Assembly: GCF_003664995.1 (NCBI RefSeq)
Contig: NZ_JFHL01000026.1
Span: 1-64,000 of the forward strand
DNA: 64,000 nucleotides
Direction of reading: 5' to 3'
From: Mesotoga sp. BH458_6_3_2_1
Lineage (GTDB): Bacteria; Thermotogota; Thermotogae; Petrotogales; Kosmotogaceae
This document shows positions 1-64,000 of this stretch, piece after piece. How positions within the stretch are numbered: position 1 is the first letter of the stretch; each line of letters starts with the position of its first letter. Below the pieces are notes generated by a model that worked only from the letters and a program-made list of their open reading frames with translations, did not search any database and was not told the DNA's origin. The translations under genes were made by a program, and so were the position numbers.

Positions 1-48
1 GGCTAATGCTTGTATACTATCGACTACTATAAGAGGTAACTGGAAACA

Positions 49-687
49 ATGGAAAGCCTGGTGAAGAAGGAGCCCGGCAGGACAGACTGGCAGAGAGATC
101 TTGGAGTGAGCCTGAACAACGTTGGCAGAATATACGAGAATCTGGGCGAAGGCGAGAAGGATCTCGAGTACTATAACAGGTTACTGGAAACAATGGAAAG
201 CCTGGTGAAGAGGGAGCCCGGCAGGACAGACTGGCAGAGAGATCTTGGAGTGAGCCTGAACAACGTTGGCAGAATATACGAGAATCTGGGCGAAGGCGAG
301 AAGGCTCTCGAGTACTATATGAGGTCTCTTGAGATAATGGAGAGTCTGGTGAAGAAAGATCCGGAAAGAACCGACTGGCAGAGCGACCTGGGAGTGAGCC
401 TTAACAACGTCGGCAGAATACACGAGAGTCTGGGCGAATGCGAGAAGGCTCTCGAGTACTATAGCAGAGCACTTAAGATAAAAAGATTACTTGTGGAAAA
501 AGAGCCGGAAGTTGTCGATAGATACATTGGTCTGGCCTTTGCTCTACTAGATATGTCTAGAGTGACTGAAGATGAAGGCATGAAAAGAGAATTCGTTACG
601 GAAGCATACACAATAACCAAATCACTTGTTGATTCAGGTGTTACGCATCTTCAGCTTGTCGATCTAGCAAAGATCTTATCGTTGTGA
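49..687 (+). CDS. Tetratricopeptide-repeat protein, probably lacking its original N-terminus
   Basis: The 212-residue product has three consecutive 48-residue units (1-48, 49-96, 97-144), each carrying a core like SLNNVGRIYENLGEGEKALEYY that fits the helix pair of a TPR, then a diverged fourth unit and a unique tail. TPR arrays are protein-interaction scaffolds; no enzymatic domain is visible. Units 1 and 2 are almost identical at the DNA level. The same repeat phase continues upstream of the first ATG, but there an in-frame TAA at 37-39 replaces the leucine codon found in the next unit, so the array was probably longer and has been cut by a stop, or a larger gene lies left of the window. The SD before ATG 49 is poor. 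Whether the remaining ORF is translated is uncertain. Confidence 0.7.
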   Translation: MESLVKKEPGRTDWQRDLGVSLNNVGRIYENLGEGEKDLEYYNRLLETMESLVKREPGRTDWQRDLGVSLNNVGRIYENLGEGEKALEYYMRSLEIMESLVKKDPERTDWQSDLGVSLNNVGRIHESLGECEKALEYYSRALKIKRLLVEKEPEVVDRYIGLAFALLDMSRVTEDEGMKREFVTEAYTITKSLVDSGVTHLQLVDLAKILSL

Positions 688-911
688 TCTTAGAAAAGTA
701 GACAAGTTTAGATCAATATTAGTGATTGTTCTTGGACCCAAGAAATCACGTATTTGGCCAAGTAAAATGATGAACTAGTTTCTAATCTGCAGCGCTTGTC
801 AGTTTGTCGTTAGAATTTGCCGTTCTGTTCTCTGAATCCAATGTCTGTAGTTATTATCATGCCCCTTTTCTCAGAGAGTCTTCGATCAAATAAAAGAGTC
901 TTCGTGAGAGG

Positions 912-1690
912 CTATCCTTTCTCAAGCCAGGCTTCTACTATCCTGTAGAACTCTTCTCTTGCATGTCTTTCCATCCAGGGCATGTGGCCGCATCTTTCCA
1001 GAAGCCTGAACTTGAAATCCTTGAAAGCGGGATCTCAACACCCTCTGCAGGATGGGGGTCGAAATCGCCATGGACTGCAAGGACGGGACAGCGAATTTTC
1101 TTGCCACTCTCGAGAAGCTCTCCGCTCTGTCTCATCTCTGAGGCCTCAGTCCAAACGCTCTTGTATATCTCTGCATCAATATTGACTTCTACTCTTTCTG
1201 CATCTTCGAGAAGATCAAAGTGGTCTGTCTTTGCCAGGAGTTTTCTGAATTCAGATAGCATTTCTCTATCTTTGAGTTCTGCATTGCTCAAGAGGCTCAT
1301 GAGCTCTTCGGCTCTAGCCTTTTCTTTTGCGCCAAGACGATTCAAGCGAGTATTCATAATACCAGAAGCGTAGTGCTGTTCGAAAGGACCGCTGCTTATG
1401 AGTATTATCCTATGCACAAGATCGCTATACTTTGCCGCAAACAAGAAGACGAGCCATGCACCCCAAGAATGTCCCAAAAGAATAACCGGAGGAGAGCAAT
1501 ACTTCTCGACAGTCTCCCTCAATTCCTCTATTTGTCCTGATACTGTTTTCTTTGTCTGATAGGGCTCTACAACTCCCCGCTTCTTCCCCAGCTCTCTCGC
1601 AAGAGGCGCGACTCCTCCGGCCGCTCCTGGCCCTCCGTGGGCGACGACAACTCTGAATGGAGGGTTACCGTACATTTTGAGATTATCCAT
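912..1690 (-). pseudogene. Frameshifted alpha/beta hydrolase (proline iminopeptidase-like), copy 1
   Basis: This is a near-identical copy of the intact gene at 4537-5325. It keeps the HGGPG oxyanion motif, the GHSWG nucleophile elbow and the HGDFDPHP acid region. Relative to the intact copy, ten bases are missing near 1018-1024, between two CCTTGA direct repeats, which shifts the frame just before the segment carrying the catalytic histidine (CGHMPWMERH). That segment is still present in another frame down to the old stop at 912-914; read in frame, translation runs into an unrelated tail ending at 938. The start is set at 1690, where GGAGG lies upstream of ATG; a longer ORF to 1780 has no comparable site. 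With the histidine lost, the product is expected to be inactive. Confidence 0.85.
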
Positions 1691-1798
1691 TTTTTTCGCC
1701 TCCGGTTTGGAGTGTTCTTCTCTGCGCTTTGCAGTTACCTCTCTTTCACTGCTGTATTCTACTCCTACTTCGACCGACATGATACTGGCGTTATATTA

Positions 1799-1893
1799 AC
1801 TCAACTTTGACAGTAAGGAATCTGAAGATAGCCTAGCAAGCTGGAAAATGAAAAGAGAAACAAACGTACCACCACAGTGGTCGACTATGAAAT
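1799..1893. repeat. Dispersed intergenic repeat, copy a
   Basis: About 95 bp starting with CTCAACTTTGACAGTAAGG and containing a CCACCACAG block. A similar stretch occurs at 16032-16120 and a shorter one at 5491-5540. All three lie next to gene ends or starts and none has flanking target-site duplications that I can see. The minus-strand reading of copies a and c gives similar short peptides ending in LLSKLS, but this follows from DNA similarity and is not taken as coding evidence. Confidence 0.55.
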
Positions 1894-3138
1894 ATCTTTG
1901 AGTAGATCCCGTGGTCTTGTTTTGAGTTCTTTGAAAGCATCGTGAGCATTGCCCGTTATCTTGGTACATGAAAGTCCATGTATCAAGAATTAGAAGAAAA
2001 TACTTGACACTAGACTTTTCAGGATTTGCTGATCTCAATCGATGGATTGGATACTCTCTCTTCAATTCATCTGTCCTAATGAGTGTACTGACAAAGAAAT
2101 TGAAGGATACTTGACTGAACGAGCCGTATTCAGTCGGGAAGCTGTTCTCGAGATTGGAACTCTGGTGTGAGTCGACTATTCGGGAAGATATGGTCATATT
2201 CTTAACGAGGTTACAAAATCCTAGCGCCTTATCCAAAACGCTCTAAAATCTGTATATTGATTCATAGTTATAATTATGCGGATCTTTCCCTCTCAAAGTA
2301 ATGAACTCATGCATTTTGCTTACCTTTGTGATGTCGAATTTCGTCAACTAGTGTTGTTTATGTCCATTTAAAAGCCGTTTCTTTGGATCACTTCGAGTTT
2401 GTGGCCTCTTAACACGAGGATTCATTGTTGGTCCAGATGTTTTTGGCACTAGGAAATACAGTACTTGGCCAAATAAAAATCCAGAACCCGGGATTAACTG
2501 TTTAGCCTCTAATGATAGAGTCTCCAATCTTTAAATCTGCAGACAAAAGTCGGGACTCCATTTTTTGAAGATCGGCTCTTTGTTCCGGAGCTAGGAGCTT
2601 TGTTCTTCGTTCGCAAGAGCGGAAGAGCGTCAAAACACGAGATGAAGAGAGAGGACGAGAAAAAGAGGGTTCTTTTCTCTCCTGAGCGAAGCGAACTCTC
2701 GAAATCTCTAGTGATCTCTCTTGGCTCTTAAAAGAACTCTCGACAAGAGATCGGAACCCGAGAAACCGGGGATTCTTTAATTTTGAAGTAACGCTTTCCT
2801 TTTCGGCTTCTACATTGCTTATCTGTCAATGTTTACAGACATTCATAACCGTTATGTTCTTCTTAAAGTGTTACCATCAACTTCGGAGCAAATGTACCCA
2901 TTGATCCTTCAAAACAGGTTTATTGTAATGGTGGAAGGCAACTCTGACGTTTCAGTAAGCGCCGAAAATTGTCTCAAAATTTGAAAAAAGATATCAAGCT
3001 TTTGCTCCACTTAACCCTTTGCTCTTGCCTATCAGCGTCAGGAAAGGAGGTGTGAAGTCTGCTGAAGAGAACGTAAGAGAAAGGAGAAGTCGGGAGTGAC
3101 AAGAGCGAGAAAATGAATCGATCAAAGGAGGGATTGTA
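1894..3138. other. Long non-coding stretch with a dispersed repeat
   Basis: No credible gene seen in about 1.25 kb. A 146-codon minus-strand ORF (to 2236) has low-complexity, non-protein-like composition and overlaps the dispersed repeat at 1799-1893. A segment at 2379-2440 is repeated at 7808-7872 (shared core GATCACTTCGAGT and GTTGGTCCAGAT). The stretch 2640-2770 is rich in GAGAG/CTCTC words. The last 130 bases are purine-rich and end in the AAAGGAGGG site of the gene at 3139. Confidence 0.5.
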
Positions 3139-4194
3139 ATGAGAAAGTGGGTATTGGTTTTGATGCTACTGACTCTTCTGGTGATTATGGTTACCGCAAA
3201 GGAAGGAGTCTACGCATTTATGGGTATGGTAGGTACTGAAGGCCAGAGCAACGCTTATGTCCTCGATGTGACTGATCCCGCAAATCCCATAGTTCTCTTT
3301 CAGTCGAGTGAAATGGATGTTCCAGATGTCACTATAATCGGTGATTACGCCTATTTTGGGACAACATACGTTATGGACTTCTATGAATACGCTGACCTTG
3401 TAGTGGTTGACATCTCAGACATAAAGAAACCGGAGAAAGTCGGATACCTCAGAGACGACCAGGGTCAGTTCTTGCGTATGGTTACCAGGGATAACTATGC
3501 CTTTACTGCAGGCTACATTTCGGGACTCCATATCCTAGACCTTTCCGAACCGTCCAAACCTTCTATTATCAAGACTATGAAGTTCGACGACTTCAATGGC
3601 GATGACGGCGTAAGGGACGTATTGATCAACGGTAATTATCTCTATCTTTCAGGAGCGACGATAACCCCAGAGATGTACTATACAGGTGCGAACAGAATGG
3701 GTATATATGTTGCAGATATCTCAGATCCTGAGAATCCCGAGATCGTTGGTTTCGTCTACACAGGTCTTTATGGAGTGATTCAGTTCAGAATCCGAGAAAA
3801 CTACCTGTATTGCTGCTCTGAAGGAAAGGGCATAGACATCTTCGACATCTCTAATCCGCGAGCGCCGGCTCATGTTAGAACTGTCTACTACACCAACGCC
3901 GGTCCCGAATGCATTGCTTTCCACGGAAGGTATGCTTACGTAGCAGACTTTATGGACAAAGGAATCCTCATATTCGACGCCACAAATCCGACAGATCTAC
4001 GACTGCTCAATCTGGTTGCAACACAATCAAAGATGGGGTTTGCCGTGGATATCCTTGACGGGATGCTATATGTAGCAGACGGTCCGTCGGGCCTGCTAAT
4101 TTACAGTCTAGAGAATCCCGAAATGCCGCAGTTTGTTGGTCAGTTCAGTATCGAAGCGGGGTTGGCATTCACCGTGAAGGTTATCAAACGGTAG
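3139..4194 (+). CDS. Exported LVIVD-repeat beta-propeller protein
   Basis: The 351-residue protein begins with a signal peptide (residues 1-20, hydrophobic core VLVLMLLTLLVIMV ending at an Ala-Lys junction). Seven LVIVD-type strands follow, each of the form hydrophobic-D-[IVL]-x-[DEN]-P-x-x-P: about residues 39-55, 87-104, 130-147, 189-206, 232-249, 276-293 and 319-336, which fits a seven-bladed propeller. The family is found in secreted and surface proteins; a specific ligand or activity cannot be read from the sequence. The ATG is preceded by AAAGGAGGG at good spacing and a terminator follows, so this is a single-gene unit. It lies between the two hydrolase copies. Confidence 0.85.
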   Translation: MRKWVLVLMLLTLLVIMVTAKEGVYAFMGMVGTEGQSNAYVLDVTDPANPIVLFQSSEMDVPDVTIIGDYAYFGTTYVMDFYEYADLVVVDISDIKKPEKVGYLRDDQGQFLRMVTRDNYAFTAGYISGLHILDLSEPSKPSIIKTMKFDDFNGDDGVRDVLINGNYLYLSGATITPEMYYTGANRMGIYVADISDPENPEIVGFVYTGLYGVIQFRIRENYLYCCSEGKGIDIFDISNPRAPAHVRTVYYTNAGPECIAFHGRYAYVADFMDKGILIFDATNPTDLRLLNLVATQSKMGFAVDILDGMLYVADGPSGLLIYSLENPEMPQFVGQFSIEAGLAFTVKVIKR

Positions 4195-4228
4195 CACCGA
4201 TTGAAAACTAATACCGTATCAAGCAACT

Positions 4229-4260
4229 GGCGTCTGTCATTCGACAGGCGCCTTTTCTTT
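4229..4260 (+). terminator. Rho-independent terminator of the LVIVD gene
   Basis: A ten-pair stem (GGCGTCTGTC with GACAGGCGCC, one G-T pair) around an ATTC loop is followed by a T-rich run (TTTTCTTT). It begins 35 bases after the stop codon at 4194. Confidence 0.88.
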
Positions 4261-4294
4261 GTCAGAGAGGTTTGCTCAGTATCGCTCACAGAAG

Positions 4295-4330
4295 AATTAA
4301 GTCAATTTCTCATTTGGTATTGACTTAATT
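4295..4330. repeat. Perfect 12-bp inverted repeat in the convergent gap
   Basis: AATTAAGTCAAT at 4295-4306 is matched exactly by ATTGACTTAATT at 4319-4330 with a 12-base spacer. It lies between the LVIVD terminator and the 3' end of the hydrolase gene on the other strand. There is no T-tract, so it may be an AT-rich protein-binding site or a stem-loop; no function is assigned. Confidence 0.6.
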
Positions 4331-4536
4331 AAGGTCAGACTCCTATTTATGATTTGGCGAAGAGGATTATTGAATTCCGTTTGCACTTGGATTCAGAATG
4401 ATTGCATCAAGCTGTTTATGAAGCCTTTCACTCCCCAGGCGCATTTGGGGTTGTGACTCCTTTTCTGCGAGATCTTGCTGAACCAATCGGTGTTTTTCTG
4501 TCAATTCCAGCTTCGTCATATTTGAATGTCGAGAGA

Positions 4537-5325
4537 CTATCCTTCTTCAAGATCGGCTTCTACAATTTCGTAGAACTCTTCTCTTGCATGTCTTTCCATC
4601 CAGGGCATGTGGCCGCATCTTTCCAGAAGCCTGAACTTGAAATCCTTGAGTACCCTTGAAAGCGGGATCTCAACACCCTCTGCAGGATGGGGGTCGAAAT
4701 CGCCATGGACTGCAAGGACGGGACAGCGAATTTTCTTGCCACTCTCGAGAAGCTCTCCGCTGCTTCTCATCTCTGAGGCCTCAGTCCAAACGCTCTTGAA
4801 TATCTCTGCATCGATATTGACTTCTACTCTTTCTGCATCTTCGAGAAGATCAAAGTGATCTGTCTTTGCCATGAGTTTTCTGAATTCAGATAGCATTTCT
4901 CTATCTTTGAGTTCTGCATTGCTCAAGAGGCCCATTAGCTCTTCGACTCTAGCCTTCTCTTTTGCGCCAAGACGGTTCAAGCGAGTATTCATAATACCGG
5001 AAGCGTAGTGCTGTTCGAAAGGACCGCTGCTTATGAGTATTATCCTATTCACAAGATCGCTATACTCTGCCGCAAACAAGAAGACGAGCCATGCACCCCA
5101 AGAATGTCCCAAAAGAATAACCGGAGGAGAGCAATACTTCTCGACAGTCTCCCTCAATTCCTCTATTTGTCCTGATACTGTTTTCTTTGTCTGATAGGGC
5201 TCTAGAACTCCCCGCTTCTTTCCAAGCTCTCTAGCAAGAGGCGCGACTCCTCCGGCCGCTCCCGGCCCTCCGTGGGCAACTATAACTTTGAATGGAGGAT
5301 CACCGTACATTCTGAGATTATTCAT
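4537..5325 (-). CDS. Alpha/beta hydrolase, proline iminopeptidase-like (intact copy 2)
   Basis: The 262-residue protein has an HGGPG motif near residue 17, a GHSWG nucleophile elbow, a HGDFDPHP segment that supplies the acid, and CGHMPWMERH near the C-terminus with the catalytic histidine. HGGPG is typical of the S33 prolyl aminopeptidase group, though many relatives act on other small esters or amides, so the substrate is open. The start at 5325 is chosen because GGAGG lies seven to eight bases upstream; a longer ORF reaches 5412. The gene is almost identical to the broken copy at 912-1690. It is monocistronic, with no terminator seen downstream. Confidence 0.85.
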   Translation of the reverse strand: MNNLRMYGDPPFKVIVAHGGPGAAGGVAPLARELGKKRGVLEPYQTKKTVSGQIEELRETVEKYCSPPVILLGHSWGAWLVFLFAAEYSDLVNRIILISSGPFEQHYASGIMNTRLNRLGAKEKARVEELMGLLSNAELKDREMLSEFRKLMAKTDHFDLLEDAERVEVNIDAEIFKSVWTEASEMRSSGELLESGKKIRCPVLAVHGDFDPHPAEGVEIPLSRVLKDFKFRLLERCGHMPWMERHAREEFYEIVEADLEEG

Positions 5326-5987
5326 TTTTTTCGCCTCCAGTTTGGAGTGTTCTTCTCTGCTCTCTGCAATTACTTCTCTTTCACTGCTGTATTCTACTCC
5401 ATCCTTATCCATGGTACTGGCATTCTCTTAGCTACATTAACGCCAAGAGAGTTTCGAACAGGGTATTCGAATACCGGTTGTTACATCCAAGCTTTGACAA
5501 AAACAAATTCTGAAGATAGCCAAGCTAGCTAGATAATTGGAAGAAAGAGATGATTATCTATCTCTTTGCCCTAGGGCATTATCAATATGATTCACTGCTT
5601 ACTATGCTATATCAGCAGATAGGATGAGACTCCTATCCTTACCCCCAAAAAAATCTCACTTAGATCTCAACCTGATATTTCATACCAGTTCCATCGCTCT
5701 TTCTTTTCATTCGCTGAAGTCTAAGAACTGACAGGCAAACAGCGCGAAACCGTTTCCAAGCTTGAAGCAGAAGAGTGTCCAACCCACTTCGAAACCTGGC
5801 TTAACACCTAGTAACCCGCTTACAATCTTCACAAACTCCATAGCCCTTTCTGGGAAACTAACTCACGCGTCTTGTCTATCTATATGATGTCGAACTCTTG
5901 GAAATAGCCTGCTAAAAGAGCCCAGAGTATGAGGTTGAGGTCACAGAAAGGAGTCCCATTAATTATCAGACCAAGGATAGGAAGCTC
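5326..5987. other. Non-coding stretch with palindrome, repeat copy b and a mini-ORF
   Basis: 5462-5475 is a perfect 14-bp palindrome (GGTATTCGAATACC) inside about 75 bp that are absent from the equivalent place upstream of hydrolase copy 1. 5491-5540 is the short copy b of the dispersed repeat seen at 1799. On the minus strand, 5841-5707 is an ATG-started 44-codon ORF with hydrophobic and aromatic residues (contains GFEVGWTLF) and a weak GAAAGGG site; it could be a gene remnant or chance. Nothing else was recognised. Confidence 0.4.
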
Positions 5988-7010
5988 TCAGAACCAAAGC
6001 GGAAGCTGTTTCACATTTTGACCAATGAACGGCTCCTCTTCACTGTCTCTTTCGATCATGCCGGATAACAGTCGGTATATGTCGGGCTCCCGGGAGATCA
6101 TATCAATGTCAAGCGGTATCCCTCTCATATCTATTAGCTTTGCGTTTCCTCTTTCTTCCTTACCGAGGTCAAGCACAAACAGTGCGCAGTAATTCTTTTC
6201 AATGCATTCTGTAGCCCCTGACCAAGTCCCACCCTTTTCCAGATCACTTCGTACAACTACGCCAAAGTCGGAAAGCGAATAGATATATTTGTTTCTATCC
6301 ATTGCCCTCCAAACAGTGAATTTTTCCCAAGGAGGGAACGCTGACAGCAATACGAGACGACCATCCCTAACAAATCTGGAGATCTCATCCTTTCTTATGA
6401 AACTCTTGAGAGAATCAGCTACAATACCGGCAGCAAGACCTCCGTTCTGAAGCGATCCCATCATAGCGTGCATATCAACACCTTTTGCAGCACCGGAAAC
6501 TACTGTTACACCTGACTGGGCACATCTTTCTCCCAAGAGATGAGCTTGATCAAGCAAAGATTGAGAGGTTTTTCTGGAACCTACGATTGAAACCGCCTTA
6601 TTGTTTAGTATTGAAAGGTCTCCCGCATAAAAAATCAATGGCGGTGCAAGATGCTTGAGCTTATCCAGCAGTTTGCTAGGGTACTCCGGTTCTGCACGCG
6701 ATATCGCACGAATGCCTTTTTCTTCGAGATTTGAAAGCTCAATCGCGAGAGAGTGCTTCCTACTCAAAAGGCCAGCTATAAGCTTCGCAGATTTTTCGTC
6801 TATCTCAAGCTGCTCGCCAATTTGCGCTTCACTTAGCTCCAGGAGCTTGGAAGGCCTCGAAAGCGGAGAAGAGGCAATGCGCCTGGCAAGGTTGTTAAAG
6901 TTCTTCAAGTTGAGAGGTTTGAGATCGTTGTTCCGCTCTGCATCAAATCTGATTGTAAGGAGCATTATCGAATGCCTGTCGGATATGTAATCATGACTCG
7001 TCGTCATCAT
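5988..7010 (-). CDS. DprA/Smf-like Rossmann-fold protein
   Basis: The 340-residue protein carries the DprA-family Rossmann core: VSIVGSRKTS near residue 141 (GSRxxS phosphate loop), VVSGAAKGVDMHA near 170, SDFGVVV near 247, and KGGTWSGATECI near 259. DprA proteins bind single-stranded DNA or nucleotide ligands; those encoded beside RecQ/phosphoribosyltransferase genes are suspected parts of conflict or repair systems rather than transformation. The start at 7010 (ATGATG preceded by GGTGG) is preferred over a longer reading to 7055 because relatives begin a few residues before the LLTIRF strand. It overlaps the stop of the upstream remnant by 20 bases, which indicates former translational coupling. 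The core motifs are intact although its partner is broken. Confidence 0.8.
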   Translation of the reverse strand: MMTTSHDYISDRHSIMLLTIRFDAERNNDLKPLNLKNFNNLARRIASSPLSRPSKLLELSEAQIGEQLEIDEKSAKLIAGLLSRKHSLAIELSNLEEKGIRAISRAEPEYPSKLLDKLKHLAPPLIFYAGDLSILNNKAVSIVGSRKTSQSLLDQAHLLGERCAQSGVTVVSGAAKGVDMHAMMGSLQNGGLAAGIVADSLKSFIRKDEISRFVRDGRLVLLSAFPPWEKFTVWRAMDRNKYIYSLSDFGVVVRSDLEKGGTWSGATECIEKNYCALFVLDLGKEERGNAKLIDMRGIPLDIDMISREPDIYRLLSGMIERDSEEEPFIGQNVKQLPLWF

Positions 7011-7671
7011 AACCACCTTCCCACGAAGCCGATAAAGCAAAGGGATAAACCGCACCGGCGTTTTTCTTCTTCAGCAGATAAGCTATTACTGTAAATGTCC
7101 ATCTCGAATCGACAAGGTCGTCGACAAGGAGGACTCTTTTACCCCCAAGGTCAAGAGAAACATCAAAAGCGGAGAGTACATTTTCAAACTGCATAGATGA
7201 GTTTTTCATGGCCTTCTGTTCATGTGTTTCCTTTTTCTTCACGACACAATCCGGTATGTAACTCAGACCAATCTCTTTAGCCAAAGCTTCCGCAAATCTA
7301 GAGACCAGATAGGGACGTCTGAGAGACGGAACGGACACAACAATTTCTGGAAACGGTTCAGGCGACCAGTAATCGGTAATCAAGTCCTTAGAAGCGGCTA
7401 CCAATTCACTTCTGAAATGTCCCCTTTCGTATTTATCCTCCTTAACCATTCTACCCCAACCGGCATCACCATAAATGCTCAACGAATAACCAGCTTCATA
7501 TCTGAAGGGTTCCGGTATTTGTATCATGTCTTCAAATCGATAAGGGAACCTTTTCCTTGGCTCAATTCTCACGAATCTATTCTTAAGAAACTTCGCGGCT
7601 TTCTGAACGAGCTGAGGGTTTGTAGCCCTGGGTCGAAAATCCCCCGCACAGTTGCAGCATCTACCGCAATC
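6991..7671 (-). pseudogene. C-terminal remnant of a RecQ-like helicase/phosphoribosyltransferase fusion
   Basis: An open frame without a good start runs from 7671. It begins with DCGRCCNC, the tail of a RecQ-type zinc-binding module, continues through a short helical linker and IEPRKRFP (near 7565), then a phosphoribosyltransferase domain with GDAGWG (near 7460) and the PRPP-loop segment VLLVDDLVDSRWT (near 7125). A TAA at 7672-7674 sits directly before the cysteine cluster and upstream reading gives only a few related residues (FFDDLS) before further stops. No helicase motif is found in the window. A GTG at 7572 could start a 193-residue domain but has no ribosome site. The gene order PRTase then DprA matches intact systems known elsewhere. 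Confidence 0.75.
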
Positions 7672-7674
7672 TTA

Positions 7675-8116
7675 ACTGAGATCATCAAAAAATCCAGCTT
7701 CACAAACCGTGCCCCCAAGAGCAAAGGATACCCTTCAAAGATACTGATTCACTCAGAAAGATGGATCTTCAATAGATCCTCCTAATTCTGTTTTCAGAGA
7801 TTTAGAAGACGTTTCTTCAGATCACTTCGAGTCTGTGGCTCCTTCACACGTGTATTCGTTGTTGGTCCAGATTCACATTGGTTGCGAAGACGGTTCTATA
7901 AGAGTTTCTTTTTTGAGGTGGTTTTACTTGTCGAAAGCTTCATGTGCTAGACTTCCCTTGTCGGTCAAAGAATTGCTCTTAAACACCGGTAATCGAGGAT
8001 TATTTCCTGAAGAGCCGAGATTATTCATATTGCATTAAGCAGCAGATGCAAAGGATAAATCACAGGGATATGCTCCTAACCGATTCGTGAATTCATAACA
8101 GCCCAGGGAGGCAATT
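7675..8116. other. Non-coding stretch replacing the missing helicase part
   Basis: This is where the helicase portion of the fusion at 6991-7671 would be expected, but only stop-ridden sequence is present. From 7808 to 7872 it carries the dispersed repeat also found at 2379-2440. Plus-strand ORFs here (7835-8038 and others) lack ribosome sites and protein-like composition. The last bases give the AGGGAGG site of the gene at 8117. Confidence 0.5.
7808..7872. repeat. Dispersed 60-bp repeat (partner at 2379-2440)
   Basis: Both copies share a framework of CGTTTCTT, GATCACTTCGAGT, GTGGC and GTTGGTCCAGAT in the same order and spacing, with scattered substitutions. Each lies in gene-poor DNA near a damaged gene. 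Confidence 0.55.
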
Positions 8117-8425
8117 ATGGCCAACAAGAAAAGAGAAGAAGAATGGAAAGAAGTCAAGAAGAGATGCAAGGTCGGTGATGAAACGGTACGAATGGCGAAG
8201 GAACTGGGGATAAATCCAAAGACCCTGATCAAGAACATACCGAGCAAGGCCGAAAAGTGGAAGGCGCCCGTCGATGTCTGGATAAGAGAAATGTACGATA
8301 AGGTAAAAGAAAAGAGTGCAAAGAAAGCAAAAGCTAAGGCAAAGCGATTGCGGAAAGAAAGTGAGAAGTTGGCCGACAGTTCGTCTCGATTGGATTACAG
8401 CGATAAATCAGACAAGCAAGACTAA
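8117..8425 (+). CDS. Small basic conserved protein of unknown function
   Basis: The 102-residue product starts at an ATG five bases after AGGGAGG. Residues 1-60 (EEWKEVKKRCKVGDETVRMAKELGI..., IPSKAEKWKAPVDVWI) resemble a small family I recognise from Firmicutes and other bacteria in which a basic helical region precedes a KWKAPV-VWIR segment. The C-terminal part is lysine/alanine-rich (KSAKKAKAKAKRLRKE) and looks disordered or nucleic-acid binding. No catalytic motif or membrane segment is visible. It stands alone between non-coding stretches. Confidence 0.7.
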   Translation: MANKKREEEWKEVKKRCKVGDETVRMAKELGINPKTLIKNIPSKAEKWKAPVDVWIREMYDKVKEKSAKKAKAKAKRLRKESEKLADSSSRLDYSDKSDKQD

Positions 8426-8670
8426 GGGTCGTCATTATAGAGATACACAGCCTAATGGCAGTCAAAGGACACGGGTCCCGATTGGTTATTTTGTATCTAA
8501 GAGACGAGGACCAGGAAGCGTAGATCGAATAACGGGACTTTCTATAGCTCCGAGATGAAAGATCTTCCGAGCAAAAGCCTCTACAGCTAGTGGAAACTAT
8601 CACAGTTCTCTTAAGTTAGTTCGATAGCCAGAATGGTTTTTCAGGTCTTTCGAATGTCTAGAGATTCATT

Positions 8671-10545
8671 TCAGGCCGAATCAGGAGCCAGAACACTTGA
8701 GATCACAAAGAGCGTTCCAATTGACCAGAGCTGAGGGGAACAACTTGCGGGATATTCCGCAAGTCTCCCGGCTGTTTCAGACGTGGAGAGACCGCTGAAG
8801 AGTTCGGGGAGGCGATTGTCACGATACTTTTCCTTCGCTTTCAAGAGATCTGAGGCGAGCCTCTTTGCCTTTTCGAAAAAGCCGTAATTGGTAAGCCCAA
8901 GCATAATCAGCGAGTTGTCGTGCGGCCAGACGCTTCCGTTATGGTACGAGAAGGGATTATAGCGCTTCATCTTGCTCGAGAGAGTTCTTATTCCCCAGCC
9001 TGTGTACATATCCTCTGAGAAGAGTCTGTCTGCCAGAGCATCTGCTTTGTCTTCGTCCACTATTCCAGTCATGAGACAGTGGCCGGGGTTAGAGGTTATC
9101 GAATCTACCGGAGTTTTGTTCTTGTCGAGAGCCGTAGCAAAGTAGCTCTCATTTTCGAGCCAGAAATCACGGTTGAAATTGGGCTTCAGAGTTGCCGCTT
9201 TCGAAGCATAAAGAGAGGCCATCTCTTGTTTGTCAAAGAGAACAACGAGCTTCTCGAGGCATTTGAAAGCGTCGTACAGATAGCCCTGAACCTCTACGAG
9301 GGCAAGGGGAGGTTCGGCAAGCCTGCCGTCTGCAAAGTTCACCGAATCGGCAGAATCCTTCCAGCCCTGATTGACGAGGCCGCCGCCAGAAGGAGCAAAT
9401 TCGACATATCCGTCGTTATCGGGGTCGGCATATTCATCGATCCACTTTGCGGCTGCCATGATGTTCTTCTCGATGGATTTAATGAAGTCAAGATCACCTG
9501 TCTGCCGGTAGTACCTGTGAGATAGCATTATGAAGAGAAGGGTCGCATCGATCGTTCCATAGTATCTTTCGAAAGGCAATCTTCCTGACAGAGAAAGCTC
9601 GTTCAGGCGGGTCTCGTGGACAATCTTTCCCGGCTGAGCCTCGGAATAAATCTCTTCTTCACAACTCTGGAGAAGAGAATGGATCTTCAGTATGTTCCTC
9701 GTGATCTCTGGAAGAAGATCGACCGTCTGGAGTCCGAAGATTAGACTGTCTCTTCCGAAGACGGTGGCGTACCATGGAAGTCCCGCGCCCGGAAAATCGC
9801 CATATACCGTCGGAATCATAAGCATCTTCAGATCTCCAATTTCCCTTTCGCCTACTTGATTAACGTTCCCAATCAACTGGAGATTCCCCACAGGTCTCTC
9901 TGAAAGCATATCCTTGAAGATCTCTTCTTTCTTCACGGCCTTGCTCAATCTCAGTTTGCCCGAGGCCGTCGCGCTTTGCCCCGGCCTGAGCTTTAGAGCG
10001 AGCGAGGGTAGCGAGTTTTCTATGACATCCTTTTCGTAGTCGCTTTCATACTCGAGGCTGTTGAGTGAAGAAGCAGATACCGTTCTGGACGTTTCCAGCC
10101 CACTGTAAGCATCGTTCTCTCCCCTTATCGTGAAGATATCATCGAAGGCGCAGCTGATTTCGTAATCGAAAGTCAGCTGAACCTCTTCAAGCGAATAGTT
10201 GCTCGCCATCAATTCTACGTACAACGTGTTTCCTACCACACGTAGGGTTTCAGACAGAAGGATATCGAAATGAGGAACTTCGGGCCTTGACCTTCCCAGA
10301 TAGCGGGCTTCTGTTCGATCCCATGAGAAATCTATATGAAGTCTTTTGAGGTAAATCGAGGCTTTCAGAATCATTCTGGATATGAAGCGGGTATCTTCCA
10401 GATAAAGGCCTGCCGCCTTTTCGCTCTCACAGTCTATAATCCCTCTTTCATCGGTAACTGCCATGAGATTCCCGTTCTTCAAGATCTTCACGAGTTCACC
10501 TCTCTTGCCGATCGAGCTCGTAGATTCCGAAATCTTGTTTTGCAT
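8671..10545 (-). CDS. Amylo-alpha-1,6-glucosidase / glycogen debranching-like enzyme
   Basis: This cytoplasmic protein of about 624 residues has an N-terminal beta-sandwich domain (residues about 15-230, including ERGIIDCESEKAAGLYLEDTRF, characteristic of the debranching N-terminal family) followed by an (alpha/alpha)6 barrel. Barrel markers are GRDSLIFGLQ, YGTIDATLLFIML, NQGWKDSADS, NPGHCLMTGI, GWGIRTLSS and YHNGSVWPHDNSLI, where the conserved acidic residues supply catalysis. Such enzymes hydrolyse alpha-1,6 branches of glycogen or related oligosaccharides. The ATG at 10545 follows a TTG codon and has only a weak SD. No signal peptide is present. It is separated by about 100 bp from the S9 peptidase gene read in the same direction. 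Confidence 0.85.
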   Translation of the reverse strand: MQNKISESTSSIGKRGELVKILKNGNLMAVTDERGIIDCESEKAAGLYLEDTRFISRMILKASIYLKRLHIDFSWDRTEARYLGRSRPEVPHFDILLSETLRVVGNTLYVELMASNYSLEEVQLTFDYEISCAFDDIFTIRGENDAYSGLETSRTVSASSLNSLEYESDYEKDVIENSLPSLALKLRPGQSATASGKLRLSKAVKKEEIFKDMLSERPVGNLQLIGNVNQVGEREIGDLKMLMIPTVYGDFPGAGLPWYATVFGRDSLIFGLQTVDLLPEITRNILKIHSLLQSCEEEIYSEAQPGKIVHETRLNELSLSGRLPFERYYGTIDATLLFIMLSHRYYRQTGDLDFIKSIEKNIMAAAKWIDEYADPDNDGYVEFAPSGGGLVNQGWKDSADSVNFADGRLAEPPLALVEVQGYLYDAFKCLEKLVVLFDKQEMASLYASKAATLKPNFNRDFWLENESYFATALDKNKTPVDSITSNPGHCLMTGIVDEDKADALADRLFSEDMYTGWGIRTLSSKMKRYNPFSYHNGSVWPHDNSLIMLGLTNYGFFEKAKRLASDLLKAKEKYRDNRLPELFSGLSTSETAGRLAEYPASCSPQLWSIGTLFVISSVLAPDSA

Positions 10546-10648
10546 CAAAATTGGCCGCTTTCAGGACTTTGCTTTCAATAATCTCGACCAGCCGCCGTAT
10601 TTTCGATTCGAAATCAAATAAGACAACTATGATAAGTATTTCTACTGG

Positions 10649-12634
10649 TTACTTCTCTTCGGTCTTCTCAATCTCTGACTGTTTAAGCATTAACGCCTCT
10701 TCGAGCGGTTCGTCGAGCAGATAGTGACTGAACCAGGCGAGATTCTGTCTCATTATCGCCCTGTGTATACCGGGCTTGTCTGCGCCGTGCCCCATTCCCT
10801 TGTATATCACGAGCCTTACAGGAACGCCCATCTCTCTCAACCCCTGATAAAGCTCAAAGGCGTTCGGTGGTGGAACTCTGGTGTCCGAGGCGCCGTGTTG
10901 TATGAGGGTCGGTGTCGAAGCATTCTTAATGTAAGTCATCGGCGATGTCTGCTCGTATATCTGAGGATCTTCCCAGGGGTTGTTGCCTAGGTGGCGGTGA
11001 CAGAATTCATGAATATCGGTGTTAACGTGATAGGTCATCCAGTTGGATATCCCGGCTCCCACCGAAGCGGCTTTGAATCTGTTCCCGTAAGTCGCACAGA
11101 AGGCCGAGATGTAACCTCCCTGGCTCCATCCCATGACTCCAAGGAGGTCTTTGTCCACAAAACCTTTTTCGATAAGACGATCGACACCGCTAACCACGTC
11201 TTCATAATCTCCAATACCCAGGTTTCTGTAATTCAGCTTTCTGAAGTCTCTCCCTTGGCCTTCGCTGCCCCGGTAATTCGGCTCAAGTACGAGCACTCCT
11301 TTGGACACAAGCTGCTCCACAGGATAGTAGCTGCTCGTGATCATCGCCGCCAGGGCCGTCCATGTCGGACCGCCGTGTACAAGCACGACGAGCGGGTATC
11401 TCTTGGAGCTGTCGAAATCTTCTGGAAGATTGAGAACGCCGTGTATCTCCGTACCGTCGTAGCTCTTCCAGGAGATCCGTTCCTTCCTCACTCTTTTCCT
11501 ATACGGGTAAAAAACGGCGATCTCCGTTATCTTCTTTCCATCTAAATAGATTTCAAGAGGCTCCGCATTGGTCCCCATCGCAGTCGCTATATGTTTACCA
11601 TCAAGGGTCACGCTGGAGGTCAGGACCAACTCGTCCTGATCTGTCAGACGTTCGAGATGGCCATTCATGTCCAGAAGGCCAAGGCTAATTGTGCTGTTCT
11701 CGATCCAGCTGACGAAGAAGCCCCTCTCTGTCCAGGAGACCAGTTCAACGTTCAGATCGTCTTCGACGTTGATCCGTTCTTTTGAGAGATTGAAGAGATC
11801 TGCAATCTCAATAGCTCCGTTATCCATCCAGGGGTCTTCTCCATCTGGCACCACGACGGCGAGTTCCTTCGAGTCAGGAGAGAAGACGAAGCCTCTCGGA
11901 TGCTTAAAGGGCAGTTCTTTCAGTTTTCTTTCGCTGTCCATAAGCATGACCTTGGCTTCATCGAAATCGTTGACGTCGCTTGTAGGCGGAGCCATGAGTG
12001 CGACGTAATTGCCGTCCGGAGAAAGAGAGATCGAAGAAACATGGAATTCCTTCTCATCTGTCAGTTTATCGAAGAGAGTCTCTTCAGATCTCATATCCTT
12101 GGGCAGTTCGAACCTTGAAAAGTACTTCTTCATCGCGCGTGAGAGATGAATGAAGAAAAGAGAGCTGTTTTTCGGTTCCTCGTCTATGTATTCGAATTCG
12201 CCGAAGTTCTCCTTCCTCTTTTTCAGTTCATCGCTTTCAGGAGAAGCGGCAACCAGGTAAAGCCCGTCGTTCTTTCTGCTCCACTTTATCTGACTTATGT
12301 CGTTTTCGAAAGTAAGCAGCTTGAAAGCTCGCTTCTCTTCGAAATCGAAGATCATGACGTCGTTCTTGTTTTCGCCGCCGGTCTTCTGGAGAAATGCAAG
12401 TTTACTCGAATCGGGAGACCAGTCGGGAAGTGAGCAGTCGAATTCATCGTTCGAGACATGTAAAATGGTCTTAATTGCTGCATCATAAACCACAACTGTT
12501 TGCAAATACTTGTTTGTGTTCCAGTCGGCGCGCTTCAGTATATAGGCAAGTTTCTTTCCATCGGGCGAAATTACCGGATTGTTTACGATCGGAAGCGAAA
12601 GCTGCTCTTCAATCGTGAGATATCTGTCGCTCAA
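10649..12634 (-). CDS. S9 family prolyl oligopeptidase / acylaminoacyl-peptidase-like
   Basis: The 661-residue protein has an N-terminal beta-propeller (repeated ISPDGKKLAY, WSPDSSKLAF, LSPDGNYVAL, FSPDSKELAV strands, residues about 15-370) and a C-terminal alpha/beta hydrolase. Catalytic features are GWSQGGY (nucleophile), GASDTRVPP (aspartate) and GMGHG (histidine), with the upstream HGGPTW oxyanion motif. The family removes residues from short peptides or acylated peptides in the cytoplasm; no signal peptide is seen. It starts at TTG 12634, six bases after GGGAGGGG; the nearby ATG is out of frame. Confidence 0.9.
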   Translation of the reverse strand: MSDRYLTIEEQLSLPIVNNPVISPDGKKLAYILKRADWNTNKYLQTVVVYDAAIKTILHVSNDEFDCSLPDWSPDSSKLAFLQKTGGENKNDVMIFDFEEKRAFKLLTFENDISQIKWSRKNDGLYLVAASPESDELKKRKENFGEFEYIDEEPKNSSLFFIHLSRAMKKYFSRFELPKDMRSEETLFDKLTDEKEFHVSSISLSPDGNYVALMAPPTSDVNDFDEAKVMLMDSERKLKELPFKHPRGFVFSPDSKELAVVVPDGEDPWMDNGAIEIADLFNLSKERINVEDDLNVELVSWTERGFFVSWIENSTISLGLLDMNGHLERLTDQDELVLTSSVTLDGKHIATAMGTNAEPLEIYLDGKKITEIAVFYPYRKRVRKERISWKSYDGTEIHGVLNLPEDFDSSKRYPLVVLVHGGPTWTALAAMITSSYYPVEQLVSKGVLVLEPNYRGSEGQGRDFRKLNYRNLGIGDYEDVVSGVDRLIEKGFVDKDLLGVMGWSQGGYISAFCATYGNRFKAASVGAGISNWMTYHVNTDIHEFCHRHLGNNPWEDPQIYEQTSPMTYIKNASTPTLIQHGASDTRVPPPNAFELYQGLREMGVPVRLVIYKGMGHGADKPGIHRAIMRQNLAWFSHYLLDEPLEEALMLKQSEIEKTEEK

Positions 12635-12934
12635 ATCATACCCCTCCCATCTAAGATAAGAAAACTATACTATCATAGTCTATCCTTTGGAAACAAACAA
12701 AATGCCTGCCAACAGCCTTCTCTCCGAATCAAAGTCTATTTCATGCGCCATGTCATGACATCACTTTAAGACACTAGATTCCGGCTCTCAGATATATAAT
12801 CTTGAAGAAGCTACGTAGGAGAGGTTTTCTCTATCGTTCATATTTGCTATCTAATCCATTCTCTTGGCAGGATTCATTCGGGTTTCGGATAACAAATGTC
12901 AATCCCGCCTGAATGAACTAAAGGAGATGTTGGC
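12635..12934. other. Divergent intergenic region
   Basis: 300 bp between the minus-strand S9 peptidase and the plus-strand DUF5050 gene must hold both promoters, but no clear consensus pair was identified. TTCATTC near 12870 and GAATGAA near 12914 form an imperfect inverted pair just before the AAGGAGATG site of the downstream gene. Confidence 0.4.
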
Positions 12935-14161
12935 ATGAAGATTACCTTCCTTCCTCGCTCTCGATTAGGCAAGTGGGGCTTCTCTCTGAGTATGGCCTTC
13001 ATCCTTTTGCTCTTTGCCCAGATACAGTTCTCATTGATTCCTTTGCCAGTCTTCTCTGTTATGACTCTAGGAGTGGCCGGCTTTGTCTTATCTATCATCG
13101 CTTTTATAAAGAGAGATAGAGCATTGGGAACACTGCTTTCCATAATTATCGGAGCCGTGATTATCTTCGTATTTGGATCGATACTGGTCATGTCTACCGA
13201 CCTCTTCAAAGGCTTTCCCGTTGCGAAGGACTACCTGGAGAAGGCGGAAGGAAACGATATGTCAGGAGACGGAATGAATCTCGGAGATATTTCGCAGTCA
13301 GGAGAGCAGATCTTTTTCGTAGAAAAGAACAGGCTGTACACCATAAACATCGACTGGACGAATCGCAGAGAGGTAACGAATTCTCCGGTCAGTTCTATCT
13401 TTCTTTCCGGTGACTGGATTTACTTCACAAACGATCGAGATGTGAGCAACCTGTATAGAATGAGGAAGGACGGAAGCGAGCAAATGAAACTGAGTGAGGA
13501 CAATGTCGCCCATTTCTACGTTCTAGGTGATCACATTGCCTACAGCACGAAGAAAACGCTGGCCGAGTTCAACGAAATAAAGAAGGAAGCGCTAAATACA
13601 GAAGACGCAACAGTGGAAAGCGATGTGGGGACACTATACATGATGAAAACGGACGGCTCGGAAAAAATCGCGCTCTGCAAAGTCTCCCTGGAGCCGGGCA
13701 GGGTAATGATATCCGAAGAGTGGATATACTTCGAAGACTATCAGAAGCTGTGCAAAATAAGGATCGATGGATCAGACTACACTTTGATCTCTGAAAGGGG
13801 AAGGTTGGGTTTCGTTGAGGATGGTTGGGTTTACTTCGTATCGGTTCTCGATCCAGAAACTCGAGCTTATGATGATCTTGAGATCTGCCGTATGAAGAAA
13901 GACGGATCCGAAACTACGGTTCTCTCCTCTGTGAACAAAGTTAGCAGCTCTTGTTTCGATAACGGTTGGTTCTATTACGTTCTCCATTCAGAAAAGGGTC
14001 TGTACCGAATGAGGCCAGATGGATCGGAAAGAGAGAAACTCAATGAAATAAACATCTGGCAATTCGACGGTGTAGCCGGAAACTGGATGTACATTACTGA
14101 CTATGCCGGCCCCAGGTATCGCGTCAAGCTAGATGGCTCGGTAGGCACCAGAATAAACTGA
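12935..14161 (+). CDS. Membrane-anchored DUF5050 beta-propeller protein
   Basis: The 408-residue product has three hydrophobic segments (residues about 14-35, 39-58 and 65-86) and then a large domain made of repeats of the form YRMRKDGSEQMKLSED...WIYF. Recurrent KDGSE/RPDGSE and DWIYF/GWVYF elements define DUF5050, an extracytoplasmic propeller-like fold related to LRP-type YWTD repeats. A sensory or carbohydrate/peptide-binding role is possible but not shown. The start ATG follows AAGGAGATG at suitable spacing. It appears monocistronic. Confidence 0.8.
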   Translation: MKITFLPRSRLGKWGFSLSMAFILLLFAQIQFSLIPLPVFSVMTLGVAGFVLSIIAFIKRDRALGTLLSIIIGAVIIFVFGSILVMSTDLFKGFPVAKDYLEKAEGNDMSGDGMNLGDISQSGEQIFFVEKNRLYTINIDWTNRREVTNSPVSSIFLSGDWIYFTNDRDVSNLYRMRKDGSEQMKLSEDNVAHFYVLGDHIAYSTKKTLAEFNEIKKEALNTEDATVESDVGTLYMMKTDGSEKIALCKVSLEPGRVMISEEWIYFEDYQKLCKIRIDGSDYTLISERGRLGFVEDGWVYFVSVLDPETRAYDDLEICRMKKDGSETTVLSSVNKVSSSCFDNGWFYYVLHSEKGLYRMRPDGSEREKLNEINIWQFDGVAGNWMYITDYAGPRYRVKLDGSVGTRIN

Positions 14162-14546
14162 ACCCTTTCTTTTGACCGGGTTACACATTCCGCTTATCAT
14201 CTTCAACAACCTTTTTTTACGAAGACCCGCAGATTCGAAATCCTTGTTCTTTTGCTGTATGAGTTTCCGGCCACGCTGATTTGGAGTGTCTCCCTGTATA
14301 ATTGGCTCAAAGCTTGCACTCGCTTAATACCCTTTGACTTGCCGTATCTTGAATCGATCTTGAAATCGGTGAATTGGATGTAGTTCCTATAAAAAAGCAA
14401 TTCCCGTCTCAAATTTGATCATCGCAGCTTCAGCTAAGTGTCACATTAGGCTAATTTGCTTTGGTTAGAAAGATAATTGAAGTTTTTATGATTGCCAAAC
14501 CACACCGAACATTGGTCAGAGTTCCCAGGAAAGAGGAGGAATATTC
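14162..14546. other. Intergenic region upstream of the DUF1254 gene
   Basis: 385 bp without a supported gene. A 69-codon minus-strand ORF (14203-14412) lacks a ribosome site. AACCC at 14163 and GGGTT near 14180 could make a weak five-pair stem after the preceding gene, but no T-tract follows. AAAGAGGAGG at its end serves the GTG start at 14547. Confidence 0.4.
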
Positions 14547-15953
14547 GTGGTTTCAAAGAGACTGGTAATTACGTGCTTCCTACTGCTTGTGATGATCTCG
14601 AGCTTATTTTCCGTTCAGCCGGAGCTGACTCTTGATCCGGCTGAGGCAAAGTCCATAGCGAGAGAGGCCTATATTTTCGCCTACCCTATGCTTGAGAACT
14701 ACAGAACAATGTACCTGCAATTATTGAGCTGGGGAAAGCCGAACGAATTCACACATTTCAAACAGCTGTACGGGCCCAAGAACACGATGATTGTCCGTCC
14801 TAACAACGACACCGTTTACTCAATGGTATGGATGGATCTTACGGTCGAACCAATTGTGATATCCATTCCAGAGATTCAAAACCGATACTTCGCATTCCAG
14901 CTAGTTGACATGTACACTCACAATCTAGATTATATTGGAGCGAGAACTACCGGCCCTGGCCCGACGACATTCATGGTTGCCGGTCCCAAATGGGAAGGGG
15001 AAATCCCCTCAGGGATAGATAAGGTGGTCTTCAGCGAAGGCAATTTCGTCTACTGTGTAGTGAGAACGGGCGTGAACAGTGAACTTGAAGGAGACCTTCA
15101 GAAGGTTCTCGAGATACAACAGCAGTACAAATCGCAAACTCTCAACGATTATTGCGGAAATCCCGTCATGGAAGAGAGTCACACCTTGGATCTTCCTCCT
15201 TTCGATCAAGCCGTTGCAGACTCGATCGGGTTTATCGGATACTTCAACTTTCTTCTCGGGCAGCTCGAGATACACCCTTCGGAGAAAGATCTCATTCAGG
15301 GTTTTTCGAAGATTGGAATCGGACCTGACTATCCGTTCGACCCCACAGGTTTTTCAGAACCGATCAGAGAAGCTATAGAGGCGGCGATTGTTGAAGCCCG
15401 GGATGAAATCTATGCAATGGAGACAAAGATAGGAACCATCCAGGACGGCTGGTCTCTGCCAGAGAGAATCTTCGGGAATAGAGAAAGGATGCAGGGACTA
15501 TATCTGATGAGGGCGGCGGCGGCCCATCTGGGATTATATGGAAACGATCTCGAAGAGACTTTTTATCCTAACTGCCTGTTCGACGGTGATGGCGAAACGC
15601 TTGATGCTTCAGAATACAATTACGTGATTAACTTCAGTAAGGATCAGCTGCCTCCGGTTGATCCAAGAGGATTCTGGTCGCTAACAATGTACAACGAAGG
15701 CCAGCAATTTGTCGAGAATCCCCTAAATAGATACTCTATCGGCGATCGATCCAAACTGAAATATGGCGAGGACGGTTCTCTCGTTCTATATCTGCAACAT
15801 GAATCTCCGGGAGCGTCGAAGGAGTCGAACTGGCTTCCGACACCTGACGGGGAGTTCAAGCTCACCATGAGAATCTACATACCGCTGCCCGAAGGTCTGG
15901 ATCCTCTTTACTGTCCGCCGCCAGTTCAAAAAGCCGGTGCTGTCGGTGAGTAG
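14547..15953 (+). CDS. Exported DUF1254/DUF1214 domain protein
   Basis: The 468-residue protein starts at GTG seven bases after AGGAGG. Residues 1-23 form a signal peptide (VITCFLLLVMISSLFSV). The DUF1254 domain follows (AREAYIFAYPMLENYRTMY, then PNNDTVYSMVWMDL with the conserved N-N-D-T segment) and the C-terminal DUF1214 domain contains RGFWSLTMYNE, NRYSIGDRS, YLQHESPG and SNWLPTPDGEF. These paired domains occur in periplasmic proteins of unknown biochemical role in many bacteria. No partner gene is adjacent. Confidence 0.88.
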   Translation: MVSKRLVITCFLLLVMISSLFSVQPELTLDPAEAKSIAREAYIFAYPMLENYRTMYLQLLSWGKPNEFTHFKQLYGPKNTMIVRPNNDTVYSMVWMDLTVEPIVISIPEIQNRYFAFQLVDMYTHNLDYIGARTTGPGPTTFMVAGPKWEGEIPSGIDKVVFSEGNFVYCVVRTGVNSELEGDLQKVLEIQQQYKSQTLNDYCGNPVMEESHTLDLPPFDQAVADSIGFIGYFNFLLGQLEIHPSEKDLIQGFSKIGIGPDYPFDPTGFSEPIREAIEAAIVEARDEIYAMETKIGTIQDGWSLPERIFGNRERMQGLYLMRAAAAHLGLYGNDLEETFYPNCLFDGDGETLDASEYNYVINFSKDQLPPVDPRGFWSLTMYNEGQQFVENPLNRYSIGDRSKLKYGEDGSLVLYLQHESPGASKESNWLPTPDGEFKLTMRIYIPLPEGLDPLYCPPPVQKAGAVGE

Positions 15954-16031
15954 TAAGCTGTTTACAAGACAACCCATGAACTCTACGGCGATTGGCAGGG
16001 ACTGATTCTTAACCAAAACTGGAATACTTTG

Positions 16032-16120
16032 GCTCAACTTTGACAGCAAGGGATCTGCAAACAGCCGAGCAAGCGGGAAGACGAGAAGAAAAGGAGACGT
16101 GCCACCACAGGGATCTATGA
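16032..16120. repeat. Dispersed intergenic repeat, copy c
   Basis: Shares CTCAACTTTGACAG, the AGCAAGC block and CCACCACAG with the copy at 1799-1893 in the same order. Confidence 0.55.
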
Positions 16121-16169
16121 GTGGATTGCGAAGCATTTTCTTGAGTGCTTTTAAGAGGTTCTATAAATG

Positions 16170-16205
16170 GGCGTCTTTCATAATGATGGACGCCGTTTTT
16201 GTTCT
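16170..16205 (+). terminator. Probable rho-independent terminator
   Basis: GGCGTC (16170-16175) pairs with GACGCC (16189-16194) around a 13-base loop and is followed by GTTTTTGTTCTT. It lies over 200 bases after the DUF1254 gene, with repeat copy c between. Confidence 0.7.
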
Positions 16206-16450
16206 TGAAAGACTCTCCTTTCAACGATGCTAATCAGGGAGACCCTCCTTCCTATGAAACGCTAATTCCATTCAAATCAGATACGGAAATGCGGGGTAAG
16301 AAGTGTGTTTTAATTTCTTCCTATCTTGCATGTCTTTCACTTCGCACTATCTTCAAAGAGACGAAAGGCCTTCAAGCCGGTAGATTATCGAAGTGGGTAA
16401 AACGTATGAAAGACTATAATAGTTATGAATTGAAGATGAGGAGACTACAC

Positions 16451-17173
16451 ATGAATACTGTTGTCTGTATTGGAGATAGTATCACCTATGGCCGCGTGGG
16501 TGCAAGTTACTTCGAGATGCTGAAAAGTGAATTCGGGGGAAAGTTCAAGTTTATAAACAGTGGAATAAACGGAAATCTTTCTTACGACGTTCTCAAGAGA
16601 GTAGACGGAGTAACCAGTTTGAAGCCAGATATTGCTGTTCTCCTGGTAGGAACAAACGACGTGTGGGCGACCTACTCAGAAAAGACCATGAAAGCCTATA
16701 TCAGAAAGAACAGACTACCCGAGAGACCTTCAAAAGAGAGCTACGCCAGAAACCTCGTAGAAATCCTGAAAAGGCTAAAGACCGCTCCCATTGCTCATAT
16801 AGGAGTAATGTCGCTGCCTTTGATCACAGAAGAACCCGAACATATTCTCTTCAAGAGAAGCGTGGAATACTCTGAACTGATTAAGAGGATAACCTCACAG
16901 ATGGACTTGTGCTATATAGATCTCAATGAACGTCAACGCGATTATCTGACAAAGGATAAGAAAAATCCTTCTTCAGGGCGGGAAGTCTCCTGGGAATTCA
17001 CATTACGGATGATCTTCAAGCACATCCTATTGAGAAAGAGCTGGGACGAACTATCGCAGGAAAATGGATTTCTGTTGACGGTTGATCATGTTCATCAAAA
17101 CAGCACGGGGGCGGCCTTGATCAAGGATTGCGCCTCTGAGTTCCTGAAAAAGCTTTCGCTTCCAGATGGCTGA
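16451..17173 (+). CDS. SGNH/GDSL-family hydrolase
   Basis: The 240-residue protein begins MNTVVCIGDSITYGR, giving the GDS block I serine within ten residues of the start; GTNDVW is block III and VDHVHQN near residue 215 gives the Asp-x-x-His pair of block V. Family members are esterases or lipases acting on acetyl or acyl esters, often on carbohydrate; the substrate here is unknown. The start is placed at 16451 because AGGAG lies seven bases upstream; the open frame extends to 16199 but includes a terminator. There is no signal peptide, so it is probably cytoplasmic. Confidence 0.85.
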   Translation: MNTVVCIGDSITYGRVGASYFEMLKSEFGGKFKFINSGINGNLSYDVLKRVDGVTSLKPDIAVLLVGTNDVWATYSEKTMKAYIRKNRLPERPSKESYARNLVEILKRLKTAPIAHIGVMSLPLITEEPEHILFKRSVEYSELIKRITSQMDLCYIDLNERQRDYLTKDKKNPSSGREVSWEFTLRMIFKHILLRKSWDELSQENGFLLTVDHVHQNSTGAALIKDCASEFLKKLSLPDG

Positions 17174-17768
17174 TTTCTTCAACGCACATACTTAGAATAG
17201 TGATCATTAGCTGTTCAATTATCCAATTCGATCGGGTTACTGTTTAGGGGAGCTCTTCCTTCTTCATAAATATGTTAGAACGAATCGTCTATAACGAACC
17301 GAAAGAGAGCACTGATAACGGAACAATATCTACTGTTTGATTCATCAAAAACCAGTAGATCCTGTGCAGAAGTACTAAAAGTGACCATTAAAGGAGCCTC
17401 AAACAGTAGCCCTGAACATGACCTCAAACAGAACCATTTTGGGGCAGGTTTTCAGGGCAGGCTATGCGGAATGATGAAGTAAGGAGTTGGTAAAGTCGCT
17501 GGAGACAAAGATCTTCTCTTTTTTCAGGTTATTCCCCTTCTCCAAGTCATTCTGAGATGATTCTGCTCAGAATCTCAACGCGAAAAAGTGAACAGCGGCA
17601 AGTACCAAGATCCAAGTTGTAAGTCATAAGTGCAAAAACTAAGAAGGCAGTTCTCGGCATAAGCAAGCCAAAAAAGGTTCTTCATTCATAATTGCATTTC
17701 TTATAGTGCAACTCAGATCAAGAATTCGACTCTCATTTCAGATATATTTGTTTCAGGAGGGGATCGCT
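17174..17768. other. Intergenic region, no gene seen
   Basis: About 595 bp. A stretch near 17605-17635 (CAAGATCCAAGTTGTAAG) resembles words found in the repeat islands at 30881 and 38650. No convincing promoter pair is visible; the AGGAGGGG site at its end belongs to the AraC gene. Confidence 0.4.
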
Positions 17769-18674
17769 ATGTACGAATGGTACGAAAACGTTCAGCAGAT
17801 CATCGAGCTTATCGAGCGAAATCTAGAAGATGGGCCGACTCTCTCGGAAGTGAGCGAAAACCTTTTCTATTCACCCTTCTACTGCACAAAGAAGTTTCAC
17901 GCTCTAACAGGCATGAGGCTGAGAGACTACGTCCGACTTAGAAGGATCTGCAAGGCCGCACTAGAACTCCGAGACACAAAGAAGTCGATCGCAGAGATAG
18001 CAATCGACAACGGGTTTTCCTCACAGGCGGCTTTCAGCAGATCGTTCAAGAAAGCGTATTCGATTTCACCCAAAGAGTTCAGAACGTCTCCAAAGCCCCT
18101 TCCCCTTCTGCTTAAAAGGATCGTCTACGATCCCCACGTTTTGGGCATCAAAAGGAGGTGCGACTTGAGCGAAAAGGAACTGGAAAGGATCAAAGTGAAG
18201 ATCGAAAGACTTCCAGCACACAAGTTTATCGGAATCAGGAACATCAACGCTAAGGGATACTTCCACTTCTGGGAACTTCAGGAAAGCATTCCCGGTCAAG
18301 ACTGCCACACTGTTACGGGTCTGCTCGAAAGCATCCAGAGCCTTCACGGTCAGATCGGTGGATGGTACTTCGAAGGAGATAAGCGGGGCTATCTATACGG
18401 AATCGAAGTGCCGCTCGATTACAGTGGAGAGGTACCCGAAGGTATGGAGTGTACTATCGTTCCGGAAAGCGAGTATGTGGTCTTCTACTACCCGCCGTAC
18501 GATTACGATGAAAACAACACAGCGGTAATGTCAACTGTCAATGAGCTTGCATGGAACTGGAATCCCGAAGATTCCGGCTACGAATGGAACACTGAAAATT
18601 CGATCTATCAGAGAAGCGACCCCGAGAATTATGGATATGCTATCTGCCGTCCCGTTAAACCTCTGAAAAAATAG
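17769..18674 (+). CDS. AraC-family regulator with GyrI-like ligand domain
   Basis: The 301-residue protein has an N-terminal double helix-turn-helix (residues about 8-106; LSEVSENLFYSPFYCTKKFHALTG and IAEIAIDNGFSSQAAFSRSFKKAYSISPKEFR) and a C-terminal GyrI/effector-binding domain (about 135-298; KFIGIRNI, YFEGDKRGYLYGIEVP, YVVFYYPPYDYDE). This layout is that of Rob/SoxS-type or BltR-like regulators that sense small, often amphipathic molecules. The start at 17769 follows AGGAGGGG with six-base spacing. No target gene is adjacent and a hairpin follows. Confidence 0.88.
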   Translation: MYEWYENVQQIIELIERNLEDGPTLSEVSENLFYSPFYCTKKFHALTGMRLRDYVRLRRICKAALELRDTKKSIAEIAIDNGFSSQAAFSRSFKKAYSISPKEFRTSPKPLPLLLKRIVYDPHVLGIKRRCDLSEKELERIKVKIERLPAHKFIGIRNINAKGYFHFWELQESIPGQDCHTVTGLLESIQSLHGQIGGWYFEGDKRGYLYGIEVPLDYSGEVPEGMECTIVPESEYVVFYYPPYDYDENNTAVMSTVNELAWNWNPEDSGYEWNTENSIYQRSDPENYGYAICRPVKPLKK

Positions 18675-18680
18675 CAGAAA

Positions 18681-18701
18681 AAGCCCCAGGCGCCGGGGCT
18701 T
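18681..18701. terminator. Hairpin after the AraC gene
   Basis: AAGCCCC and GGGGCTT pair perfectly around a seven-base loop that can itself pair. It starts seven bases after the stop. The T-tract is on the minus strand side (AAAAA precedes the stem on plus), so on the plus strand it is a weak terminator or a 3' stabilising stem. Confidence 0.6.
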
Positions 18702-18994
18702 ACTGTTGGACTTCCTTTAGGTCGATAATCATTGAACTTTCAAGTACTTTTGCTTTTGAGTACTATCTCTGCTGTAATCAAAGCAGCAAGATCATATCTG
18801 CAACGTCTGTTGATAGAGAGCCCTTGTTAATTAGGCATAGAAAGAAGAAAGAGCGAGTGTTCTTTCCGGGTATCTTGATTGCGATAACTTAAGCGAATAC
18901 CTCATAATCGACACTAGAGTTTTCCTCAGTAAAGATTTCCGTCATATCTCCCTCCAGGCAAAAATAAACGACTCTCTTTCCTCTTGAGAGGACT
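18702..18994. other. Intergenic region upstream of the LacI operon
   Basis: About 290 bp with no gene. AGTACT occurs twice near 18740-18765. The promoter and operator of the next operon follow at 18995-19056. Confidence 0.4.
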
Positions 18995-19023
18995 TTGTTT
19001 CAGATGAAGCAAGATGGTATTCT
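18995..19023 (+). promoter_or_regulatory. Predicted sigma-70-type promoter of the LacI operon
   Basis: TTGTTT at 18995-19000 and TATTCT at 19018-19023 are separated by exactly 17 bases. The expected transcription start falls at or just before the operator palindrome at 19031. Confidence 0.6.
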
Positions 19024-19030
19024 TCTTATG

Positions 19031-19056
19031 AGTAATCGATTACGTAATCGATTACT
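19031..19056 (+). promoter_or_regulatory. 26-bp palindromic operator, two abutting GTAATCGATTAC sites
   Basis: The perfectly self-complementary 12-mer GTAATCGATTAC occurs twice with no spacer (19032-19043 and 19044-19055), flanked by A and T so that the whole 26 bp is one perfect palindrome. A central CG in an AT-rich palindrome is typical of LacI-family operators. It lies between the predicted -10 box and the ribosome site of the LacI-family gene, where a bound repressor would block transcription, so autoregulation of the operon is likely. Confidence 0.85.
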
Positions 19057-19075
19057 TAGAGAAGGAGAAGTGAAG

Positions 19076-20077
19076 ATGGCCGTTAGAATTAAAGATGTAG
19101 CGCGGAGGGCAGGAGTTTCAACTGCCACTGTTTCAAGAGTCCTGAATAACGTTTCCACAGTCAGTGAAGAGAATAGAGAAAACGTTCTCAAAGCGGTCAA
19201 GGAGATGGGCTACAGTCCTAACGTTCTGGCCAGGGGCTTCAGAATGAAGAAGACTTTCACCGTGGGGATGGTCCTTCCAGATCTATCCAATCCACACTTC
19301 CCGTTGATGATGAAAGGTGCGGAGGAAGAACTCCGAAGAAAGAGCTACAACCTGATAATTGCCAATTCAGATGGCAAGCTGGAATTCGAGAGGGAGGCAA
19401 TAAGTACGCTCCTTTCAAAGCATGTCGATGGAATTCTCTTCATTGGATCCGGCTACAATAAATCGGTTGAAACCCTAATAGAGGAATCCGGGTGCCCGAT
19501 CGTGTTATTGGGAAGACGCTGGTCCAAGACTCTTCCATCAGTTTCCATAGACAACTTCAGCGCCATGAAGCACGTTTTTGATCACCTTTACAGCGAAGGG
19601 CACAGGAGTTTTCTTTATCTTGGCGGTCCTGAAGATGTTTCGAGTTCAATAGATAGAGAAGAGGCTGCCAGGGCTGTTGCGCAAGAATATTCCGGCGTAG
19701 TGGTGAAGATAACGAGAGGGCAGTTCACATATGAATCCGGTTATGAAAGGGCGTTCTCTGAGCTGTCGGACCACGGAAGCGGTTATGACGCGGTTGTCTG
19801 TGCGAACGATCTGATAGCCTTCGGAGCTCTTGTTTCGTGTAAGGCTCTTTCGATAGGAGTTCCCGAAGAGGTATCGGTCACCGGATTCGACAACATCTTC
19901 CTTTCGGCCCAGTTCACTCCGGCTCTGACAACTCTGGATCAGAACACATACGAAATAGGAAGAAGGGCCGCGAACCTACTGCTCCAGTATATAAGCGGCG
20001 AGAGGAAGAACAAGATCTCTTTTCAACTAGGAACCAGGCTGATTATCAGAGAATCTTCAAGGGCACGAAGGAAGTGA
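19076..20077 (+). CDS. LacI-family transcriptional regulator
   Basis: The 333-residue protein starts with a classical LacI helix-turn-helix and hinge (IKDVARRAGVSTATVSRVLNN, residues 5-25) followed by the periplasmic-binding-protein-like effector domain (TVGMVLPDLSNPHFPLMMKG, VDGILFIGSG, SVSIDNFSAM, AVVCANDLIAFGAL, VSVTGFDN). Upstream ORF extensions run through the operator and are discarded. The ATG at 19076 is used; a GTG six bases earlier is possible. It is the first gene of an operon with the metallophosphoesterase and Ugp-like transporter and probably represses its own operon through the palindrome at 19031-19056. The inducer is presumably the transported substrate. Confidence 0.92.
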   Translation: MAVRIKDVARRAGVSTATVSRVLNNVSTVSEENRENVLKAVKEMGYSPNVLARGFRMKKTFTVGMVLPDLSNPHFPLMMKGAEEELRRKSYNLIIANSDGKLEFEREAISTLLSKHVDGILFIGSGYNKSVETLIEESGCPIVLLGRRWSKTLPSVSIDNFSAMKHVFDHLYSEGHRSFLYLGGPEDVSSSIDREEAARAVAQEYSGVVVKITRGQFTYESGYERAFSELSDHGSGYDAVVCANDLIAFGALVSCKALSIGVPEEVSVTGFDNIFLSAQFTPALTTLDQNTYEIGRRAANLLLQYISGERKNKISFQLGTRLIIRESSRARRK

Positions 20078-20081
20078 TTTA

Positions 20082-20897
20082 GTGAGAGCGACTAGGCTCG
20101 TCGTTATAGGGGATCTGCATGCAGGACCCGATAGGTCGTCACTCAGAGGTACCCTCGTTAACGATCTCCTGAACGAATGGATCGACTTCGTCAACAAAAG
20201 CATTGAACCGGACGCGATTGTCGAACTCGGAGACAGAATTAATCCCGTCGATAGGGAAAGCGATATCAGGACACTTGGAGAGATGTCTGGAATACTTTCT
20301 AGATCAAGATGTCCGGTGTACTACATTACCGGGAACCACGATCTGGACAATCTTACTCAAGAGGAACACGAAAAAGCTATAGGCAGCAAGCTTGGTAACC
20401 GATCCGTCGTACTAAAGGGATTACGTTTACTGCTTCTCAATACTCAGGACCCGGTTATCCATGGTATTGGAGGCATGGTCTCGGATGAAGCTCTCGACTG
20501 GCTGGAATGGGAAATTGGAGCTTCTCCAGAGAAGAAAGTCGTTTTCACTCATCAGGCATTAGATGAACAGCCGCTCAAGAGGAATGTCCATTTTGAGAGC
20601 ATCGAGAATCTTGCCTACGTTGTGAACAAGCAAGAACTTCTGCGGATATTTGAAAAGGCCGGAAACGTAATTGCTGCAATAAATGGCCACGTTCACTGGC
20701 CAAGCATTGCCTCTGAAAACGGAATTCTCTACGTCTCGGTGCCCTCGTTCACAGACACATGGAATCAACTGGGGAGCATTCCGGGTTCGTTTACTTTGAT
20801 CGACTTCAGCGGAGAAGAGATAATCGTCGAAAACCATATGTTTAAACCGTCTATCCTTATGGGTCGCTTCAGAACAAACCGCAAAAAGGAGGGGTAA
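20082..20897 (+). CDS. Calcineurin-like metallophosphoesterase
   Basis: The 271-residue protein has the metal-ligand motifs of the family in order: GDLHAG (residues 10-15), ELGDRINP (48-55), GNHDLDN (84-90), THQALD and NGHVHWP. These coordinate two metals in phosphomonoesterases and phosphodiesterases. It starts at GTG four bases after the LacI-family stop and is followed three bases later by the binding-protein gene, so it is firmly in the transporter operon. Together with a UgpB-like importer this suggests that the imported compound is, or becomes, a phosphoester such as a glycerophosphodiester; this is inference. No signal peptide, so cytoplasmic. Confidence 0.85.
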   Translation: MRATRLVVIGDLHAGPDRSSLRGTLVNDLLNEWIDFVNKSIEPDAIVELGDRINPVDRESDIRTLGEMSGILSRSRCPVYYITGNHDLDNLTQEEHEKAIGSKLGNRSVVLKGLRLLLLNTQDPVIHGIGGMVSDEALDWLEWEIGASPEKKVVFTHQALDEQPLKRNVHFESIENLAYVVNKQELLRIFEKAGNVIAAINGHVHWPSIASENGILYVSVPSFTDTWNQLGSIPGSFTLIDFSGEEIIVENHMFKPSILMGRFRTNRKKEG

Positions 20898-20900
20898 GAG

Positions 20901-22175
20901 ATGAAACTTGGTTTCAAGACTTTCTTAGTGATTTTGGTTTCACTTGTACTTATTACCGGAACGGTGTTCTCGGTAACAAACCTTAGATTTTTCTTTCCCG
21001 TTCAGGTAGCCGGAGCGCTTGCCGTTCTAATGGATGGAGTCGTTGCAGACTTCAACAGCGAGCATCCAGATATCTTCGTCGAACCGATTTACAGTGGAAA
21101 TTACGACCAGACAATGCAGAAGGCTGTAACAGCCGCTCAGGGAAAGAATCCGCCAGATGTTGCTCTTCTTCTCGCCATAGATATCTTCTCGCTTCTGGAC
21201 ATGAATCTTATAGAAGATATGGATCAGTTCCTGGTGGGAGAAGATGCGAACTTCACAGAACCTTTCTATGCCGGTTTCCTCGAGAATTCGATGATTGACG
21301 GCGTGACATGGAGCATACCATTCCAGAGAAGCACACCGATCTTCTACTACAACAAGGATCACTTCAGAGAAGTGGGACTGGATCCCGAAAATCCCCCAAA
21401 GACTTGGGAGGAATTGCTTGAGGCAGCGAAAAAGCTGACAATAAAGGATTCGCGTGGCAACGTTACTCGCTGGGGCTTCGAAGACATTACAGACGATACA
21501 TGGACAATTCAGGCATGGATTCTTCAGGCCGGTGGGAAGTACGCGAATGAAACGGGAACTGAGTCGTACTTCGACACACCTGAAGTGGTAAAGGCAGTTG
21601 AGCAATGGACCTACATGACTAATGTCGAGAGAGTAATGCCGAGGCACCGAAGCTATGGAGCCGCATCCCAGGACTTCGTTGCCGGTGCAGCATCTATGAT
21701 GTTTAATTCTACCGGAAGTCTCAGCTTCGTAAAGAGCTCGGCCACATTTGATTTTGGAGTGGCCCCGCTTCCTGGAGAAGCCAAGACAGCAGTTCCAACG
21801 GGAGGTGGAAACCTCTACATCTTCAAAGGAATTCCCGAAGAGAACAAGGAAGCCGCATGGACCTTCGTCAAGTGGCTTAGTAAACCCGAGAACTCGGCGA
21901 GATGGAGCATCGGGACGGGATACATTCCGGTTAGAAAAGACGCCTTCGAGACTGAGGCTCTAAAGGAATTCGCGGAAGGATTCCCGTACATTCTTGTAGC
22001 AAGAGATCAGCTTGATGTCGCTAGAAGAGAGATGGCCTTCCACAGTAACTCGCAGATTAGGGAGGTTTTCTTGACAACTCTTCAGAATATCCTCGATGAG
22101 AGAGTGCCGATCTCAGCAGGGCTTAAGCAGTTGCAGGAAGAAGTCGAAATGATTCTTGCTCCATTCAAGCAATAA
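20901..22175 (+). CDS. ABC transporter solute-binding protein, UgpB-like (family 1)
   Basis: The 424-residue precursor has a signal peptide (residues 1-24) and the fold markers of CUT1 binding proteins: a VVADFNSEHPDIFVEPIY N-lobe, SIPFQRSTPIFYYNKDHFREVGLDPENPPKTWEEL, and AWTFVKWLSKPENSARW. The SxPF/YYN and PPKTWEEL segments are typical of UgpB and relatives that bind glycerol-3-phosphate or glycerophosphodiesters, but other sugars are possible. The ATG lies ten bases after AAAAGGAGGGG. It is followed by two permease genes and no ATPase gene. Confidence 0.88.
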   Translation: MKLGFKTFLVILVSLVLITGTVFSVTNLRFFFPVQVAGALAVLMDGVVADFNSEHPDIFVEPIYSGNYDQTMQKAVTAAQGKNPPDVALLLAIDIFSLLDMNLIEDMDQFLVGEDANFTEPFYAGFLENSMIDGVTWSIPFQRSTPIFYYNKDHFREVGLDPENPPKTWEELLEAAKKLTIKDSRGNVTRWGFEDITDDTWTIQAWILQAGGKYANETGTESYFDTPEVVKAVEQWTYMTNVERVMPRHRSYGAASQDFVAGAASMMFNSTGSLSFVKSSATFDFGVAPLPGEAKTAVPTGGGNLYIFKGIPEENKEAAWTFVKWLSKPENSARWSIGTGYIPVRKDAFETEALKEFAEGFPYILVARDQLDVARREMAFHSNSQIREVFLTTLQNILDERVPISAGLKQLQEEVEMILAPFKQ

Positions 22176-22208
22176 GACCTAAATGACCATTGCCGGGAGG
22201 TGTGTAGA

Positions 22209-23102
22209 TTGAAGACGAAAACGAAAAAGAAGATTCTGCCGTGGATTTTCATAGCGCCGACATTCTTTTTCCTTGGCATGTTTACATACTACCCGGCATT
22301 CAGGTCTCTCTTTCTGAGTTTCATGAGAATGAATATGGCAACGCCGGAGCCGGTGTTTACGGGCCTCGACAATTTCAAGAGAGCCTTCTCGACTCCTCTC
22401 TTCTGGCAGGTAGCTGGGAACAATCTCTTCTACGCATTTGTGACGGTCCCCATAACTATGGCTCTGGCGTTGGTTCTTGCTCTTCTTGTGAACCAGAAGA
22501 TCTTCGGCAGCTCTTTCTTCAAGACCACCTATTTCTACCCCAACGTCATACCGATGGCCGCCGCTTCAATGATCTGGTTGTACATCTTTCTTCCAGGCTA
22601 TGGTTTTTTGAATTACACTCTCGGTAAGATAGGCATCCCCAGCATAGAGTGGGTAAGCGACAGCAGGTTTGCTATGTGGGCTTTGATCATAGTTGCCGTC
22701 TGGAAGAACGCAGGATACTATATGGTGATCTTTCTCGGCGGATTGCAGCAGCTTCCCACGGAGATCTATGAAGTCGCCACTATAGATGGGGCCTCAGCCT
22801 GGCGGAAATTCTGGAAGATAACCTGGCCCTTGCTATCGCCGACAACATTCTTCGCATTCATAATCGCGGTAATAAACTCCTTCCAGGCAGTTGATCAGAT
22901 CTATCTAATGACGAGAGGCGGTCCGGCAAACACTACGAACATGTTTGTCTACTACATCTATCAGGTAGCCTTCAAGTACTGGGACTTCGGTTATGCCTCC
23001 GCACTAACCGTAATACTCCTTGTCCTCTTGTTGATATTCACAGTCCTCGCCTTCTTCTTCATGGAAAGGAGAGTCTTCTATGAATCGGGTGAGAGACTAT
23101 GA
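22209..23102 (+). CDS. ABC sugar/glycerol-phosphate permease, UgpA/MalF-like
   Basis: This 297-residue integral membrane protein has six hydrophobic segments beginning at ILPWIFIAPTFFFLGMF. The EAA loop (EIYEVATIDGASAWRKFWKITWPLLSP) that docks the ATPase lies near residue 190. The start is taken as TTG 22209, eight bases after GGGAGG; the open frame begins slightly earlier at a GTG overlapping that site. It overlaps the next permease by four bases (ATGA). Confidence 0.9.
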   Translation: MKTKTKKKILPWIFIAPTFFFLGMFTYYPAFRSLFLSFMRMNMATPEPVFTGLDNFKRAFSTPLFWQVAGNNLFYAFVTVPITMALALVLALLVNQKIFGSSFFKTTYFYPNVIPMAAASMIWLYIFLPGYGFLNYTLGKIGIPSIEWVSDSRFAMWALIIVAVWKNAGYYMVIFLGGLQQLPTEIYEVATIDGASAWRKFWKITWPLLSPTTFFAFIIAVINSFQAVDQIYLMTRGGPANTTNMFVYYIYQVAFKYWDFGYASALTVILLVLLLIFTVLAFFFMERRVFYESGERL

Positions 23103-23932
23103 CGAAAAGAGGAAGAACGACCAGATTGGTCTCGATTACCCTGATGATAGTCTTTGCCGTGATTCTAGCTTTCCCTCTTTACTGGATAGTCGTTACGGCT
23201 TTCAAAGATCCGACTGAAGTCTTCTCGATGGTCCCAAAGTGGCTTCCCGAAAAATGGACGCTTGACAACTTCAAAGAGGTCTTCAACATAATCCCCTTCG
23301 GGAGATACTATTTCAACACGATTCTCTATGCCTTTGGACTTCTCGCAGTGCAGCTTGTAACAGTTACTCTTGCCGCTTACGCTTTCGCCAGAATGGAATT
23401 CAGATTCAAGAAGATTCTCTTCATAATTCTGCTTGTGCAGCTCATGATTGCTCCACAGACTCTCATAGTGCCGAACTACTTGACGATCAGCAACATGGGC
23501 CTGCTAGATACGAAAACGGCCATTGCACTTCCTTATGTGGCATCTGCGATCGGCGTCTTCTTGCTGAGGCAAGGCTTCGCCGCAATCCCGAGAGAACTGG
23601 AAGAAGCGGCGACTATTGACGGCTGCGGAACCTTCAGGTTCATGATCTCGATAGCAATTCCGTTGCTTAAGCCTACCTATCTTGCCTTTACGCTCATAAG
23701 CGTCACGTATCACTGGAACGAATTCTTCTGGCCCCTGATAGTTACAGACAGCGTGAAGGCCCGAACGCTGACAGTCGGTCTAGCCATGTTGGCCGAGGCT
23801 TCAGAGAGCGCAGCTGCATGGACGCTACTTATGGCGGCGACGCTTCTGGTAATACTGCCTTTAATAATCTTCTTCGCCATTTTCCAGAAGACATTCATAT
23901 CCAGTTTCATGCAGTCAGGAATGAAGGGGTAA
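23099..23932 (+). CDS. ABC sugar/glycerol-phosphate permease, UgpE/MalG-like
   Basis: The 277-residue protein has a first membrane segment at residues about 13-32 (LMIVFAVILAFPLYWIVVTAF), five more segments, and the EAA loop ELEEAATIDGCGTFRFMISIAIPLLKP. It is the partner of the preceding permease in a heterodimeric CUT1 channel. No ATPase gene follows before the intergenic repeats, so a shared MsmK/UgpC-type ATPase encoded elsewhere is needed. The operon ends here; a tandem hairpin array begins 40 bases downstream. Confidence 0.9.
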   Translation: MTKRGRTTRLVSITLMIVFAVILAFPLYWIVVTAFKDPTEVFSMVPKWLPEKWTLDNFKEVFNIIPFGRYYFNTILYAFGLLAVQLVTVTLAAYAFARMEFRFKKILFIILLVQLMIAPQTLIVPNYLTISNMGLLDTKTAIALPYVASAIGVFLLRQGFAAIPRELEEAATIDGCGTFRFMISIAIPLLKPTYLAFTLISVTYHWNEFFWPLIVTDSVKARTLTVGLAMLAEASESAAAWTLLMAATLLVILPLIIFFAIFQKTFISSFMQSGMKG

Positions 23933-23972
23933 CGGATAGGACCGGGGTCGGGGATTGGAAAGAGCGGAATAG

Positions 23973-24077
23973 GACGCAAGGCGCCGGAATGCATCGGCGG
24001 ACGCAAGGCTGGGAAGAACATCCCAGGTCGCAATGCTGGCAAAGATCGCGCCAGGATGCAATGCCCGCTTCGCTGGG
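23973..24077. repeat. Tandem hairpin array A (four units)
   Basis: Units start at 23973, 24000, 24027 and 24055 (27-28 bp period). Each begins with an 8-nt tag (GACGCAAG, GACGCAAG, GTCGCAAT, GATGCAAT) and continues into a short inverted repeat whose sequence differs per unit: CGCCG/CGGCG, CTGGGA/TCCCAG, CTGGC/GCCAG, and a weak CCC/GGG pair. Stems change while pairing is kept. It lies 40 bp after the UgpE-like gene. Confidence 0.75.
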
Positions 24078-24799
24078 AAAGAACCGATTTCGCTTAGGAG
24101 AATACTCTGTCTGTTTTGAAGAGCATTTTCATGATGCAAGTTGTATGAATAACCGGGGTTACGGGTAGCAGGCTTGGAATTGGAAGGAGCATAGGAACTG
24201 GTTGGCCGTTGAGCGGTTCTTCGTTCTCCGAATAAAAAACCAGTTGTTCGTTCCAGAGCGAAGATCAGTTCTTCGTTCTTGGTTGGAGCCAATGAAGCAA
24301 TAGCATCCAGATTCCGACCAGGAGCTTTGTCGGAATGACGGAATCTGGCCTTTTTGCAACAACCATTAGTTGTCATACCGCCTGCCTTGTTCTGTTTATG
24401 TCATCCCGCCCGAACTTGTTTCGGGATCTTGGTGTTGATTTTATGCAAGGATGGGTCCATGATCTGGGGCTGGATACGAGGCCCGTTTTTCACAGCGAGC
24501 AGCGGGTTTTTGCTCTTAAACGTAAAGAGGATCCTAGGATCTAGATGCTGAAACAAGTTCAGCATGACGGAATCCCTGACGAAGAACCAAGAAGAGGATT
24601 ATGTGGGTAATAATGAGCCTTGGAGAAGGTGCCGACTACTCTGCCGTAGATGGGGTGTGTCTCACCGGGTCTTCTCGGAGGACGGTGGACCGATAACGGA
24701 TAACCATTATCAAATCTAGACTTCTAATGATCAACTCGAGCAGCCCGTTTTGTCTTCTTCATCTCGGCGCTATTCATACACAATTTGTAAGGTAAAAAG
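24078..24799. other. Repeat-rich intergenic island
   Basis: No gene is supported here. It contains hairpin elements of the GTCAT...ATCT family at 24311-24336 (ATTCCGAC/GTCGGAAT), 24400-24428 (CCCGAA/TTCGGG) and 24545-24565 (ATGCTGAA/TTCAGCAT), preceded by blocks shared with the islands at 30960-31130, 31477-31535 and 38610-38790. ORFs on either strand in this island are repeat translations. Confidence 0.65.
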
Positions 24800-24829
24800 T
24801 TGACATTTTGTTTATGAATGTGCTAGTAT
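24800..24829 (+). promoter_or_regulatory. Predicted promoter of the oligopeptide ABC operon
   Basis: A perfect -35 (TTGACA, 24800-24805) and TAGTAT (24824-24829) are 18 bases apart, about 120 bases upstream of the binding-protein start. The region around it is AT-rich, unlike the repeat island before it. Confidence 0.7.
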
Positions 24830-24884
24830 CTCAGTAATTACTTCTTTCTATTCTTATTTGGAGTTGTCCGGTTACTTATTCTGC

Positions 24885-24911
24885 TACTCCTGCCGTGTTC
24901 TGGCAGGAGTA
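24885..24911 (+). promoter_or_regulatory. Ten-pair hairpin in the 5' leader of the oligopeptide operon
   Basis: TACTCCTGCC (24885-24894) pairs perfectly with GGCAGGAGTA (24902-24911) around a seven-base loop. It lies between the predicted promoter and the ribosome site. There is no following T-tract, so it is more likely an mRNA-stabilising or regulatory leader structure than a terminator. Confidence 0.6.
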
Positions 24912-24948
24912 TAGATATACCGATTCAGGAAAATGGAGGGTGGAGACC

Positions 24949-26553
24949 GTGAAAAAGTGGATAGTAAGCATTATCTTGATTGCACTGATAACCATTCCTG
25001 TTAGTTGTTTCGCGGCAAGTGTTACACCCCAGGTCTTTACGTTTGCAGGCCACAATGACGTGATGACGCTGGACGTAAGCCAGATGAACGACGAAATGTC
25101 TGCCTTGATCATGTACGCGCTTAACGAATCATTGATCAGAAACAGCTATAATGAGATTATTCCCGGCCTGGCAGAGTCCTATGATGTTTCGGAAGACGGA
25201 ACAGTATATACATTCCATCTTCGAGATGCGAAGTGGTCCGATGGAGTACCGGTGACGGCGAAGGATTTCGAGTATTCCTTCCTGAGAACAATGAATCCCG
25301 AAACCGGATCGTCTCAGGTATCGGAGTTCGACTCTATCCTGAATGCACAGGCTTACTACAACGGTGAGATTACCGATGCATCTCTCGTCGGTGTGAAAGC
25401 TGTAGATGAAAAGACACTGGTTTTGACTCTCACTTACAACGACCCCTTCTTCATGACGGAAATGGCTGAAGGAATCAACTTCTACCCGATTAGAGAAGAC
25501 TACGTGGAGAAGTACGGAATGTCGTACGCATCCAGCCCGGAAACCTTCATAGGCTGCGGTCCGTTCGTCTTGAACGAATGGGTTCAGGGCGCACGAATCA
25601 CTCTTGAGAAGAATCCTGAATACTGGAACGCCGACAAGGTTAAGCTGGAGAGGGTCGTGGAGCTTATCATTCCAGACGAGAACACCAGAGTCGGAATGTA
25701 TGACCTCGGCGAAATCGACGGAATCTACTCTATCTCAAAAGTACAGACGATTATGCACCCTGAGTACGGCAGCAGAAGTGGTGGCACACTTCAGTATCTT
25801 GCCTTCAACTGCTCAGAGGGTCTTGTCATGGAGAACATGAATCTAAGGAAGGCACTGAGCTTTGCAATTGACAGAGAGGCAATAGTCGCTGCCATTACAT
25901 CTCCCGGAACGATTCCTGTTGATAGAATGATCGACCCCAGCATAATTATCGATGGGAAATCCGTCACCGAGGCATATTCAAATTCAACGGGTGTTCCGCC
26001 AAGCGGTGACATCGAGAAGGCGAAGGAGTTCTTGAATAAGGCACTCTCTGAACTCGGTCTCTCCAAGCCGTCCGATCTTCCTTCAATAAACTATGTCTGT
26101 ATGGATTCACCTGTTCACAAGCAGTACGCCGAAGCACTTCAGGCCGGCTGGAAGGATGGACTCGGTGTCGATGTCGGAATCAGTATCCTGCCGGTCCCTC
26201 AGGCTATCGGAGCTCTTCTCTCAGGCCAGTTCGACATATTCCTAGTCGGTCAGGCCTCTGGCGTAGACCCGGCAACAATAATGAACAACTTCACCATAGG
26301 CAACGGCAACAACTACGCAAGGTGGGACAGCAAAGAATACTCTAATCTAATTGCGGCACAGTCTGAGAACCCCAATCTTGCAGAGCGCTTGCTTCAAATT
26401 CAGCAGGCAGAAGCTATCATTCTGGATGAAGCGCCGGTTGCTCCTCTATGGACCCCCGGTACTGCATATCTTTGCCGTGAATTCGTGAAGGGCCTTCATT
26501 ATGGAAGACAGACAGGATCTATCGAATTCATCTTTGCGTACATTGAAAACTGA
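24949..26553 (+). CDS. Oligopeptide ABC transporter substrate-binding protein (OppA/DppA family)
   Basis: The 534-residue precursor has a signal peptide (KKWIVSIILIALITIPVSCFAA, with a cysteine near the cleavage site, though the context is not a clean lipobox). Family 5 features include ESYDVSEDGTVYTFHLRDAKWSDGVPVTAKDFEYSF and NLRKALSFAIDREAIV. These proteins bind extracellular peptides. The GTG at 24949 follows GGAGGGTGGAG; the ORF extension to 24895 starts inside the leader hairpin and is rejected. It is the first and probably most expressed gene of a five-gene operon. Confidence 0.92.
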   Translation: MKKWIVSIILIALITIPVSCFAASVTPQVFTFAGHNDVMTLDVSQMNDEMSALIMYALNESLIRNSYNEIIPGLAESYDVSEDGTVYTFHLRDAKWSDGVPVTAKDFEYSFLRTMNPETGSSQVSEFDSILNAQAYYNGEITDASLVGVKAVDEKTLVLTLTYNDPFFMTEMAEGINFYPIREDYVEKYGMSYASSPETFIGCGPFVLNEWVQGARITLEKNPEYWNADKVKLERVVELIIPDENTRVGMYDLGEIDGIYSISKVQTIMHPEYGSRSGGTLQYLAFNCSEGLVMENMNLRKALSFAIDREAIVAAITSPGTIPVDRMIDPSIIIDGKSVTEAYSNSTGVPPSGDIEKAKEFLNKALSELGLSKPSDLPSINYVCMDSPVHKQYAEALQAGWKDGLGVDVGISILPVPQAIGALLSGQFDIFLVGQASGVDPATIMNNFTIGNGNNYARWDSKEYSNLIAAQSENPNLAERLLQIQQAEAIILDEAPVAPLWTPGTAYLCREFVKGLHYGRQTGSIEFIFAYIEN

Positions 26554-26580
26554 TTAGAAGGGATTCAATTTGAACTGAAT

Positions 26581-26620
26581 GCAGCCGCTTATCCGCTCTG
26601 AAATGCGGCTGCGTTCTTTT
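26581..26620 (+). terminator. Intercistronic attenuator-like hairpin
   Basis: GCAGCCGC (26581-26588) pairs with GCGGCTGC (26605-26612), followed by GTTCTTTT, between the binding-protein and first permease genes. Such partial terminators are common where the binding protein is made in excess of the membrane components. Confidence 0.75.
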
Positions 26621-26644
26621 GAAAGAGATAAGGAGTGAAACAAT

Positions 26645-27565
26645 TTGGTTAGGTATATCTTTAGACGGCTCTTGATCTCCTTATTAACGTTGTGGCTACT
26701 GGCAACGATAACTTTTTTCCTGCTCAGGCTTCTGCCGGGCAATCCCTTTCAGACCGACCAGATTCTAACCTTCGAGATGCAGGAAAGAATGATGAATTAC
26801 TATGGATTGAACAGGCCCATTGTCGAACAGTACTTCACATACATGGGGAATCTTCTGCAGGGGAATATGGGTTACTCCCTAAAATACACGAACAGAACGG
26901 TCAACAGCATAATTGCAAAGGCCTTCCCGGTCTCTGCCGATCTAGGTCTGCGATCGCTTGCGCTGGCATTGCCTATCGGACTGTTTCTAGGAATCGCTTC
27001 GGCGAGAAAACGTGGAAAGGCAGTCGATTATCTGTGCGTGATAATTTCGGTCATAGGCGTGTCTATACCGAGTTTCATTCTCGGTTCTTTTCTTCAATAC
27101 ATCTTTGCCCTCAAGCTGAGGATTCTGCCGATGGCCCAATGGACTACAGAAATGCACAAAGTACTTCCGACAGTTGCTATCGCCCTAGGCCTTCTCGCTA
27201 CACTGACAAGAATCATGCGGGCGAGCATGCTTGAAGTTACAACTCAGGATTATGTGAAGACGGCAAAATCGAAGGGACTTTCAGAGGGGAAAATCGTTTG
27301 GAGTCACGAGATTCGGAACGCTCTTATCCCGATACTGACAATGATGGGCCCTATGGTGGCAAGTGTACTAATGGGTACCTTCGTCATTGAGAAGATCTTT
27401 GCGATACCGGGACTGGGGCTTCATTTCGTGAACTCCATTACCGGTCTTGACTACACGATGACGATGGGGCTCACAGTCTTTTTCGGGGCCTTCCTTGTGA
27501 CAGCGAATTTTCTTGTAGACATAGCTTATGGAATTGTCGATCCGCGAATCAGGCTAGCTAAGTGA
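26645..27565 (+). CDS. Oligopeptide ABC permease 1 (DppB/OppB family)
   Basis: The 306-residue protein begins VRYIFRRLLISLLTLWLLATITFFLLRLLPGNPF, the characteristic DppB N-terminal helix with RLLPGxPF. Further hydrophobic segments and the EAA loop (YVKTAKSKGLSEGKIVWSHEIRNALIPI) follow. Start is TTG 26645, nine bases after AAGGAG. It sits after the attenuator-like hairpin and nine bases before the partner permease. Confidence 0.92.
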   Translation: MVRYIFRRLLISLLTLWLLATITFFLLRLLPGNPFQTDQILTFEMQERMMNYYGLNRPIVEQYFTYMGNLLQGNMGYSLKYTNRTVNSIIAKAFPVSADLGLRSLALALPIGLFLGIASARKRGKAVDYLCVIISVIGVSIPSFILGSFLQYIFALKLRILPMAQWTTEMHKVLPTVAIALGLLATLTRIMRASMLEVTTQDYVKTAKSKGLSEGKIVWSHEIRNALIPILTMMGPMVASVLMGTFVIEKIFAIPGLGLHFVNSITGLDYTMTMGLTVFFGAFLVTANFLVDIAYGIVDPRIRLAK

Positions 27566-27574
27566 GGTATTGCC

Positions 27575-28504
27575 GTGATTAAAGACTTTGCAGGTATACC
27601 AAAAGACGAATTCGACTTTGTCGGGGAGATAGAGGAAAAATCAGAAGCTCTCACCCGACCTAGCATCTCCTTCTGGAAGGATGTCTGGAGAAGACTCTTC
27701 AAAAACAAAGTGGCAATGACCGGACTGATAATTATTCTGGCAATCGCTTTGTTTTCAATAATTATCCCTGAACTCTCGTCTTATTCATACAGCCAGCAGA
27801 ACCTCAGAAATATCAACGCGGCACCGTCTTCGGAACACTGGTTCGGTACCGATTCACTGGGAAGGGATCTGTGGGTCAGGACATGGGTAGGGGCGAGAGT
27901 GTCGCTTGCAGTCGGAATCTTTGGCTCGATTATCCCAAGTATTATCGGCATTGTGATAGGAGGAATATCCGGATACTTCGGCGGTAAGGTGGACATGATA
28001 ATAATGAGGCTTATAGATATAATAATCTGCATTCCGCAGATGATCTACATAATATTGATCATGCTCGTAATCGGTTCCGGTCCAGTACCGCTGATCATTG
28101 CCTTCGCGATAACGGGCTGGATGGGTTCTGCCCGAAATGTTCGCGGCCTGATTCTGAAGATAAAACAGGAGGAGTTTGTCCTGGCCTCCCGAATACTGGG
28201 AGCTCCACACGGGTACATAATATTCAAGCATCTGGTTCCGAACACTCTCGGTATTGTGGTTGTCAGCATGACCCTCGGAGTTCCGGCAGCAATATTCCAG
28301 GAAGCATATCTAAGTTTTATCGGCCTCGGGATAAAGCCTCCTATACCAAGCTGGGGGCAGCTTGCGAACCTGGGCACCTCGGTATTTAGAATTTTTCCGA
28401 CGCAGTTGCTGATACCAGCAATCATGATTTCGTTGACAATGCTTTCTTTCAACCTCTTCGGAGACGGCCTAAGGGATGCGCTCGATCCGAAACTACGAAG
28501 CTGA
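27575..28504 (+). CDS. Oligopeptide ABC permease 2 (DppC/OppC family)
   Basis: The 309-residue protein has the DppC N-terminal cytoplasmic stretch, a first membrane helix at MTGLIIILAIALFSIIIP, the HWFGTDSLGRDLWVRTWVGARVSL signature, and the EAA loop FVLASRILGAPHGYIIFKHLVPNTLG. It pairs with the preceding permease. The start codon is GTG. Confidence 0.92.
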   Translation: MIKDFAGIPKDEFDFVGEIEEKSEALTRPSISFWKDVWRRLFKNKVAMTGLIIILAIALFSIIIPELSSYSYSQQNLRNINAAPSSEHWFGTDSLGRDLWVRTWVGARVSLAVGIFGSIIPSIIGIVIGGISGYFGGKVDMIIMRLIDIIICIPQMIYIILIMLVIGSGPVPLIIAFAITGWMGSARNVRGLILKIKQEEFVLASRILGAPHGYIIFKHLVPNTLGIVVVSMTLGVPAAIFQEAYLSFIGLGIKPPIPSWGQLANLGTSVFRIFPTQLLIPAIMISLTMLSFNLFGDGLRDALDPKLRS

Positions 28505-28520
28505 ATGGGAGATATTTACT

Positions 28521-29564
28521 GTGACTGAGAAGATACTCGAAGTTAAAGATCTCGAATTTTCTTTCGACACATATGCGGGAGAGGTACACGCCATACGGGG
28601 TGTCTCCTTTCACATAAACAGAAGCGAGTCTCTTGCGATCGTAGGGGAATCGGGATGCGGAAAGAGCGTAACCGTCCAATCAATAATGAGGCTCGTTCCT
28701 TCGCCACCCGGAAGGTTGAAGGGAGGAAAGATCTTCTACTTCGGCAAGGACATCACGAACTACAGTGACCGACAGATGGAGAAACTTAGAGGAAAGGAAA
28801 TGTCCATGATCTTTCAGGATCCTATGACCAGCTTGAATCCAACGATGAGAATCGGCAGGCAGATATCCGAGGGAATAAAGAAACACGAGAAGATCTCGCC
28901 GGATGAAGCGCGCAAACGCAGCATCAATTTATTGAAAGAAGTCGGAATATCCGATCCGGAAAGGAACATCATGCGCTATCCTCACATGTATTCCGGTGGT
29001 ATGCGACAGAGGGTCATGATAGCGATTGCTCTGGCCTGCAATCCCAAGATACTGTTCGCAGATGAACCGACCACGTCTCTGGATGTCACCACACAGGCCC
29101 AGATACTTGAAGTGATGAACCATCTGAAGCAGGAGTTCGAAATGGCTATCGTTCTTATAACTCACAATCTGGGAATCGTTGCGAGATTTGCCGAGAGGAT
29201 TTCCGTCATGTATGCCGGAAAAATTGTAGAAACGGGAAAGACCAGCGATATCTTCTACGATCCACGACATCCATACACCTGGGGACTGCTTAACAGCGTA
29301 CCGGCTGTAGGGAAGAAGAGGACGGAGAAACTTCCGACGATAACCGGCACACCGCCTGATCTTTTCATGCCGCCCAAAGGCTGCGCATTCTATGACCGTT
29401 GCGAATACAGGATGAAGGTATGCAAGGAGAACGATCCTCCAGAGAGGAAGATTGGAGAAGGCCATTATGCTTCCTGCTGGTTACTCGACGAAAGAGCTCC
29501 CGGTATAAAACCGTACGTAGTGAAGAGACATGCAGGCGAAAGTTCCGGCAAGGGTGTGATGTAA
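28521..29564 (+). CDS. Oligopeptide ABC ATPase 1 (DppD/OppD family)
   Basis: The 347-residue ATPase has Walker A GESGCGKS, Q-loop FQDPMTSLNP, signature SGGMRQRV, Walker B ILFADEPTTSLD and an H-loop ITHNLG. The C-terminal oligopeptide-transporter extension carries a cysteine cluster (GCAFYDRCEYRMKVC...C) as found in iron-sulfur-binding Opp ATPases. The start is placed at GTG 28521 after GGGAG; the open frame to 28476 overlaps the DppC gene. It is followed one base later by the second ATPase. Confidence 0.92.
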   Translation: MTEKILEVKDLEFSFDTYAGEVHAIRGVSFHINRSESLAIVGESGCGKSVTVQSIMRLVPSPPGRLKGGKIFYFGKDITNYSDRQMEKLRGKEMSMIFQDPMTSLNPTMRIGRQISEGIKKHEKISPDEARKRSINLLKEVGISDPERNIMRYPHMYSGGMRQRVMIAIALACNPKILFADEPTTSLDVTTQAQILEVMNHLKQEFEMAIVLITHNLGIVARFAERISVMYAGKIVETGKTSDIFYDPRHPYTWGLLNSVPAVGKKRTEKLPTITGTPPDLFMPPKGCAFYDRCEYRMKVCKENDPPERKIGEGHYASCWLLDERAPGIKPYVVKRHAGESSGKGVM

Positions 29565-29565
29565 G

Positions 29566-30537
29566 ATGTCGCAGACAATACTTGAAGTCAAGAACCTTAA
29601 GAAGTACTTCAACATATCCAAGGGACAGCTCCTGAAAGCCGTGGACAACATAAGCTTCTCGATCGATCGCGGGAAGATACTGGGAATGGTAGGGGAATCC
29701 GGCTGCGGGAAGACCACCGTGGGAAGGACAATTGTCCACCTATACAGTCCCGACGAAGGTGAAGTCTTATTCAACGGGAGTAACATTCACGAATTGAACA
29801 ACAAGAAGTACAGACAGATAACGAAAAAGATTCAGATGATTTTTCAAGACCCTTACGCTTCTCTTGATCCAAGAAAGACCGTTAGCGCGATAGTAGGGGA
29901 AGGAATTGACATTCACAAACTCTGCAGAAACAAGACAGAACGGATGGAGAGAATCTACGAAATGCTAGAAATGGTCGGTTTAAACAGGGAGCATGCGAAC
30001 CGCTTTCCACACGAATTCAGCGGCGGGCAGCGTCAGCGTATAGGAATCGCACGGGCACTTGCTGTCGGGCCGGAGTTTCTGGTCTGTGACGAAGCGATCT
30101 CTGCACTGGATGTCTCGATACAGGCACAGATAATAAACCTCCTGATCGATCTCCAGAAGCGGTTGAACCTGACTTATCTCTTCATTGCACATGATCTTAG
30201 CATGATCAGATATATTTCCGACGACACGATCGTTATGTACCTTGGCACTCTCGTCGAAAAATCCGAGACCGAAGAGCTCTTCGAGAATCCTTTGCATCCA
30301 TACACTATCGGCTTGCTAGAAGCCGTTCCGATAGCAGATCCCGATTATGAAAAGAGCCACAAACACGATTTACTCTCAGGAGAAGTCCCGAGTCCGATCA
30401 ATCCCGCACCCGGTTGCCGCTTCTCCTCAAGGTGCAAATTTGCGAAGGAGATCTGCAGGAAAGAAACACCTGTTTTGAAAGATGCCGGCGATGGTCACAT
30501 GGTGGCCTGTCATATGGTTCATAGTGAGGAATGGTAG
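29566..30537 (+). CDS. Oligopeptide ABC ATPase 2 (DppF/OppF family)
   Basis: The 323-residue ATPase shows Walker A GESGCGKTT, FQDPYASLDPR, signature SGGQRQRIGIARAL, Walker B FLVCDEAISALD, IAHDLS, and the C-terminal extension GCRFSSRCKFAKEIC with the same cysteine spacing as its partner. An acidic-to-alanine change in the DEP motif (DEAIS) is common in this subfamily. It is the last gene of the operon; tandem hairpin array B begins 40 bases after its stop. Confidence 0.92.
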   Translation: MSQTILEVKNLKKYFNISKGQLLKAVDNISFSIDRGKILGMVGESGCGKTTVGRTIVHLYSPDEGEVLFNGSNIHELNNKKYRQITKKIQMIFQDPYASLDPRKTVSAIVGEGIDIHKLCRNKTERMERIYEMLEMVGLNREHANRFPHEFSGGQRQRIGIARALAVGPEFLVCDEAISALDVSIQAQIINLLIDLQKRLNLTYLFIAHDLSMIRYISDDTIVMYLGTLVEKSETEELFENPLHPYTIGLLEAVPIADPDYEKSHKHDLLSGEVPSPINPAPGCRFSSRCKFAKEICRKETPVLKDAGDGHMVACHMVHSEEW

Positions 30538-30576
30538 AACCGTGGTTGGGGGTCGGAGTTGGTGGCATCAAGATCA

Positions 30577-30676
30577 GAAGTGATGCTGCCTCCGGCAGGA
30601 AGTGAGGCTCGCTGGCGCGAGGAAGTGATGCCCGGGAGGAGCATCCGGGGAAGTGATGCTGGCACTTACGCACCAG
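30577..30676. repeat. Tandem hairpin array B (four units)
   Basis: Units start at 30577, 30599, 30622 and 30650. Each opens with the tag GAAGTGATGC (unit 2 reads GAAGTGAGGC), then a small stem that differs each time: CTGCC/GGCAG, CTCGC/GCGAG, CCCGG/CCGGG and CTGG/CCAG, and closes on GA, which begins the next tag. Tag conserved, stems covarying. Placement relative to the operon end matches array A. Confidence 0.8.
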
Positions 30677-31210
30677 GAGGCAAAAACCAAAGAAAAAGAG
30701 CAAGCAAATTGAAGTAATCAGATAAGGACGAACTTACTCTGTCATCCTGAAATGCTCCTATTCAGGATCTGGGATTTTCTAAGAACCGTGGTCGGGGGTA
30801 GCGGGTTGGTGGTAGGAAAGAGCAAAGGAACTGGTCCATCGTTGAACGGTTAGCCGTTCGCCGAAAAGAACAGTTGTAAGTTCCAAGATATGAGTTGTAA
30901 AAAAGGCCGGGGTCGGAGGTTGGTGGTTGGAGGTTCGTAAGAGCAAAAGAAACTGGCTGATGACCGCTGAGCGGTTCTCCGTTCTCCGAATAAAAAACCA
31001 GTTGTTCGTTCCAGAGCGAGGATCTTTTCTTTGTTCTTGGTTGAAGCCGTGAAGCACTAGCATCGAGATTCCGACCAGGAGCTTTGTCGGAATGACGGAA
31101 TTGGGCGTTTTCGGAATAACCGTTCTTGGTCAGACCCATTTATTCAGAGAGTAGAGAGAAGGGAAAAGCAAAGAGAACAGGTAAGGATCTTGGATATCGA
31201 AGAGCCTTTA

Positions 31211-31272
31211 AGAGCTCTCTAATCCCCTCTCGAGAGGGGTGGCGACGGCTCCATCGTCGACGGGGTGTGTGC
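31211..31272. repeat. Double-hairpin repeat element
   Basis: CCCCTCT/AGAGGGG around CGAG is followed by TGG and a second stem CGACG/CGTCG, then ACGGGGTGTG. The same two-stem plan with other sequences occurs at 38983-39027 and, inverted, at 39208-39248. Confidence 0.65.
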
Positions 31273-31276
31273 ACAC

Positions 31277-31461
31277 CAAGAACGGACCACGTTCAGAATG
31301 ATTAAATTGGGAGTGCCTCGGATATGGTGAAAAAACGATTTGGTCTGCAGTCATCCCGGACTTGACCCAGGATCTGGTTCCAACAAGGAACAACGAAGGG
31401 AACCATTCTTCTCAGCGGAGGACGGTGGACTGTTGACGGGTAACGCGGTTTTTATCAGCGA
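31277..31461. repeat. 185-bp intergenic repeat, copy 1
   Basis: Matches 39256-39440 over its whole length with about four mismatches counted by eye. It includes the element GTCATCCCGGACTTGACCC, which forms an imperfect hairpin ending in AGGATCT. Confidence 0.8.
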
Positions 31462-32003
31462 TCAACGAATTTTTGCTCTTAAGCGCAAAGCGGATCTTAG
31501 GATCGAGATGCTGAAACAAGTTCAGCATGACGGAATCCCGGACGAAGAATCAAGAACTTGGACGCGTAGCGTTGGAACGAAGAACCGTTCTTTGACGATT
31601 TTTTATTCTTGGGCTTGCAACTTGGAACTACAACTTGCACCTGCTCTTTCGAAGGACGGGTTCATGATCTTGGACGAAGGACCAAGGACGGCTCTTTGCA
31701 GCGATCAGCGGGTTTTTGTTCTTAAGCGCAAAGCGGATCTTAGGATCGAGATGCTGAAACAAGTTCAGCATGACGAGTTGTAACGTTTTTGGAATAACCA
31801 TTCGCTGTCATCCAGAATTTGACCCAGGATCTGGTTCCAAGAAGGAACAACGAAGAACCGGTCTTCTGGACAGTGGACCGTTGACGGGTAACGCGGTTTT
31901 CATAGGTATGAAAGATTGAAAGGTTTAGCGACAGAGAATTCCGGAAGTGAGGCAGGGAAATATATTCATCTATATCCCTCACCTCTGGTTTGGGAGGTTC
32001 ACT

Positions 32004-33392
32004 GTGCTTGAAGAAGAGATTCTCAAGAAAGTTATCTCGCAAGCTCTTTCAAAGGGCGGCGATTTCGCCGAGATTTTCATTGAAGACAAGGATGAGTTGA
32101 ACATAAAATGCTCTGAAGACTCGATAAACGGAATAACTACCGTTCGGATCAAAGGGGCAGGAATATACGTTCTCTGTGGCGAAAAGAGCGTATACGTTTA
32201 CACCAACGATCTCAGCTCTCGAGGTCTCACTGACTGCGCAGAGCGGGCCTCGGAGCTTTTGAATTCCTGCTCTGAGAGATTCACCGGAAACATTTCTTTT
32301 TCAATGCGGAAAGCGGAAAACCCGAATAGATTCGAGATATTTCCCTCATCTGTGGGTCATGGAAAAAAGATCAGGATACTTAGAGAGACGAGCCTTGCTG
32401 CGAGAAGCGCAGGAGAGACAATCAGACAGCTGAATGTCGATTACTTCGATACTGATCAGAGAGTCGAGATTTTCAACAGCGAAGGCCTGCGCACTGAAGA
32501 CAGGCGTATAACGAGCAGATTGAGACTTCAGGCCACAGTCGAGGCCGATGGCCGCTCGAAGTACGAATGGGGAGACTTTACACGTCCGCAGGGATTCGAG
32601 GCCTTCCGGATAGAGAACGACTACACCTCCTTTGCAGAAGAATTCATAAAGGATATGGCTGAGGATCTAAGAGCCGCTCCGGTGAAGTCCTGTATCGTCC
32701 CGGTGGTCTTTGAGGCCGGTCCATGCGGCACTTTCTGGCATGAAACCTGCGGTCATCAACTTGAGGCCTCTGCTGTCTCAAGAAACGCGAGCGATTTCGC
32801 GGGCAAAGTTGGGCAGGTCGTCGCTTCGGAAAAGGTTACGCTGATCGATGACGGGACGATACCGGGTCTATATGGCTCTGCGGCAATCGACGATGAAGGC
32901 TTTCCAACGCAGAAAAATGTCCTCATAGAGAATGGGGTTCTGAAAGGGTATCTATGCGACAGGCTTTGCGGGAGGAGATTGGGAATCCCATCTACGGGAA
33001 GCGGAAGAAGGCAGGGATACACATACGCTCCCGTACCAAGAATGAGCAATACATATCTGGCCCCTGGAAGCGACAATGACGAAGAGATGATCAGCTCCGT
33101 CAACGAGGGTCTTTTCGTCAAGAGGCTGGGGGGCGGAACAGGCGGACGAGAGTTTTCCATAGCGGTGAGCGAAGGATACTGGATAGAGAACGGCAAGATA
33201 TCCCACAGGCTAAGAAGCGGCTTCGTTCTCAACGGAAGGGGCATTGACATGATCAAGAGGGTCGACATGGTCGGAAGGATACTGAAGACTGACAGCGGCG
33301 GCTTTTGCGGCGCCGATTCCGGATTGTGCCCCGTCACGAGTTTTCAGCCGAGGATGAGAATATCGCTCATGCCGGTCGGCGGGGAGGACTGA
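32004..33392 (+). CDS. tldD: Metalloprotease TldD
   Basis: The 462-residue protein carries the TldD zinc motif HETCGHQLEA (HExxxH near residue 246) and the family segments ISFSMRKAE, EARSAG-like region, SAAIDDEGFPTQKNVLIENGVLKGYL and GGGTGGREFSIAVSEGYWIENGKI. TldD forms a heterodimer with TldE and cleaves small unfolded peptides. The start is GTG 32004, six bases after GGGAGG; the frame extends upstream into the repeat island. It is five bases from the tldE-like gene and starts the six-gene operon ending with the PepV-like dipeptidase. Confidence 0.92.
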   Translation: MLEEEILKKVISQALSKGGDFAEIFIEDKDELNIKCSEDSINGITTVRIKGAGIYVLCGEKSVYVYTNDLSSRGLTDCAERASELLNSCSERFTGNISFSMRKAENPNRFEIFPSSVGHGKKIRILRETSLAARSAGETIRQLNVDYFDTDQRVEIFNSEGLRTEDRRITSRLRLQATVEADGRSKYEWGDFTRPQGFEAFRIENDYTSFAEEFIKDMAEDLRAAPVKSCIVPVVFEAGPCGTFWHETCGHQLEASAVSRNASDFAGKVGQVVASEKVTLIDDGTIPGLYGSAAIDDEGFPTQKNVLIENGVLKGYLCDRLCGRRLGIPSTGSGRRQGYTYAPVPRMSNTYLAPGSDNDEEMISSVNEGLFVKRLGGGTGGREFSIAVSEGYWIENGKISHRLRSGFVLNGRGIDMIKRVDMVGRILKTDSGGFCGADSGLCPVTSFQPRMRISLMPVGGED

Positions 33393-33397
33393 TCTGA

Positions 33398-34753
33398 ATG
33401 GATTATCTAGAAAACTATCGAAACATGATGAAGGCTCTTCCCGCAAGGTTTTCCGAAGCCGAAGTAGATGTCGAACGCAATGGGAGCACAGTGATCAAGT
33501 GTGCGAACGGAGAGATAATCGAAACTCGTTCCTCCGACACCACCGAACTTTTCATACGCGTTTCCGACGAGAAGACGGGCTACGCATATACCCAGGATCT
33601 GGAGGAAGAACCGATAGAAGTCCTTCTAAGGGGCCTCAACAACTCGAATTTCGTCCAGCGTCGGCAAAAGGACAAACTCAACGAGTCGACCGTAAAACGA
33701 ACAGCTGTAGTCGACGATAGATCAAAAGGACCCGACTTAGGATCAATGAAACTGGCCGCAGAGAAGATTGAAAAGACCGTAAGAGAGGCCGACGGCAGTA
33801 TTTCAAGCGTCGCGATTGAAATCAGCTCGGACACTCATTCGAGAAACGTTATCAACTCTCACGGACTCGATGTAGAGTCGACCATGAATCTCTATTGCGC
33901 CAGGGCAACTGTGATGGCAGAGAAAGACGGCGACCAGTACGATGCCACTTTCTTTCAGAGTGTGTCCAATATAGGTGAGCTGAATCTCGATAGGTTCAGA
34001 GAAAGGATTACAGCCAGTCTGAGACATCAGTACAATGCGATGGAGCTTCGATCGGGAGTTTACAAGGTATTGCTGGACAGCACCGTCGTGACGAACATAA
34101 TGATGACGGCGTGGCAGGTTTTCAGCGGAATGAAGTACAACAACGGTTCTTCGGCGCTCTCCGGAAGACTGGGAGAAACGATCGGATCGTCCGAGCTTAA
34201 CATAGTCGATTCGCCAACCCATGAGCAAACCGGTTATCATTACGAATTTGATTGTGAAGGGACTCCTTCCGAAGAACAGCGCTTGGTTGAGAGGGGAAAG
34301 TTCGTCGGACTGATGCACAATATCTCCAGTGCCGCCGGACTGGACTCATCTTCAAGCGGGAACGCAGGGAGGTATGCCCTGCTTAGCGGATCTATTCCAA
34401 CAGATATTATAATAACGCCGAAGATCTTCTATGTTGAGCCGGGTGAAAACTCCATTGAGGAAATGATAGAGGAGATGGCGGATGGAGTTTATATAACTCA
34501 TTCATATGACGTTTTCCACTCGATCAACATAGGTTCGGGAAGCTTCTCTATTCCATGTAGAGGAACTGTAATAAAAAACGGTAAGCCCGGCCACAATGTA
34601 ACGGGGTTAACGATCAATGGAAGGTTGACAGACTTGTTTGCCAGAGTAAAAGCGGCTGGGAATGATCTATACATCGAAGAGTTCCTTCGAAAGAGTTACT
34701 GCGTCGGCGCCCCCAGCATTCTGGTGGAAAGACTTCAGATCAACGGAAAATGA
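33398..34753 (+). CDS. TldE/PmbA-family protein
   Basis: The 451-residue protein has the TldE-like N-domain and the C-domain segments YKVLLDSTVVTNIMMTAWQVFSG, DFDCEGTPSEEQRLVERGKFVGLMHN and ITHSYDVFHSINIGSGSFSIPCRGTVIKNGK. It lacks the HExxxH motif, as expected of the non-catalytic TldE partner that completes the protease chamber with TldD. It starts five bases after tldD. Confidence 0.9.
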   Translation: MDYLENYRNMMKALPARFSEAEVDVERNGSTVIKCANGEIIETRSSDTTELFIRVSDEKTGYAYTQDLEEEPIEVLLRGLNNSNFVQRRQKDKLNESTVKRTAVVDDRSKGPDLGSMKLAAEKIEKTVREADGSISSVAIEISSDTHSRNVINSHGLDVESTMNLYCARATVMAEKDGDQYDATFFQSVSNIGELNLDRFRERITASLRHQYNAMELRSGVYKVLLDSTVVTNIMMTAWQVFSGMKYNNGSSALSGRLGETIGSSELNIVDSPTHEQTGYHYEFDCEGTPSEEQRLVERGKFVGLMHNISSAAGLDSSSSGNAGRYALLSGSIPTDIIITPKIFYVEPGENSIEEMIEEMADGVYITHSYDVFHSINIGSGSFSIPCRGTVIKNGKPGHNVTGLTINGRLTDLFARVKAAGNDLYIEEFLRKSYCVGAPSILVERLQINGK

Positions 34754-34843
34754 TATCATCTAAGTCCCAAATGCCGTTCTCGGAATTGCAGATGATCAAT
34801 AGACCTGGATTTGACTGTTAAGCAGGGGAGTGAGTCTATAACC

Positions 34844-35461
34844 ATGAATAAGAAGGAAGCGCTGGAATTTCTCGACAGACTGGCGAAAGGCATCTCAGAA
34901 ATGTTTGGTAGCAATTGCGAGACGCTTGTTCATGACATGAGCGTTCCAAAGCATCCGATCGTTGTTATATACAACGGGCACGTCACGAACAGGAAAGCTG
35001 GTTCGACGGAGGACGTCTATGGCGATCTTGCCAAGTACAAGTCGTCATATCTGGAAGGTGATTTCATAAACCATTTAGCGGTGTACAAGTCCGGAAAATT
35101 CATAAAGTCAACGACCTTTCATCTGAAGGGCGAAGATTATCACTATGCGCTTGGTATAAACTATGACTTCACCCACATGAGGGAGTTTTCAAACGTTCTG
35201 GAGAACTTCATGAAGGTCGAATCCGATTTGCAGTCTGCTATAAGCGAGGCGGGAGAGAACAAGCTCTCTTCGATCTTCGACAGCTGTCTCGAGGCTGTAG
35301 GCAAGCCCATCGAAAGGATGAACAAATCGGACCGGTTGAGACTGATAAGTCTTCTTAAGAGAGAAAAGGCCTTCGACTTTTCTAAGGCAGTCCCGTACGT
35401 TTCAAGCAGGCTCAATCTATCTAGATACACGATATACAAATACATAAAGGAAAGCAGCTGA
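34844..35461 (+). CDS. YheO-like PAS domain / HTH transcriptional regulator
   Basis: The 205-residue protein has an N-terminal YheO-like PAS domain (residues about 10-115; GSNCETLVHDMSVPKHPIVVIYNGHVTNRKAGS, STTFHLKGEDYHYALGINYDF) and a C-terminal helix-turn-helix (ISLLKREKAFDFSKAVPYVSSRLNLSRYTIYKYIKE). Relatives include DauR, regulator of D-arginine catabolism, and are often found with RidA and PLP enzymes. The ATG at 34844 has a distant SD; an in-frame TTG at 34811 is possible. It lies inside the peptide/amino-acid operon. Confidence 0.88.
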   Translation: MNKKEALEFLDRLAKGISEMFGSNCETLVHDMSVPKHPIVVIYNGHVTNRKAGSTEDVYGDLAKYKSSYLEGDFINHLAVYKSGKFIKSTTFHLKGEDYHYALGINYDFTHMREFSNVLENFMKVESDLQSAISEAGENKLSSIFDSCLEAVGKPIERMNKSDRLRLISLLKREKAFDFSKAVPYVSSRLNLSRYTIYKYIKESS

Positions 35462-35489
35462 CATAAATAAAGAAAAAGAGGAGAAGATG

Positions 35490-35957
35490 ATGCTTATAGA
35501 GAAGAGGATAAAGGAACTGGGAATCGAGCTGCCGCCGTCTTCACCGCCAGGAGCCATGTATATTCCCGTTAAAAGGCTCGGAAATGCTCTTTTCGTTTCG
35601 GGTCAGGTACCGATGAAGGACGGAAAGCCTGCTTACACGGGTAAAGTGGGAAAGGAGAGATCAATCGAATACGCCGAGGAAGGGGCCAGACTGTGCATTG
35701 TCAACATGCTGGCAGCCGTCAAGGCTTACCTCGGTGATCTCGACAGGGTAGTTGGCATTGTGAAGCTCCAGGCCTTTGTGAACAGCGAAACAGGCTTCGA
35801 CAGGCAGCATATCGTTGCTAATGCGGCTTCGGAACTCCTTTATGAAATATTCGGTGAGGCCGGAAGGCACGCACGTACTGCAGTTGGAACGAACCAGCTG
35901 CCGTTGGATTTCACGGTCGAGATCGAGGCAGTAATCGAAATCAGAGAGAACGATTAA
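35490..35957 (+). CDS. RidA/YjgF-family enamine/imine deaminase
   Basis: The 155-residue protein shows the family core ALFVSGQVPMKDGKPAYTGKVG, AAVKAYLGDLDRVVGIVKLQAFVNS and RTAVGTNQLPLDFTVEIEAV; the arginine of RTAVG is the residue that binds the substrate carboxylate. RidA hydrolyses reactive 2-aminoacrylate released by PLP lyases, and the next gene encodes just such a lyase two bases downstream. ATGATG occurs at the start; the second ATG (35490) gives better spacing from GAGGAG. Confidence 0.9.
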   Translation: MLIEKRIKELGIELPPSSPPGAMYIPVKRLGNALFVSGQVPMKDGKPAYTGKVGKERSIEYAEEGARLCIVNMLAAVKAYLGDLDRVVGIVKLQAFVNSETGFDRQHIVANAASELLYEIFGEAGRHARTAVGTNQLPLDFTVEIEAVIEIREND

Positions 35958-35958
35958 T

Positions 35959-37170
35959 ATGGACTACGACTTCGATACTCTGGTAAACAGAGAGAATCAG
36001 GGGAACATGAAATTCATGCTCACTCCCGATTTAGTCAAGAAGATGAATCTGATCAGTTATGCCGGCGCAGAGATGGATTTCAAGACTGCTCCCGCAATAA
36101 TCGACGCTCTTGTTGAGCGGGCCAGGAATGGCCTTCTTGGATTCACACTTGCCGACGAAAAGTATCTTTCCGGCGTACAGTGGTGGATGAAGAACATGCG
36201 TAACTGGGAGATAGAGAGAGACTGGATTGTGCCTACCTATGGTACTATTCACTCGGTTGCGACGGCCATCAGGGCATTCACGAAAGAGGGAGACGGTGTA
36301 ATCGTACAACCTCCTGTATACAACAGATACGAACAGGCTGTAAGAAGGACAAACCGAGAGATAGTGAGCAATCCTCTGATCTACAGGGACGGAAAGTACT
36401 CAATGGACTTCGATGACCTAGAGAGATGTATGAGGGTTGAGAAAAACCGACTTTTCATACTGTGCAATCCTCATAACCCCATCGCAAAAGTCTGGCAGCG
36501 TTCTGATCTGGAGAAAATCTCCTCGCTTGCACAGAGATATAACGTCCTTGTATTCAGCGACGAAATATTCGGGGAAATAACCTTCAACGGCAATTCGGCT
36601 ATTCCATACTCCACTGTTGCAGGAAAGGAAGGCTTCTCGGTAGTTGCGACCTCACTTGGAAAGGTCTTCAATCTGACTGGCGTCAATAGCGCAAATATAG
36701 TTATACCCGACCCCTCCACAAGGAAGAGATTCAGGATCCAGCGAGACGCAGATCACTACGGAAGCATAGATCCCATGGTTCATGCGGCAGTATGCGCAGG
36801 CTACGGACCCGACGGAGCCGACTGGGTTAGAGAGATGAGGGAGTACGTGTGGGAGAATGTCTCCATAATGAAGGACTTCTTCACCAGAAACATTCCAGCA
36901 GTCACAATGACCGAAGTAGAGGGTTCATTCGTAATCTGGATAGACTGGCGGAGGCTTAAACTAGATGATGAGGAGCTGCACTCATTCCTGCTGAACGAGG
37001 CATATCTCGATCTGGATAGAGGCGTAAACTATGGAGAAGGTGGAAAGGGTTTTACACGAATGAACATCGCTGCACCCAGAAGGAAGATAGAAGAGTCACT
37101 GGGATTCCTTTTCGAAGCAGCCGCGAGACGTGGGTACGCAGTATCCGAGACTTTGAACAGGTGGAGGTGA
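35959..37170 (+). CDS. MalY/PatB-family PLP-dependent cystathionine beta-lyase/aminotransferase
   Basis: The 403-residue fold-type I enzyme contains PTYGTIHSVATAIRAF, QPPVYNRYEQAV, LCNPHNPIAKVW, VFSDEIFGEI and VATSLGKVFNLTG, in which the lysine of SLGK is the predicted PLP Schiff base. The family includes C-S lyases (PatB, MalY) that release pyruvate, ammonia and thiol via 2-aminoacrylate, consistent with the adjacent RidA gene. No signal peptide. Confidence 0.9.
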   Translation: MDYDFDTLVNRENQGNMKFMLTPDLVKKMNLISYAGAEMDFKTAPAIIDALVERARNGLLGFTLADEKYLSGVQWWMKNMRNWEIERDWIVPTYGTIHSVATAIRAFTKEGDGVIVQPPVYNRYEQAVRRTNREIVSNPLIYRDGKYSMDFDDLERCMRVEKNRLFILCNPHNPIAKVWQRSDLEKISSLAQRYNVLVFSDEIFGEITFNGNSAIPYSTVAGKEGFSVVATSLGKVFNLTGVNSANIVIPDPSTRKRFRIQRDADHYGSIDPMVHAAVCAGYGPDGADWVREMREYVWENVSIMKDFFTRNIPAVTMTEVEGSFVIWIDWRRLKLDDEELHSFLLNEAYLDLDRGVNYGEGGKGFTRMNIAAPRRKIEESLGFLFEAAARRGYAVSETLNRWR

Positions 37171-37182
37171 AGATCCATTCCT

Positions 37183-38583
37183 ATGAAGAAACTGATTGAA
37201 GATTACTTCGAACAGAACAAGGGACTAATGATAAGAGACATCATGAGACTGGTAAGGATAAAGAGCGACAAAGAAGAGGCTAAAGCGGGCAAGCCATACG
37301 GCGACGGACCGGCCGAAGTGCTGGCTGCAGCACTTGAGATGGCATCTGAAATGGGATTTAGGACCAAAAACTACGACAATTATGTTGGAGCGATTGACTT
37401 CGACGATCAAAAAAACAAGCTTGACATTCTTGCTCATCTCGATGTGGTACCGGGAGGAGACGGTTGGTCGGTCACAGAACCCTTCAACCCGGTAGTCAAG
37501 GACGGAAGGCTCTACGGTAGAGGAACGATAGACGACAAGGGCCCCGCCGTAGCGGCTCTTTACGCCATGAAGGCTGTCAAGGATCTCAATATTCCTCTGA
37601 AGGCCGGCGTGAGGTTGATACTGGGAACCGATGAGGAATGCGGGTCGTCCGACATAAGATACTATTACGGAATTGAAGAAGAGGCTCCGATGACCTTTTC
37701 GCCGGATGCAAGCTTCCCGGTTGTGAACATAGAGAAGGGGGGACTTCAGGGCAAGTTCGAATCGAGATTTGAAGAGTCAACTGAATCTCCCCGAATTGTA
37801 AGCTTCAAGGCAGGGATCAAGAGCAATGTTATCCCCGGTGAAGCGGCCGCAGTGGTCGAGGGGATCGATCCTGAAGAGATCCGCGATTGCTGCGATGCCG
37901 TGACCAAGATTAGCGGTATCTCGTTCAACTTATCCACCGAGGGAAACAAGACTACAATCAGGGCTAAAGGTCTTCAGGGGCACGCTTCGACTCCAGATAA
38001 GGGGAAAAATGCTTTGACGGGTTTGCTTGAGGTCATCTCAAAACTTCCAGCTTCTCGAAGTACCGGCTTTGAAAGACTGCGAGCTCTAAACTCGGTATTT
38101 CCTCATGGAGATTGGCTCGGTGAGGCTGCTGGCATTGCGATGAGCGATGAACTTTCCGGCAAGCTTACAGTAAGCCTAAACATGTTGGAATACGACGGTT
38201 CGAGCCTAAACGGGACATTCGATTGCAGGGCTCCTTTATGTGCAACGAAGGAGAACCTCCTTGACGTAATCAAAACCAAACTGGCTGACCGTGGCATAGA
38301 TCTGCAAAACGATGACATAAAACCTCCTCATCACGTACCGGGTGACTCCGAGTTCGTCAAGACACTTCTCAGATGCTACGAAAGCTACACCGGAGAGAAG
38401 GGGTACTGCATTTCAATGGGCGGCGGAACGTACGTACATCGACTTAAGAACGGCGTGGCATTTGGCTGTACTATGCCCGGAAGCGAAAACAATATGCACG
38501 GCCCCGATGAATTTGCGGTCATTGAAGATCTCGTGACGAGCGCCAAGATATTCACTCAGGCAATCATAGAGCTTTGCCGGTGA
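37183..38583 (+). CDS. M20 family dipeptidase, PepV/Sapep-like
   Basis: The 466-residue metallopeptidase has the metal-ligand segments ILAHLDVVPGGDGW, YGRGTIDDKGPAVAALYAMK, LGTDEECGSSDI (catalytic base Glu), FSPDASFP and the terminal GGGTYVHRL / MHGPDEF ligands. PepV-type enzymes hydrolyse dipeptides with broad specificity. It is 12 bases after the lyase gene and the last gene of the tldD operon; together these genes would degrade peptides delivered by the oligopeptide transporter encoded upstream. No terminator follows; a repeat island begins at once. Confidence 0.92.
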   Translation: MKKLIEDYFEQNKGLMIRDIMRLVRIKSDKEEAKAGKPYGDGPAEVLAAALEMASEMGFRTKNYDNYVGAIDFDDQKNKLDILAHLDVVPGGDGWSVTEPFNPVVKDGRLYGRGTIDDKGPAVAALYAMKAVKDLNIPLKAGVRLILGTDEECGSSDIRYYYGIEEEAPMTFSPDASFPVVNIEKGGLQGKFESRFEESTESPRIVSFKAGIKSNVIPGEAAAVVEGIDPEEIRDCCDAVTKISGISFNLSTEGNKTTIRAKGLQGHASTPDKGKNALTGLLEVISKLPASRSTGFERLRALNSVFPHGDWLGEAAGIAMSDELSGKLTVSLNMLEYDGSSLNGTFDCRAPLCATKENLLDVIKTKLADRGIDLQNDDIKPPHHVPGDSEFVKTLLRCYESYTGEKGYCISMGGGTYVHRLKNGVAFGCTMPGSENNMHGPDEFAVIEDLVTSAKIFTQAIIELCR

Positions 38584-38982
38584 ACGAACCTGTTCTGAAA
38601 CCGAGAAACGACGATCGTTGACCGTTGAGCGGTTCTCCGTTCGCCGAAAAGAACAGTTGCAAGTTCCAAGATGTGAGTTGTAAGAAACGAGGACCGTTGA
38701 AGCCGTGAAGCAATAGCATCCGGATTCCGACCAGGAGCTTTGTCGGAATGACAGAATTGGGCGTTTTCGGAATAACCGTTCTTGGTCAAACCATTATTCA
38801 GAGAGTAGAGAGAAGGTAAAAGCATAGAGGGCAAGTAAGGTTCTGGGATCTTGAAAAGCCTTGAAGAACTCTTCAATTTCCCTCAAGAACTCATCATTAC
38901 ACATGAGTCAGGGAGTTAAATTCCATTAATATGTTGGTTCTCGTGCGAATGCTGTGTTTGGCTCCTGATGATCCTGATCTTA

Positions 38983-39027
38983 AGTCCTCCCTTGAGGGAG
39001 GAGGGCCACGTAGTGGCGGAGGGTGTT
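38983..39027. repeat. Double-hairpin repeat element
   Basis: CCTCCC/GGGAGG around TTGA is followed by AGGG and a second stem GCCAC/GTGGC, then GGAGGGTG. It has the same plan as 31211-31272 with other stem sequences. Confidence 0.65.
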
Positions 39028-39207
39028 GGTCTTTGTATGCGAGAAAAGCCGATGCTCTGAAATAGTCCGATGTGAGTGGTTGCTCGATGTTAGTTCTTGG
39101 TCTCTGGTAGGAGCATACATATGGATCACAGACCAAATAACGTTAAGAGTGAATTTGTCGTTCAATTGCGAACAGGCCAATCTATTCTAAACGTTGTTCA
39201 AAGAGCA

Positions 39208-39248
39208 CACACCCCACCGCAAGCGGTCCCCCCCGCTCAAGCGGGGAT
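39208..39248. repeat. Double-hairpin repeat element, inverted orientation
   Basis: CACACCCC is followed by ACCGC/GCGGT and then CCCCGC/GCGGGG around TCAA. This is the reverse-orientation form of the elements at 31211 and 38983. Confidence 0.6.
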
Positions 39249-39255
39249 TTAAGAT

Positions 39256-39440
39256 CAAGAACGGACCACGTTCAGAATGATGAAATTGGGAGTGCCTCGG
39301 ATATGGTGAAAAAACGATTTGGTCTGCAGTCATCCAGGACTTGACCCAGGATCTGGTTCCAACAAGGAACAACGAAGGGAACCGTTCTTCTCAGCGGAGG
39401 ACGGTGGACCGTTGACGGGTAACGCGGTTTTTATCAGCGA
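39256..39440. repeat. 185-bp intergenic repeat, copy 2
   Basis: Near-identical to 31277-31461. Its right end abuts the last codons of the minus-strand gene at 39460-39891, which may therefore have been cut by the repeat. Confidence 0.8.
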
Positions 39441-39459
39441 GCAGCGGATCCAGGAAGAA

Positions 39460-39891
39460 CTAGGAGTTTATTGTATCACCAAGATTTGCGTATATTCTTT
39501 TGAAATTTCCATCGAAGAATCTCCCAGCCAGCATCGTCTGGCAGCTGAAGTACACCATAGGTGGGGGAGTCCAGCCTAGATAGACTATTGCTTCGTTTTC
39601 TGCAAGTTTGTATGTCCAGGGATACTTGTTCGGAGCTTCCTGGCAAGGTCCCTCGGGAATGAGATAGACTGCGTAAGGTGAATCCGTGTTGTCACAAAAG
39701 CAACTGGGAGTTATGAAATTGCCAAAGATATCTGCTGGATTGAAGAGATACAAACTGCCCTCCTGTACTATGAATCCATGACCTTCAAGAAGATCGACGA
39801 ATCGCTCAATGCTTTCCTCTGTGAAGTGGTTGCCAAAGGAAATACTTATCACTGAAAAGAGAATGGCAACTAGAGTCGTGCTTTTTCTCAT
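39460..39891 (-). CDS. Exported protein of unknown function, probably C-terminally truncated
   Basis: The 143-residue product has a signal peptide (KSTTLVAILFSVISISFG) followed by FNPADIFGNF, a PEGPCQEAPNKYPWTYKLAENEAIVYLGWTPPP core and YFSCQTMLAGRFF...NLGDTIN. The core looks like the first part of a larger secreted protein in which the NLGDTIN segment leads into further domains. Here a stop follows after one more codon and the 185-bp repeat begins about 20 bases further on. Start 39891 has AAGGGGGG six bases upstream; an ATG six bases earlier overlaps it. Function unknown. Confidence 0.65.
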   Translation of the reverse strand: MRKSTTLVAILFSVISISFGNHFTEESIERFVDLLEGHGFIVQEGSLYLFNPADIFGNFITPSCFCDNTDSPYAVYLIPEGPCQEAPNKYPWTYKLAENEAIVYLGWTPPPMVYFSCQTMLAGRFFDGNFKRIYANLGDTINS

Positions 39892-39897
39892 TTCCAT

Positions 39898-40234
39898 CCC
39901 CCCTTATTTTGGCTTCCCTGGATAGAGAAAGCTAGAAAACTCAAAGTCGTAATCTCTAACCACTAGATCATATTCCTCATGATAGAGTTTTCAGCTTAGA
40001 ATCTAGCATTCCCTTCGAAGAAGCTGAACCATTGAAAAGAGCTATAGTCCCCTGTAAGAAAGACTTACCAAGCATAGAGCAAACGTGGGATTCTCTTCAT
40101 CTCATCCCTCTAAACCCATCCGTCGAATTGATTGGCTGACGTATAATAGTCTTGGTGACAAAGGGAACTTCAGCGGCTCTTTCTTGAACTCTTTCTATTT
40201 CATTTCATACAACCTTACAAAGAGGAGGGATACT
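39898..40234. other. Divergent intergenic region
   Basis: About 335 bp between the truncated secreted-protein gene and the 5'-nucleotidase gene. TATAAT at 40142-40147 is a likely -10 box for the latter, but its -35 is weak. An upstream extension of the nucleotidase ORF (from 40085) covers this promoter and is rejected in favour of ATG 40235 after GAGGAGGG. Confidence 0.5.
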
Positions 40235-42268
40235 ATGTTATTGAGAAACAAGTTCGTCCTGATTGCGACGTTACTGATCTGTGCACTTTCCTTTGCCGGA
40301 CTCAAGGACATTGCGGCAAGCCCTTATTCGGCTGCTATTGAAAAGCTATTCGCCGCGGGGATAGTCGAGGCAGAGAACGATCTCTTCAATCCGACCGAAG
40401 TGCTTTCGAGAGCCGATGCTGCCGAGTGGATAGTAAAGACATTCAAGTTGTCGACGATCCAGTCCATGAAGCTCGAAGAAGAGGTCGAGAAGAAGTTCGT
40501 TTATACAGACCCGCTTGGTGTTATCGATGAGGCTTTCGTTGTTCCGTCTGCCAAAGATATTGTAGATATCGAAGGTGAGGAATACATCGAGGGTCTTATC
40601 AAGGTACGCGCTGAAGAGGTTATCGATGGTCTTTACAGGCCATTCGAAGCAGTAACGGGCGCCGAATTCGCACTTGCGGTGGCAAAGGTTCTATTTGGCG
40701 TTGATGAACCGATAGACTATTCGGCAAAGCTTTCACAACTTGTCTACGTGCCTGCGGAATTGCTCTCTATGGAAAGACCGTTGAGGCGAGAGGAAGCTGC
40801 ACAGATTCTTTCAAACTTCGTAGACAATCCGGATTTTAAGATAATCACAATGCTCGCTACCGCCGATATACATGGGCACATAGAGCCTTATTTACCAAGC
40901 GGCGCAAAGTACCCTGTAGGCGCGGTGGAAAAGATGGCCTACTACGTTAAGACAGAACGAGCGATTCAGCCGGATCTTCTGCTTATGGACGTTGGAGACG
41001 CTCCTTACAACACCAATGTCGCCAACCTTTTCGAAGGAGAACCTGTAATAAGGATCATGAACATGATGGGCTACGACGCCATGGTTCTCGGTAACCACGA
41101 TTTTGATTTCCCGTTCAACGTGATGGAAAGAAATAGCAAACTTGCGAATTTCCCATTCCTTGGCGCAAATACCTTATACCTTGGAGAATCTCCCTATTTT
41201 CTTGAGCCATACATAATAAAAGAAGTCGACGGAATAAAGATCGCCATTGTTGGGCTTACTGACGACAGCAGCGCCTGGTACACCCATCCAAGAAACGTAG
41301 CGGGAATTACCTTCGAAGAACAGTACTCTGCCGCTAAGAGACTCCTGGATGAAGTATCTCCGCAGGCAGATCTGGTGGTCGCCCTCGCCCACTTGCATGG
41401 TGGTAACAGAGTCCTTCCTACGAAGGTCACCGGCTACGATCTTATATTCGAAGGAGGAAGGGACGTTGTTGCCTTCCCGGAAAAGATAAACGGTAGTTGG
41501 GTGATCTCTTCAGGAAAACATGCAGAGCTGATCTCGAAAACAAATCTAAACATCTACAACGGGGAAGTTATTGGTATCAACTTCGCTCACGTATTCATGA
41601 GTCAGAACCTTCCGCAGGATGAAGAAGTAGTCGAAGTAGTGCAAAGTTATGTCTCTCAGCTTGACGAAAAGCTCGGCACGGTGATTGGAAAGACCGAGGT
41701 TGATCTCGATGGAGAAAGGGGCACGGTAAGGTTGAAGGAATCCAACCTTGCAAACGCGATTGCCGATAGCCTTCGAGAAATGACCGGAACGGAATTTGCC
41801 ATACAGAACGGTGGAGGAGTTCGAGCCAGCGTTCCAGCTGGAGACATTACGATTAAGGACGTCTACACGGTTTTACCGTTCGACAACCTCGTAGTTGCCG
41901 TGAAGGCAACCGGAAAGCAGATATGGGACGTACTTGAACACGGGATTTCGGCTTATCCGGCTGCTGCTGGCCAGTTTCTACAGGTTTCCGGACTGGAGTA
42001 CACATTCGATGCTTCGAAACCTCCCTATGAACGGCTGCTGTCCGTTACATCCAACGGTATCCCGCTAGATCCAGAAAAGACTTACACTCTAACCGCCAAC
42101 GACTTCCTAACGGGTGGGGGAGACAAGTTCATCATGTTCCTGGAAATGGAGAAGTTCATTGAAACAAAGTCCTTCCTCAGAGATGCATTTGCAGAATACG
42201 TTGAAAGACATGGAACAATCGCTCCAGTCAACGAGGGAAGAATAACGATTATCAACCCGGCCAATTAA
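40235..42268 (+). CDS. SLH-like domain fused to 5'-nucleotidase/metallophosphoesterase, surface-anchored
   Basis: The 677-residue precursor has a signal peptide (residues about 1-23), an N-terminal S-layer-homology-like region (SPYSAAIEKLFAAGIVEAENDLFNPTEVLSRADAAEWIVKTF, and a second, weaker repeat to about residue 200), then a metallophosphoesterase domain (TADIHGHIEPYL, LMDVGDAPYN, LGNHDFDFP, AHLHGG) and a C-terminal 5'-nucleotidase domain (QNGGGVRASVPAGDITIKDVYTVLPFDN). Such enzymes hydrolyse nucleotides or UDP-sugars outside the cell; the SLH-like part would tether it to the envelope. A terminator follows. Confidence 0.88.
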   Translation: MLLRNKFVLIATLLICALSFAGLKDIAASPYSAAIEKLFAAGIVEAENDLFNPTEVLSRADAAEWIVKTFKLSTIQSMKLEEEVEKKFVYTDPLGVIDEAFVVPSAKDIVDIEGEEYIEGLIKVRAEEVIDGLYRPFEAVTGAEFALAVAKVLFGVDEPIDYSAKLSQLVYVPAELLSMERPLRREEAAQILSNFVDNPDFKIITMLATADIHGHIEPYLPSGAKYPVGAVEKMAYYVKTERAIQPDLLLMDVGDAPYNTNVANLFEGEPVIRIMNMMGYDAMVLGNHDFDFPFNVMERNSKLANFPFLGANTLYLGESPYFLEPYIIKEVDGIKIAIVGLTDDSSAWYTHPRNVAGITFEEQYSAAKRLLDEVSPQADLVVALAHLHGGNRVLPTKVTGYDLIFEGGRDVVAFPEKINGSWVISSGKHAELISKTNLNIYNGEVIGINFAHVFMSQNLPQDEEVVEVVQSYVSQLDEKLGTVIGKTEVDLDGERGTVRLKESNLANAIADSLREMTGTEFAIQNGGGVRASVPAGDITIKDVYTVLPFDNLVVAVKATGKQIWDVLEHGISAYPAAAGQFLQVSGLEYTFDASKPPYERLLSVTSNGIPLDPEKTYTLTANDFLTGGGDKFIMFLEMEKFIETKSFLRDAFAEYVERHGTIAPVNEGRITIINPAN

Positions 42269-42287
42269 TCCTGATCGCCAGTCGAAT

Positions 42288-42316
42288 GGAGAGGGAAACC
42301 TCTCCGTTTTTCTTTG
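42288..42316 (+). terminator. Rho-independent terminator of the 5'-nucleotidase gene
   Basis: GGAGAGG (42288-42294) pairs with CCTCTCC (42299-42305) around GAAA, followed by GTTTTTCTTT. It starts 19 bases after the stop. Confidence 0.9.
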
Positions 42317-42647
42317 GGCTGCAAATTCCAGATGTAATCTGAATTCCTCCAGGTTACACTACCGTTTCAGAAAAGCTTTCAATAATACGAGTGAGTGTTT
42401 GACATCCTGCGCCAAGAAGATTTCATTGCTTTCACGTGCCTCTCTTCAAAGATACCGTGGAATCGTAGCCGATGTATAAAAATCACATCTCTCATTGGGA
42501 AGGTTCGTCGGATTGTTGATTTCGGAAAGTCTATTCCTATGTTCATTATCGGCTTGGATCACGGACAATGGCTTGAATTTCTTACTATCATTAGTAGTGA
42601 TCTATAATTGTAAGGTCACTCCAGACAGTAAGCAAAAGGGGGCAGCT
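42317..42647. other. Intergenic region upstream of the acylase gene
   Basis: About 330 bp, no gene. TATAAT at 42603-42608 is a probable -10 box 40 bases before the acylase start; the -35 is poor. The GGGGG site for ATG 42648 follows. Confidence 0.45.
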
Positions 42648-44966
42648 ATGAGGAAGCAAACCGCACCGTGGATGGTTTTGATCTCTATCATTGTGCTTCT
42701 TTCTATATTTTCTGTAAGATTATTTGGTGGTCAAATCGAGATAGTACGTGATTCATGGGGAATAGCACACATCTATGCCGACAATGACTTGGAACTCTTT
42801 TTCGGGGCAGGATATGCCACTGCCGAAGACCGGATGTTTCAAATGGAACTTTCAAGGAGAAAAGTTGCCGGGACGCTATCCGAGATTTACGGCAAGGACT
42901 TGCTCGAGTCCGACAAGCTCATGCGCACACTCGGTCTCTACAAACACGCACAGGAGATCGCAGCCAGTCTACAGGGCGATACTATGGATATACTCAAGGC
43001 TTACGCTGATGGTGTGAACTACTATCTTGAAACCCATCTCGACAACTTGAATCCTGCATTCGATGAAGTTGGAGTCATTCCCGACCAATGGACGGTTGCC
43101 GATAGTATTGCGGTGTGGATGCGCGTATCTGAGAGATTTGACAGGTCCTGGCAAAACGAAGTCACAGCCCTTCGGAACTATGAACAGCGTTTGCGGAGCG
43201 GCTTGATTCAGGACCCCGCTGTAATTGACAACTCAGCTGCAATAGTAACTGAATCGGATTTTCTTCGAACTGACCCCGAAGCATACCGACGTTTAATGGA
43301 AATGAAACCGCGCGAATCAAGTGAGTGGATGGAATGGGACTCAATTAAGGCAAGCCACGCCTGGACAGTTTCCGGGAGCAAGACTCTCACAGACGGTCCT
43401 CTTCTTGAGAGCGACCCCCAGATTGCAGTCACTCTTCCTTCTCTTTGGTATGAAATTCATCTAAGCGGCGGCAGCTACAATGCCAGGGGAATCTGTGTGG
43501 CAGGTTCACCGGGATTTCTCATTGGCTGGAATGAAGATCTCGCATGGGGTGCAACCGCGCTCGGTTCTGACAACAGCGACTTGTTTCAGGAGAAGCTCAG
43601 CCGCGATGGATCTATGTTTCTCTTTGGAGAGAGTTGGTACCCTTTACAGTCACATACTGAAGTAATATCTGTTCGAAACGAAGATCCGGTTGAGATTACT
43701 GTTTACAGAACGATTCACGGGCCACTTGTTGATGAATTCGTAAAAGGAGTGGGGCCCACAGAGCACTTCTCTTTGAAGTACGTGGCTACAGAAGAACTGA
43801 ATACACCTATAACTGGAATGCTGGCAATGATGAGATCAAGGAACTGGGAAGAATTTACAGGTGGATTGAATGATTATATGTTTCCGGGTATTCACGTCGT
43901 CTACGCCGATGTCTCAGGCAACATTGGCTATTACACAGCAGCTGCAATTCCTATTCGCTCGGGAAAACCCGGACTTCCACAGATTGGCTGGACGGGCGAT
44001 GAGGAATGGAATGGCTACGTGCCGTTTGATGAGCTTCCGCATGTTTTGAATCCTTCTTCGGGATTTGTTGCCAGTGCAAATCATCTGCCAGTCGGAGACT
44101 GGTACCCGTATTCTCTAACTATAGGAACCGGGGGAACAGGCCATAACCCAAGAAGTATGAGGCTTTACGAGCTCCTTGATGATCAAAACGAATTTACTTT
44201 TGAGAGCTTTTCGGAGATTCATCGAGACAATGTCTCGGCAATTGCCAGAGATTTTCTATCTCTCGCAGACATTTTGTCTGAGAGGAATCTTCTGTCACAA
44301 AATTCAACGAGGCTTCTGAAAACCCTAATTGATTGGGACTATCGCCTTCTGGAGAACAATAGAACGGCCGATGTTGCCGAGACTATAGTACAGGTAATGC
44401 ATCGCAGTCTGCGTCCCAATACGGTCACAGCTCTCCTTGCCTCGAAATACGGCGGGGGCCATGCCGGAAATATCTTCCTGCTCCGTTCTGCCCTGGAAGA
44501 GTTTGAAAGAACTCAGAAGTTGCCGGACGAGGAGGAATTGGCAGTCTGGGTCAACCAGATACTTGAGGCTTCGGCTGGCAGCCTTCGGGAGAACGTTTCT
44601 CAAACCAGAAAGGTGGTTATGGTATATCAGACTAATCTTGAAGGCCTCCCCTCGATTTACCCAGATGCGAATCGAAACATGCCCGATCTCGTGACCACCT
44701 CGGGAAATACTATCTGGTCGCAACTGGGAAACTCTTACACACAGATCGTCGACCTTTCAAACATAGACAACTCCAGAGCATTTCTGCCGCCAGGAGTTTC
44801 AGAAGACCCACGCAGCCCTCATTTCTTCGATCAAGTCGAGCTATGGGTTGCCGGAGAAACCAGACCGGCTCCTCTGAGTCGAGAAGAAGTAATGAAATAT
44901 GCAGAATCGATAGAAACACTATCTTCGGCGTTAAATGAGACTATGCGTCAATCAGGATCCGAGTGA
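42648..44966 (+). CDS. Penicillin acylase (S45) family Ntn-hydrolase
   Basis: The 772-residue precursor has a signal peptide (WMVLISIIVLLSIFSV). The A-chain region holds IVRDSWGIAHIYADNDLELFFGAGYATAEDRMFQMELSRR. The autoprocessing site is SHAWTVSGS near residue 236, where the serine becomes the N-terminal nucleophile of the B chain; GSPGFLIGWNEDLAWGAT and YADVSGNIGYY are further family segments. Members cleave amides such as beta-lactams or acyl-homoserine lactones; substrate unknown. It shares four bases with the following lipB start (GTGA), so translation is coupled with lipB. Confidence 0.9.
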   Translation: MRKQTAPWMVLISIIVLLSIFSVRLFGGQIEIVRDSWGIAHIYADNDLELFFGAGYATAEDRMFQMELSRRKVAGTLSEIYGKDLLESDKLMRTLGLYKHAQEIAASLQGDTMDILKAYADGVNYYLETHLDNLNPAFDEVGVIPDQWTVADSIAVWMRVSERFDRSWQNEVTALRNYEQRLRSGLIQDPAVIDNSAAIVTESDFLRTDPEAYRRLMEMKPRESSEWMEWDSIKASHAWTVSGSKTLTDGPLLESDPQIAVTLPSLWYEIHLSGGSYNARGICVAGSPGFLIGWNEDLAWGATALGSDNSDLFQEKLSRDGSMFLFGESWYPLQSHTEVISVRNEDPVEITVYRTIHGPLVDEFVKGVGPTEHFSLKYVATEELNTPITGMLAMMRSRNWEEFTGGLNDYMFPGIHVVYADVSGNIGYYTAAAIPIRSGKPGLPQIGWTGDEEWNGYVPFDELPHVLNPSSGFVASANHLPVGDWYPYSLTIGTGGTGHNPRSMRLYELLDDQNEFTFESFSEIHRDNVSAIARDFLSLADILSERNLLSQNSTRLLKTLIDWDYRLLENNRTADVAETIVQVMHRSLRPNTVTALLASKYGGGHAGNIFLLRSALEEFERTQKLPDEEELAVWVNQILEASAGSLRENVSQTRKVVMVYQTNLEGLPSIYPDANRNMPDLVTTSGNTIWSQLGNSYTQIVDLSNIDNSRAFLPPGVSEDPRSPHFFDQVELWVAGETRPAPLSREEVMKYAESIETLSSALNETMRQSGSE

Positions 44967-45649
44967 ACTTGGAAAGTCGAAGTTGCTTCTCAATTAGACT
45001 GAATGGGCTCACAAAATACCTTGACGGGCTAAATCTGCAGAATCTAGCTCTTGAAAAGGTTATGTCGGAGAAGGCCGATTGCATACTGCTTCTCCTTGAA
45101 CACGAACCAGTTCTTACCGTGGGCAAATCGGGCGGAAGAGAGAATCTTCTCGTCGATGAACGAGAGCTCGAGAGACTGGGGGTTGAGCTCTGTAATACCT
45201 GCAGGGGAGGAAACATAACTTATCACGGTCCGGGACAGGTTGTCGCATACCCCGTTCTGAATCTTGGGAAATGGAAGAAAGAACTTCCGTGGTACGTGCA
45301 CTCTCTCGAAGAGGTGGTAATTAGAGTGCTGGAAGATTATGGCATTGAAGCCGGAAGGAAAACTGAATACAGGGGTGTGTGGGTAGAAGAAAGAAAGATC
45401 GCCGCCGTCGGTATCGCCGTCAAAAGATGGTTCACAATGCACGGATTTGCCCTTAACGTACGGGTGAACAAGGAACACTTCAGATTGATCAATCCCTGCG
45501 GCATTAAAGACTATACGATCGCTTCGATGGACGATTTTGTAGACAACGTCGACTTCCATGAGATCATGGAGAGTGTGGAAGAGAATTTTTCTCTTGTCTT
45601 TGAAAGCAAACTGATAGAAGTTTCGAGAGAATGGCTGGAGAGTGGTTAG
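44963..45649 (+). CDS. lipB: Octanoyl-[acyl-carrier protein]:protein N-octanoyltransferase LipB
   Basis: The 228-residue enzyme has [19 protein letters not shown] (substrate loop), [12 protein letters not shown] with the conserved lysine, FALNV, and INPCGIKD with the catalytic cysteine. It transfers octanoate to the lipoyl domains of 2-oxoacid dehydrogenases or GcvH; LipA, encoded next, then inserts sulfur. It starts at GTG overlapping the acylase stop and overlaps lipA by eight bases. Confidence 0.93.
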
Positions 45650-46508
45650 AGTGAAGGAGAAACCAGACTGGCTTAAGAAAAAACTCAATGCCGACCGGAG
45701 CAGGCTGAGCGAAATAAAGGTCATGTTGAGAAGCCTGCGTCTTAATACTGTGTGTGAAGAGGCGAAATGTCCAAATATAGGAGAGTGTTTTGCATCCAGA
45801 ACCGCTACATTCATGATACTTGGAAATGTCTGCACAAGGAACTGTCGATTCTGTGCAGTCTCAAAGGGAATACCAGGCTCTCCAGATCCAAAGGAGCCGG
45901 AGAACATTTCTCGCGCCGTTCATGTTCTCAAATTGAGGCATGCTGTAATCACCTCGGTTACCAGGGACGATCTTGACGATGGTGGCGCTTCTCACTTCGT
46001 CGATGTAGTCCGTGAATTGAGGAAGAACTGTCCAGATACGACGACCGAGCTACTTATCCCTGACCTAAATGGTAACTGGAAGGCTCTCGAAAGAATCGTT
46101 AGAGAGCATCCGGACGTGTTGAATCACAATGTAGAGACCGTACCTTCCCTGTACGTTTCTGTAAGGCCCGGAGCAACCTACGAACGTTCTATCGGTCTCT
46201 TGAGGAGAGTAAAGGAAATTGATTCTTCGATAATTACGAAGTCCGGGATAATGGTGGGCCTGGGTGAGGACGAAGACGAGGTTAAGTCTGTTATAGATGA
46301 CCTGATTGGCGCAGGGTGCAGAATGTTGACTATTGGTCAGTATCTGCAGCCGTCTCATAAACACCTTCCGGTAGTGGAGTACATTACGCCGGAACAGTTT
46401 GAAAGCTACAGAATCTTCGCTTTGGAGAGAGGCTTTTCCTTCGTCGCATCTGGTCCTCTCGTTCGTAGCTCCTATCATGCCGCTCTTGGCTTCTCAAGTT
46501 TGCACTAG
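45642..46508 (+). CDS. lipA: Lipoyl synthase LipA
   Basis: The 288-residue radical-SAM enzyme has both iron-sulfur motifs: [12 protein letters not shown] (about residues 38-49, auxiliary cluster) and CTRNCRFC (about 64-71, radical-SAM cluster), plus the C-terminal RSSYHA serine that ligates the auxiliary cluster. It inserts two sulfurs into octanoylated proteins made by LipB. The start is GTG 45642 inside lipB; a GTG nine bases later is an alternative. Confidence 0.95.
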
Positions 46509-46731
46509 AAAGAAGTTTTTCAACGGCATTGTTTCTGTATCCTTTCAAACATTTTGTTCACAGGGTGTCAGGAAGAATCAAAGATTGCTATTTTGTTATC
46601 TTCCAAATATTGCTTAGTAAGAGTCGCTGTGATACGATTTGCTTATGATGTTCTCTATGTTGGACTAATCACCTTAGGGAATACAGAACTCTGGTGGTTT
46701 GTTCTACTTACTGTCTTAGGGAGTTGTGATT

Positions 46732-47175
46732 ATGGATGGTTTTTGTATAGAGAGTGCCGATCAAATTCGAGAACTATGGTCAAAGACTTACAACACAGAA
46801 GGGAAACCTGACTGGTCCCACATTCTTCCATACTACGACGACAACATTCTTTTTAAAGACACGATCCAGGAAATCCGGGGAATCGAAGAATTCAAGAAGA
46901 TGACGGAAAGACTTGCCGAGAGATCTAAAGAGCTGAAAATGACTGTTCTTAGAGTAATTAAGGAAGACAACGTGGTCTTTGTTGAATGGGAAATGACTAT
47001 ACTTTTCAAAAAGACTAGGACTTCCGTGATTTATGGTGCGAGCCGTCTCTCTCTTAGCGAAGAGGGAAAGATAAGAGAGCAAAGAGATTACTATGACCTA
47101 TGGGGTGATATCTTCGACAACATACCCTCATTCAGAAAGCCTTACAGGCGTTTCATGAGAAAACACTTCGGGTAG
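46732..47175 (+). CDS. SnoaL/NTF2-like protein
   Basis: The 147-residue product fits the cone-shaped SnoaL fold: WSKTYNTEGKPDWSHILPYYDDNILFKDTIQEIRGIEEFKKMTERL and a C-terminal sheet with YGASRLSLSEEGKIREQRDYYD. The family includes isomerases, cyclases and binding proteins; no catalytic pair is evident. ATG 46732 follows AGGGAG by eight bases. It is the first gene of a set with an SDR and an FAD oxidoreductase, which suggests a shared pathway on a lipid or isoprenoid-like substrate (inference). Confidence 0.75.
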   Translation: MDGFCIESADQIRELWSKTYNTEGKPDWSHILPYYDDNILFKDTIQEIRGIEEFKKMTERLAERSKELKMTVLRVIKEDNVVFVEWEMTILFKKTRTSVIYGASRLSLSEEGKIREQRDYYDLWGDIFDNIPSFRKPYRRFMRKHFG

Positions 47176-47184
47176 GTGCTGCAT

Positions 47185-48156
47185 ATGGAGAGAGGCAAGA
47201 GCCCCGTCCGCAAATACTGGAAGCAATACAAGTGGTCCAACATCCGAGCGATGATGAAGAACAACAAGTCTGATCCAAAGATCTGCAATGATAATTTTGA
47301 GGATCGCCTAATGGTCATTACCGGAGGCACATCGGGTATTGGATACTACACTTGCAGGAAGTATGCTAGCCACGGGGCGAGGATTCTTTCCATAAATCGA
47401 AACAGGGAAAAATCGGAAAGTCTTTGCGACGAACTCAAACGCGACTTCGGCGTTGAATGTTCATATATGATAGCCGACTTCAGCAGTCTAGACGATAGCT
47501 TGAGAGTCGGTAAAGAGCTCTCTGCTATGGGAGATACGATAGATGTCTTGATACACAACGCGGGAGTCTTTCTGAAGCGCAAAGAACTTACAAAGGAAGG
47601 CTTCGAAACGACTTTCGTAGTCAATTATCTCTCGTCATTCGTCATAGACTATCTAATTAGAGAGAAGATGAAAGCTCGGGGAAAGGGCCGCATTCTGATG
47701 GTGAATTCGGAAGGCCATCGCTTTGCCGTCTGGGGAATAGAAACGGAGGACCTCAACTGGCAGAAGAGACGTTACAGTGGCCTTAAGGCCTACGGCTCTG
47801 CAAAGACTTGCCAGCTGCTTAGTATGCTTATTCTCGATCAATACTTCGAAGGAAGCGGCGTCACAATAAACGCTATGCACCCCGGTGCAGTCAAGACGGG
47901 TACGGGAAAGGAAAATGGGGCGTTCTACAAATGGTATAAGAGAAATGTTGTCGACAGATTCTCACGCTCACCGGAAATCTCGGCAGAAGCCCTTTACTAT
48001 CTAGGTGTTTCCGGTGATCTCCAGGATATCGGTGGAAGGTTCTTCAATCTAACCACAGAAGAGATTCCCGCCCCTCCCGCACTAGACATGGAAATAGCTA
48101 AAAAACTCTGGCAGGAAAGCCTACGAATGGGGGGCATCGATGACGGAAATCTATGA
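47185..48156 (+). CDS. Short-chain dehydrogenase/reductase
   Basis: The 323-residue enzyme has the cofactor motif TGGTSGIG (about residues 46-53), DFSSL for adenine binding, HNAGVF, the serine in MVNSEGH, and catalytic YGSAK. The RxxR spacing and the ECSYM-DFSSLDD region resemble retinol-dehydrogenase/protochlorophyllide-reductase-like SDRs, suggesting NADP preference. The ATG at 47185 is used, with AGGTG six bases upstream; a GTG at 47176 is possible. It overlaps the next gene by 17 bases. Confidence 0.88.
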   Translation: MERGKSPVRKYWKQYKWSNIRAMMKNNKSDPKICNDNFEDRLMVITGGTSGIGYYTCRKYASHGARILSINRNREKSESLCDELKRDFGVECSYMIADFSSLDDSLRVGKELSAMGDTIDVLIHNAGVFLKRKELTKEGFETTFVVNYLSSFVIDYLIREKMKARGKGRILMVNSEGHRFAVWGIETEDLNWQKRRYSGLKAYGSAKTCQLLSMLILDQYFEGSGVTINAMHPGAVKTGTGKENGAFYKWYKRNVVDRFSRSPEISAEALYYLGVSGDLQDIGGRFFNLTTEEIPAPPALDMEIAKKLWQESLRMGGIDDGNL

Positions 48157-49756
48157 CGCGATAATAGTTGGCGGCGGAATAGCCGGAATGACCAGTGCCG
48201 CATATATTGCAAAGCACGGAGCCAAAGTCCTCTTGTTGGAGAAGAACGAGAAGTGTGGCGGCCCGATCAACTCCTTTTGGAGAGATGGCTTCCTCTTTGA
48301 CGGCGGTGTGAGGGCGCTCGAAAGCGCGGGAATTATTCTCCCCATGCTGAGGGAGCTTGGGATTGAAATCGAAAGAGTCAAGAGTCCTGTATCTGTGGGG
48401 ATTGAAGACAGCGTTATACGCGTGACCTCGAAGGAAAGTTTGAAGGAGTATTCAGATCTCCTTAGAAAGATGTATCCTGGAAGCGAGGATGAAATCGAGA
48501 GAGTCGTTTCATTCATAAAGAGAATCATGAAGGACATGGAAATTCTCTACGGAGTCGATAATCCACTCTTCATGGACTTCAAGAATAACAAGTCGTATTT
48601 TGTCAAAGTGTACCTGCCCTGGCTGTTCAAGTTCATTTTCACCCTCCGAAGAATTGGAAAATTCAGGATGCCGGTCGAGGAATTCCTCGAGGAGATTGTC
48701 CAAGACAGCTCTTTAAGAGACATCATTGATCAGCACTTCTTCAAGAACACACCAACTTTTTTCGCCATGAGTTATTTCTACCTTTATCAGGATTACTTCT
48801 ATCCGAAGGGTGGAGTTGGAACTATGGCGGAACGCGTAAGAGAAAAGATAGTCCAGTTCGGTGGGGAAATCGAGACGGGTAGGGAAGTGACCGAGATCCA
48901 TGCCGGGAAAAAAGTAATCGTGGATAGCAATGGAAAATCTTATAAGTACAGGAAACTCGTGTGGGCTGCCGACCTAAAGAGGCTCTACTCCATTGTAAAA
49001 ACAGACGGCCTGCACGAGACCGCAACGGAAACGGTCAACGCATTCAGATCCGAGATATCGAAGAAACACGGGACCGATTCTATCTTCAGCGTCTTCATCG
49101 CGGTCGACGAAGTGCCTGAGAAATTTGAAGCGATCTCCAGCGGGCACTTCTTCTATACCCCCTCAAAGAAAGGCCTTGGCGAGACTCATCGCAGCGAAAT
49201 GAAGTCCGTTCTAGAGAACTGGTCTGTCAATTCAAAAGAAGAAGTCTTGAGCTGGCTGGACAGGTTTTGCAAGCTGAGCACCTACGAGATTTCGATCCCC
49301 GTTCTCAAGGACAGAGACCTAGCCCCACAAGGAAAGACCGGTCTGATTGTAAGCACACTCTTCGAATACGATATAGTGAAGAAAGCGTATGAGTCCGGCT
49401 GGTACGGAGAGCTGAAAGAAGAGCTAGAAAAGAGAATAATCGAAGTTCTATCTAATTCAATCTACCCGATTTTGAAAGACAGGATCCTCTTTTCATTCTC
49501 CAGCAGTCCGCTTTCAATAGAGAGTTACTCCGGCAGCTCTGAAGGCTCGATCGTAGGATGGTCTTTCGAGGAACCGATACCAGTAGTAGCCAGTATGATG
49601 AAGGTAAACAGTTCGGTTAAAACGAAAATACCGGATGTTCTTCAGGCCGGCCAGTGGGCTTATAGCCCTGCAGGTGTACCGATAAGCATCCTTACGGGAA
49701 AGCTGGCTGCCGATTCCGTTATAAAGAATTTGAATAGGGATCGATCCGGCGGCTAA
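48140..49756 (+). CDS. FAD-dependent oxidoreductase, phytoene-desaturase-like
   Basis: The 538-residue protein begins with the FAD dinucleotide motif VGGGIAGMTSAAYIAKHGAKVLLLEKNEKCGG and has FDGGVRALESAG, YPKGGVGTMAERV, KLVWAADLKRL and a C-terminal QAGQWAYSPAGVPISILTGKLAAD segment typical of the CrtI/amine-oxidase superfamily. The reaction may be desaturation or saturation of a hydrophobic polyene-like substrate; the true substrate is unknown. It overlaps the SDR gene, implying coupled expression. Confidence 0.85.
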   Translation: MTEIYDAIIVGGGIAGMTSAAYIAKHGAKVLLLEKNEKCGGPINSFWRDGFLFDGGVRALESAGIILPMLRELGIEIERVKSPVSVGIEDSVIRVTSKESLKEYSDLLRKMYPGSEDEIERVVSFIKRIMKDMEILYGVDNPLFMDFKNNKSYFVKVYLPWLFKFIFTLRRIGKFRMPVEEFLEEIVQDSSLRDIIDQHFFKNTPTFFAMSYFYLYQDYFYPKGGVGTMAERVREKIVQFGGEIETGREVTEIHAGKKVIVDSNGKSYKYRKLVWAADLKRLYSIVKTDGLHETATETVNAFRSEISKKHGTDSIFSVFIAVDEVPEKFEAISSGHFFYTPSKKGLGETHRSEMKSVLENWSVNSKEEVLSWLDRFCKLSTYEISIPVLKDRDLAPQGKTGLIVSTLFEYDIVKKAYESGWYGELKEELEKRIIEVLSNSIYPILKDRILFSFSSSPLSIESYSGSSEGSIVGWSFEEPIPVVASMMKVNSSVKTKIPDVLQAGQWAYSPAGVPISILTGKLAADSVIKNLNRDRSGG

Positions 49757-49870
49757 AGACCATTACGTTGTCTGTAGACCAGCGACAGTGGTCTTCGGAC
49801 ATGTAGAACATAGCCTCTTTAAATAAATAGATGATTGTCTCGACAATCAAGTAATGAAGGAAAGAATACT

Positions 49871-50500
49871 ATGAATATCAACAGTTTGGTTCCAGATAAT
49901 TCCGAAAAGGGTACTGGACTGATTCTAGAAGACCGGGGCCTTTACCTCTTTCAGGTTTCTGGAAGGAAACACCGAACAGAGCCCGGAGAAAGGTTTTTCG
50001 CTGGAATCGGCGGCCACTGTGAAGAAGGCGAGGGTTTCATCCAGGCAGCAAAACGCGAATCAGTCGAAGAGACTGGAAAGAACGTCGAAATAATCCATTC
50101 AGCCAAAACGTATATAGTACAATCAGATGGAAGCGTTGTTGACACGATCGAGCTTACATCACCCGCCCCCAGAATGATTTACGAAATGATTGATCGACGA
50201 AAGGACTTACCCGAGAAAGAGCCTTACTTCATAGCCTGCTTTAATGCGCATTTCATAGATGACACTCCCTTCGAACTCGACCCTGAAGAGGTCAGCGCTT
50301 TAATTGCCATACCGGAGGAATTGCTCTGCGAAAGTCTTGAGCGCAAGATAGCACTTGAAGATATAATCTCCTCAGGGGGAGAGGTTGTCGCCGGCTCTCT
50401 GGAGACCGGAACTTTGCTCTTTCCCCTAGGAACGGCAGCGGCTCTTGCAAACCTCTTGAAAAGGGCCAAAGAGCTTTCGGAGGTTGATGATTACGAGTGA
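49871..50500 (+). CDS. NUDIX hydrolase
   Basis: The 209-residue protein has the NUDIX box GHCEEGEGFIQAAKRESVEETGK (Gx5Ex7REUxEExG) near residues 45-67, with ligands for Mg-dependent hydrolysis of nucleoside diphosphate derivatives. A longer C-terminal part (EPYFIACFNAHF, DPEEVSALIAIPEELL) extends the core domain. The start is ATG 49871 after GAAGGAAAG; an upstream frame to 49835 is not needed. It overlaps the peptide deformylase-like gene. Confidence 0.85.
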   Translation: MNINSLVPDNSEKGTGLILEDRGLYLFQVSGRKHRTEPGERFFAGIGGHCEEGEGFIQAAKRESVEETGKNVEIIHSAKTYIVQSDGSVVDTIELTSPAPRMIYEMIDRRKDLPEKEPYFIACFNAHFIDDTPFELDPEEVSALIAIPEELLCESLERKIALEDIISSGGEVVAGSLETGTLLFPLGTAAALANLLKRAKELSEVDDYE

Positions 50501-51038
50501 AGTGTTGCTTCTTGGAAATCCGTTGCTCCGCGAAAAATCCTCTACCGTTACTGACTTTCGAAGTCAAGAGACGATAGGCCAGATCGTCATGCTCAAACAG
50601 GCCCTTGATGAATTCAGAAAAGAGAATGGCTTCGGCCGCGGAATTTCAGCCCCGCAAATCGGCATTCTTAAGAGAATGGTTGCGCTCAATCTAGGTCAAG
50701 GAAGTCTTGTAATTGCAAACCCGAGAATAGTCGACCGCAGTAGGGCTACATTCACAATGTGGGATGACTGCATGTCATTTCCACATCTGCTCATTAGGCT
50801 CGAAAGAAGCCTTTCGATGGATGTCGTGTATGAAGATGAAAGGGGAATCGAACACGAGTGGAAGGGGGTCGATCAGGCAAGATCGGAACTGCTTCAGCAT
50901 GAGATAGACCATCTCGACGGCATTCTAGCAATAGATCACGCATTAGATGAAAGAAGTATCATTTACCGTTCGGAATATGTAAGGAATCGCGAATACTACG
51001 ATCACCTTGTGGACTACAGCATCGAGCCGACAATTTGA
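50487..51038 (+). CDS. Peptide deformylase family protein with variant motif 2
   Basis: The 183-residue protein has motif 1 GRGISAPQIG (GxGxAAxQ-like), motif 2 DDCMSF (usually EGCLS) and motif 3 QHEIDHLDG (HExxH). The cysteine and both histidines that bind the metal are kept, so deformylase activity is plausible; D for G and M for L in motif 2 suggest a paralogue with altered specificity. ATG 50487 lies three bases after GGAGG within the NUDIX gene; a TTG just before it is also in frame. A convergent SGNH gene ends 15 bases downstream. Confidence 0.82.
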   Translation: MITSEVLLLGNPLLREKSSTVTDFRSQETIGQIVMLKQALDEFRKENGFGRGISAPQIGILKRMVALNLGQGSLVIANPRIVDRSRATFTMWDDCMSFPHLLIRLERSLSMDVVYEDERGIEHEWKGVDQARSELLQHEIDHLDGILAIDHALDERSIIYRSEYVRNREYYDHLVDYSIEPTI

Positions 51039-51053
51039 GGTTAACTACCCTAA

Positions 51054-51701
51054 TCAAAGAATGATATTCATTGCCTGAAGCCAGTGGCGGGCAATCAGGG
51101 CGTGGCCCTCGGGAGTTGGGTGAACACCGTCTTCGGCCCAGAATTCCGCCTCACGTCTCGCAGCTGCAGCAGCAAAAATTCCATCGAGCGGAACAAAATT
51201 TGCTCCAAATTCCCTCGCAATTCTCCTGATTATCTGGATCTTCGGTCCAAGATCTTCAGTCCATCTCTCCATCCCTGAGAAGACTGGAAGGAAAAAGGGT
51301 TCCATTATTATCACAGATGCTCCCTTTGAGCTGACCGATTCCAGCAGATACCTGTAGTCGTTTTCAAAGCTCTCCGGCTCCGTTCTATCGTTGCTGTCGT
51401 AGAGGCGCCAGCAGTCGTTTATACCCACAAGTATCGAAACCCAGTCAGGAGAGAGATCAAGGCAATCAACTTCCCAGCGTCGGCGAAGATCCCGTACTCT
51501 ATCTCCTCCAACACCCCTGTTCAGAAACTCGATTCTCAGTTCCGGAAGCGCAGAACCCACCAGTCCGGAGATAATTGCAGGATAACCGTCCCCAAGAGAA
51601 AAGAAGTCATCTCTGTCTCTATCAGTATCAGTTACGCTATCCCCTTGAAAGAGCACTCTTTGACCTTCTTTAAGAAACACTCTCCTCATCCCCTTGTTCA
51701 T
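51054..51701 (-). CDS. SGNH/GDSL-family lipase/esterase
   Basis: The 215-residue protein has VLFQGDSVTDTDRDR (block I serine), NRGVGGDRVRDL (block II glycine), LVGINDCWR (block III asparagine) and WAEDGVHPTPEGH (block V Asp/His). Its closest style is that of carbohydrate esterase-type SGNH enzymes. No signal peptide. The exact start is uncertain between 51701 and an ATG at 51689; AAGGGG precedes the latter with short spacing. It lies downstream of a PfkB-type kinase gene on the same strand. Confidence 0.85.
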   Translation of the reverse strand: MNKGMRRVFLKEGQRVLFQGDSVTDTDRDRDDFFSLGDGYPAIISGLVGSALPELRIEFLNRGVGGDRVRDLRRRWEVDCLDLSPDWVSILVGINDCWRLYDSNDRTEPESFENDYRYLLESVSSKGASVIIMEPFFLPVFSGMERWTEDLGPKIQIIRRIAREFGANFVPLDGIFAAAAARREAEFWAEDGVHPTPEGHALIARHWLQAMNIIL

Positions 51702-51749
51702 AAATAGACAGTATACTTCCAAAAAACCGCGAAAACTAATCAGAGAAAC

Positions 51750-52643
51750 CTACAAGGAAATCTTTTCCCTGTATCTTCCCTCGATCCAGTCTCTGGCGAT
51801 CCTGTGGGCAAGGTCGACATCATAACTCCCTTTGACGGCCGCCGAATAGATGAACCCGGCATTGAAGGAATCCCCGGCTCCAATTGTATCCACAATATTT
51901 TCTGAAATTTCAGTCGAATACTCTTTTGAACTCTCTCTAGAGATCATGAGCGAACCTTCAGAGCCCATCTTCACCATCGCATTACTACCGAAGTCTCTCT
52001 GAAAGCTTTCTACGGCTCTGGAAATCGGAGTTTCCTGTGTCACCGCAATCAATTCGGCTTCGTTGGGTAGGAACCAGTCTAGTGAATCCAGCAGACTTCT
52101 TATCTGAGGTCTGAATGACTTCCAGCCGTCGGGAGGCCATCCCGGATCCATGTAGATAACGTTATCCTCATTGAGAGATTCCAGAAGTGCTTTCAGGTTT
52201 CCCCTTCTCAAACCGTTAAGAACATTGATACCACAGAATAGAATATGAGCGCCTCTTACCTTAGCAAGCTTACTACTCACAAAGTCAATATCCATGAAAC
52301 GCATGACAGACTCGTCGCTCAAAAAGCTTCTCTCACTGTTTGTATGAGTTATCGCAACTGTATGCGGAGTCTTGCCCTCGATAAGGTCAAGCCCTTCAAC
52401 AGAAATTCCCATTTCAATGAATCTTCTCTCTAAGGCCTTCCCGAAGAGATCATTTCCTGCTACAGTGACTATTTCCACCGGTACTCCGAGGTCGGCAAGC
52501 ACGACAGCCGTGTTGGCCGCCTGCCCGCCTATACGAATATCGACATTATCGACGCCTATCTCCGTTCCCCACTCAGGCCAGTTTTCAATCGGACCCGCTA
52601 CTATATCGACATCGACATTGCCAACGATAACAACTCTGTCCAT
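51750..52643 (-). CDS. PfkB-family carbohydrate kinase
   Basis: The 297-residue kinase has the N-terminal GNVDVDIVAG and GGQAANTAVVLADLG (substrate lid region) and the PfkB signature 2 DTIGAGDSFNAGF with the catalytic aspartate, plus VKMGSEGSLM. The family phosphorylates sugars or nucleosides; specificity cannot be read. The start at 52643 is preceded by a purine-rich GAGAAGAGAGTGG. It is probably co-transcribed with the SGNH hydrolase gene 49 bp downstream. Confidence 0.88.
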   Translation of the reverse strand: MDRVVIVGNVDVDIVAGPIENWPEWGTEIGVDNVDIRIGGQAANTAVVLADLGVPVEIVTVAGNDLFGKALERRFIEMGISVEGLDLIEGKTPHTVAITHTNSERSFLSDESVMRFMDIDFVSSKLAKVRGAHILFCGINVLNGLRRGNLKALLESLNEDNVIYMDPGWPPDGWKSFRPQIRSLLDSLDWFLPNEAELIAVTQETPISRAVESFQRDFGSNAMVKMGSEGSLMISRESSKEYSTEISENIVDTIGAGDSFNAGFIYSAAVKGSYDVDLAHRIARDWIEGRYREKISL

Positions 52644-52913
52644 TCCACCACTCTCTTCTCCAATATTTGCGGGTAAGAAACATCAATTACGAATGATTAT
52701 AGCATCCGTGAAGAATGCACTGCTTTGAAAGGAAATACGATTTACCGTCTCAGGACGTCATCTCATAATAGACTGCGAAGTGGACAATAAACAAAATGCC
52801 CCGCGGCCGGAAGAATTAACAGAAAAGAGCGAATACGCCGGCTAGACGAATCGGCAAGAAAGATGTATTTATTCCTTACGAGCGACCACTAATCTAGAGT
52901 TTATGAAGATGCT

Positions 52914-53117
52914 TCAGCCCTTATGGCATTCACTGCAACAATGAACGCAACCGTCGACATTTGGGTATATCTCTCTCGCTTTCTGAAGGGCCCCGAAGCA
53001 GTTAACGAAATCTCCAAGCCTTCTCTTCGATTCCACTTCCTTGAGCCTATCGCAGTACTCAGTATGAATTTCATGTTCTCCGGTCGGCTTTGCGCTGTCA
53101 TCTACGTAGTAAATCAC
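52914..53117 (-). CDS. Small conserved cysteine-rich protein
   Basis: A 67-residue product starting at GTG with GGAGGTG seven bases upstream. It reads MIYYVDDSAKPTGEHEIH, then a central LGDFVNCFGALQKA segment and a terminal NVDGCVHCCSECHKG. The HEIH histidines and the five cysteines (one central, four near the end) suggest metal binding. I recognise it as a small family found in many bacteria (N-terminal YYV-D-A--GxHEVH, C-terminal GCxxCS-ECH), without a known function. A 66-codon frame on the same strand (52901-53101) is its shadow. It stands alone in a 900-bp gap. Confidence 0.78.
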   Translation of the reverse strand: MIYYVDDSAKPTGEHEIHTEYCDRLKEVESKRRLGDFVNCFGALQKAREIYPNVDGCVHCCSECHKG

Positions 53118-53475
53118 TTCACAACACCTCCTTCAAACAAATACTTCATAGTCGAAGAAAGAGTTCATCTAGAACGCCTCACACCAAAATTATAGCACCA
53201 GGTGCTCCTCACAAGAAAAAGATCAGACCCACGTAGATTCAAGACGTCGTTTCCTAATCTTTCGGATCTATGCATCCTGAATGGGCGATATTCTTTCAAC
53301 CTTTTTTGAAGCGAAATCCTGCAAATTCCAAGCCAAATTAAGATTAGGGAAAATCCCAATTTCATGACCGCCAACTCCCTTGAAAGACTTTGCTTCTAAA
53401 GACTTATGATATACAGAAAACTGGCGCAATCTTTCTTTGAAGCCTCATCCCTGTTAATCTCTCAGCAAATAATCA
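53118..53475. other. Intergenic region, no gene seen
   Basis: Between the small cysteine-rich gene and the end of the eight-gene minus-strand operon. No supported ORF. A putative promoter for the small gene would lie here but no clear pair was identified. Confidence 0.4.
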
Positions 53476-53496
53476 AGCCGGGGGTTATCCCCGGCT
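53476..53496 (-). terminator. Terminator of the eight-gene minus-strand operon
   Basis: AGCCGGGG (53476-53483) and CCCCGGCT (53489-53496) form a perfect eight-pair stem with a five-base loop. Read on the minus strand it lies about 45 bases after the FGGY kinase stop and is followed by TTGATTATTT. Confidence 0.75.
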
Positions 53497-53539
53497 GATT
53501 TCCTCATCTATAATATTCTTCTTCTTTCTCAAAGAAACT

Positions 53540-55024
53540 TCATCTCTTCAAAAAGAGATCTCGATTGCAGTTGTACAGCTCCTTGAAGGCTTCCTTCCTT
53601 TCGAAAATGTATTCTCTGAATTCGTTCCAGGGTTCGACAATTACATATCTCTCTTTGATTTTGTCTATAACTTCCGAGAGACTCGATTCCGAAAACGCCG
53701 ACAAAGCAATCAGTCCGGCACCGCTAGCAGAATCGTATTCCTGCGGACAAACCAAGAGCTCACGATCGAGCACGGTGGCAATCAGCCCGAGGAGAACCTC
53801 GCTCCTGGTTCCTCCTCCAGAGGCACAGATTTGGCCTGGTTCAAGTGCCGTCCTCTTTATCTCATCGCTTATCATGCTGATGTCAATTGCTATGGATTCA
53901 AACAACGCAGAGAGAATATTCTCCCTGTCCGTTTCCATAGAAAGGCCGAAGAAGATACCCTTTGCCCCTGGATCGTTGAAGGGTGTCCGGGCTCCCCCAA
54001 AGAAGGGCAGAAGAATGAGATTTGAAGGTCTATACTTCTTAACGTCGAAATCCCTCAAAAGAACCTCTTTTTCCGATCCCTTGAGACCAAACAATCGCTC
54101 AACTATCCAGTCTGTCAGGAGGCCCCCACAGCTCGTTGCACCTCCTATGGTAAAGGAACCGGGAGTTGCACCGGTTTCAACAAATAGATCTGGAGACCAT
54201 ACCGGTTTCTCCAGAGACTGGATGAATATCGATGTTCCTCCAAGAGAAACCGAAACGCTACCGGGCTCAATGCAGGCATTTGTAATTGCATCCGCGCAAG
54301 CATCACCAGTTCCCGTAAATATCGTTATTCCCTCTCTCAGTCCTGTTTCCAGCGAGGCGCTACGAGTTAAATTACCAATTGGCTCCAGTGCCCATCTTAT
54401 TTCCGGGAAGAGACTCGTCGCTAGATCGAAACGATCAAAAGGCTCTTTGAAGAGCTCAAGGCTATTTAGATCGATCAGATTCCCGGCCGAAGCTGAGAAA
54501 TAATCCATTACGAATGACTGTGTAAGCTTAAATCCAATGTAGCCGTTCGCAGTAAGGATTCGCGAAGTACTCTTGAAAACGGCAGACTGGTTCTCTCTTA
54601 ACCAGAGAAGCTTAGGGAGAATTGACTGACTGGAGTAATTCGTATAGATAGATCTGTTTCTTTCGCGGTTGAAGGATTCATTGAGAAGTCCTACCTCTTT
54701 CGAAGCACGCTGGTCTATTCCGTACATGAGAGACTTTCTCAATGGAATTCCCTCATCTGAAACGGGAAGCACACATGGACACATTGAACTCAGTCCGATC
54801 GCTTCTATTCTCGAAAGCGAAATCTCTTTGCCAACAATCGAAGTCAATTTCTTGAAGTCTTCCCACCAGTTATTAGCATCCTGTTCGGGAAAACCATCTA
54901 TCGAGAACTCTTGAGGATGGTTCACCTTGGCATTTGAGATAACATGACCTTCAGCATCTAAAATAGAAACCTTGCTCGAAGTCGTTCCAATATCATATCC
55001 TGCGAAAAGCACACTTGAATTCAT
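53540..55024 (-). CDS. FGGY-family carbohydrate kinase
   Basis: The 494-residue kinase has the N-terminal phosphate motif GYDIGTTSSKVSI, GTGDACADAITNACIEPGSVSVSLGGTS (signature and catalytic Asp region), FFGGARTPFNDPGAKG and ICASGGGTRSEVLL. Xylulokinase, LsrK and erythritol/ribulokinase-like enzymes share this fold. In this operon it would phosphorylate the imported substrate, as LsrK does in Lsr systems. SD AAGGAG lies 12 bases before ATG 55024. Last gene of the operon. Confidence 0.9.
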   Translation of the reverse strand: MNSSVLFAGYDIGTTSSKVSILDAEGHVISNAKVNHPQEFSIDGFPEQDANNWWEDFKKLTSIVGKEISLSRIEAIGLSSMCPCVLPVSDEGIPLRKSLMYGIDQRASKEVGLLNESFNRERNRSIYTNYSSQSILPKLLWLRENQSAVFKSTSRILTANGYIGFKLTQSFVMDYFSASAGNLIDLNSLELFKEPFDRFDLATSLFPEIRWALEPIGNLTRSASLETGLREGITIFTGTGDACADAITNACIEPGSVSVSLGGTSIFIQSLEKPVWSPDLFVETGATPGSFTIGGATSCGGLLTDWIVERLFGLKGSEKEVLLRDFDVKKYRPSNLILLPFFGGARTPFNDPGAKGIFFGLSMETDRENILSALFESIAIDISMISDEIKRTALEPGQICASGGGTRSEVLLGLIATVLDRELLVCPQEYDSASGAGLIALSAFSESSLSEVIDKIKERYVIVEPWNEFREYIFERKEAFKELYNCNRDLFLKR

Positions 55025-55047
55025 CTTTAATAACCGCTCCTTGAAAG

Positions 55048-55075
55048 TCTTCCAATGATGATAACGTTGGAAGAC
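55048..55075 (-). promoter_or_regulatory. Intercistronic hairpin 2 (before the FGGY gene)
   Basis: GTCTTCCAA (55048-55056) pairs with TTGGAAGAC (55067-55075), a perfect nine-pair stem. It follows hairpin 1 in transcript order and precedes the ribosome site of the FGGY gene. Confidence 0.65.
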
Positions 55076-55086
55076 ATTAATTAGGC

Positions 55087-55164
55087 AAGGGAGTCTGCTC
55101 AGACAGTTCGCTACTTACGAATGAGAATATCACCATGTTTAATAATGTCGCGGCAGACTCCCTT
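55087..55164 (-). promoter_or_regulatory. Intercistronic hairpin 1 (after the binding-protein gene)
   Basis: AAGGGAGTCTGC (55087-55098) pairs perfectly over 12 bases with GCAGACTCCCTT (55153-55164), enclosing 54 bases. It directly follows the binding-protein stop on the minus strand and lacks a T-tract, so it is likelier to protect the upstream mRNA than to terminate. Confidence 0.7.
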
Positions 55165-55195
55165 TACTACTTTTACCTACACGTTGTGAAAACCC

Positions 55196-56125
55196 TTACT
55201 TGATGTACTCCTGAGCGTTCGCTGAGATAATCAGCGGGGCGTCCATGTATATTACCCTGACGGTGCCGATAACTTCCTCGGGACTCTTTCCTTCTACAAC
55301 TATTTTGTTGATAAGATCGGCCGCTATTAGCGCCGAGTCTCCAAACGGCTGAAGAATCGTGGCGACAACGGCAGTGTTGTTCGCAGCTATCATCTCTATG
55401 TTTCTATCGCTCCCATCAATACCTACAACAAACATATCGTCCTGGCTGTAACCCGCTGCCCTGATCGCTAGAGATACTGCATATGCAGGATCATCCCACG
55501 CGCACCATACTGCATCGATTTTGTCTCCGTATTTGAGCAGATAAGACTCCATGGTTCTCTGGGCGTCTTCGACGAAACCTGCAGGGGGAAGATGGTGGAC
55601 TTCCAGTACATTTATGTTTGGCTCTTCCGAAAGGACCATATCGATTGCTTTTCCTCTGAAACGAGTCCCGTAGAACTGATCAAATTTAAATACAATTATG
55701 TTCCCTTTGTGATTTAGTCTGTCCACAAGATATGTGGCGATCTTAGCACCCATTTCCCAGTTGTTTGTTAGAATGTCGGCAGTCAGAAGATCACTGTACT
55801 CGGAATCGATTCCAATAACTGGAATCCCCGCTTCCTTTGCGGCAGTCAACGATGATGTCAGTGAACTTGCTTGACCCATTGCAATCACAATTAGATCGAC
55901 TTTCTTAGAAACATAGTTCTCAACTAGATTGTTCATTGTTTCCCATGATCCGGCAGAATTTGAAACATAGATCGTCCAGCCATTATCTTTGGAGATCGCC
56001 TCAAGGTTCTCGGCGATCGTTGCCTGGGTTACCGCAGAAAGATTGGCCGCAACGAATCCGATTTCCACACTTACACCAATTGAAACAGCAAGAACAATTG
56101 CGAGAATTAAAACTGCCTTTTTCAT
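55196..56125 (-). CDS. Sugar ABC binding protein, RbsB/LsrB-like
   Basis: The 309-residue precursor has a signal peptide (residues about 1-20) and the type I periplasmic fold: EIGFVAANLSAVTQATIAENLEAISKDNGW, VDLIVIAMGQASSLTSSLTAAKEAGIPVIGIDSEYSD, DAVWCAWDDPAYAV and VVGIDGSDRNIEMIAAN. The second half resembles ribose- and AI-2-binding proteins. The ligand is unknown. It is followed by two strong intercistronic hairpins, consistent with over-expression of the binding protein. Confidence 0.88.
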   Translation of the reverse strand: MKKAVLILAIVLAVSIGVSVEIGFVAANLSAVTQATIAENLEAISKDNGWTIYVSNSAGSWETMNNLVENYVSKKVDLIVIAMGQASSLTSSLTAAKEAGIPVIGIDSEYSDLLTADILTNNWEMGAKIATYLVDRLNHKGNIIVFKFDQFYGTRFRGKAIDMVLSEEPNINVLEVHHLPPAGFVEDAQRTMESYLLKYGDKIDAVWCAWDDPAYAVSLAIRAAGYSQDDMFVVGIDGSDRNIEMIAANNTAVVATILQPFGDSALIAADLINKIVVEGKSPEEVIGTVRVIYMDAPLIISANAQEYIK

Positions 56126-56150
56126 ACTTGCAACACCTCCAGATGATTGC

Positions 56151-57101
56151 CTAGAAGCTCTCAGCGTTCTTGAACGATGTCAATGCAACCGCTAGAATTA
56201 TGATTGCTCCTTTGGCGATGTATTGAAAGAAATATGACACTCCCATAATTACGAGACCGTTGTTTATCACTCCAATTATCAGAGCGCCGACGAATGTTCC
56301 CAAAACGTTGGGTCTGCCCACTTTTATGGCGGTCATCCCCAAAAATGAAGCTGCAATTGCGTCCATCAAGTACGCATCTCCAGCCGTAGGTTGCCCCGAC
56401 CCCAGTCTCGAAGCAAGGATGCATCCGGTGAAGGCCGCGAGAGCTCCCGAGATTATCATTCCCACGACACGCAGCAGCCTGACATTGATTCCCGAGAGGA
56501 ATGAAGCCTTCACACTTCCCCCTATTGAATACATCCATTTACCCATCTTGGTCTTCTCCATAACGAAGGCGAAAACGAGAACGACCGCAGCCATTATGAA
56601 AACCTGAATAGGAATTCCTATCACTCTGCCTTGTGCTATCATCAGAAATGAATCGGGGAAGATCCCGTATACTTCCTGACCTCTCGTGAACATGAAGTTT
56701 ATGCCCGTCGCGATGGTTCCAAGAGCAAGAGTTGCTATGAATGCGGATATCTTCAAGGTGGTTATCAAGATGCCGGCGACCACACCAAAGAGCGCCCCCA
56801 TACCAACTGTTATAACTATTGAACCAACAACTCCAAACCCGCTGAGAATAAGAGAAGTCGCTATCACACCTGCGAGACTCGCAACTGAGGCAATAGACAT
56901 GTCGAAATCCCCTGGAATCATACACACGGTCATTCCCGTTGCTATTATGGTCAACATTGAAATATGAGAAAGTATGTTTATTAGGTTTCTAGAAGTAAGA
57001 AAGGTATCAGTCATAACCGAGAAAAAGACGACAATCCCGATCAGGGCCAGTATCGTTCCGTACTTCTGGAAAAGTTGTCCAGCTTTATTCACAATTCCCA
57101 C
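56151..57101 (-). CDS. Sugar ABC permease, RbsC-like
   Basis: The 316-residue membrane protein has eight or more hydrophobic segments, the N-terminal YGTILALIGIVVFFSVMTDTFLTSRNLINIL, PGDFDMSIASVASLAGVIA and the conserved G-LAAFTGCILASRLGSGQPTAGDAYLMDAIAASFLGMTA stretch of BPD_transp_2 family permeases. It probably works as a homodimer since only one permease gene is present. It overlaps the ATPase gene by 17 bases. Confidence 0.9.
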   Translation of the reverse strand: MGIVNKAGQLFQKYGTILALIGIVVFFSVMTDTFLTSRNLINILSHISMLTIIATGMTVCMIPGDFDMSIASVASLAGVIATSLILSGFGVVGSIVITVGMGALFGVVAGILITTLKISAFIATLALGTIATGINFMFTRGQEVYGIFPDSFLMIAQGRVIGIPIQVFIMAAVVLVFAFVMEKTKMGKWMYSIGGSVKASFLSGINVRLLRVVGMIISGALAAFTGCILASRLGSGQPTAGDAYLMDAIAASFLGMTAIKVGRPNVLGTFVGALIIGVINNGLVIMGVSYFFQYIAKGAIIILAVALTSFKNAESF

Positions 57102-58599
57102 TCCCCGTTGAAACTGTATCGCTCAGTGCATTCTCGAGAATTACGCTCTGATCGAACTCTTCGCGTTCAAATTCGGCAGTGATTTTCCCAAGTCGCATTA
57201 CGTATATTCTGTCTGCAACACCAATAAGTTCCCTGATATCCGAAGAAACAAATATCACTCCGCAACCTTTACTGGCTATGTCCTGCATGATTTTGTAGAA
57301 CTCCGTCTTCGCCCCCACATCGATTCCCTGTGTAGGTTCATCGAAAATAAAGACTCTAGACTTTGGTCCCATTAGCCACTTCCCAAGCACGACTTTCTGC
57401 TGATTTCCACCGCTCAAATTGGATACGATAGTCTTCAGTGAAGGAGTCTTTATCTCCAGATCTTTGGAGAGCTTTTTTGCCTTTGAATTGGCTATCTTTG
57501 AGTAGATGACGCCAAACTTCGTAAGGGTTCCCAAAAAAGGAATGGAGAGATTGTCGACAACCGACATGTCCTGCACCAGTCCCTCTCTCCTGCGATCCTC
57601 TGGGCAAAGATAGATTCCGGTCTTCATTGCCCTTGATGGATTCGAAATCTTTGCAGGTTGGTTCTCAATGAGTATCTCTCCGCCGTCGATTTCACCGGCT
57701 CCAAATATCGATTTCATAAGTTCTGTCCGACCCGAGCCGACCATTCCGAAGAACCCTACTATTTCTCCCTTTTTCACTTCAAAAGAAATATCCTTCAAGC
57801 CCAGTTTCACTGAATTGAGATTGGATACTCTAAGAACTTTCTCTTCTGCTTTGTACTCCTGTTTTGGGTATTGATCAGTTAAATCCCTGTGCGTCATCAA
57901 CTTGATCAGGCTTCTTGTAGAAAGTTCCGAAGAAGCATAAGTCCCTTCGTAGTGGCCGTTTCTGAGAACAGTGATTCGATCGCATAGATTAAATACTTCG
58001 TCGAGATGATGAGAAACGAAGATCACGCTGATACCGACCTTTTTGAGATTCCTGAGAATCTTGAAAAGGTTGTCCGTATCACTCTGAGTTATGGAGGCAG
58101 TCGGCTCATCAAGCACCAGCACCTTTGAATTCATGCTAAGGGCCCTGAGAATCTCTACCATCTTCTGCTTGGCTACACTGAGAGTTCCGACTGGGACGCG
58201 AAGGGGAACTTCAATTCCGAATTCTTCACATAGTTCTTTAGTGTCGGATCTTGTCTTCTTCCCCTTAAGCACAGATAGCTTGGACGGCTCCCGCCCAAGC
58301 CAGATGTTCTCCTCCGAAGTGAAGTAAGGATCAAGAACTGTATCCTGATAGACAACTCCAATTCCCCTCCTCAAGGCGTCGGATGGGCTGCTCAATCGCA
58401 CAGGTTCTCCAAAAATTCTCATTTCTCCGGAACTCTGCTGAAAGACACCCGCTAGTACGTTAATGAGGGTAGACTTCCCTGCCCCGTTTTCACCAACAAG
58501 TCCATGAATCTCGCCTTCTTCGAGAGCAAAGTCAATATTGTCAAGAGCGACGACCCCGGGGAATTCCTTCCTGATCGAGATCATCTCAACAATCTTCAT
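57085..58599 (-). CDS. Sugar ABC ATPase, RbsA-like (two domains)
   Basis: The 504-residue protein has two nucleotide-binding domains. The first has Walker A GENGAGKST and Walker B VLVLDEPTASI; the second has the degenerate GMVGSGRTE, signature LSGGNQQKVVLGKWL and VFIFDEPTQGID. This fused arrangement defines the ribose/galactose/AI-2 importer class. It is preceded by the LsrF-like aldolase gene (one base overlap) and overlaps the permease. Confidence 0.92.
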   Translation of the reverse strand: MKIVEMISIRKEFPGVVALDNIDFALEEGEIHGLVGENGAGKSTLINVLAGVFQQSSGEMRIFGEPVRLSSPSDALRRGIGVVYQDTVLDPYFTSEENIWLGREPSKLSVLKGKKTRSDTKELCEEFGIEVPLRVPVGTLSVAKQKMVEILRALSMNSKVLVLDEPTASITQSDTDNLFKILRNLKKVGISVIFVSHHLDEVFNLCDRITVLRNGHYEGTYASSELSTRSLIKLMTHRDLTDQYPKQEYKAEEKVLRVSNLNSVKLGLKDISFEVKKGEIVGFFGMVGSGRTELMKSIFGAGEIDGGEILIENQPAKISNPSRAMKTGIYLCPEDRRREGLVQDMSVVDNLSIPFLGTLTKFGVIYSKIANSKAKKLSKDLEIKTPSLKTIVSNLSGGNQQKVVLGKWLMGPKSRVFIFDEPTQGIDVGAKTEFYKIMQDIASKGCGVIFVSSDIRELIGVADRIYVMRLGKITAEFEREEFDQSVILENALSDTVSTGSGNCE

Positions 58600-59399
58600 T
58601 ACTTTCTCCCGAAATGCTTTGAGTGAGCTTCTTCCGCATTGACCCCTTCATTTACAACTTCCTTCAGTGCCAACAGCATTTCAACGGGTTTTTCATGCTG
58701 CCAGACATTTCTCCCCATGTCAACCCCAAGAGCCCCAGCCTTTACCGCATTTTCGGCGATCTTCAGGACGTCTAGAACTGAATCCATCTTCGGACCTCCT
58801 GCAATAACTATCGGAACTCCTGCGCTCGCTTCCACTACCTTCTCGAAATTCTCATCACAGTAGTAGGTCTTGATGATGTCTGCGCCCATTTCTGCCGCTA
58901 CTCTTACGGCCAACGCAAGGTATCTGGGATCTGTCTTCCTTTCTCTATCCTTGCCAATCGCTGTTACAGCTAGAACCGGAAGCCCGTAGGTCTCACATTC
59001 ATCACAAAGAAGCGAAAGCTCCCTAATTGTCGAGTGTTCATTCGGAGTTCCAACATAGATGGAAGTAGCAACGGCGTCTGCCGAAAGTCTTAGAGCTTCC
59101 GTCACGGTGGTGGTAATGCTTTCCCTAGTAAGATCTTCACCTACAATGGTTGCCGCACCACTTATCCTGAGAACTATTCCTACATGTCCATCGGGAACGT
59201 AGCAATTCTGCAGGATTCCCTTATTAAGCATGATGGAATCAGTATATGGCGTTAGTTTTTTCAGAACTTCGCCCGGTCTCTCAATACCCTGCATTGGGCC
59301 AAGGGCCATTCCGTGATCTAGCGCTAACATGATCGATTTTCCAGACTTGTTGAAAATCCTAGATAGTCTGTTTTTCTTGCCAAACAACTCACTCACCAA
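58599..59399 (-). CDS. DeoC/LsrF-family aldolase 1
   Basis: The 266-residue TIM-barrel protein has IMLALDHGMALGPMQGIERPGE, the Schiff-base region ADIIKTYY (lysine), VIAGGPK and a phosphate loop GALGVDMGRNVWQ. This pattern is that of class I aldolases of the FbaB/LsrF group; LsrF acts as a thiolase on phosphorylated AI-2 breakdown product. Start is TTG 59399, overlapping the dehydrogenase stop; a GTG one codon later is an alternative. Confidence 0.86.
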   Translation of the reverse strand: MVSELFGKKNRLSRIFNKSGKSIMLALDHGMALGPMQGIERPGEVLKKLTPYTDSIMLNKGILQNCYVPDGHVGIVLRISGAATIVGEDLTRESITTTVTEALRLSADAVATSIYVGTPNEHSTIRELSLLCDECETYGLPVLAVTAIGKDRERKTDPRYLALAVRVAAEMGADIIKTYYCDENFEKVVEASAGVPIVIAGGPKMDSVLDVLKIAENAVKAGALGVDMGRNVWQHEKPVEMLLALKEVVNEGVNAEEAHSKHFGRK

Positions 59400-60372
59400 C
59401 CTTTATTCCGACTTTTATTGATCTGCCTTCGACAGCATCATTGAAGGCTTCCTCAAAATCCGAGAACTCGTAGATTCTATTTGTGAAAGGTGTTAGAAGG
59501 AGCTGACCGCTATTCATTAGCGAAGTTGCGGCCGCGAAGTCTTTTGGCGCGAAGCCCGTGGTTCCAGTCATTCTAATTCCGTTGTAATGTATTATGTTGG
59601 GATCGAAAGATGCCTTTATCCCTTTTGGATAGCCGCCGAACAAAACGATATTGCCGAACAGCTTGACCATCGGTAGGTATCTATCTATCAGTTCTGGAAT
59701 TGGTGCTGTAAGAACAATTGAGTTGAACTTACCCGAAGCTTCAAGGGAGGTGGAAAAACCCATCTCTTCCGCGAACTTCAGTCTGTCTTCTCTTGTATCG
59801 ACTATCTTTACGATCTGACCGTAGATGTCTCTCAGAGCCGTTGCATTTAGCATTCCCATGATACCTGCACCTACGACTAGAACAGATTCCCCCGGCTGAA
59901 GCTTCATGTTTCTGCACGAAGTCAACGCGCAGGCCATCGGTTCGGCGAGAGCAGCTTCCTTAATTTGCGATTCAGATACTTTCCAAACACCTTTCCTCGC
60001 ATAACTCATGTCTACGGAAAGATATTCAGTCATAGCGCCGTTACTTGGAAAACTCCTATTTCTACAACCCTCGGGATTCCCGCCAATGCACTGTTCACAT
60101 TCCCCACAGTTTACGAAAGGAGCCACCGCAACACATTCTCCGACTTCGAAACCCTCCACCTTCGATCCAACTTCCACAATCCTTCCCGAGCATTCGTGAC
60201 CGAGAATAGTAGGAGGTTTTATCATAGGATGGCCCTGTTTGAAGGTCTTTATATCAGTAGAACAAATGAATGAATACATAATCTTCACAAGGATTCCGTC
60301 TTCCCCGATCTTTGGCTTCTCGACGTCTCTGATTGAGAGCTTTCCAATTCCTTCGTACATCACTGCTTTCAT
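59389..60372 (-). CDS. Zinc-dependent medium-chain alcohol dehydrogenase
   Basis: The 327-residue enzyme has the catalytic zinc ligands C (CSTD), GHE, and the structural zinc cluster CGECEQCIGGNPEGC, plus the cofactor fold VLVVGAGIMGMLNATALRD. Relatives oxidise polyols such as sorbitol or threonine. ATG 60372 follows AGGAGG by seven bases. Its presence in the operon, absent from Lsr, points to a polyol or hydroxyketone step before or after phosphorylation (inference). Confidence 0.9.
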   Translation of the reverse strand: MKAVMYEGIGKLSIRDVEKPKIGEDGILVKIMYSFICSTDIKTFKQGHPMIKPPTILGHECSGRIVEVGSKVEGFEVGECVAVAPFVNCGECEQCIGGNPEGCRNRSFPSNGAMTEYLSVDMSYARKGVWKVSESQIKEAALAEPMACALTSCRNMKLQPGESVLVVGAGIMGMLNATALRDIYGQIVKIVDTREDRLKFAEEMGFSTSLEASGKFNSIVLTAPIPELIDRYLPMVKLFGNIVLFGGYPKGIKASFDPNIIHYNGIRMTGTTGFAPKDFAAATSLMNSGQLLLTPFTNRIYEFSDFEEAFNDAVEGRSIKVGIKVGE

Positions 60373-60386
60373 ACACAAACCTCCTG

Positions 60387-61331
60387 TTAGGCAACCAGTC
60401 TCTGGGCAGTCCTGATGTCAGTAAATAATGTAGTTATATATCCCCTGGAGAGAGCAGCGCGGATTCCGTCGGCTTTATGCTCTCCAGCGCTTAAACATAT
60501 CTTTTCAGGCACTTTCAGCAATTCGTAGAAGGGTATACCCAGTAAGATATCTTCGATATTTCTACAGATGATATCTCCGTCCTTGTTTAGAAATCTCGAA
60601 ACGATATCGCCCACCGCGTGCTTTCGAACAAGCTCGAGGATGATTTCTCCGGGAAGGTTTGAATCCAGTACCGCAGACATACCGGCGGGGGCACCCAAAC
60701 CAAAGATCACGGCTTCAAGATGAGCCCATTCATTCACGACATTCTGAACTGACCCCACTTGAGTCATCATATTAAGCTGTTCGGCATTGTTGACGATTGC
60801 CGGAGCGGAAAGAAATACCGGTGTCGCACCCAGAGAGTTCGCCATCTTCTCAACAATATTGTTGATCTGATATGTTTTTTCCGACTGACCAAGACCTCCG
60901 AGAAGAGGAATGATCTTCGTATCGGGAAGCTGCCCCAATTTGTTAGGAAGACTCATTACTGCCTCATAAACAGTGGTTCCCCAGCCTAGGCCAACGGATT
61001 TCTTCCCTTCGATTATTTTCAAGATGTTGTTTTGAAAGGATAGTGAAATTCTCTGTTTGATTTCCTTTTCTGTTCCTTCTACAGATGCAACGATATGTGC
61101 TTCTCTAATTGAGAATTTTCTGCAGAGCTCTTCCTCGAGTGCGCTAAGGTCAAATGAGTCCGGTTCTACGAGTTCGATCTTTACCATTCCAAGTTTCCTG
61201 GCACTTGTAAGCAGTCTAGAGACCTTTGACCGAGAAATCCCAAGTTCCGAGGCGATTTGCTCCTGGTTCATCTCATTAACATAGTACATTTCTGCGGCTC
61301 TGTAAGCGAGACTAACTTCATCTGTCTTCAT
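60387..61331 (-). CDS. SorC/LsrR-family transcriptional regulator
   Basis: The 314-residue protein has an N-terminal helix-turn-helix (EMNQEQIASELGISRSKVSRLLTSARKLGMVKIEL) and a C-terminal SorC sugar-binding domain (SVGLGWGTTVYEAVMSL, IIPLLGGLGQSEKTYQINNIVEKMA, GLGAPAGMSAV, YITTLFTDIRTAQRLV). SorC regulators bind phosphorylated sugars; LsrR responds to phospho-AI-2. The start ATG at 61331 follows GGAGG; an upstream frame to 61484 is rejected. It is second in the operon and probably controls it through the palindrome at 62084-62097. Confidence 0.9.
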   Translation of the reverse strand: MKTDEVSLAYRAAEMYYVNEMNQEQIASELGISRSKVSRLLTSARKLGMVKIELVEPDSFDLSALEEELCRKFSIREAHIVASVEGTEKEIKQRISLSFQNNILKIIEGKKSVGLGWGTTVYEAVMSLPNKLGQLPDTKIIPLLGGLGQSEKTYQINNIVEKMANSLGATPVFLSAPAIVNNAEQLNMMTQVGSVQNVVNEWAHLEAVIFGLGAPAGMSAVLDSNLPGEIILELVRKHAVGDIVSRFLNKDGDIICRNIEDILLGIPFYELLKVPEKICLSAGEHKADGIRAALSRGYITTLFTDIRTAQRLVA

Positions 61332-61335
61332 CTCC

Positions 61336-62064
61336 TTACCTCCGTTTGAATACCTCTCTTGCTCTCTTGACGAAGCTGGGCCTATCCGTATCCAAATAAA
61401 GGTTTCTTCCAATGGCTGCACCTGCAGCTCCCGCGGCCGCTGCTTCCTCAAGAGAGGCGAAAAAGTCCTTGGTCTTTTCACCACCGGCTATGATTACTGG
61501 AACGGGACAGGATTTGATTACATACTCATAATCATCCGTGATGTTTGTTTTCACTATATTCGCACCAAGTTCGGCTCCTATTCTTGAGATATCTGCAATC
61601 ACTTTCTTGGAGAAATACTCCTCTTTCCTGTATGGCAGCATCTCTGCAATCACAGGAATTCCATATCTTCGATACTCCCAAATCGCTTTGCTAAGACCGT
61701 GCAATGCCTCGGAATCACATTTCTGGCCTACAATTCCCATGACAATTACTCCGTCTGCTCCCATTCGAAGCGCCTCCTCGGGTTCCAGAAAATACTTTGT
61801 ATTTTCAATATCGCCGGAAAGCGCCGAACCGGCATGAGTAACTCTCACTATAAGAGACTTACGACAGTCGAATTCATCAACGAGAGAGGCTATCCCGGGA
61901 TTGAGAATGATACCGTCCACATCCAGCTTCTCAACCTCCCGAACATAACTTTCTATGTCTTCCAGCCCTTCAGGCACACCTGCAAATTGCCCGTGATCAG
62001 CCGCTGCAAGAATGAACGATTCGCCACATAGCAATCTATTCAGTCTTCTCTTCAGTCCGTTCAC
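61336..62064 (-). CDS. DeoC/LsrF-family aldolase 2
   Basis: The 242-residue protein has AADHGQFAGVPEGLEDIESYV, GADGVIVMGIVG, the Schiff-base region GANIVKTNI and phosphate loop GAAGAAIGRNLYL preceded by VIIAGGEKT. It belongs to the same DeoC/LsrF superfamily as aldolase 1 but is clearly diverged from it. The start GTG 62064 has GGAGG seven bases upstream; the frame continues to 62088 without a better site. It is the first gene of the operon and ends four bases before the regulator. Confidence 0.85.
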   Translation of the reverse strand: MNGLKRRLNRLLCGESFILAAADHGQFAGVPEGLEDIESYVREVEKLDVDGIILNPGIASLVDEFDCRKSLIVRVTHAGSALSGDIENTKYFLEPEEALRMGADGVIVMGIVGQKCDSEALHGLSKAIWEYRRYGIPVIAEMLPYRKEEYFSKKVIADISRIGAELGANIVKTNITDDYEYVIKSCPVPVIIAGGEKTKDFFASLEEAAAAGAAGAAIGRNLYLDTDRPSFVKRAREVFKRR

Positions 62065-62083
62065 CAAAACTCCTCCACTTCTT

Positions 62084-62097
62084 TGCACAAACGTGCA
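62084..62097 (-). promoter_or_regulatory. Candidate operator TGCAC-N4-GTGCA
   Basis: A perfect five-base inverted repeat (TGCAC AAAC GTGCA) lies between the predicted transcription start and the ribosome site of the first aldolase gene. It is a candidate binding site for the SorC/LsrR-type regulator encoded in this operon. Confidence 0.5.
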
Positions 62098-62119
62098 TCA
62101 CGTTTTCTCACTTCAAACA

Positions 62120-62149
62120 ATGCTATCACTTTTGCATTATAAAAGTCAA
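62120..62149 (-). promoter_or_regulatory. Predicted promoter of the Lsr-like operon
   Basis: Read on the minus strand: TTGACT (62149-62144), 18 bases, TAGCAT (62125-62120). It lies about 55 bases upstream of the first gene, with the candidate operator in between. Confidence 0.55.
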
Positions 62150-62390
62150 CTCAGCAATTCAAAGATAGGAAATGCTCCGCAGAAGGCGAGACGATTAATA
62201 ACGAACTGGTTTAGGTGACGCCCGAAACGGTATTCTCTTCTCTCAAGGCAGCGGACGCGTATGGAAGTACCGCTTGCAGGAATAGGGACAAGTTTACACC
62301 TCATTAAGCCAAAGTCGCCGGGCCCATAAATCAGCCCGGTTTCAGCTATGAAATAGTAGAATTGACGTTGGAAATTGATGTGGTGGAGAG
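62150..62390. other. Divergent intergenic region with a hairpin
   Basis: CCGGGC (62318-62323) pairs with GCCCGG (62334-62339) around ten bases, followed by TTTC; it precedes the GNAT gene by about 50 bases and could be a leader structure. No other structure was recognised. Confidence 0.5.
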
Positions 62391-63323
62391 ATGAAAATGG
62401 ATTACAGAATGCGGAGATATGAGAATGAAGAGGATTATTGGAAGCTGAGAGAGTTCCTTAGGAAAGTTTTTAGGGCCAACGGACTGCGCGAGTACTCCTG
62501 GCATGTTGCTAGACTCGACTACTGGCGTTGGCATGTGATGGAGAACTGTTTGAAAGTCTATTCACTGAATGAGCATATAATATTTTGGGAAGACGGCAAT
62601 AAGAAGATTGTAGCGGCCGTCAACTGTGAGGGGTTCGGCGAGGTCCATTCTCAGGTGCATCCGTCTTTTGACTGCGAAGAGCTGGAAGAAGAGATGCTTG
62701 AAGTCTCGGAGAAGCATCTTTTTAGTGAGAAAGACGGAGTTAAGAGACTCTTGGTGTTCGCCGATTCTCAGGACAGAAGAAGGATAGAGATTTTGAAGAG
62801 AAGAGGTTATTCGCAAGTAGCTTGGCCAGAACATCAGCATCGACGAGACTTGAAAGGTCAACTTGCAGAAGTCTCGATCTCTAAAGGTTTCGAGATACGC
62901 TCTCTTGGAAATCCAGAAGAACTACCTTCCAGAAGCTGGGCCTCCTGGAGGGCCTTTCATCCTTCCGAGCCGGACGAAGAGTACGAGGGCTGGGAATGGT
63001 ATCTCAATATCCAGAAACAACCCCTGTACAGGAGAGATTTAGATATTGTCGCAGTTGCTCCCGGTGGCGAGATAGCCGGCTTCTGCACAATATGGTATGA
63101 TGACGTCACCAGAACCGGATATTATGAGCCGGTTGGGGTTGTACCGGAGTACCACAGGAGAGGTCTGGGAAAGGCAATGTTAACTGAAGGACTCCTCAGG
63201 TTAAAGAGAATGGGTGCGGTGAGAGCATTTGTTGGCGGATATTCAGAGGCAGCAAATGCACTTTATGACTCGGCAGTCTCGACGATCTGCGACTTAAACG
63301 TACCCTGGTTGAAAGTGTTATAA
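62391..63323 (+). CDS. GNAT-family N-acetyltransferase, probably tandem-domain
   Basis: The 310-residue protein has the acetyl-CoA loop VGVVPEYHRRGLGKAMLTEGL in its C-terminal half (about residues 244-264) with preceding IAGFCTIWYDDVTRTGYYEPV. The N-terminal half also looks like a degenerate GNAT fold (YENEEDYWKLREFLRKVFRA and a ...RRRIEILKRRGYSQV end) that lacks a clear CoA loop. The acceptor substrate is unknown. The ATG at 62391 follows GGTGGAGAG. Confidence 0.85.
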   Translation: MKMDYRMRRYENEEDYWKLREFLRKVFRANGLREYSWHVARLDYWRWHVMENCLKVYSLNEHIIFWEDGNKKIVAAVNCEGFGEVHSQVHPSFDCEELEEEMLEVSEKHLFSEKDGVKRLLVFADSQDRRRIEILKRRGYSQVAWPEHQHRRDLKGQLAEVSISKGFEIRSLGNPEELPSRSWASWRAFHPSEPDEEYEGWEWYLNIQKQPLYRRDLDIVAVAPGGEIAGFCTIWYDDVTRTGYYEPVGVVPEYHRRGLGKAMLTEGLLRLKRMGAVRAFVGGYSEAANALYDSAVSTICDLNVPWLKVL

Positions 63324-63395
63324 GACTTCACCACTGCAATACTCTTTATTTCCTGCCAATATTCTAGAGGACTCTAAAACAGGTAATGTACTTCT

Positions 63396-63424
63396 TTGCC
63401 TACAATCAAGTCTGGATGTATAAT
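63396..63424 (+). promoter_or_regulatory. Predicted promoter of the CpdB-like gene
   Basis: TTGCCT (63396-63401) and a perfect TATAAT (63419-63424) are 17 bases apart, about 75 bases upstream of the start codon. Confidence 0.72.
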
Positions 63425-63497
63425 AATAATCCAAAACGGTTGCTGCATTAACTCACATAGTAGAAAGCAGCCAGTATAGTGAAGGAGGAGAGGTTAG

Positions 63498-64000
63498 ATG
63501 CCTGAAAGAAGAAAGGTTCTGTCGCTTGTTCTGCTTATTCTGGTAGCTTTTTCGAGTGCGCTGTTTTCCGCTGCTGGCAAGTCTGTCCATAGCCTTGTCA
63601 TAATGGGTACAACAGACATGCATCAATACATAATGCCCTATGACTACATGGGGGACAAGCCGAATGAAAGTATAGGTCTTGCAAAGGTTTTCACGCTAAT
63701 TGAAAAGTTTAGGAGTGACAATCCGAACACTCTGCTCTTCGACACAGGTGACTTCATTCAGGGAAGCCTTGTCGGAGATTACGAGGCCGATGTGAATCCT
63801 CTTAAGGGATTCGACTTCCAGACCATCGTTCGCGCCTACAACTACATAGGATATGACGCAGTCTCTGTCGGAAATCACGATGTTACTGACTTTGGCCTGG
63901 AATTTTTTGAACGAGCGAAAAGCAATTCGGTTTTTCCCTGGGTGTCATCAAACATAAGGCTTGCAGATGATCCCAAGGGATTCTTGACCGACCCATACGT
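63498..64000 (+). CDS. CpdB-like 2',3'-cyclic-nucleotide phosphodiesterase/5'-nucleotidase, partial
   Basis: The gene starts at ATG 63498 after GGAGGAG and runs off the window end (167 codons visible). Residues about 6-25 form a signal peptide (VLSLVLLILVAFSSALFSA). The metallophosphoesterase motifs follow: TTDMHQYIMPYDYMGD, LLFDTGDFIQGS and VGNHDVTDFG. The MHQYIMPYDY pattern and the DTGDFIQGS spacing match the CpdB group, which hydrolyse 2',3'-cyclic nucleotides and 3'-nucleotides in the periplasm. This is a second exported nucleotidase besides the gene at 40235. Confidence 0.9.
   Translation, partial: MPERRKVLSLVLLILVAFSSALFSAAGKSVHSLVIMGTTDMHQYIMPYDYMGDKPNESIGLAKVFTLIEKFRSDNPNTLLFDTGDFIQGSLVGDYEADVNPLKGFDFQTIVRAYNYIGYDAVSVGNHDVTDFGLEFFERAKSNSVFPWVSSNIRLADDPKGFLTDPY

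Follow-up and report, generated by a model that had tools for sequence, protein, structure and literature searches.

The stretch of Mesotoga sp. BH458_6_3_2_1 DNA that we analysed (64,000 nucleotides, contig NZ_JFHL01000026.1; hereafter the window) carries, behind an ABC transporter gene, four direct repeats in which a short tag each time precedes a different hairpin. We asked what such an array is: a chance arrangement, a transcript-end structure, the product of a transposase, or one member of a repeat family.

Two arrays of similar design in the window

Inspection of the sequence confirmed array A on the plus strand at 23973-24076, where four direct units of 27, 27, 28 and 22 nt each begin with a 9-nt tag that runs directly into a hairpin, so that the four tag-plus-hairpin units first described there are real. 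The tags are, in order, GACGCAAGG, GACGCAAGG, GTCGCAATG and GATGCAATG. In unit 1 the tag (23973-23981) is followed by CGCCG-GAATGCAT-CGGCG (23982-23999), in unit 2 (tag 24000-24008) by CTGGG-AAGAACAT-CCCAG (24009-24026), and in unit 3 (tag 24027-24035) by CTGGC-AAAGATCGC-GCCAG (24036-24054). Unit 4 (tag 24055-24063) carries the terminal hairpin CCCGC-TTC-GCTGG (24064-24076), a copy, decayed at one base, of the CCCGC-TTC-GCGGG hairpin with which comparable arrays end at other loci. Array B (30577-30676, plus strand) also has four units, with the tag GAAGTGAKG and hairpins of the CTGCC, CTCGC, CCCGG and CTGGCAC/CTGGCGC types.

Array A starts 40 bp after the end of a gene (23099-23932) for an ABC transporter component (BPD_transp_1, Pfam), and array B 39 bp past the end (30537) of a gene for an ABC ATPase (Pfam). 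The gap is about 40 bp in both cases because both arrays follow G-rich leaders of the same kind, some 35 nt long (ACCGKGGTYGGGG...); the leader is ACCGGGGTCGGGGATTGGAAAGAGCGGAATAG at 23941-23972 in composite A and ACCGTGGTTGGGGGTCGGAGTTGGTGGCATCAAGATCA at 30539-30576 in composite B, both on the plus strand. Two further plus-strand hairpins, GTCATCCTGAA..TTCAGGATCTGG downstream of array B (30741-30772) and GTCATCCCG..CGGGATCTTGG in the intergenic region of array A (24400-24434), look like CGTC-type REPs as far as the text description in Di Nocera et al. 2013 goes.

The window contains other repeats as well. A 144-bp tandem repeat in three copies (1-467; units of 48 aa that to the eye resemble TPRs) lies mostly within the ORF 49-687. 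A 300-bp direct repeat with 97% identity (1019-1318 and 4654-4953) falls within two ORFs on the minus strand (280 and 291 aa) and may reflect recent paralogues or an insertion element. The sequence GTAATCGATTAC occurs twice in perfect tandem at 19032-19055, just inside the longest reading of the ORF 18995-20077 and before a sugar-type ABC operon, and looks like a putative regulator operator pair. Finally, a 194-bp repeat of 96% identity (31277-31470 and 39256-39449, 8 kb apart) is largely intergenic and belongs to the general intergenic mosaic.

Hairpin pairing is evident from covariation among units

Within the window alone, a single tag consensus was not enriched (4 found, 2.85 expected). 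Across sampled stretches of the window's own genome (G000) and of the genomes G001 and G004 there were 410 tag-to-tag cassettes. The terminal 5-nt arms were fully complementary in 319 of them, as against a mean of 37 and a maximum of 55 when the 3' arms were re-dealt (1000 trials); another 52 were intermediates, paired at four of the five positions. In 92 distinct 18-nt cassettes, picked regardless of pairing but with the same tag type required on both sides, 93.5% of cells paired, and covariation reached 0.562, compared with 0.114 for shuffled cassettes; slid structures did not exceed 0.123. The first of the five stem pairs was C-G in 90 of the 92 units, which says little, because the search pattern demanded the C (though not the G). 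The large excess of complementary arms, together with the covariation and the genome-wide two-tag matches given below, indicates that the array is more than chance, and it supports the tag with a variable self-complementary stem as a genome-wide architecture, as had been proposed from the window.

Folding energy gave the hairpins no support. Array A folded no better than its shuffled versions, either as RNA (z -0.04) or as the two DNA strands (z -0.32 and -0.07), and array B folded as RNA was unremarkable (z -1.16). The evidence for the hairpin is thus the covariation among units, not the folding stability of single arrays.

Loops measured 3-9 nt in the main stem types, and no CCA tail was seen. 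Within one stem type the arms and most tag positions were nearly invariant and loop positions 2-5 varied strongly; loop positions 1, 6 and 8 were conserved. This pattern bears on a mutational explanation, by which template switching during replication would correct imperfect palindromes and so keep the arms paired, with no part for selection or for an enzyme that requires a hairpin. The stem types CCGGC, CTGGC, CCGGG and CTGGG do differ by single paired changes, and the 4/5-paired intermediates exist. Moreover, in the small sample of copies compared between G000 and G001, there were three stem substitutions, each of which broke a pair and none of which was compensated. Correction of arms does not, however, explain the conserved tags and the three conserved loop positions, and we consider this explanation unlikely.

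A small library of stems behind two related tags

The sequence-only reading had taken the stems to differ freely from unit to unit. Instead, they fell into about a dozen recurring types. The commonest of the 85 distinct arm pairs among the 410 cassettes were CCCGG/CCGGG (63), CGCCG/CGGCG (56), CTGGC/GCCAG (43), CTCGC/GCGAG (36), CCGGC/GCCGG (29), CTGGG/CCCAG (23), CCGAC/GTCGG (22), CACTG/CAGTG (21) and CTGCC/GGCAG (13); the rest were mostly one-base departures or unpaired linkers. Many types are tag-specific: CTCGC, CCGAC and CTGCC occurred with tag A only, CCGGC and CACTG with tag B only.

The two tags, previously regarded as unrelated, did not prove to be so. GAAGTGATG and GACGCAATG are identical at 6 of 9 positions, 77 of the 410 adjacent pairs were of mixed tag type, and the two tags, present together in many arrays, alternated inside single ones. 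The tags are related versions within one family and not separate systems. Linkers such as CCTTATAAAACATTA had suggested a rule that a hairpin never stands between two different tags. We rejected it, since 44 of the 77 mixed-tag cassettes paired at four or more of the five positions, compared with 327 of the 333 same-tag cassettes, a large difference, though one between cassettes that are not independent. Unlike the unique spacers of a CRISPR, the segments that vary here come from a limited set of self-complementary stems used repeatedly.

Arrays are intergenic and indifferent to gene strand

We found 161 arrays in 1.22 Mb from three same-genus genomes, in stretches mostly selected for holding arrays and with tag patterns that demand C as the first stem base. 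Only two overlapped a called gene, at a coding fraction of 0.72 (by our own hexamer-based calls, not an annotation). Intergenic regions with arrays had a median length of 1278 bp (n=100), as against 306 bp for those without (n=327).

Strings of hairpins at the 3' ends of transcripts could stabilise mRNA or end transcription, and the position of both window arrays about 40 bp past operon ends, along with the covarying hairpins, would fit such an RNA role. As a rule, however, the placement after an operon, which had been noted for both window arrays, did not extend to the family: in only 42 of 97 distinct intergenic regions did the gene on the 5' side share the strand of the array, and the array started within 60 bp of the end of such a gene in only 16 of the 97. 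Nor did mismatches on the array strand favour GU, with 10 GU-type, 14 CA-type and 29 other mismatches among 200 distinct same-tag cassettes. No terminator-like site (a G+C stem followed by a T-run) was present inside array A, no Rfam model matched, and the folding scores given above were near zero for array A and modest for array B. The similar numbers of GU-type and CA-type mismatches and the random orientation relative to genes make it more likely, without proving it, that the arrays act as DNA or have no role than that they act as RNA. We therefore regard an RNA function as quite unlikely, and we rejected a transcription-linked element as the general rule because gene strand was indifferent and mismatches showed no GU bias. 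Of the two tests that the sequence-only reading had set itself, placement thus came out random with respect to gene strand, while the excess of complementary arms was strong.

Units are direct repeats in head-to-tail order, and neighbouring arrays tend to agree in orientation. Arrays less than 1 kb apart lay on the same strand in 42 cases and on opposite strands in 2, and orientation was mixed in 2 of 25 multi-array regions. By analogy with what has been proposed for BIMEs, arrays might bind a chromosomal protein, as nucleoid or topoisomerase sites. The conserved tag and stem, the nearly strictly intergenic placement and the long one-orientation blocks in G001 would agree with this. Yet these blocks were not significant after thinning (z -1.39 at 10 kb and -0.16 at 50 kb, from -3.5 for the raw runs), they did not follow the estimated G001 replichores cleanly (left 3 plus and 15 minus, right 13 plus and 14 minus), and complete relatives such as G008 had no match. 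A protein-binding role is, in our judgement, very unlikely. Orientation by replication strand, an idea prompted by arrays pointing one way along whole contigs, was likewise unsupported as a rule by these G001 runs, the sampled GC skew being noisy. We also observed that in G001:C1 (1.93-2.97 Mb) the A-type two-tag matches beyond 1.90 Mb all lie on the minus strand; replichores and gene strand, as tested, do not explain this.

A clade-restricted family whose distribution does not follow transposases

In the window's own genome, the pattern GAAGTGATGC gave 190 matches and its reversed form 7, while a B-type pattern with two tags gave 45 against 0; in G001 a two-tag A-type pattern gave 87 against 0. 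A covariance model built on the 92 units found matches in 7 of 10 same-genus genomes (G000, G001, G002, G004, G005, G006 and G009) and none in G003, G007 and G008; with scored candidates capped and filters set more strictly, the counts per genome are lower bounds. It also found units in 1 of 7 genomes from other genera of the family (G010, two matches) and in none of 44 more distant ones, so that by this model units were absent from 53 of the 61 genomes, including three of the same genus. A pattern scan of a genome collection returned at least 119 stretches; when the 80 listed were rescanned with the model, two matches were obtained, both in one Kosmotogaceae MAG. The tag pattern alone also occurred in a Mesotoga sp. 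record, which the model did not confirm among the 80 listed stretches. A similar scan of viral contigs gave at least 120 stretches; the 80 listed held a single match apiece, none of which was retained by the model. Plasmids gave no match to array A. The family is thus clade-restricted and abundant in the intergenic DNA of Mesotoga-type bacteria, and array A is one copy of this dispersed, lineage-specific repeat family.

The Y1/HUH enzymes of the genome (IS200-like, RAYT or TIRYT) might mobilise the units, with the tag as a guide sequence. The REPs recognised by TnpA-REP do have such an anatomy, with a tag directly 5' of a hairpin, and the available text of PMC8266576 describes recognition through the tetranucleotide 5' of the hairpin. 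G000 has two Y1_Tnp (IS200-like) genes, of 287 and 333 aa (loci L078 and L079), and one of them has an array upstream on the same strand. However, these genes are surrounded by GGGGACTGAC/GGGGACAGAC-type repeats and not by array units on both sides; such repeats are close to the GGGGWSAS motif that PMC3733652, in the text available, gives for TIR-associated transposases. Several arrays lie directly 3' of a GGGACAGACC-type repeat. Furthermore, no Y1_Tnp match was found in G001, G002, G006 or G009, all of which have units, whereas G007 and G008 have two such genes each and no units. We hold mobilisation by these enzymes to be highly improbable. Mobilisation by a RAYT as a necessary condition was rejected, since the presence of a transposase does not follow that of the units and the units do not flank transposase genes.

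Composites recur and turn over between loci and genomes

Composite B, with a near-identical leader, its units and a near tail, recurs at eight other loci, and the GGCATCAAGATCA-like end of its leader is shared by eight copies in G001 and by one other in G000; at a ninth locus (L192) the leader end is joined to different units. Composite A has two further copies, both in G001 and about 400 bp apart, and closely similar versions of its leader end are found in these two copies and in G002. At the site orthologous to array A, G002 has seven units with other stems but retains the leader, the GTCGCAATG tag in penultimate position and the hairpin at the end. No array was found at the orthologous site of array A in G004 or at those of array B in G007 and G008.

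In 11 pairs of G000 and G001 intergenic regions with both flanking genes matched, an array was present in neither member of 4, in both of 3 and in only one of 4. On alignment, one of the latter pairs (L081/L184) had a related, decayed array in both genomes, while L085/L182 and L082/L184 showed block differences, that is, presence or absence; the alignment did not extend to the fourth (L240/L179). Because the intergenic regions are highly mosaic, deletion by recombination and insertion are indistinguishable at such sites.

Two other observations concern these regions. At L190 (G001:C1:1732000-1744000), the arrays are repeated as parts of longer direct copies, spaced by a few hundred bp, which points to segmental duplication of entire composites. 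L081 (near 14703-15100) and L184 (near 2615-3000) contain, in both genomes, a loose intergenic tandem array of CGGGTT-type motifs every ~13-18 nt (AGAGCGGGTT..GATCGGGTT..).

We conclude that the arrays are probably lineage-specific REP-like intergenic palindromic repeats, arranged head-to-tail and spread by copying and reshuffling of composites. The observations behind this reading are the unit structure, the covariation, the recurring stem types, the intergenic placement, the head-to-tail order and the clade restriction, to which the orthologous sites add presence or absence and differing units. Counted against it are that no enzyme was identified, that the compared sites showed neither a target-site duplication nor an exact insertion boundary, that insertion and deletion look alike in such mosaic DNA, and that single arrays fold no better than shuffled ones. 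The unit is a 9-nt tag, in two related versions, flush to a hairpin with a stem of 5 bp or slightly longer, itself flush to the next tag; arrays are embedded in larger composites of leader, array and other palindromes. The hairpin would act as DNA, probably single-stranded during replication. Composites may reach new intergenic sites through a copying agent or through recombination between repeats, and shared tags would let units be exchanged within arrays. Alternatively, the constraint on tag and arms could mean a host function. A more speculative possibility, to which we give only a small chance, is a putative IS200-independent system for copying single-stranded DNA. It would recognise either of two 9-nt guide tags, along with whatever perfect hairpin lies between them, build head-to-tail arrays from a library of exchangeable stems and keep the arms complementary.

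Relation to known repeats and significance

The units share the general features of REPs, being mostly 20-28 nt long, palindromic, extragenic and present in many copies. Like the REPs and BIMEs of the GTAG super-family, in which palindromic units of 20-40 bp stand beside a short conserved unpaired tag, they are grouped, with several types per genome. In contrast to these, they have no GTAG (the tag flanks in the 92 aligned units are of GAAGTGAKG or GACGCAAKG type), lie head-to-tail and not in inverted pairs, and have no dedicated adjoining transposase. The BOX repeats of Streptococcus pneumoniae are modular intergenic elements with a variable number of internal units. The Mesotoga arrays resemble them in being modular and of variable unit number, but exchange the hairpin stems themselves.

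A further comparison is with CGTC REPs; Di Nocera et al. 2013 (PMC3733652) name CGTC-3 REPs in M. prima and K. olearia. According to the text available, these have a CGTC (or TGTC, CCTC) tag, an 8-9 bp stem starting with AT, a loop of 4-5 and a CCA tail, and their dimers are mainly head-to-head, with head-to-tail ones negligible. The B-type tag, though not the A-type tag, does place CGTC directly before the stem on the reverse strand, and a dedicated transposase is lacking in both cases. However, the Mesotoga stems are of 5 bp and start with C and not A-T, the tail is CATTG/CCTTG and not CCA, and the units form direct arrays. By that description the array units are not CGTC-3 REPs. CGTC-like REPs are present as separate hairpins in the same intergenic regions, where the GTCATCC...GGATC hairpins may be CGTC-3 REPs. 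As to the TIR/TIRYT elements of that text, the genome has both kinds of repeat, and the terminal repeats of the transposase genes are distinct from the array units. In the part of PMC12306157 available, REPs are counted in M. prima and Thermotogota REP motifs are said to resemble no others. In our literature search, which covered mainly papers outside subscription journals, we found no description of such tag-hairpin arrays.

In most cases REP-like repeats carry a GTAG or CGTC tag and pair in inverted orientation. The Mesotoga family has another tag, head-to-tail arrays, interchangeable stems and no obvious transposase, and it is abundant in one deep-branching genus. Hairpins after these operons should not be taken as terminators without data. 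Beyond this, the arrays offer naturally occurring compensatory stem variants through which one can ask whether copying machinery, mutation or a host function maintains the pairing of a palindrome.

Follow-up and report, generated by a model that had tools for sequence, protein, structure and literature searches.

Several described repeat systems resemble, in one respect or another, the array that is the subject of this study. The GTAG and CGTC REPs (Di Nocera et al. 2013, PMC3733652) are short intergenic palindromes that carry an unpaired tag at one end, reach high copy number and form several stem families per genome. Those of the CGTC type have a CGTC end tag and an 8-9 bp stem with A-T pairs at its first positions, and are found mostly as head-head dimers; a head-to-tail arrangement of REPs is called absent or negligible (PMC3733652). 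The BIMEs and REPINs of E. coli and Pseudomonas (Bertels and Rainey 2011, PMC3116915) are mosaics made of palindromes plus short constant linkers; their hairpins display compensatory changes, and ordered tandem clusters occur in some genomes. The Neisserial intergenic mosaics with palindromic repeats are mentioned alongside REPs (PMC3733652). Lastly, CRISPR arrays alternate a constant repeat of about 21-48 nt with unique spacers. The Neisserial mosaics are large composite intergenic repeats with palindromic modules, which is also true of the Mesotoga elements described here, but they consist of different repeats, without the 10-nt tag and exchangeable stems of the Mesotoga family.

The array was recognized in a window of 64,000 nucleotides of Mesotoga sp. 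BH458_6_3_2_1 (contig NZ_JFHL01000026.1, positions 1 to 64,000). In being short, palindromic, extragenic and present in many copies, its units agree with the REP superfamily in general, and they share with the GTAG and CGTC REPs the features listed above. Unlike these, they possess a 10-nt tag (GAMGYRAKGC) and stems of 4-7 bp closed by C-G, as against the 8-9 bp of CGTC REPs, and they are joined head to tail in a single orientation within an array. The sequence at the hairpin foot is GATGC, GAGGC, CAATGC or CAAGGC and not the GTAG or GTGG of GTAG REPs; in a second version of the tag, GACGCAAKGC, the complement of CGTC is present as GACG, although no hairpin of the CGTC-REP type stands there. 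The resemblance to BIMEs and REPINs lies in the mosaic of palindromes and constant linkers; however, those elements are inverted pairs of a conserved REP, with palindromes in alternating orientation, whereas the Mesotoga arrays are composed of unlike single hairpins behind one tag, and a cognate RAYT is not tied to them. The original prediction had also set the locus apart from CRISPR, and rightly so: a constant repeat does alternate with variable segments, but it is only 10 nt long, and what varies between the repeats is a set of recurring hairpins, 10-18 nt in length, dispersed over the genome. A literature search, with most subscription papers outside its scope, returned no description of the tag-hairpin family, and the motif is absent from the available portion of a 2025 survey that predicts 1,814 palindromes in M. 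prima. An architecture of micro-hairpins joined head to tail, each behind a constant 10-nt tag and with stems that can be exchanged, does not seem to have been described before.

Anatomy of the arrays in the window

The array begins 39 nt past the stop of a gene for an oligopeptide ABC transporter ATPase, on the coding strand of that gene (Table 1). The window sequence at 30577-30676 can be read as four tandem units of 22, 23, 28 and 27 nt, and the predicted anatomy is borne out: each unit starts with the 10-nt tag, which has one base changed in unit 2, and continues into a paired stem that differs from those of the other units. With at most one mismatch allowed, the window contains GAAGTGATGC 11 times where 4.75 copies are expected, a count of 11 is not reached in any of 100 shuffles, and TRF scores part of the array. 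The stem of unit 1 opens 16 of 81 arrays, and the hairpin of unit 2 is among the most frequent modules of the family. Unit 3 is a 28-nt form of a 27-nt class, the members of which have a single loop type (about AAGARCAT) and differing stems; the covariance model R1 matches it at 30622-30659 (E 3.1e-8). Comparison with copies elsewhere identifies unit 4 as a decayed version, with two inner pairs gone, of CTGGCGC-TTAC-GCGCCAG, which is the usual closing module of arrays.

Table 1. Features of the array region and of a second array (window coordinates)
Feature	Position	Strand	Description
Oligopeptide ABC transporter ATPase gene	29566..30537	+	323 aa, ABC_tran/oligo_HPY; upstream neighbour, context only
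Composite intergenic repeat	30538..31340		encloses the window array; own-genome matches
Unit 1	30577..30598	+	tag GAAGTGATGC, hairpin CTGCC-TCC-GGCAG
Unit 2	30599..30621	+	variant tag GAAGTGAGGC, hairpin CTCGC-TGGC-GCGAG
Unit 3	30622..30649	+	tag GAAGTGATGC, hairpin CCCGG-GAGGAGCAT-CCGGG
Unit 4	30650..30676	+	tag GAAGTGATGC then CTGGCACTTACGCACCAG, stem CTGG/CCAG
Truncated tag	30677..30681	+	GAGGC; array end in most copies
Second array, like kind	23973..24077	+	tags GACGCAAGGC/GTCGCAATGC/GATGCAATGC; stems CGCCG/CGGCG, CTGGG/CCCAG, CTGGC/GCCAG; then short GC-rich hairpin

The second array, probably the 'array A' of the original prediction, lies in the spacer ahead of the gene at 24895 and has the loop type of the first. 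Hairpins identical to those behind the first tag are also preceded by the second tag, and both tags fit GAMGYRAKGC letter by letter; a third tag, GGCCAGT, precedes some of the hairpins of the family. The set of recurring hairpins is limited: besides the 27-nt class, it comprises TGCnnnGCA, TGCC-TCC-GGCA, TCGC-TGGC-GCGA, CGAC-TTC-GTCG and TGGCGC-TTAC-GCGCCA. Two further readings of the tag were dropped, namely pairing of the loop CAT with the tag ATG, by eye on an alignment in which tag variants with AGG retain CAT, and 'GAAGTGATG' as a ribosome-binding site plus ATG, since many tags read AGG.

Parts of the composite repeat that encloses the array match their own genome 87 times, and it shares an 88% identical stretch with G000:C23:492-1077. 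Short-word blocks (GGTCGGAGGTTGGTGG, CAAGTTGTGAGTTG and CGTTGAATGGTTCTCCGTTC) build this and other large intergenic regions, including many spacers of the genomes G000 and G003, and vary by species. Two other repeats were observed in the window. The sequence ATTCCGACCAGGAGCTTTGTCGGAATGACGG, at 31068-31099 and 24310-24341, seems to be the CGTC-type REP already on record for M. prima, in which CGTC-3 REPs are listed (PMC3733652), and is an element different from the tag-hairpin units. A 144-bp tandem repeat (3.1 copies, 89% matches) at 20-467 falls within an open reading frame.

Stem pairing and stem types

Among 64 distinct 27-nt units from two genomes, 298 of 320 stem cells pair, whereas exchange of arms between units gives a mean of 221 and a maximum of 247. 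Across 141 distinct 37-mers from four genomes, nine paired arm types occupy one loop context (CCGG, GCCG, ACTG, TGGG, TGGC, CCAG, GGCG, CGGG and TGAC), and the arm pair is broken in 34 units, mostly by one-sided changes. An alignment of 63 rows, comprising both tag types and one loop type, was picked to cover the arm types with at most two rows per type, a choice that raises diversity without affecting pairing; in it, 92.4% of cells are paired versus 64.5% after shuffling, both sides have changed in 77 cells versus 22.8 in shuffles, and the covariation score is 0.625 versus 0.126 in shuffles and no more than 0.146 in slid controls.

These sequence comparisons support a conserved tag followed by stems that stay paired as their sequence changes. 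The covariation claimed in the original prediction is upheld, with the qualification that stem changes lie mainly between about nine discrete types, which can be module exchange, whereas those within a type are usually one-sided decay. Because the covariation rests on few stem types, it reflects few independent compensatory events, and compensatory change can also be imitated by the exchange of entire hairpins.

Variation among array copies

Homologous copies of arrays differ by the gain or loss of exact whole units, each a tag together with its hairpin, the indels being 18, 19, 22 and 22 nt long. The two 22-nt gaps correspond to CGACTTCGTCGG+GAAGTGATGC and GGCTCGCTGCGCGAG+GAAGTGA, the 19-nt gap to AGGCTCCGCCT+GGCCAGTC and the 18-nt gap to TGCTGACGCA+GGCCAGTC; two related arrays likewise differ by one 27-nt unit. 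Some copies change from one flank to another precisely at the tag. The architecture of the window array recurs in 14 copies that have long flanks in common, and whole arrays therefore travel inside larger composite repeats. The order of hairpins is partly fixed, with TGCCTCC placed first and TGGCGC last. Neighbouring units hardly ever carry the same hairpin: this is so in 1 of 211 pairs versus about 21 expected under two nulls, and in 1 of 167 versus 13.6 expected with a single count for each of 77 architectures.

Abundance and distribution

The exact tag occurs 190 times in the 3.23-Mb genome to which the window belongs, versus 7 times for the reversed control, and the covariance model R1, the construction of which had been proposed at the outset, recovers 128, 109 and 126 units in three genomes. 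The array is accordingly neither unique to its locus nor, with covariation well above shuffles, devoid of structure signal, findings that together would have spoken against the original prediction. The proposed search of related Thermotogota, in which a pair of tags at tandem spacing counted as an array, was positive for 7 of 10 Mesotoga genomes (all except G001, G004 and G005) and negative for all 93 of the other Thermotogota covered. In a collection of 84,980 species, true arrays were present, among the matches listed, only in Mesotoga, one Kosmotogaceae MAG and one contig labelled Bacteroidales. The latter (L205, JALHHH010000130.1) bears a typical Mesotoga array and is probably a mis-binned Mesotoga contig. 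Simple tandem repeats, coding repeats or chance account for those tandem tag matches beyond the Thermotogota that were inspected among the matches listed (from Wallbacteria, Streptomyces, Planctomycetes and others), and no true array was found in the viral contigs scanned.

In sampled stretches of four genomes, which were picked mostly around arrays, 684 of 720 tags lie outside open reading frames of at least 180 aa and 36 inside them. The coding fraction of array-rich islands goes down to 0.45-0.6. Between 1.80 and 1.93 Mb of G003:C1, array loci with like sequences recur ~76 kb apart (1822/1898, 1835/1911 and 1839/1915 kb), pointing to a large duplication. The arrays also show regional strand coherence, which a REP- or BIME-like interpretation leaves unexplained. 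A single-strand mobile element of the IS200/IS605 kind would be expected to show an orientation bias with respect to replication. By a hand count in G003, with dnaA at 1.1 kb and ter assumed to be opposite, 26 of 35 array loci run with the leading strand, the two arms being uneven (18/21 versus 8/14) and the loci partly duplicated; GC skew is too weak for calling a replication strand bias.

Origin and maintenance of the arrays

We consider it fairly probable that the window array is one copy of a Mesotoga-specific, REP/BIME-like family of intergenic DNA repeats, the hairpin modules of which are exchanged at the tags; of the three roles initially suggested for the locus, that of a mobile mini-repeat fits best. 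The exchanged unit would be a hairpin of 4-7 bp with the GAMGYRAKGC tag that precedes it, joined head to tail to its neighbours. The hairpin may be kept as a DNA structure, either on a single strand or as a cruciform, and the tag could act as a junction for the exchange or deletion of units, by template switching or slippage between the 10-nt repeats or through a single-strand DNA endonuclease. As perfect tandem duplications, equal neighbours would collapse and leave arrays of unlike hairpins as the only ones to persist, which could explain why equal neighbours are missing. The family is probably non-autonomous and made up of selfish or nearly neutral DNA, selfish spread and weak host benefit being inseparable at the level of sequence.

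An alternative places the function of the hairpins in transcripts, where they would stabilise 3' ends, terminate transcription in part or form ladders for protein binding; the original prediction had indeed raised a modular structure at the 3' end of the opp operon. The persistence of stem pairing would agree with such a role, as would the place of the window array behind the operon on its coding strand; furthermore, in 74 arrays the folds of the strand opposite the tag beat shuffles on average (mean z -2.43, against -1.63 for the tag strand). However, spacers with at least two tags in the sampled stretches of the four genomes (38 tandem, 23 divergent and 19 convergent) match the expectation for no preference, and in the tandem ones 17 arrays run along the genes and 21 opposite to them, the genes having been called by ORF length alone; the lack of bias to gene 3' ends or gene direction argues against a directional RNA role. 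The RNA of the window array folds with z -1.39 on the tag strand and -2.55 on the other, the minimum free energy structure of the sense RNA lacks the four hairpins, and the mean pair probability of the expected local hairpins in the 74 arrays is 0.42 on the tag strand and 0.63 on the other. The GC-rich hairpin and T tract of an intrinsic terminator do not occur together, there being no T tract, and Rfam 15 gives no match up to E 5 at 30200-31400. Moreover, three other Mesotoga genomes with opp homologues have no tandem arrays. With no direction bias, no terminator and unremarkable RNA folding, the 3'-end role is left unsupported, and an RNA element appears decidedly unlikely. We also regard as unlikely, if less so, that the arrays are passive debris, left as recombination multiplied a single ancient composite repeat whose hairpins survived by chance and gene conversion rather than by structural selection. 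The 14 copies with long common flanks, the make-up of the intergenic regions as composites of repeats and the commonness of one-sided stem changes could all arise in that manner, but it would hardly yield nine matched-arm stem types in one loop context with pairing far above shuffles, identical stems behind two different tags, or 77 architectures in which equal neighbours are avoided.

Two enzymes are candidates for acting on the repeats, as leads only: a Y1 transposase and a TOTE-type primase-helicase. A RAYT-like Y1 gene is present in five of ten genomes (G000, G001, G004, G006 and G007) and absent from G002, G003, G005, G008 and G009. That the units are REPs proper, mobilised in trans by this resident Y1 (HUH) transposase through cutting at the tag 5' of the hairpin foot, is in our estimate unlikely. 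Genes of the expected kind, coding for 250-340 aa, do reside in the array-bearing G000, G006 and G007, hairpins with the third tag are located 58-523 bp downstream on the same strand at three of the four Y1 loci examined in array-bearing genomes (L033, L031 and L032), and Y1 subclasses with atypical REPs that lack GTAG are known (PMC6006769). Yet the phyletic profile of the enzyme shows no correlation with the arrays: G002 and the complete, array-rich G003 do not have it, whereas the array-less G001 and G004 do; neither GTAG nor GTGG is found at the hairpin foot, and, apart from one 678 bp upstream in G000, no GAAGTGATGC units flank the Y1 gene. The second enzyme, a TOTE-type AEP primase-helicase (PF22548), is encoded within the densest array island (L010:3957-6227 in G000:C8), and its gene, found in G000, G003, G006, G007 and G032, is absent from the array-less Mesotoga genomes G001, G004 and G005, a phyletic pattern in partial agreement with that of the arrays. 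Arrays start 0-150 bp downstream of the gene, on its strand, in G000, G003, G006 and G007, which would suit a conflict system whose arrays are made or used by the primase-helicase among them; but G002 has arrays without the gene and G033 the gene without arrays, and hitch-hiking may account for the proximity, given that these four orthologous loci are situated in array-dense islands. Such a system strikes us as most improbable. Very unlikely, too, is a micro-cassette system in which a single-strand DNA enzyme, be it a Y1/HUH transposase or the TOTE primase-helicase, would cut out single units of 20-28 nt, hairpin and tag together, and put them back at tags, with integron-like shuffling into ordered arrays and equal neighbours forbidden.

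Implications

The REPs of Thermotogota are poorly known, and the Mesotoga family adds a palindromic repeat architecture to this phylum. In this family, selection on the pairing of hairpins is recorded by nature separately from their sequence, and the avoidance of equal neighbours is testable as slippage instability. With array-bearing and array-less species in one genus, comparisons within it can address which enzyme is responsible for making or moving palindromic repeats.
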